NCBI GenBank assembly: GCA_009908735.1
Contig: JAAAOR010000111.1
Location: 1-10,544, forward strand
From: Spirochaetota bacterium
Lineage (GTDB): Bacteria > Spirochaetota > Spirochaetia > DSM-27196 > PWMO01
Length of the DNA stretch: 10,544 nt
Reading direction: 5' to 3'
The position numbers were made by a program, and so were the translations under genes. How positions within the stretch are numbered: the first letter of the stretch is position 1; each line of letters starts with the position of its first letter. The notes below the pieces were generated by a model. That model did no database searches. It saw nothing but the letters and a program-made list of their open reading frames with translations, and was not told where the DNA came from. This document shows, piece by piece, positions 1-10,544 of the stretch.

Positions 1-216
1 AGGAACGTGCGGACGGTAGATGTAGTTCACGAAGCCGCTGCAGTCGAAGCAATTCGGGTTTGCGCTTCCGAAACAGTACCCGCTTCCGAGATAATTCTGC
101 GCGGGGGCAACGATCTCGTCCGTGACATCGATTGCAGTCGCCGAGGTCGCGACAGACAGCAGCAGAACAAACGCGGCCGCCGCCAAGCGCGCCGGAGCCA
201 TATGCAGTGTACGCAT
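1..216 (-). CDS. NlpC/P60-family cell-wall peptidase, N-terminal part (cut by window edge)
   Basis: This reading frame starts at ATG 216-214 and stays open for 72 codons to the left edge, so only the N-terminus is present. The first 28 residues look like a Sec signal peptide: a basic start (MRTLHMAPAR), a hydrophobic core around residues 11-24 and an Ala-x-Ala cleavage site (ATA at 26-28). After that comes YLGSGYCFG and then FDCSGFVNYIYRP, where Cys59 in DCSGF is the expected catalytic cysteine of the NlpC/P60 fold; the catalytic His lies beyond the edge. The family cleaves peptide bonds in peptidoglycan stem peptides, in the periplasm or at the cell surface. AAGGAG at 230-225 sits eight bases before the ATG and fixes the start. 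The trkH stop is only 26 bases upstream on the same strand, so co-transcription with trkH is likely. NlpC/P60 is well supported; the exact substrate is unknown. Confidence 0.85.
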   Translation of the reverse strand, partial: MRTLHMAPARLAAAAFVLLLSVATSATAIDVTDEIVAPAQNYLGSGYCFGSANPNCFDCSGFVNYIYRPHVP

Positions 217-224
217 GGTCGATT

Positions 225-230
225 CTCCTT
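225..230 (-). promoter_or_regulatory. Ribosome-binding site of the NlpC/P60 gene
   Basis: On the minus strand AAGGAG lies eight bases before ATG 216. It is a near-perfect Shine-Dalgarno sequence and supports this start for a gene of which only the first 72 codons are in the window. Confidence 0.8.
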
Positions 231-242
231 CAGCAGCCCTAC

Positions 243-1694
243 TCATCTACGCCAGAAAAAGGGGGTGAACACGATGAGAACAGTGAACACCTCCAACCTC
301 CCGAGCATCATGACAAAACTCAGAAACCACTTTATGTAGTCCTGAAAAAAGGCATAGTTCTCGGCCGGGCCTACCAGCCCGAAGCCGGGCCCAATGTTTC
401 CGAGCGTTGCCAACGCCGTGGAGAAGCTGCTAAGCAGCCCGTACCCTCCGGTCGCTACTACAAATGTCGTCACGAGCAAGACCGCAACGTAGAGGAAAAC
501 GAAGCCGGAGATTGCGTAGACGACGTTCTTCCGCACCGTTTCGCCGTTGAGCTTCACGCCGAAGACGCCCCGCGGATGCAGCAGGTAGCGCATCTCGTTG
601 AAGCCTTGCTTGACGAGCGTTACCACGCGCACCACCTTGATGCCGCCGCCGGTCGAGCCGGAGCAGCCTCCGATGAACATGAGTAAGAAGAGCATCGCCT
701 GAGAGACCGCGGGCCACGCGGCAAAGTCGGCGGTGACGTAGCCCGTCGTCGTGAGAATGGAGGCGGCCTGGAACGCGCCGAAGCGGAGACTGATGCCGAA
801 GGTCTCGTACACGCCCGCACGATGCAACCCGACCGCGACGACGAGGGAGCCGACCGCGAAGATCAGAAGATAAGACTTGAGCTCCGTGTCGCGGAGGATT
901 CCCACGGCCCGACCGCTGAGAAGCTTGTAGTACATCACGAAGTTCACGCCGGCCATCACCATGAACGCGGTGATGACGACGTGAATGAACGGAGAGGCAT
1001 AGAATCCGACGCTGGTATTCCTCGGCGAAAAGCCGCCGGTAGCGAGGGTGCCGAATGTGTGCGTCATCGAATCAAAGAGATCCATCCCTCCGACGAGCAG
1101 AAGAATCGTTTGCGCCGCGGTCAGCCCGAAATAGGTTAGCCAGAGAATCTTTGCGGTCTCAGTGACCTTTGGGGTGATCTTATCGACCGTGGGACCGGGC
1201 GCCTCCGCCTTGAGAAGCTGGAGCCCGCCGATTCCCAGAATTGGAAAGATCGCCACGGTTAGCACGATGATTCCCATGCCGCCTAGCCAGTGGGTGAGCG
1301 AGCGCCAGAACAGCATCGAGCGTGGAAGTGATTCGATGTCGGTGAGAATCGAGGCTCCCGTCGTGGTGAATCCCGACATGGTCTCGAAGAACGCGTCCAC
1401 GAACTGGGGGATGGCACCGGAGGTGTACAGTGGTACCGCACCAAAGAGCGAAACCAGCACCCAGCTTGCTGAGACGAGGAAAAATCCGTCCCGTGTGGAG
1501 AGGTCGCGCTGCTCGCTCCTGGTCAGGATCAGAAAGCCGGAGGCGCCGACCGCGAGGACACCGATGGGAATGAGGAAATGTCGGATAAGCTCGTGCTCCC
1601 CGTAGTACCATGCGACCACGACGGGCGTAAGCATGAGGCCGGCTACGATGAGAAGCAAGAAGGCTATGACACGAAAAACCAGCTTCGGATTCAT
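243..1694 (-). CDS. trkH: TrkH/KtrB-family potassium uptake channel protein
   Basis: A 483-aa polytopic membrane protein of normal TrkH length. TrkH forms the K+-conducting pore in the inner membrane and is normally gated by a cytoplasmic TrkA/KtrA RCK protein. The four pore-loop repeats of the superfamily can be read in order: TTTGAS at 110-115, ATGGFS at 218-223, TTTGYV at 315-320 and LGNIGPG at 431-437. Each carries the conserved filter glycine. The loop GGCSGSTGGGIKVVR at 342-356 and the end RLEVF...TPFFWRR are also typical. The start ATG at 1694 is the only usable one, because the same frame has a stop 18 bases upstream. It lacks a clear Shine-Dalgarno sequence and sits directly after a 7-bp inverted repeat. 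No trkA is visible in the window. The NlpC/P60 gene follows 26 bases downstream, probably in the same operon. Confidence 0.95.
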   Translation of the reverse strand: MNPKLVFRVIAFLLLIVAGLMLTPVVVAWYYGEHELIRHFLIPIGVLAVGASGFLILTRSEQRDLSTRDGFFLVSASWVLVSLFGAVPLYTSGAIPQFVDAFFETMSGFTTTGASILTDIESLPRSMLFWRSLTHWLGGMGIIVLTVAIFPILGIGGLQLLKAEAPGPTVDKITPKVTETAKILWLTYFGLTAAQTILLLVGGMDLFDSMTHTFGTLATGGFSPRNTSVGFYASPFIHVVITAFMVMAGVNFVMYYKLLSGRAVGILRDTELKSYLLIFAVGSLVVAVGLHRAGVYETFGISLRFGAFQAASILTTTGYVTADFAAWPAVSQAMLFLLMFIGGCSGSTGGGIKVVRVVTLVKQGFNEMRYLLHPRGVFGVKLNGETVRKNVVYAISGFVFLYVAVLLVTTFVVATGGYGLLSSFSTALATLGNIGPGFGLVGPAENYAFFQDYIKWFLSFVMMLGRLEVFTVLIVFTPFFWRR

Positions 1695-1724
1695 GGCACG
1701 AGCGAGATGCTACACCATCGTGCC
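1695..1724 (-). repeat. Inverted repeat abutting the trkH start codon
   Basis: GGCACGA at 1695-1701 and TCGTGCC at 1718-1724 are perfect 7-bp inverted complements separated by 16 bases. The repeat ends at the base immediately before the trkH start codon. In the transcript it could fold into a hairpin occupying the place of a ribosome-binding site; in DNA it could be an operator. Either reading is inference. No Shine-Dalgarno sequence is otherwise apparent for trkH. Confidence 0.45.
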
Positions 1725-1798
1725 ACCCTTTGTCTGCATTTTTGGTTTGGTTGTCGCACGTGCTTGTACCCGGTGGGTCGCGTGAGTGGCCTGGAAAC

Positions 1799-1803
1799 GG
1801 AGG
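1799..1803 (+). promoter_or_regulatory. Ribosome-binding site of the fpg remnant
   Basis: GGAGG followed by further Gs lies nine bases before ATG 1813. A good ribosome-binding site in front of MPELPDVEVF shows that the remnant preserves a real translation start, not a chance motif. Confidence 0.7.
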
Positions 1804-1812
1804 GGGGCGATT

Positions 1813-1866
1813 ATGCCGGAATTACCCGATGTCGAAGTCTTTCGCCGCTACCTCGAGCGCAAGGTT
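1813..1866 (+). pseudogene. 5' fragment of a formamidopyrimidine-DNA glycosylase (Fpg/MutM-type) gene
   Basis: From ATG 1813 the frame reads MPELPDVEVFRRYLER, the hallmark N-terminus of the Fpg/Nei superfamily. After removal of Met, Pro1 is the catalytic nucleophile and Glu2 the proton donor. These base-excision-repair enzymes remove oxidised purines such as 8-oxoguanine and are normally about 270-290 aa. Here the resemblance stops after about 16-20 codons. None of the helix-two-turn-helix or zinc-finger regions follows; the DNA from about 1870 onward is the 3' end of the glycosyltransferase on the other strand. The frame stays open to 2349, but that downstream part is only antisense to the glycosyltransferase. 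The exact breakpoint cannot be fixed by eye; the end given is where similarity fades. A deletion, an insertion boundary or an assembly chimera could explain it. Confidence 0.75.
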
Positions 1867-3126
1867 GGCGGCGCCGAAGAAACTCTGAAGGAGACCCGTG
1901 AGCCGCTGTTCCAGCATCGCGAACGAGAAGAAGCGCCGGGCAATTTCAAAGTTGCGATCGGTCATCGCCTCGCGGGCCTCCTTGTCCAGGAGGAGTGCGC
2001 GTACGCGAGCCACCGCCTCCCGCGTGAGGAAGCCGTCTATTGCCACCGTCTCAAATCCTTTCGGCTCGATGTCGACGATGTAGACGCTGTATCGGTTCAC
2101 CAGCAACGGCTTTCGAAAGTATACGGCTTCGAGGAAGGCGTTGCCGAAGCCTTCGTAGAGGCTCGGGTAGGTGATGAGATCGGCATGGGGATAGACGTCC
2201 CACAGGGTGTAGAGCTTTCGGCCTTTGTCGTCGAACTTCCGGGTGTCGTGGAGCCTGTTCGCGAGCAAATGGATTTCGATGTCTTGCTGCGCGGCGGTGT
2301 CGAGCAGCCAGTCCTGATAGCCGGTGCCCTCGTCACCGGCCGAGTGTGAGACCAAGAGCTTCACATTCGGCAGGTCCAGCTGCTTCACCAGGTAGAGGGC
2401 CTGTTCGATTCCTTTCCGTGACACCACTCGCGTGGGCTGGAGAATGAGTATGTCGTCAGCGGAGAATCCGAAGCTTTCGCGGAAATCGCTGTTGAACTCG
2501 TCGAACTCGGTCCGAGGTGCATCGAAGTCGATGGCGTTGTAAATCATTGTCGAGGTTAGGCCGCGACGAGCCGCGAGCTCGCGCTGCATCATCGAGTTGA
2601 TAACCACGTGACGGACCGAGGGCAGGTCCGGAGGGAAAGCGGATTGGAGGATATCCTGGACAGCGTTCAGGAGAAACCGGGATCGCTCCCACCACATGTC
2701 ATGGTGGTGGGCGATCGTAGGTATCCCCGTCTCCGCGATGACTTCGGTCAACGCAATGCCAAGGGGGATATGCATCGGTATCGCGAGGGCATTCTGCGGC
2801 ACAAGCACGTCGATGTCGAAGCGCTCGAGAAAGTCATACAATCGGTCCTTGAGGTATTCCGCCGACGCCGCGATCGTGTTGGTAATCCGGCGGCTTCGCA
2901 CCTGTGTACCGAAAATCTGATTGTTGAGCGCGAGGTTCTCCTCGGTGTTGAAGAAGGCTTCCGGCACCAGCAGGCTGCGATCGGGCTCGGTGTCCAGCAC
3001 GCCCGCGAACCAGAAAGACTCGTGTCCAAGGCGCGTGAGGACGGCTGCCCATTTTCGGGCCTCGAGTGACACACCGTCGGTGCCGGCTAACCTCGTCGAT
3101 ACGAAACCGATGCGTTTCTTATCCAT
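1822..3126 (-). CDS. GT-B fold glycosyltransferase (GT4-like), with altered C-terminus
   Basis: A 434-aa cytoplasmic-type glycosyltransferase. The N-terminal Rossmann domain begins RIGFVSTRLAGTDGVSLEA (5-23), with the flexible Gly-rich turn typical of GT4 enzymes, and contains HHHDMWWERSRF at 140-151. The C-terminal domain has PTRVVSRKGIE (231-241) and the sugar-nucleotide motif YEGFGNAFLEA (324-334) with the two Glu of the E-x7-E signature at 325 and 333. The donor is probably a nucleotide sugar. A mannosylglucosylglycerate-synthase-like role is a loose possibility, not shown. The start ATG 3126 was chosen because the protein-like sequence begins there and it clears the upstream gene, whose stop is 28 bases away; upstream extensions would overlap that gene. 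The last ~15 residues (NLALEVAAKDFDIG) are read from the reverse of the fpg fragment, so the native C-terminus is probably lost or replaced. It is the second gene of the operon. Confidence 0.85.
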   Translation of the reverse strand: MDKKRIGFVSTRLAGTDGVSLEARKWAAVLTRLGHESFWFAGVLDTEPDRSLLVPEAFFNTEENLALNNQIFGTQVRSRRITNTIAASAEYLKDRLYDFLERFDIDVLVPQNALAIPMHIPLGIALTEVIAETGIPTIAHHHDMWWERSRFLLNAVQDILQSAFPPDLPSVRHVVINSMMQRELAARRGLTSTMIYNAIDFDAPRTEFDEFNSDFRESFGFSADDILILQPTRVVSRKGIEQALYLVKQLDLPNVKLLVSHSAGDEGTGYQDWLLDTAAQQDIEIHLLANRLHDTRKFDDKGRKLYTLWDVYPHADLITYPSLYEGFGNAFLEAVYFRKPLLVNRYSVYIVDIEPKGFETVAIDGFLTREAVARVRALLLDKEAREAMTDRNFEIARRFFSFAMLEQRLTGLLQSFFGAANLALEVAAKDFDIG

Positions 3127-3154
3127 TTCAAACTGACCTGACGTCACGCTATCA

Positions 3155-3937
3155 TCAATCGCCGGTACCGACCATGAGATGAACTGAGTCAACGATATCC
3201 TCTGCGGTTGTGATTGTCCCCAGGTCGCCGGCAATTGCTCCGGTGCTCCCGTCCGGACTCGAGTGCCCCACAGGCTCGAGAGCAACCGGCTCCCCGTCGC
3301 GGATGTCCGTCACGTCTATCTGAGCAACGTACACCAGAGCCGGCTGGCCGCTTCCCCATTCGCCTCCGGAGTAATTTTCCTCCGTCTCGGGGGCGTCGGC
3401 GGTGAAAAACTCGTTGAAGTCGGCCGAGTGATTGACCTCGAAATACACTACCAGTCTCTCATGCCCCCCGGGGAGCAGGGTAGCCATCTCGAAGTCCGCT
3501 TTGGGAGTAGCAGTCGTTACAGCATCCGGCATCGGATTCTCGCGCGTTGGTACGGGCAGCCCGTCGGCGTAGACTTCTCCTCTGCGATGCGACCACACCG
3601 GCAGGCTCTCGGGACGGCGGATGCTCTCGGTTCGCTTCGGGTCGGCTGGTGCGCCGCGCCAGCTCTGGGTAGCGATCCGATCGGTGACGAAGAGGGTCGT
3701 GAGGAACTCACCGGCCGGAGTCTCGCACCACGCAACCATCTGCGGCGCGTTGCTCACCCGAATGAGCGGCATGACGCGCAGCTTGTGGGTGAAGTGCTCA
3801 CCGGCCGTAACCAAGATCGATGCGGGCACGCCATCATTGACCGGGACTGTGTGTTCCCGGGGTTCGTGACCGCCACCTGCAAAGACGGGCGTGGTGAGCG
3901 CGATAATCACGCATACAACTGTGCATATCCGTTTCAT
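3155..3937 (-). CDS. Exported protein resembling the DUF2271 family
   Basis: A 260-aa protein with a clear Sec signal peptide: MKR, a hydrophobic stretch and cleavage after PVFA at residue 20. The mature part has two recognisable blocks. The first is APQMVAWCETPAGEFLTTLFVT (64-85), followed by RRPESLPVWSH (107-117). The second is VVYFEVNHSADFNEFF (163-178), followed by GSGQPALVYVAQID (195-208). The SLPVWSH, EVN-S-D-N and SGQPxLVY patterns recall periplasmic DUF2271-type proteins of unknown function. That assignment is from memory of the family, not a search. ATG 3937 is preceded by GGAGG with seven-base spacing, which decides the start. It is the first gene of an operon with the glycosyltransferase (28-base gap). 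A sigma70-type promoter with a palindromic operator shared with tetR lies upstream, so TetR repression is likely. No catalytic residues are recognised. Confidence 0.7.
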   Translation of the reverse strand: MKRICTVVCVIIALTTPVFAGGGHEPREHTVPVNDGVPASILVTAGEHFTHKLRVMPLIRVSNAPQMVAWCETPAGEFLTTLFVTDRIATQSWRGAPADPKRTESIRRPESLPVWSHRRGEVYADGLPVPTRENPMPDAVTTATPKADFEMATLLPGGHERLVVYFEVNHSADFNEFFTADAPETEENYSGGEWGSGQPALVYVAQIDVTDIRDGEPVALEPVGHSSPDGSTGAIAGDLGTITTAEDIVDSVHLMVGTGD

Positions 3938-3961
3938 CTGTAAGCCTCCGTGATATAAAAT

Positions 3962-3977
3962 GTAACTAATGGGTAAC
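3962..3977. promoter_or_regulatory. Second, weaker TetR operator-like site in front of the DUF2271-like gene
   Basis: GTAACTAATGGGTAAC has the same 16-bp length and the same end half-site (GTAAC) as the two better operators, with an altered left half (GTAAC for GTTAC) and centre. It lies 26 bases from the main operator, just downstream of the predicted transcription start. It could bind a second TetR dimer, but it is less symmetric than the others and may be fortuitous. Confidence 0.4.
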
Positions 3978-3985
3978 ATGATATT

Positions 3986-4014
3986 AAGTTACCAGATGGT
4001 GACAAATGTGTCAA
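3986..4014 (-). promoter_or_regulatory. Predicted sigma70-type promoter of the DUF2271-like/glycosyltransferase operon
   Basis: On the minus strand a perfect -35 box TTGACA (4014-4009) is followed after 17 bases by TAACTT (3991-3986), a weak -10. The same arrangement, with a closely matching spacer, is found before tetR. The predicted start near 3979 leaves a leader of about 40 nt that contains the GGAGG ribosome-binding site. Confidence 0.6.
3988..4003. promoter_or_regulatory. TetR operator in the DUF2271-like operon promoter
   Basis: GTTACCAGATGGTGAC is two bases away from the perfect palindrome GTTACCATATGGTAAC. It lies between -35 and -10 and overlaps the -10 box, a position where binding would block RNA polymerase. 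The tetR promoter has a matching site in nearly the same register (five versus four bases from the -35 box). Binding by the TetR protein encoded here is inferred from this pairing. Confidence 0.7.
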
Positions 4015-4042
4015 GCTAAACTTCACCGAAACTTATCGGCAA

Positions 4043-4672
4043 TCATGTCTGGGGTTTCAACAGCTCAGCCACCGCGTCCGCAAGCCGTTCCCATCCGGCC
4101 TCGGATCCGATGTCGACGCCGTTGAACTCGCTTACTGCTTCGCTGCGCAGGGTCAGGTAGAAGACCGCGCCCGTGATGATGGCGAGTAGCGCGTGCATGT
4201 CGAGGTCTCGTGCCTGATCCTGCGGCGTAAGCACCTCCCAATACTGGTCTGTGAGCTGCAGTCCCGTCTTCTCCCGTGATTCGGAGAACGCCTCGGTAAT
4301 TGCATTGTGATAACTGAGCTCCCAGATGAGAAGCTGCTTGGTGAGGTCGTCTTCCTTCACTGCGGCGTGAAGATCCTGGACGACACGGCGCACCACGTCG
4401 GAGAGTGGGGTCCCAGGTTCGATACGCCCCAGTGCCTGTGCCGCAGCTCGAGACTGCAGCGGATCCAGCTCATCTGCGACGGCACGGTAGAGACCCGACA
4501 GGTCGCCGAAGTAGCGATAAATGAGCACTTTGCTGACACCCGCACGCTCGGCAATCGCGTTCACTCCCAGGGCGGAGAACCCGTCGGTGCGAATGATCTC
4601 GATTGCGGAATCCACCAGCCGCTTCTCCGTGCGCTTCCTGTCTCGCTGCTTTCCGGTTCCCGGTTCGCTCAT
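4043..4672 (-). CDS. TetR/AcrR-family transcriptional regulator
   Basis: A 209-aa regulator of usual TetR length. The N-terminal DNA-binding domain is typical: RLVDSAIEIIRTDGFSALGVNAIAERAGVSKVLIYRYFGDLSGLYRAV. The recognition helix lies around VSKVLIYRYF. The rest is a divergent all-helical ligand-binding and dimerisation domain (roughly residues 65-209) that does not reveal the ligand. ATG 4672 was chosen because the conserved domain follows after about 15 residues and the promoter lies immediately upstream; earlier ATGs (4741, 4690) fall in or before the promoter. No Shine-Dalgarno sequence is seen, and the predicted transcription start is within a few bases of the ATG, so the mRNA may be leaderless. 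It probably represses itself and the DUF2271-like operon through matching palindromes, and may also affect the divergent MFS-cupin operon. Confidence 0.92.
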   Translation of the reverse strand: MSEPGTGKQRDRKRTEKRLVDSAIEIIRTDGFSALGVNAIAERAGVSKVLIYRYFGDLSGLYRAVADELDPLQSRAAAQALGRIEPGTPLSDVVRRVVQDLHAAVKEDDLTKQLLIWELSYHNAITEAFSESREKTGLQLTDQYWEVLTPQDQARDLDMHALLAIITGAVFYLTLRSEAVSEFNGVDIGSEAGWERLADAVAELLKPQT

Positions 4673-4680
4673 GTATCCGA

Positions 4681-4708
4681 GAGTTACCATATAGTAACTT
4701 TGTGTCAA
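4681..4708 (-). promoter_or_regulatory. Predicted tetR promoter
   Basis: On the minus strand TTGACA (4708-4703) is followed after 16 bases by TAACTC (4686-4681), a poor -10. The stretch matches the promoter of the DUF2271-like operon almost base for base around the -35 (GCTTGACACA in both). Transcription would begin near 4674, almost at ATG 4672. Confidence 0.55.
4683..4698. promoter_or_regulatory. TetR autoregulatory operator
   Basis: GTTACCATATAGTAAC is one base away from the perfect palindrome GTTACCATATGGTAAC. It occupies the -35/-10 spacer of the tetR promoter, as expected for autorepression. It also lies 22 bases upstream of the -35 box of the divergent promoter assigned to the MFS gene, so the same dimer might influence both directions. 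Confidence 0.75.
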
Positions 4709-4720
4709 GCCTCGCCCCTC

Positions 4721-4750
4721 TTGGTTAATGCGCCGCGGCACCCGTATAAT
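4721..4750 (+). promoter_or_regulatory. Predicted promoter of the MFS-cupin operon
   Basis: A perfect -10 box TATAAT (4745-4750) is preceded after 18 bases by TTGGTT (4721-4726), which matches three of six -35 positions including TTG. Transcription would start near 4757 and give a leader of about 218 nt before the MFS start codon. Confidence 0.5.
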
Positions 4751-4756
4751 GCCATG

Positions 4757-4974
4757 AGACGATTCACGAGGGTATTTCTATGAAGCGCGCCCGGTGGCGG
4801 GCTTGAACCTCTTGCAAGCCGTGGCCCGGTATGCTTGGCGCCGCTGCCGTCGGCGGAGAGGATTTCGACTCTCTGAATGCGCTCACTCAACGGTGATAGT
4901 CGAAAATTGACGAACCGGGAACCGAGATAACGGGATGCAACACAGGTAAATGAATGAAAGGAAGATTTCGGTAG
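4757..4974 (+). other. Long structured 5' leader of the MFS-cupin operon
   Basis: The 302-base gap between tetR and the MFS gene holds the divergent promoters and then this leader. Three short hairpins can be read in order: GGCTTG/CAAGCC (4800-4805 with 4815-4820), CGCCG/CGGCG (4839-4843 with 4851-4855) and, directly adjoining, GAGAG/CTCTC (4856-4860 with 4869-4873). None is followed by a U-run, so none is an obvious terminator. A short ORF (4780-4806) precedes them and its stop codon lies in the first hairpin. I recognise no known riboswitch class. A cis-regulatory RNA is possible but unproven. Confidence 0.35.
4780..4806 (+). CDS. Possible eight-codon upstream ORF (leader peptide)
   Basis: ATG 4780 opens MKRARWRA followed by TGA at 4804-4806. 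Three of the eight residues are Arg, plus one Lys. A weak AGGG lies eight bases upstream. The stop codon falls within the 5' arm of the first leader hairpin, so translation could affect folding. In a GC-rich sequence such a short ORF can easily arise by chance, so confidence is low. Confidence 0.2.
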   Translation: MKRARWRA

Positions 4975-6174
4975 ATGTCGGAAAATGAACCGTTTGCTCC
5001 GGCGGTGCCGTGGGTGCTGTTTCTCATCATGATGGTGTTTTTCGCCATCTTTCCCCGCCTTCTGCTCGCCCCGCTGCTGTTGCGGATATCATCAGGTCTG
5101 GGCATCGAATACGGACAAGCCTCCAGCTTCTTTCTCACTGCCGCATTCGGTTTTACGACCGGCCTGCTCACCTCCGGCTTTGCTGCGAAGGTTTTAACCC
5201 ACCGGTGGACCATCGTGGGCAGTGTGACTTTGACCGGAGTCTCGTTTCTCGTCCTCTCGACGGTGCAGACAGTAATGGGCTTTCACGTGGTGCTGTTCGT
5301 TGGGGCCCTCGGTAGCGGTCTCTATCCGGGATCGGGAGTCGCCTCCGTTGCCGGGCTCGTGCCCGACCGCCACCGGGGGAAAGCACTCGCCATGCACGAG
5401 GCGGGGCCGAACCTCGCGTTCATTCTTGCTCCGATACTTGCGGCTATAATCGCCCCGTTTTGGGGATGGCGAGGGGTGTTCGCGCTCACCGGCGCGTCGG
5501 CCCTCGTTGCGGCCGCGGTATTCGCAACGTTCGGACGGGGGCAACGGGAGCGTGGGCAGCCACCGCACTTCGAGAATATCAAGCTCTTCCTCTATAGTCG
5601 GGATTTCTGGATCATTGCCACTCTCTTCGCAGTTGTTGTCAGCACGGCTGTAGGTGTGTTTTCGATGCTGCCGACCTTCCTGGTCGTGGAGCACGGGCAT
5701 ACGGAGCGGTTTGTGAACACGCTCGTCGGCGTGTCGCGAATTGCCGGCTTTGCGGCGATCTTCACGGCCGGCGCTCTCTCAGACCGCTTTAGCTTTGGCG
5801 CAGTGGTAACGGTCATCATGAGCGTGACGGGGGCTATGACGATCCTGATCGGGCTGACGCATGGAACGGCGCTGCTCGTTGCCGTGTTTCTGCAGCCCCT
5901 TGTCGTGCAGGCCTTCTTTCCGGTGGCGATTCGGGCACTCACCGACGCAGCACCGGTCGCGGCTCGTAACCTTGCCGTTGCGCTTGCAATTCCCTTGGCA
6001 AATCTGATAGGTGCGGGTGTAGCCCCGCGGATATTCGGGGCCGTGGCGGCAGCAGGGCATTTCGAGGCAGGCTTCCTTGCCCTAGGAACGCTGACGGTGG
6101 CGAGCCTCGCGCTGTTGCCGCTTCGACGGGTAAAGCAGGTAACCACGGAACCACAGCCTGAGGAGGTAGTATGA
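4975..6174 (+). CDS. Major facilitator superfamily transporter
   Basis: A 399-aa polytopic inner-membrane protein with about twelve hydrophobic segments in two halves, separated by a polar loop at about 187-207. Family features include LVPDRHRGKALAMHEAGPN (128-146) between TM4 and TM5, followed by GWRGVF (164-169). The second half has the motif-A-like GALSDRF (266-272). Transport of a small solute by proton coupling or facilitated exchange is expected, but the substrate cannot be read from the sequence. ATG 4975 has AAAGGAAG at 4957-4964, a slightly long spacing of ten bases. The gene ends TGA 6172-6174 and shares ATGA with the cupin start, so the two are translationally coupled. It is divergent from tetR, the layout of many TetR-controlled exporters, but the best TetR operator sits over the tetR promoter. 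Confidence 0.9.
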   Translation: MSENEPFAPAVPWVLFLIMMVFFAIFPRLLLAPLLLRISSGLGIEYGQASSFFLTAAFGFTTGLLTSGFAAKVLTHRWTIVGSVTLTGVSFLVLSTVQTVMGFHVVLFVGALGSGLYPGSGVASVAGLVPDRHRGKALAMHEAGPNLAFILAPILAAIIAPFWGWRGVFALTGASALVAAAVFATFGRGQRERGQPPHFENIKLFLYSRDFWIIATLFAVVVSTAVGVFSMLPTFLVVEHGHTERFVNTLVGVSRIAGFAAIFTAGALSDRFSFGAVVTVIMSVTGAMTILIGLTHGTALLVAVFLQPLVVQAFFPVAIRALTDAAPVAARNLAVALAIPLANLIGAGVAPRIFGAVAAAGHFEAGFLALGTLTVASLALLPLRRVKQVTTEPQPEEVV

Positions 6175-6533
6175 GCGACGCATATATCAAGCAGGATGAG
6201 CCTTTTGTGGTACCCACCACAGACGGTAAGCACATCGAGGAGCACTTCGGCATACCCAGTACCAGCATGAAAGACGTCAGCGTAGCTCGGATGGTAGCCC
6301 CGCCCGGGTGGTCCGAACCCGCTCAGACTCCGGAGTTCGACGAGCTGACTCTGATGGTTCAGGGCCGCAAGCGAATCAAAGTTGGCGAGGACGAGGTCGA
6401 GCTTTCCGCCGGACAGTCTCTCCTGGTTCGAGCAGGAACACGGGTACAGTACTCCAACCCCTTCGATGAGCCTGCGGAATACTGGTCGGTCTGCCGTCCG
6501 GCATTCTCACCGGACCGAGTTCACCGGGAGTGA
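6171..6533 (+). CDS. Cupin-domain protein lacking the usual metal ligands
   Basis: A 120-aa single-domain cupin. The double-stranded beta-helix core is visible as PPGWSEPAQTPEFDELTLMV (44-63) followed by QGR, then VELSAGQSLLVRAGTRVQYSN (76-96), with the end YWSVCRPAFSPDRVHRE. In the usual motif 1 (G-x5-HxH-x3,4-E) the two His are replaced by Gln and Pro around 52-54 while a Glu (58) remains. In motif 2 (PxG-x2-H-x3-N) the His is also absent, although Asn96 is present. A metal-dependent oxygenase or isomerase is therefore unlikely; ligand binding or a metal-free role is more plausible. AGGAGGT at 6161-6167 lies inside the end of the MFS gene, and the genes overlap by four bases (ATGA). Linked function with the transporter, for example sensing or handling the same compound, is inferred from coupling. 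Confidence 0.85.
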   Translation: MSDAYIKQDEPFVVPTTDGKHIEEHFGIPSTSMKDVSVARMVAPPGWSEPAQTPEFDELTLMVQGRKRIKVGEDEVELSAGQSLLVRAGTRVQYSNPFDEPAEYWSVCRPAFSPDRVHRE

Positions 6534-6561
6534 GCGGCCTCTTTCGGCTTAGCGCCGGCGG

Positions 6562-6816
6562 TCAGGCGCCGCCCCTGTAGAACATCGGTCCCAGTTCTGT
6601 CCACACCTGCTCGACAACGTCGTGGTCGCCGGACACCGTTAATCTAATCCGCCGAAATCGCAGACTTCCGACGTCGACCGTCGGAAGCTCCGTGATTGCG
6701 ATGCGCCAGCCGGGACCGGAGAATCCTTGCTGCTCACGAGTGCTGCCTGCAAGCGAGAGGATATAGCCTTCGGCAACCCAGGGGGATATGTCGCGGAACT
6801 CGTGCACTAACTCCAT
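6562..6816 (-). CDS. Small hypothetical protein (84 aa)
   Basis: A short soluble protein beginning MELVHEFRDISPWVAEGY and ending GPMFYRGGA. I do not recognise the family. Its composition is that of a folded alpha/beta domain: alternating hydrophobic strands such as WRIAITELP and RFRRIRLTV, then a helix-like VVEQVWTEL. There is no signal peptide or membrane segment. ATG 6816 was chosen because codons upstream run into the promoter region of the divergent 684-aa gene; no clear Shine-Dalgarno sequence precedes it, so the start is uncertain. It converges on the cupin gene (28-base gap) and is divergent from the GT-A-like gene. Strand-specific expression is not proven, but the gap it fills is otherwise empty and the protein looks real. 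Confidence 0.5.
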   Translation of the reverse strand: MELVHEFRDISPWVAEGYILSLAGSTREQQGFSGPGWRIAITELPTVDVGSLRFRRIRLTVSGDHDVVEQVWTELGPMFYRGGA

Positions 6817-6864
6817 TTGAGCAAGAGTAGCGGCTTGACGGCAACTCCGCAAGTGACGGTTCCG

Positions 6865-6873
6865 TGTTATGAT
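6865..6873 (+). promoter_or_regulatory. Predicted extended -10 promoter of the GT-A-like gene
   Basis: TGTTATGAT reads as an extended -10 element (TG, one base, TATGAT) with five of six -10 matches. No good -35 lies at 16-18 bases, which is acceptable for extended -10 promoters. The predicted start near 6880 is about 25 bases ahead of GTG 6905 and argues against translation from ATG 6869, which lies inside the -10. Confidence 0.4.
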
Positions 6874-6892
6874 ACGCTCAAGCCACGGTGGC

Positions 6893-6899
6893 GAGGAGG
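6893..6899 (+). promoter_or_regulatory. Ribosome-binding site deciding the GTG start at 6905
   Basis: GAGGAGG lies five bases before GTG 6905. It is the strongest ribosome-binding site in the region and is the reason GTG is preferred over the in-frame ATG at 6869, which has none and overlaps the predicted promoter. Confidence 0.75.
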
Positions 6900-6904
6900 T
6901 TCCA

Positions 6905-8959
6905 GTGCGCGATCCCATTTACACGGTGCTCGACGCGATTCTGTTCGCCTCGGAGGGGCAGGAGCCCCTCGGCGGCGTTGACTTCCACGGGCTCGGAGAG
7001 ACTCCCGCAGGCCGTCGGCTCGCGTCCCTCGGTGCGCGCCTCGCCGGCCGATGCGACCGTGGAGCAGACCAAAGCCCTGCTGCCGCAGGAGACGGCAATG
7101 CTGCCCGTGGAAACGATGAGGTCGAGTCGTTTCTCGAAACTGCCGCGGAAAGAACCCTCGCGGAGCTCTCCAATCTTCAGGCGGTGGACTCCGCGTGGCG
7201 CTTGGTTCTCGAAGATGCTGCCGAAGCGGTTCGGACCGGCTACGCCACGAGGTGGGGAGAGGAGGCCCGTGCTCTACTGTGGGAGGTATTTTTTCCCGAG
7301 GGGGCGCGGCTTCTCGGTCGGACTGAGGCGGCGATCGCGGATCTTCGCGCCAGACGAGGCATCGAGATTCAGGAGCTCAATGACAGCCCGCTCTCCGACC
7401 CGGTTAGTGAGCTCCTCGTGACGTCGAACGTCCTCCTGACGGTCCCCCACACTCGCGAGGAGATTGATGCGCTTCCCCATGGCGACGATGAAAAACACGT
7501 CATTCGGCGTGCCTTCGAGGAGGAGCAGCGCTACTTCTACGATCATCCCATACATATTGGGACTCCGCCCGAAAACAACGAGGCAATCTACGGGTTGCGG
7601 GGACTCAATGATGCAGTCGCGTGGGAAAAGGAGCACCGCGGGGTCGAAGCACACGCACGTCTTACGGTCGTTCTCAGTCTGTCCGTGACGCACGACGGCC
7701 TCCACGAGGTAGGTCGCAAATATCTCGCCGAGGAGATACGACGAGCAGGTGCCTTGAAGCACCTCGACGTATACCTTTTTACTGAGGTGGACTGCCGCCG
7801 CATCGTTGAGGACGTGCTCGCGCCCCATCTCCCCGCCGGCTCGATTCAATCGGTGGTAGATGTGTTCGGCGTGGACGGCGAGTACGGCAGACACTACTCC
7901 TTTCTGAAAGCAACTGCGGCGTTCTGGCAGGTCTTTGTCGACCCGCGCATTCGCGCCACATTCAAGATAGATCTCGACCAGGTGTTCCCCCAGCGCGAGC
8001 TTTCCGAGCAAACCGGCGCGTCGGCCTTCGAGCACTTCATGACTCCGCTGTGGGGCTCAAGGGGAGTCGACTGTGATGGGAACGAAGTAGAGCTCGGGAT
8101 GATCGCCGGCGCGCTGGTAAATGAGAAGGATATCGGAAGCGGCGTCTACACGCCCGACGTGCCGTTCCCCGAGGAGATCCCGGCCGGGGAGGCTGCGGTA
8201 TTCTTCAACAAGCTGCCCATGGCGGTGAGTACTCGCGCGGAAATGATGACGCGCTACGAGGGTCCCGGCGGCGCCGACGCCCCGAACACTGATACCGGTA
8301 TCGACGGGCGCGCCCACTGCATAGAGCGCGTGCACGTAACCGGCGGCACGAACGGCATCCTCGTTGATCATCTCCGACGGTATCGTCCTTTCACGCCCTC
8401 CTTCATCGGACGTGCCGAAGACCAGGCGTACATCCTATCGGTTTTGTATGACGGGGAGCAGGCCCGCCTGCTGCGGTACGTGCACGAGCCGGGGCTCATC
8501 ATGCGGCATGATAAGGACGCTTTTGCCGGAGAGTCCATTGCCGCGGCCCGTACCGGTCGCTTCATCGGAGACCTCGCGAGGACGTACTACTTTACTCGCT
8601 ATGCGGGCATTCTGCCCTGGGGACTCGAGTGGACGAAGTCCCGAATCGATCCCTTCACAGGCTGCTTTGTCACGCGGCGCTGCTACGCCATAATCGTGCT
8701 GCGATTGGCGCTCCACGCCGCGCACCTTATTGCCGCGGGAGAGGACGAGGAAGCATCCCAAGTCCTGCGCCTCGCCGCGCGCAAACTCGGACCGCTGTTC
8801 GAGGATCCCGCAGGCGAGAGGGTCCGCCGACGTTACCTCTACGAGCGCTCGGCGTGGCACAGCTTCTACGACGCGCTGCGTCGTGCGGAGGCCGCCTCGA
8901 GCGATACCGTCGGGGCAGCCGAGAGCGTGGTAGCTCCTGCACATTTGGAACTCGGATGA
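6905..8959 (+). CDS. Large protein with GT-A glycosyltransferase-like motifs (family not recognised)
   Basis: A 684-aa soluble protein from GTG 6905 (GAGGAGG five bases before). Residues 1-170 are mostly helical and Ala/Glu/Arg rich, with a low-complexity stretch near 50-70. The central part resembles a GT-A fold: a strand at ARLTVVLSLS (251-260), then LDVYLFTEVD (287-296), then ATFKIDLDQVFPQ (351-363) where D356-L-D358 would be the metal/nucleotide-sugar DxD. Further on are HVTGGTNGI (477-485), the acidic pair in GRAEDQAYIL (502-511) and GLIMRHDKD (530-538), whose His535 could complete the metal site. A helical tail follows (590-660). From established GT-A features, these spaced elements suggest a nucleotide-sugar-dependent transferase; donor, acceptor and family are unknown. 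It has no signal peptide or membrane helix and converges on the LOG gene with a 25-base gap. A link with the GT4-like gene in this window is conceivable but not shown. Confidence 0.6.
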   Translation: MRDPIYTVLDAILFASEGQEPLGGVDFHGLGETPAGRRLASLGARLAGRCDRGADQSPAAAGDGNAARGNDEVESFLETAAERTLAELSNLQAVDSAWRLVLEDAAEAVRTGYATRWGEEARALLWEVFFPEGARLLGRTEAAIADLRARRGIEIQELNDSPLSDPVSELLVTSNVLLTVPHTREEIDALPHGDDEKHVIRRAFEEEQRYFYDHPIHIGTPPENNEAIYGLRGLNDAVAWEKEHRGVEAHARLTVVLSLSVTHDGLHEVGRKYLAEEIRRAGALKHLDVYLFTEVDCRRIVEDVLAPHLPAGSIQSVVDVFGVDGEYGRHYSFLKATAAFWQVFVDPRIRATFKIDLDQVFPQRELSEQTGASAFEHFMTPLWGSRGVDCDGNEVELGMIAGALVNEKDIGSGVYTPDVPFPEEIPAGEAAVFFNKLPMAVSTRAEMMTRYEGPGGADAPNTDTGIDGRAHCIERVHVTGGTNGILVDHLRRYRPFTPSFIGRAEDQAYILSVLYDGEQARLLRYVHEPGLIMRHDKDAFAGESIAAARTGRFIGDLARTYYFTRYAGILPWGLEWTKSRIDPFTGCFVTRRCYAIIVLRLALHAAHLIAAGEDEEASQVLRLAARKLGPLFEDPAGERVRRRYLYERSAWHSFYDALRRAEAASSDTVGAAESVVAPAHLELG

Positions 8960-8984
8960 TGTCCGCGCCATGCACGCGCCGGGG

Positions 8985-9536
8985 CTACAGGCGATCGAGC
9001 AGCCGGTCCACGTCGGCCTCAACCACGAGAGCACGCCGCGCGTCCTCGGCCATGAAACCCTCGGCGACGATCTGCGCGAGGAACGCGTCGAGGGTGTCGT
9101 AGTAGCCCTGGGTGTTCAGTAATCCTATGGGTTTTTCGTGTAGTTCCAACAGCCTCCAGACCCAGGCCTCGAAGAACTCTTCCATCGTGCCGGGGCCGCC
9201 GGGAAGGGCGATAAAGGCGTCCGCCGCGGCAGCCATGGTAGCTTTGCGCTCGTGCATGTCCGCGACGACTTTGAGCTCCGAAAGGCCTCGGTGTGCAACT
9301 TCGCGATCGACGAGGTGTTGCGGCATAACGCCGACCACGCGCCCGCCTGAGGCAAGGGCCGCGTCGGCAAGTACCCCCATGAGCCCCACGTTGCCGCCAC
9401 CGCACACCAGCTCGACGCCGCGCTCTGCGAGCATGTGCCCGAGGCGAGCGGCCGCGTTCTGATACGCGTCGCTGCGCCCGGTGCGCGAGCCGCAGAAGAC
9501 GGCGACTGCCGACAGCGAAGAGGAATTGTCACTCAT
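8985..9536 (-). CDS. LOG-family protein (cytokinin riboside 5'-monophosphate phosphoribohydrolase-like)
   Basis: A 183-aa protein of normal length for the LOG/TIGR00730 family, formerly annotated as lysine decarboxylase. The Rossmann-like fold is marked by AVFCGSRTG (12-20), CGGGNVGLMG (45-54), the HERKATM stretch (95-101) and the signature PGGPGTMEE (112-120) with the catalytic Glu. Characterised members release the base from nucleoside 5'-monophosphates, AMP or N6-modified AMP. In bacteria the physiological role is often purine nucleotide salvage or clean-up. ATG 9536 is preceded by AGGAG with nine-base spacing, and a good promoter lies upstream at 9581-9610. It is divergent from metH and convergent with the GT-A-like gene. 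Which nucleotide it prefers cannot be read from sequence. Confidence 0.93.
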   Translation of the reverse strand: MSDNSSSLSAVAVFCGSRTGRSDAYQNAAARLGHMLAERGVELVCGGGNVGLMGVLADAALASGGRVVGVMPQHLVDREVAHRGLSELKVVADMHERKATMAAAADAFIALPGGPGTMEEFFEAWVWRLLELHEKPIGLLNTQGYYDTLDAFLAQIVAEGFMAEDARRALVVEADVDRLLDRL

Positions 9537-9565
9537 TGGCCCTTACTCCTGATTGTCCGGGGACA

Positions 9566-9610
9566 TTGGCGTGCCCTGCTACTATATGCCTCGCCGGGAC
9601 CGCATGCCAA
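9566..9610. repeat. Inverted repeat spanning the LOG promoter
   Basis: TTGGCGTGC (9566-9574) and GCATGCCAA (9602-9610) are inverted complements with one mismatch (G opposite T), 27 bases apart. One arm contains the LOG -35 box and the other falls at the predicted transcription start, so a repressor bound to both arms would enclose the promoter. This could be an operator or coincidence. Confidence 0.35.
9581..9610 (-). promoter_or_regulatory. Predicted sigma70-type promoter of the LOG gene
   Basis: On the minus strand TTGGCA (9610-9605, five of six) is followed after 18 bases by TATAGT (9586-9581, five of six). Transcription would begin near 9574 and give a 38-nt leader containing the AGGAG ribosome-binding site. 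Confidence 0.65.
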
Positions 9611-9640
9611 GTGTGGGCAACCCGCCGCATAACAGCCCGC

Positions 9641-9664
9641 CCCGGTACAGAGCACCCGGTACAG
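9641..9664 (+). repeat. 10-bp direct repeat upstream of the metH -35 box
   Basis: CCCGGTACAG occurs at 9641-9650 and again at 9655-9664, a 14-base period, and the second copy abuts the predicted metH -35 box. A tandem site in this place is typical of an activator binding beside RNA polymerase. Which protein binds, if any, is unknown. Confidence 0.5.
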
Positions 9665-9693
9665 TGGCCAAATCCGCTCTTGAACGCTATACT
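9665..9693 (+). promoter_or_regulatory. Predicted metH promoter
   Basis: TGGCCA (9665-9670, four of six) and TATACT (9688-9693, five of six) are separated by exactly 17 bases. Transcription would begin near 9700, so the metH leader is only about 17 nt. AAAGGA at 9705-9710 serves as ribosome-binding site, six bases before the ATG. Such a short leader leaves no room for a cobalamin or SAM riboswitch downstream of this promoter. Confidence 0.6.
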
Positions 9694-9716
9694 GTGCGAC
9701 CTTGAAAGGAATCCCT

Positions 9717-10544
9717 ATGACGCGAGAACTACGCATTTCAACCATCCGCGAGACGTTTCGCAGCCGCATCGTTTTCCTCGATGGTGCTATGGGCACGATG
9801 ATACAGGCCCACTCTCTGGAGGAAGATGACTTCCGCGGGGAGCGTTTTGCCGATTTCACCGCCAGAGACGGCAGCCCCATCAACCTACGGGGGAACAACG
9901 ATCTCCTCAACCTCACCCAGTCCGATATTATCGGCGGCATTCACACTGAGTTTCTCGAGGCCGGCGCCGACATCATCGAGACGAACACCTTCAACAGCAC
10001 GGCCATCTCGCAGGCCGACTACCACATGCAGGAGCTCGTGCATGAGCTCAACGTCGAGGGCGCCCGTATCGCCCGCGCCGCAGCGGACGCCTTTACCGAG
10101 AAGACGCCCGACAAGCCGCGGTTCGTAACCGGCGTTCTGGGCCCCACTAACAAGACGCTGTCCATATCACCCGATGTGAACGACCCGGGGTTTCGCGACG
10201 TGACCTTCGAGCAGGTTGCCGGCGCCTACTCCCAAGCGCTACGAGGCCTGATAGAGGGCGGCGCCGACCTCATACTGATCGAGACCATCTTCGATCCCCT
10301 CAACGCGAAGGCCGCCATCTACGCGGTGAAGACCTTCGAGGAAGAGACCGGTATCGAGGTTCCCATCATGATCTCGGGGACCATCACCGATCAGAGCGGC
10401 CGTACCCTCACCGGACAGACGGCCACCGCGTTCTGGTACTCGATGGAGCACGCCGATCCCATCAGTTTCGGGCTCAACTGCTCCCTCGGTGCCGATCAGT
10501 TACGAGAATACGTTTCCGAGATCGGCGAGGTCGCGCACGTGCCC
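9717..10544 (+). CDS. metH: Cobalamin-dependent methionine synthase, N-terminal part (cut by window edge)
   Basis: The frame from ATG 9717 is open for 276 codons to the right edge. It matches the homocysteine-binding domain of Met[12 protein letters not shown] (20-30), [19 protein letters not shown] and [16 protein letters not shown], each in the expected order. LNCSLGADQ near 253-261 brings in Cys255, the first of the three zinc-ligand cysteines that activate homocysteine; the paired CC is beyond the edge, as are the folate, cobalamin and activation domains. MetH transfers a methyl group from 5-methyltetrahydrofolate through cobalamin to homocysteine in the cytoplasm, making methionine. The full-length protein is usually about 1,200 aa. 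A free-standing homocysteine/folate version cannot be excluded from this fragment, but the sequence resembles full MetH. AAAGGA lies six bases before the start. It is divergent from the LOG gene. Confidence 0.93.

Follow-up and report, generated by a model that had tools for sequence, protein, structure and literature searches.

A probable in-place deletion behind the joined fpg and glycosyltransferase genes of a Spirochaetota bacterium

A 10,544-nucleotide contig from a Spirochaetota bacterium (the window, meaning the whole stretch analysed) raises the question of how the start of an fpg gene came to run directly into the antisense of a glycosyltransferase gene. The left part of the locus contains trkH, encoding a potassium-transport protein (243-1694, minus strand; PF02386, 244.9 bits), which is the divergent neighbour of fpg. 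On the plus strand follow GGAGG, a likely ribosome-binding site evident on direct reading of the sequence (1799-1803), and the fpg remnant, comprising an ATG at 1813 and the first 20 codons (1813-1872). The conserved part of the GT4-type glycosyltransferase (GT) lies at 1870-3126 on the minus strand, and its whole open reading frame runs from 3126 to 1822, ending in 16 codons including the stop (1822-1869, minus strand) that are antisense to the fpg start. In the opposite direction, a 178-codon hybrid reading frame leads from the fpg start into the GT antisense (1813-2349, plus strand; listed with a GTG start at 1786). Beyond the GT, a reading frame at 3155-3979 that matches no Pfam family significantly is followed by a tetR gene. 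Farther along, an MFS transporter gene and a small cupin gene (4975-6533) overlap by 4 bases and likely form one operon, and a 684-codon reading frame (6905-8959) matches no Pfam model at E up to 10 and no NCBIfam model at E up to 0.01. For the joined genes, the reading favoured here, with a probability of about 0.8, is an in-place deletion of ~0.8 kb, which connected fpg at codon ~20 to the GT antisense, 12 codons before the GT stop.

In Fpg/MutM enzymes, the N-terminal Pro is catalytic and the Glu that follows it is functional, and the window encodes both within an N-terminal MPELP at 1813-1872. The ribosome-binding site and Fpg N-terminus reported in an earlier note, made from the sequence alone, are indeed present, and the MPELPDVE start of the window is shared by 11 of 11 Fpg orthologues compared within the lineage (10 full-length proteins and P0122). 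PF01149 matches residues 1-22 of the 178-residue translation (19.7 bits, E 0.0014), spanning 22 of 117 profile positions and scoring below the curated cut-off of 25.5, short of a complete Fpg N-terminal domain. This is the sole Pfam match of the hybrid reading frame up to E 10, which gives no sign of function. Searches of the window by tblastn with four lineage Fpg proteins gave one good match each (E 4.9e-9 to 1.4e-5), extending from 1813 to 1878 or 1902, with all other matches at E of at least 0.047; these searches, using protein queries rather than profiles, found neither the H2TH domain nor the zinc finger in the window. The full-length Fpg proteins of the group (n = 10, 260-276 residues, at least 57% identity to P0124) carry PF06831 and PF06827. 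In agreement with the earlier note, no further part of fpg was found in the window and the fpg start gives way to GT antisense, while the note's estimate of about 18 fpg codons is revised to 20. Residues 17-18 of the remnant are KV, the corresponding residues being HA in 7 of the 11 orthologues and EA, QA, TV or NA in the other four. P0124 differs from its closest intact orthologues by 16-20%, a level that two changes in 20 residues do not exceed, so the decay of the remnant gives no sign of its age.

The GT scores above the cut-offs of two GT4 families (PF00534, 45.7 bits, cut-off 26.4; PF13439, 30.8 bits, cut-off 28.5) and shares 95% identity with P0002 and P0003 across 97% of its length; no solved structure matches it at E ≤ 0.001. 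As had been proposed, its tail is derived from fpg-side DNA, consisting, after FFGA, of 15 residues followed by TAA (16 codons). A PEVARG tail is present in all nine of the GT cluster representatives nearest to the window protein (P0002-P0010, 80-96% identity) but is absent from the window, the last 12 residues of close relatives being replaced there by 15 different residues. Among the best 120 GT proteins listed, this new tail is unique to the window's own protein. The Glycos_transf_1 match stops at residue 391 of 434 in the window GT, and tails past the FFG point, counted from the alanine of SFFGA, vary from 0 to 39 residues among the best 120 GT proteins listed, suggesting that the GT with its changed tail probably still folds and works. 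As PEVARG is retained in these nine relatives, the change may nevertheless have a subtle effect on the enzyme.

Searching GTDB genomes for the GT yielded 79 loci, of which the best (L001, 90% protein identity) belongs to the metagenome-assembled genome Spirochaetes bacterium isolate GSL.Bin19. This locus is colinear with window 1870-4709 (82.3% nucleotide identity across 2850 columns; the 17 gaps add up to 23 bases, and none exceeds 2), and the alignment ends at 1870. Past the junction point, L001 has the last GT codons (SPEVARGSDLLP) and the stop, its GT ending in FFGASPEVARGSDLLP, and 23 bp after this stop an fpg gene in convergent orientation begins with its 3' half, encoding 140 residues before it runs off the contig. 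In alignments the fragment corresponds to the C-terminal half of Fpg proteins, and it scores 82.4 bits against NCBIfam Fpg models, under the cut-offs for full-length proteins. At the far end, colinearity stops near window 4709, and beyond tetR L001 contains what appears by eye to be an ankyrin-repeat-like gene (1-564 of L001), whereas the window contains the MFS-cupin pair. The left flank of the junction aligns to a different contig from this relative's genome (L105, 83.3% over 875 columns), which covers the trkH end and the gene adjoining it, and trkH residues 284-483 are 94.5-95% identical in this genome (G001). That both genes change at one point is compatible with any join, including a contig misjoin or the insertion of DNA that came from a different organism or from a distant place in the genome; yet the joined genes adjoin in L001 in the same orientation as in the window, and the two flanks are about equally diverged from a single relative genome, so that a joining of unrelated DNA is very unlikely.

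The fpg-GT order in L001, together with the PEVARG end kept by the nine relatives and missing from the window, makes it likely on sequence comparison that the ancestral order was trkH, fpg and GT, with fpg divergent from trkH and convergent with GT. An intact trkH-fpg-GT sequence was not found, since G001 matches only with two fragments, one of trkH and one of fpg, both located at ends of contigs, and the trkH-fpg side of this order is visible only in the window itself. As judged by matches to the C-terminal fpg fragment of L001 (E ≤ 1e-3), fpg adjoins GT in one of the 79 GT loci, L001, and none of the 79 contains a trkH match (E ≤ 1e-3), so the ancestral order is supported for this lineage only; in many of the other 78 loci the flanks are short, and GT identity in these 78 is 33-63%. 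The GT protein P0009 and the Fpg protein P0134 each occur on two contigs, the longest of 33155 bases, from the same two sources, and this agreement in longest contig, contig number and sources suggests that their genes are adjacent in another genome. Starting from an ancestor with an intact fpg between trkH and GT, one deletion would have taken out codons ~21-264 of fpg together with the spacer and the final 12 codons of GT, with an expected loss of 735 + 23 + 39 = 797 bp if fpg encoded 264 residues and the spacer was as in L001. Applied to this gene order, a single deletion leaves an intact fpg start, antisense GT after it, and a GT tail read from antisense fpg. Because fpg and GT adjoin tail-to-tail in L001, the apparent tail-first fusion corresponds to what would remain after a loss of ~0.8 kb. 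Of the origins left open by the earlier note (deletion, insertion boundary or contig misjoin), L001 favours a deletion between convergent neighbours, and an insertion is not needed. A strange-looking hybrid would in this way be explained as one simple event.

Comparison with homologues, suggested earlier as a means of placing the breakpoint, confirms the junction first described and traces GT-derived sequence leftward to 1870 and fpg-derived sequence rightward to 1871-1877. The junction at 1870-1877 reads GGCGCCGA, an overlap of the fpg and GT sequences in which the GT side is defined by the L001 DNA match and the fpg side by protein alignment only; because the fpg-side limit varies with the wobble bases in the codons for Gly20 and Ala21, the two sequences overlap at the breakpoint by 2-8 bp, comprising all or part of GGCGCCGA. 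When 200,000 deletions of 600-1000 bp were placed at random in the window, an overlap of at least 2 bp occurred in 17%, and of at least 8 bp in 0.022%. The region 1600-3300 contains no direct repeats at a minimum length of 12, a length too great to show an 8-bp repeat, and four inverted repeat pairs, none at the junction. An alignment by eye involving a AAGGTTGGC stretch from the GT tail was dropped, because it needs substitutions and gaps together. The deletion may have arisen by slipped-strand replication or end joining, with GGCGCCGA or part of it acting as a short direct repeat. Template switching at such a short repeat could also have occurred in vitro, yielding a chimeric amplified molecule that was taken up by the assembler. 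An origin of this kind would agree with the occurrence of the GT tail in the window alone among the best 120 GT proteins listed, and with internal gaps in two sister proteins (P0010 and P0122, described below), as faults of assembly or library may recur within this group. A k-mer misjoin probably requires more than the overlap of 8 bp or less seen here, which would still be compatible with a library chimera; chimeric molecules, however, are seldom abundant enough to be assembled into a 10.5 kb contig. A junction made in vitro is therefore rather unlikely, and the short overlap, together with the joined genes being true neighbours, favours a real deletion.

Internal gaps of at least 8 core residues were surveyed in 243 proteins (120 GT and 123 Fpg); the protein searches retained proteins of 0.55-1.75 times the query length, with the best 120 listed. 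Besides the window, three of the 243 proteins contain such gaps (P0010, P0122 and P0128), of which P0010 and P0122 belong to the closest group. P0010, one of the best 120 GT proteins listed, has a gap of 53 core residues. Encoded on an 18844-base contig, this sister GT is 96% identical over 81% of the query, and by eye appears to have lost ~30 codons near its N-terminus, its start being read in another frame. P0122, one of the 123 Fpg proteins, has a gap of 23 core residues and is without the MNQ..AGIGN stretch, and P0128, an Fpg retrieved by an N-terminus-directed search, has large gaps and is without most of the N-terminal domain. The gaps may reflect either genuine losses or a common problem of assembly. 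That this Spirochaetota lineage is prone to short-repeat deletions and is losing fpg repeatedly is very unlikely, and unless more cases appear, the deletion is an ordinary kind of mutation.

PF01149 matches (E ≤ 0.001) occur in 33 of 61 genomes (G001 and 60 relatives), with two matches in 6 of these 33; since genome completeness is not given, absence within this set means little. For example, no PF01149 match is found in G001, G002 or G003, though a single 3' half of fpg lies at the end of a G001 contig. Intact close fpg DNA was not found among 392 sampled genomes of the phylum (match E ≤ 1e-30), the three matches at this threshold being the fragment of G001 and two at 37% and 33% identity. 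Viral contigs gave three pattern matches for a close fpg, none of them a relative. A literature search found no paper joining formamidopyrimidine, gene loss and Spirochaet; other studies reportedly deal with the loss of 8-oxoG repair in eukaryotes and with gene inactivation in endosymbionts. At the window locus, fpg is presumably null. Should the deletion be genuine and fpg have no second copy, a main 8-oxoguanine glycosylase would be missing from the strain, and more G-to-T changes would be expected. Two false annotations are to be avoided at this locus, one of a 178-residue 'Fpg-like' protein and the other of a new tail on the GT.

In comparison with known systems, the GT resembles in sequence mannosylglucosylglycerate synthase (NF041101), to which its residues 5-410 align, and related GT4 proteins, with a PF00534 match above cut-off. 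The GT differs from the synthase in scoring 256 bits, far below the NF041101 cut-off of 640, and is therefore named only a GT4-type glycosyltransferase. Mannosylglucosylglycerate itself is among the main osmoadaptation solutes of Rhodopirellula baltica, according to a published study (PMC3694870). With Fpg/MutM (PF01149, PF06831, PF06827), the window shares the start codon, the ribosome-binding site and the first 20 residues, whereas the searches recovered from it neither the remaining part of the N-terminal domain nor the H2TH domain or zinc finger. Short direct repeats give rise to deletions by slipped replication or alternative end joining, and the locus resembles such deletions in its single junction, its lack of need for an insert and an overlap that, with the fpg side read from protein, would be 2-8 bp; a mechanism of this kind is proposed here.
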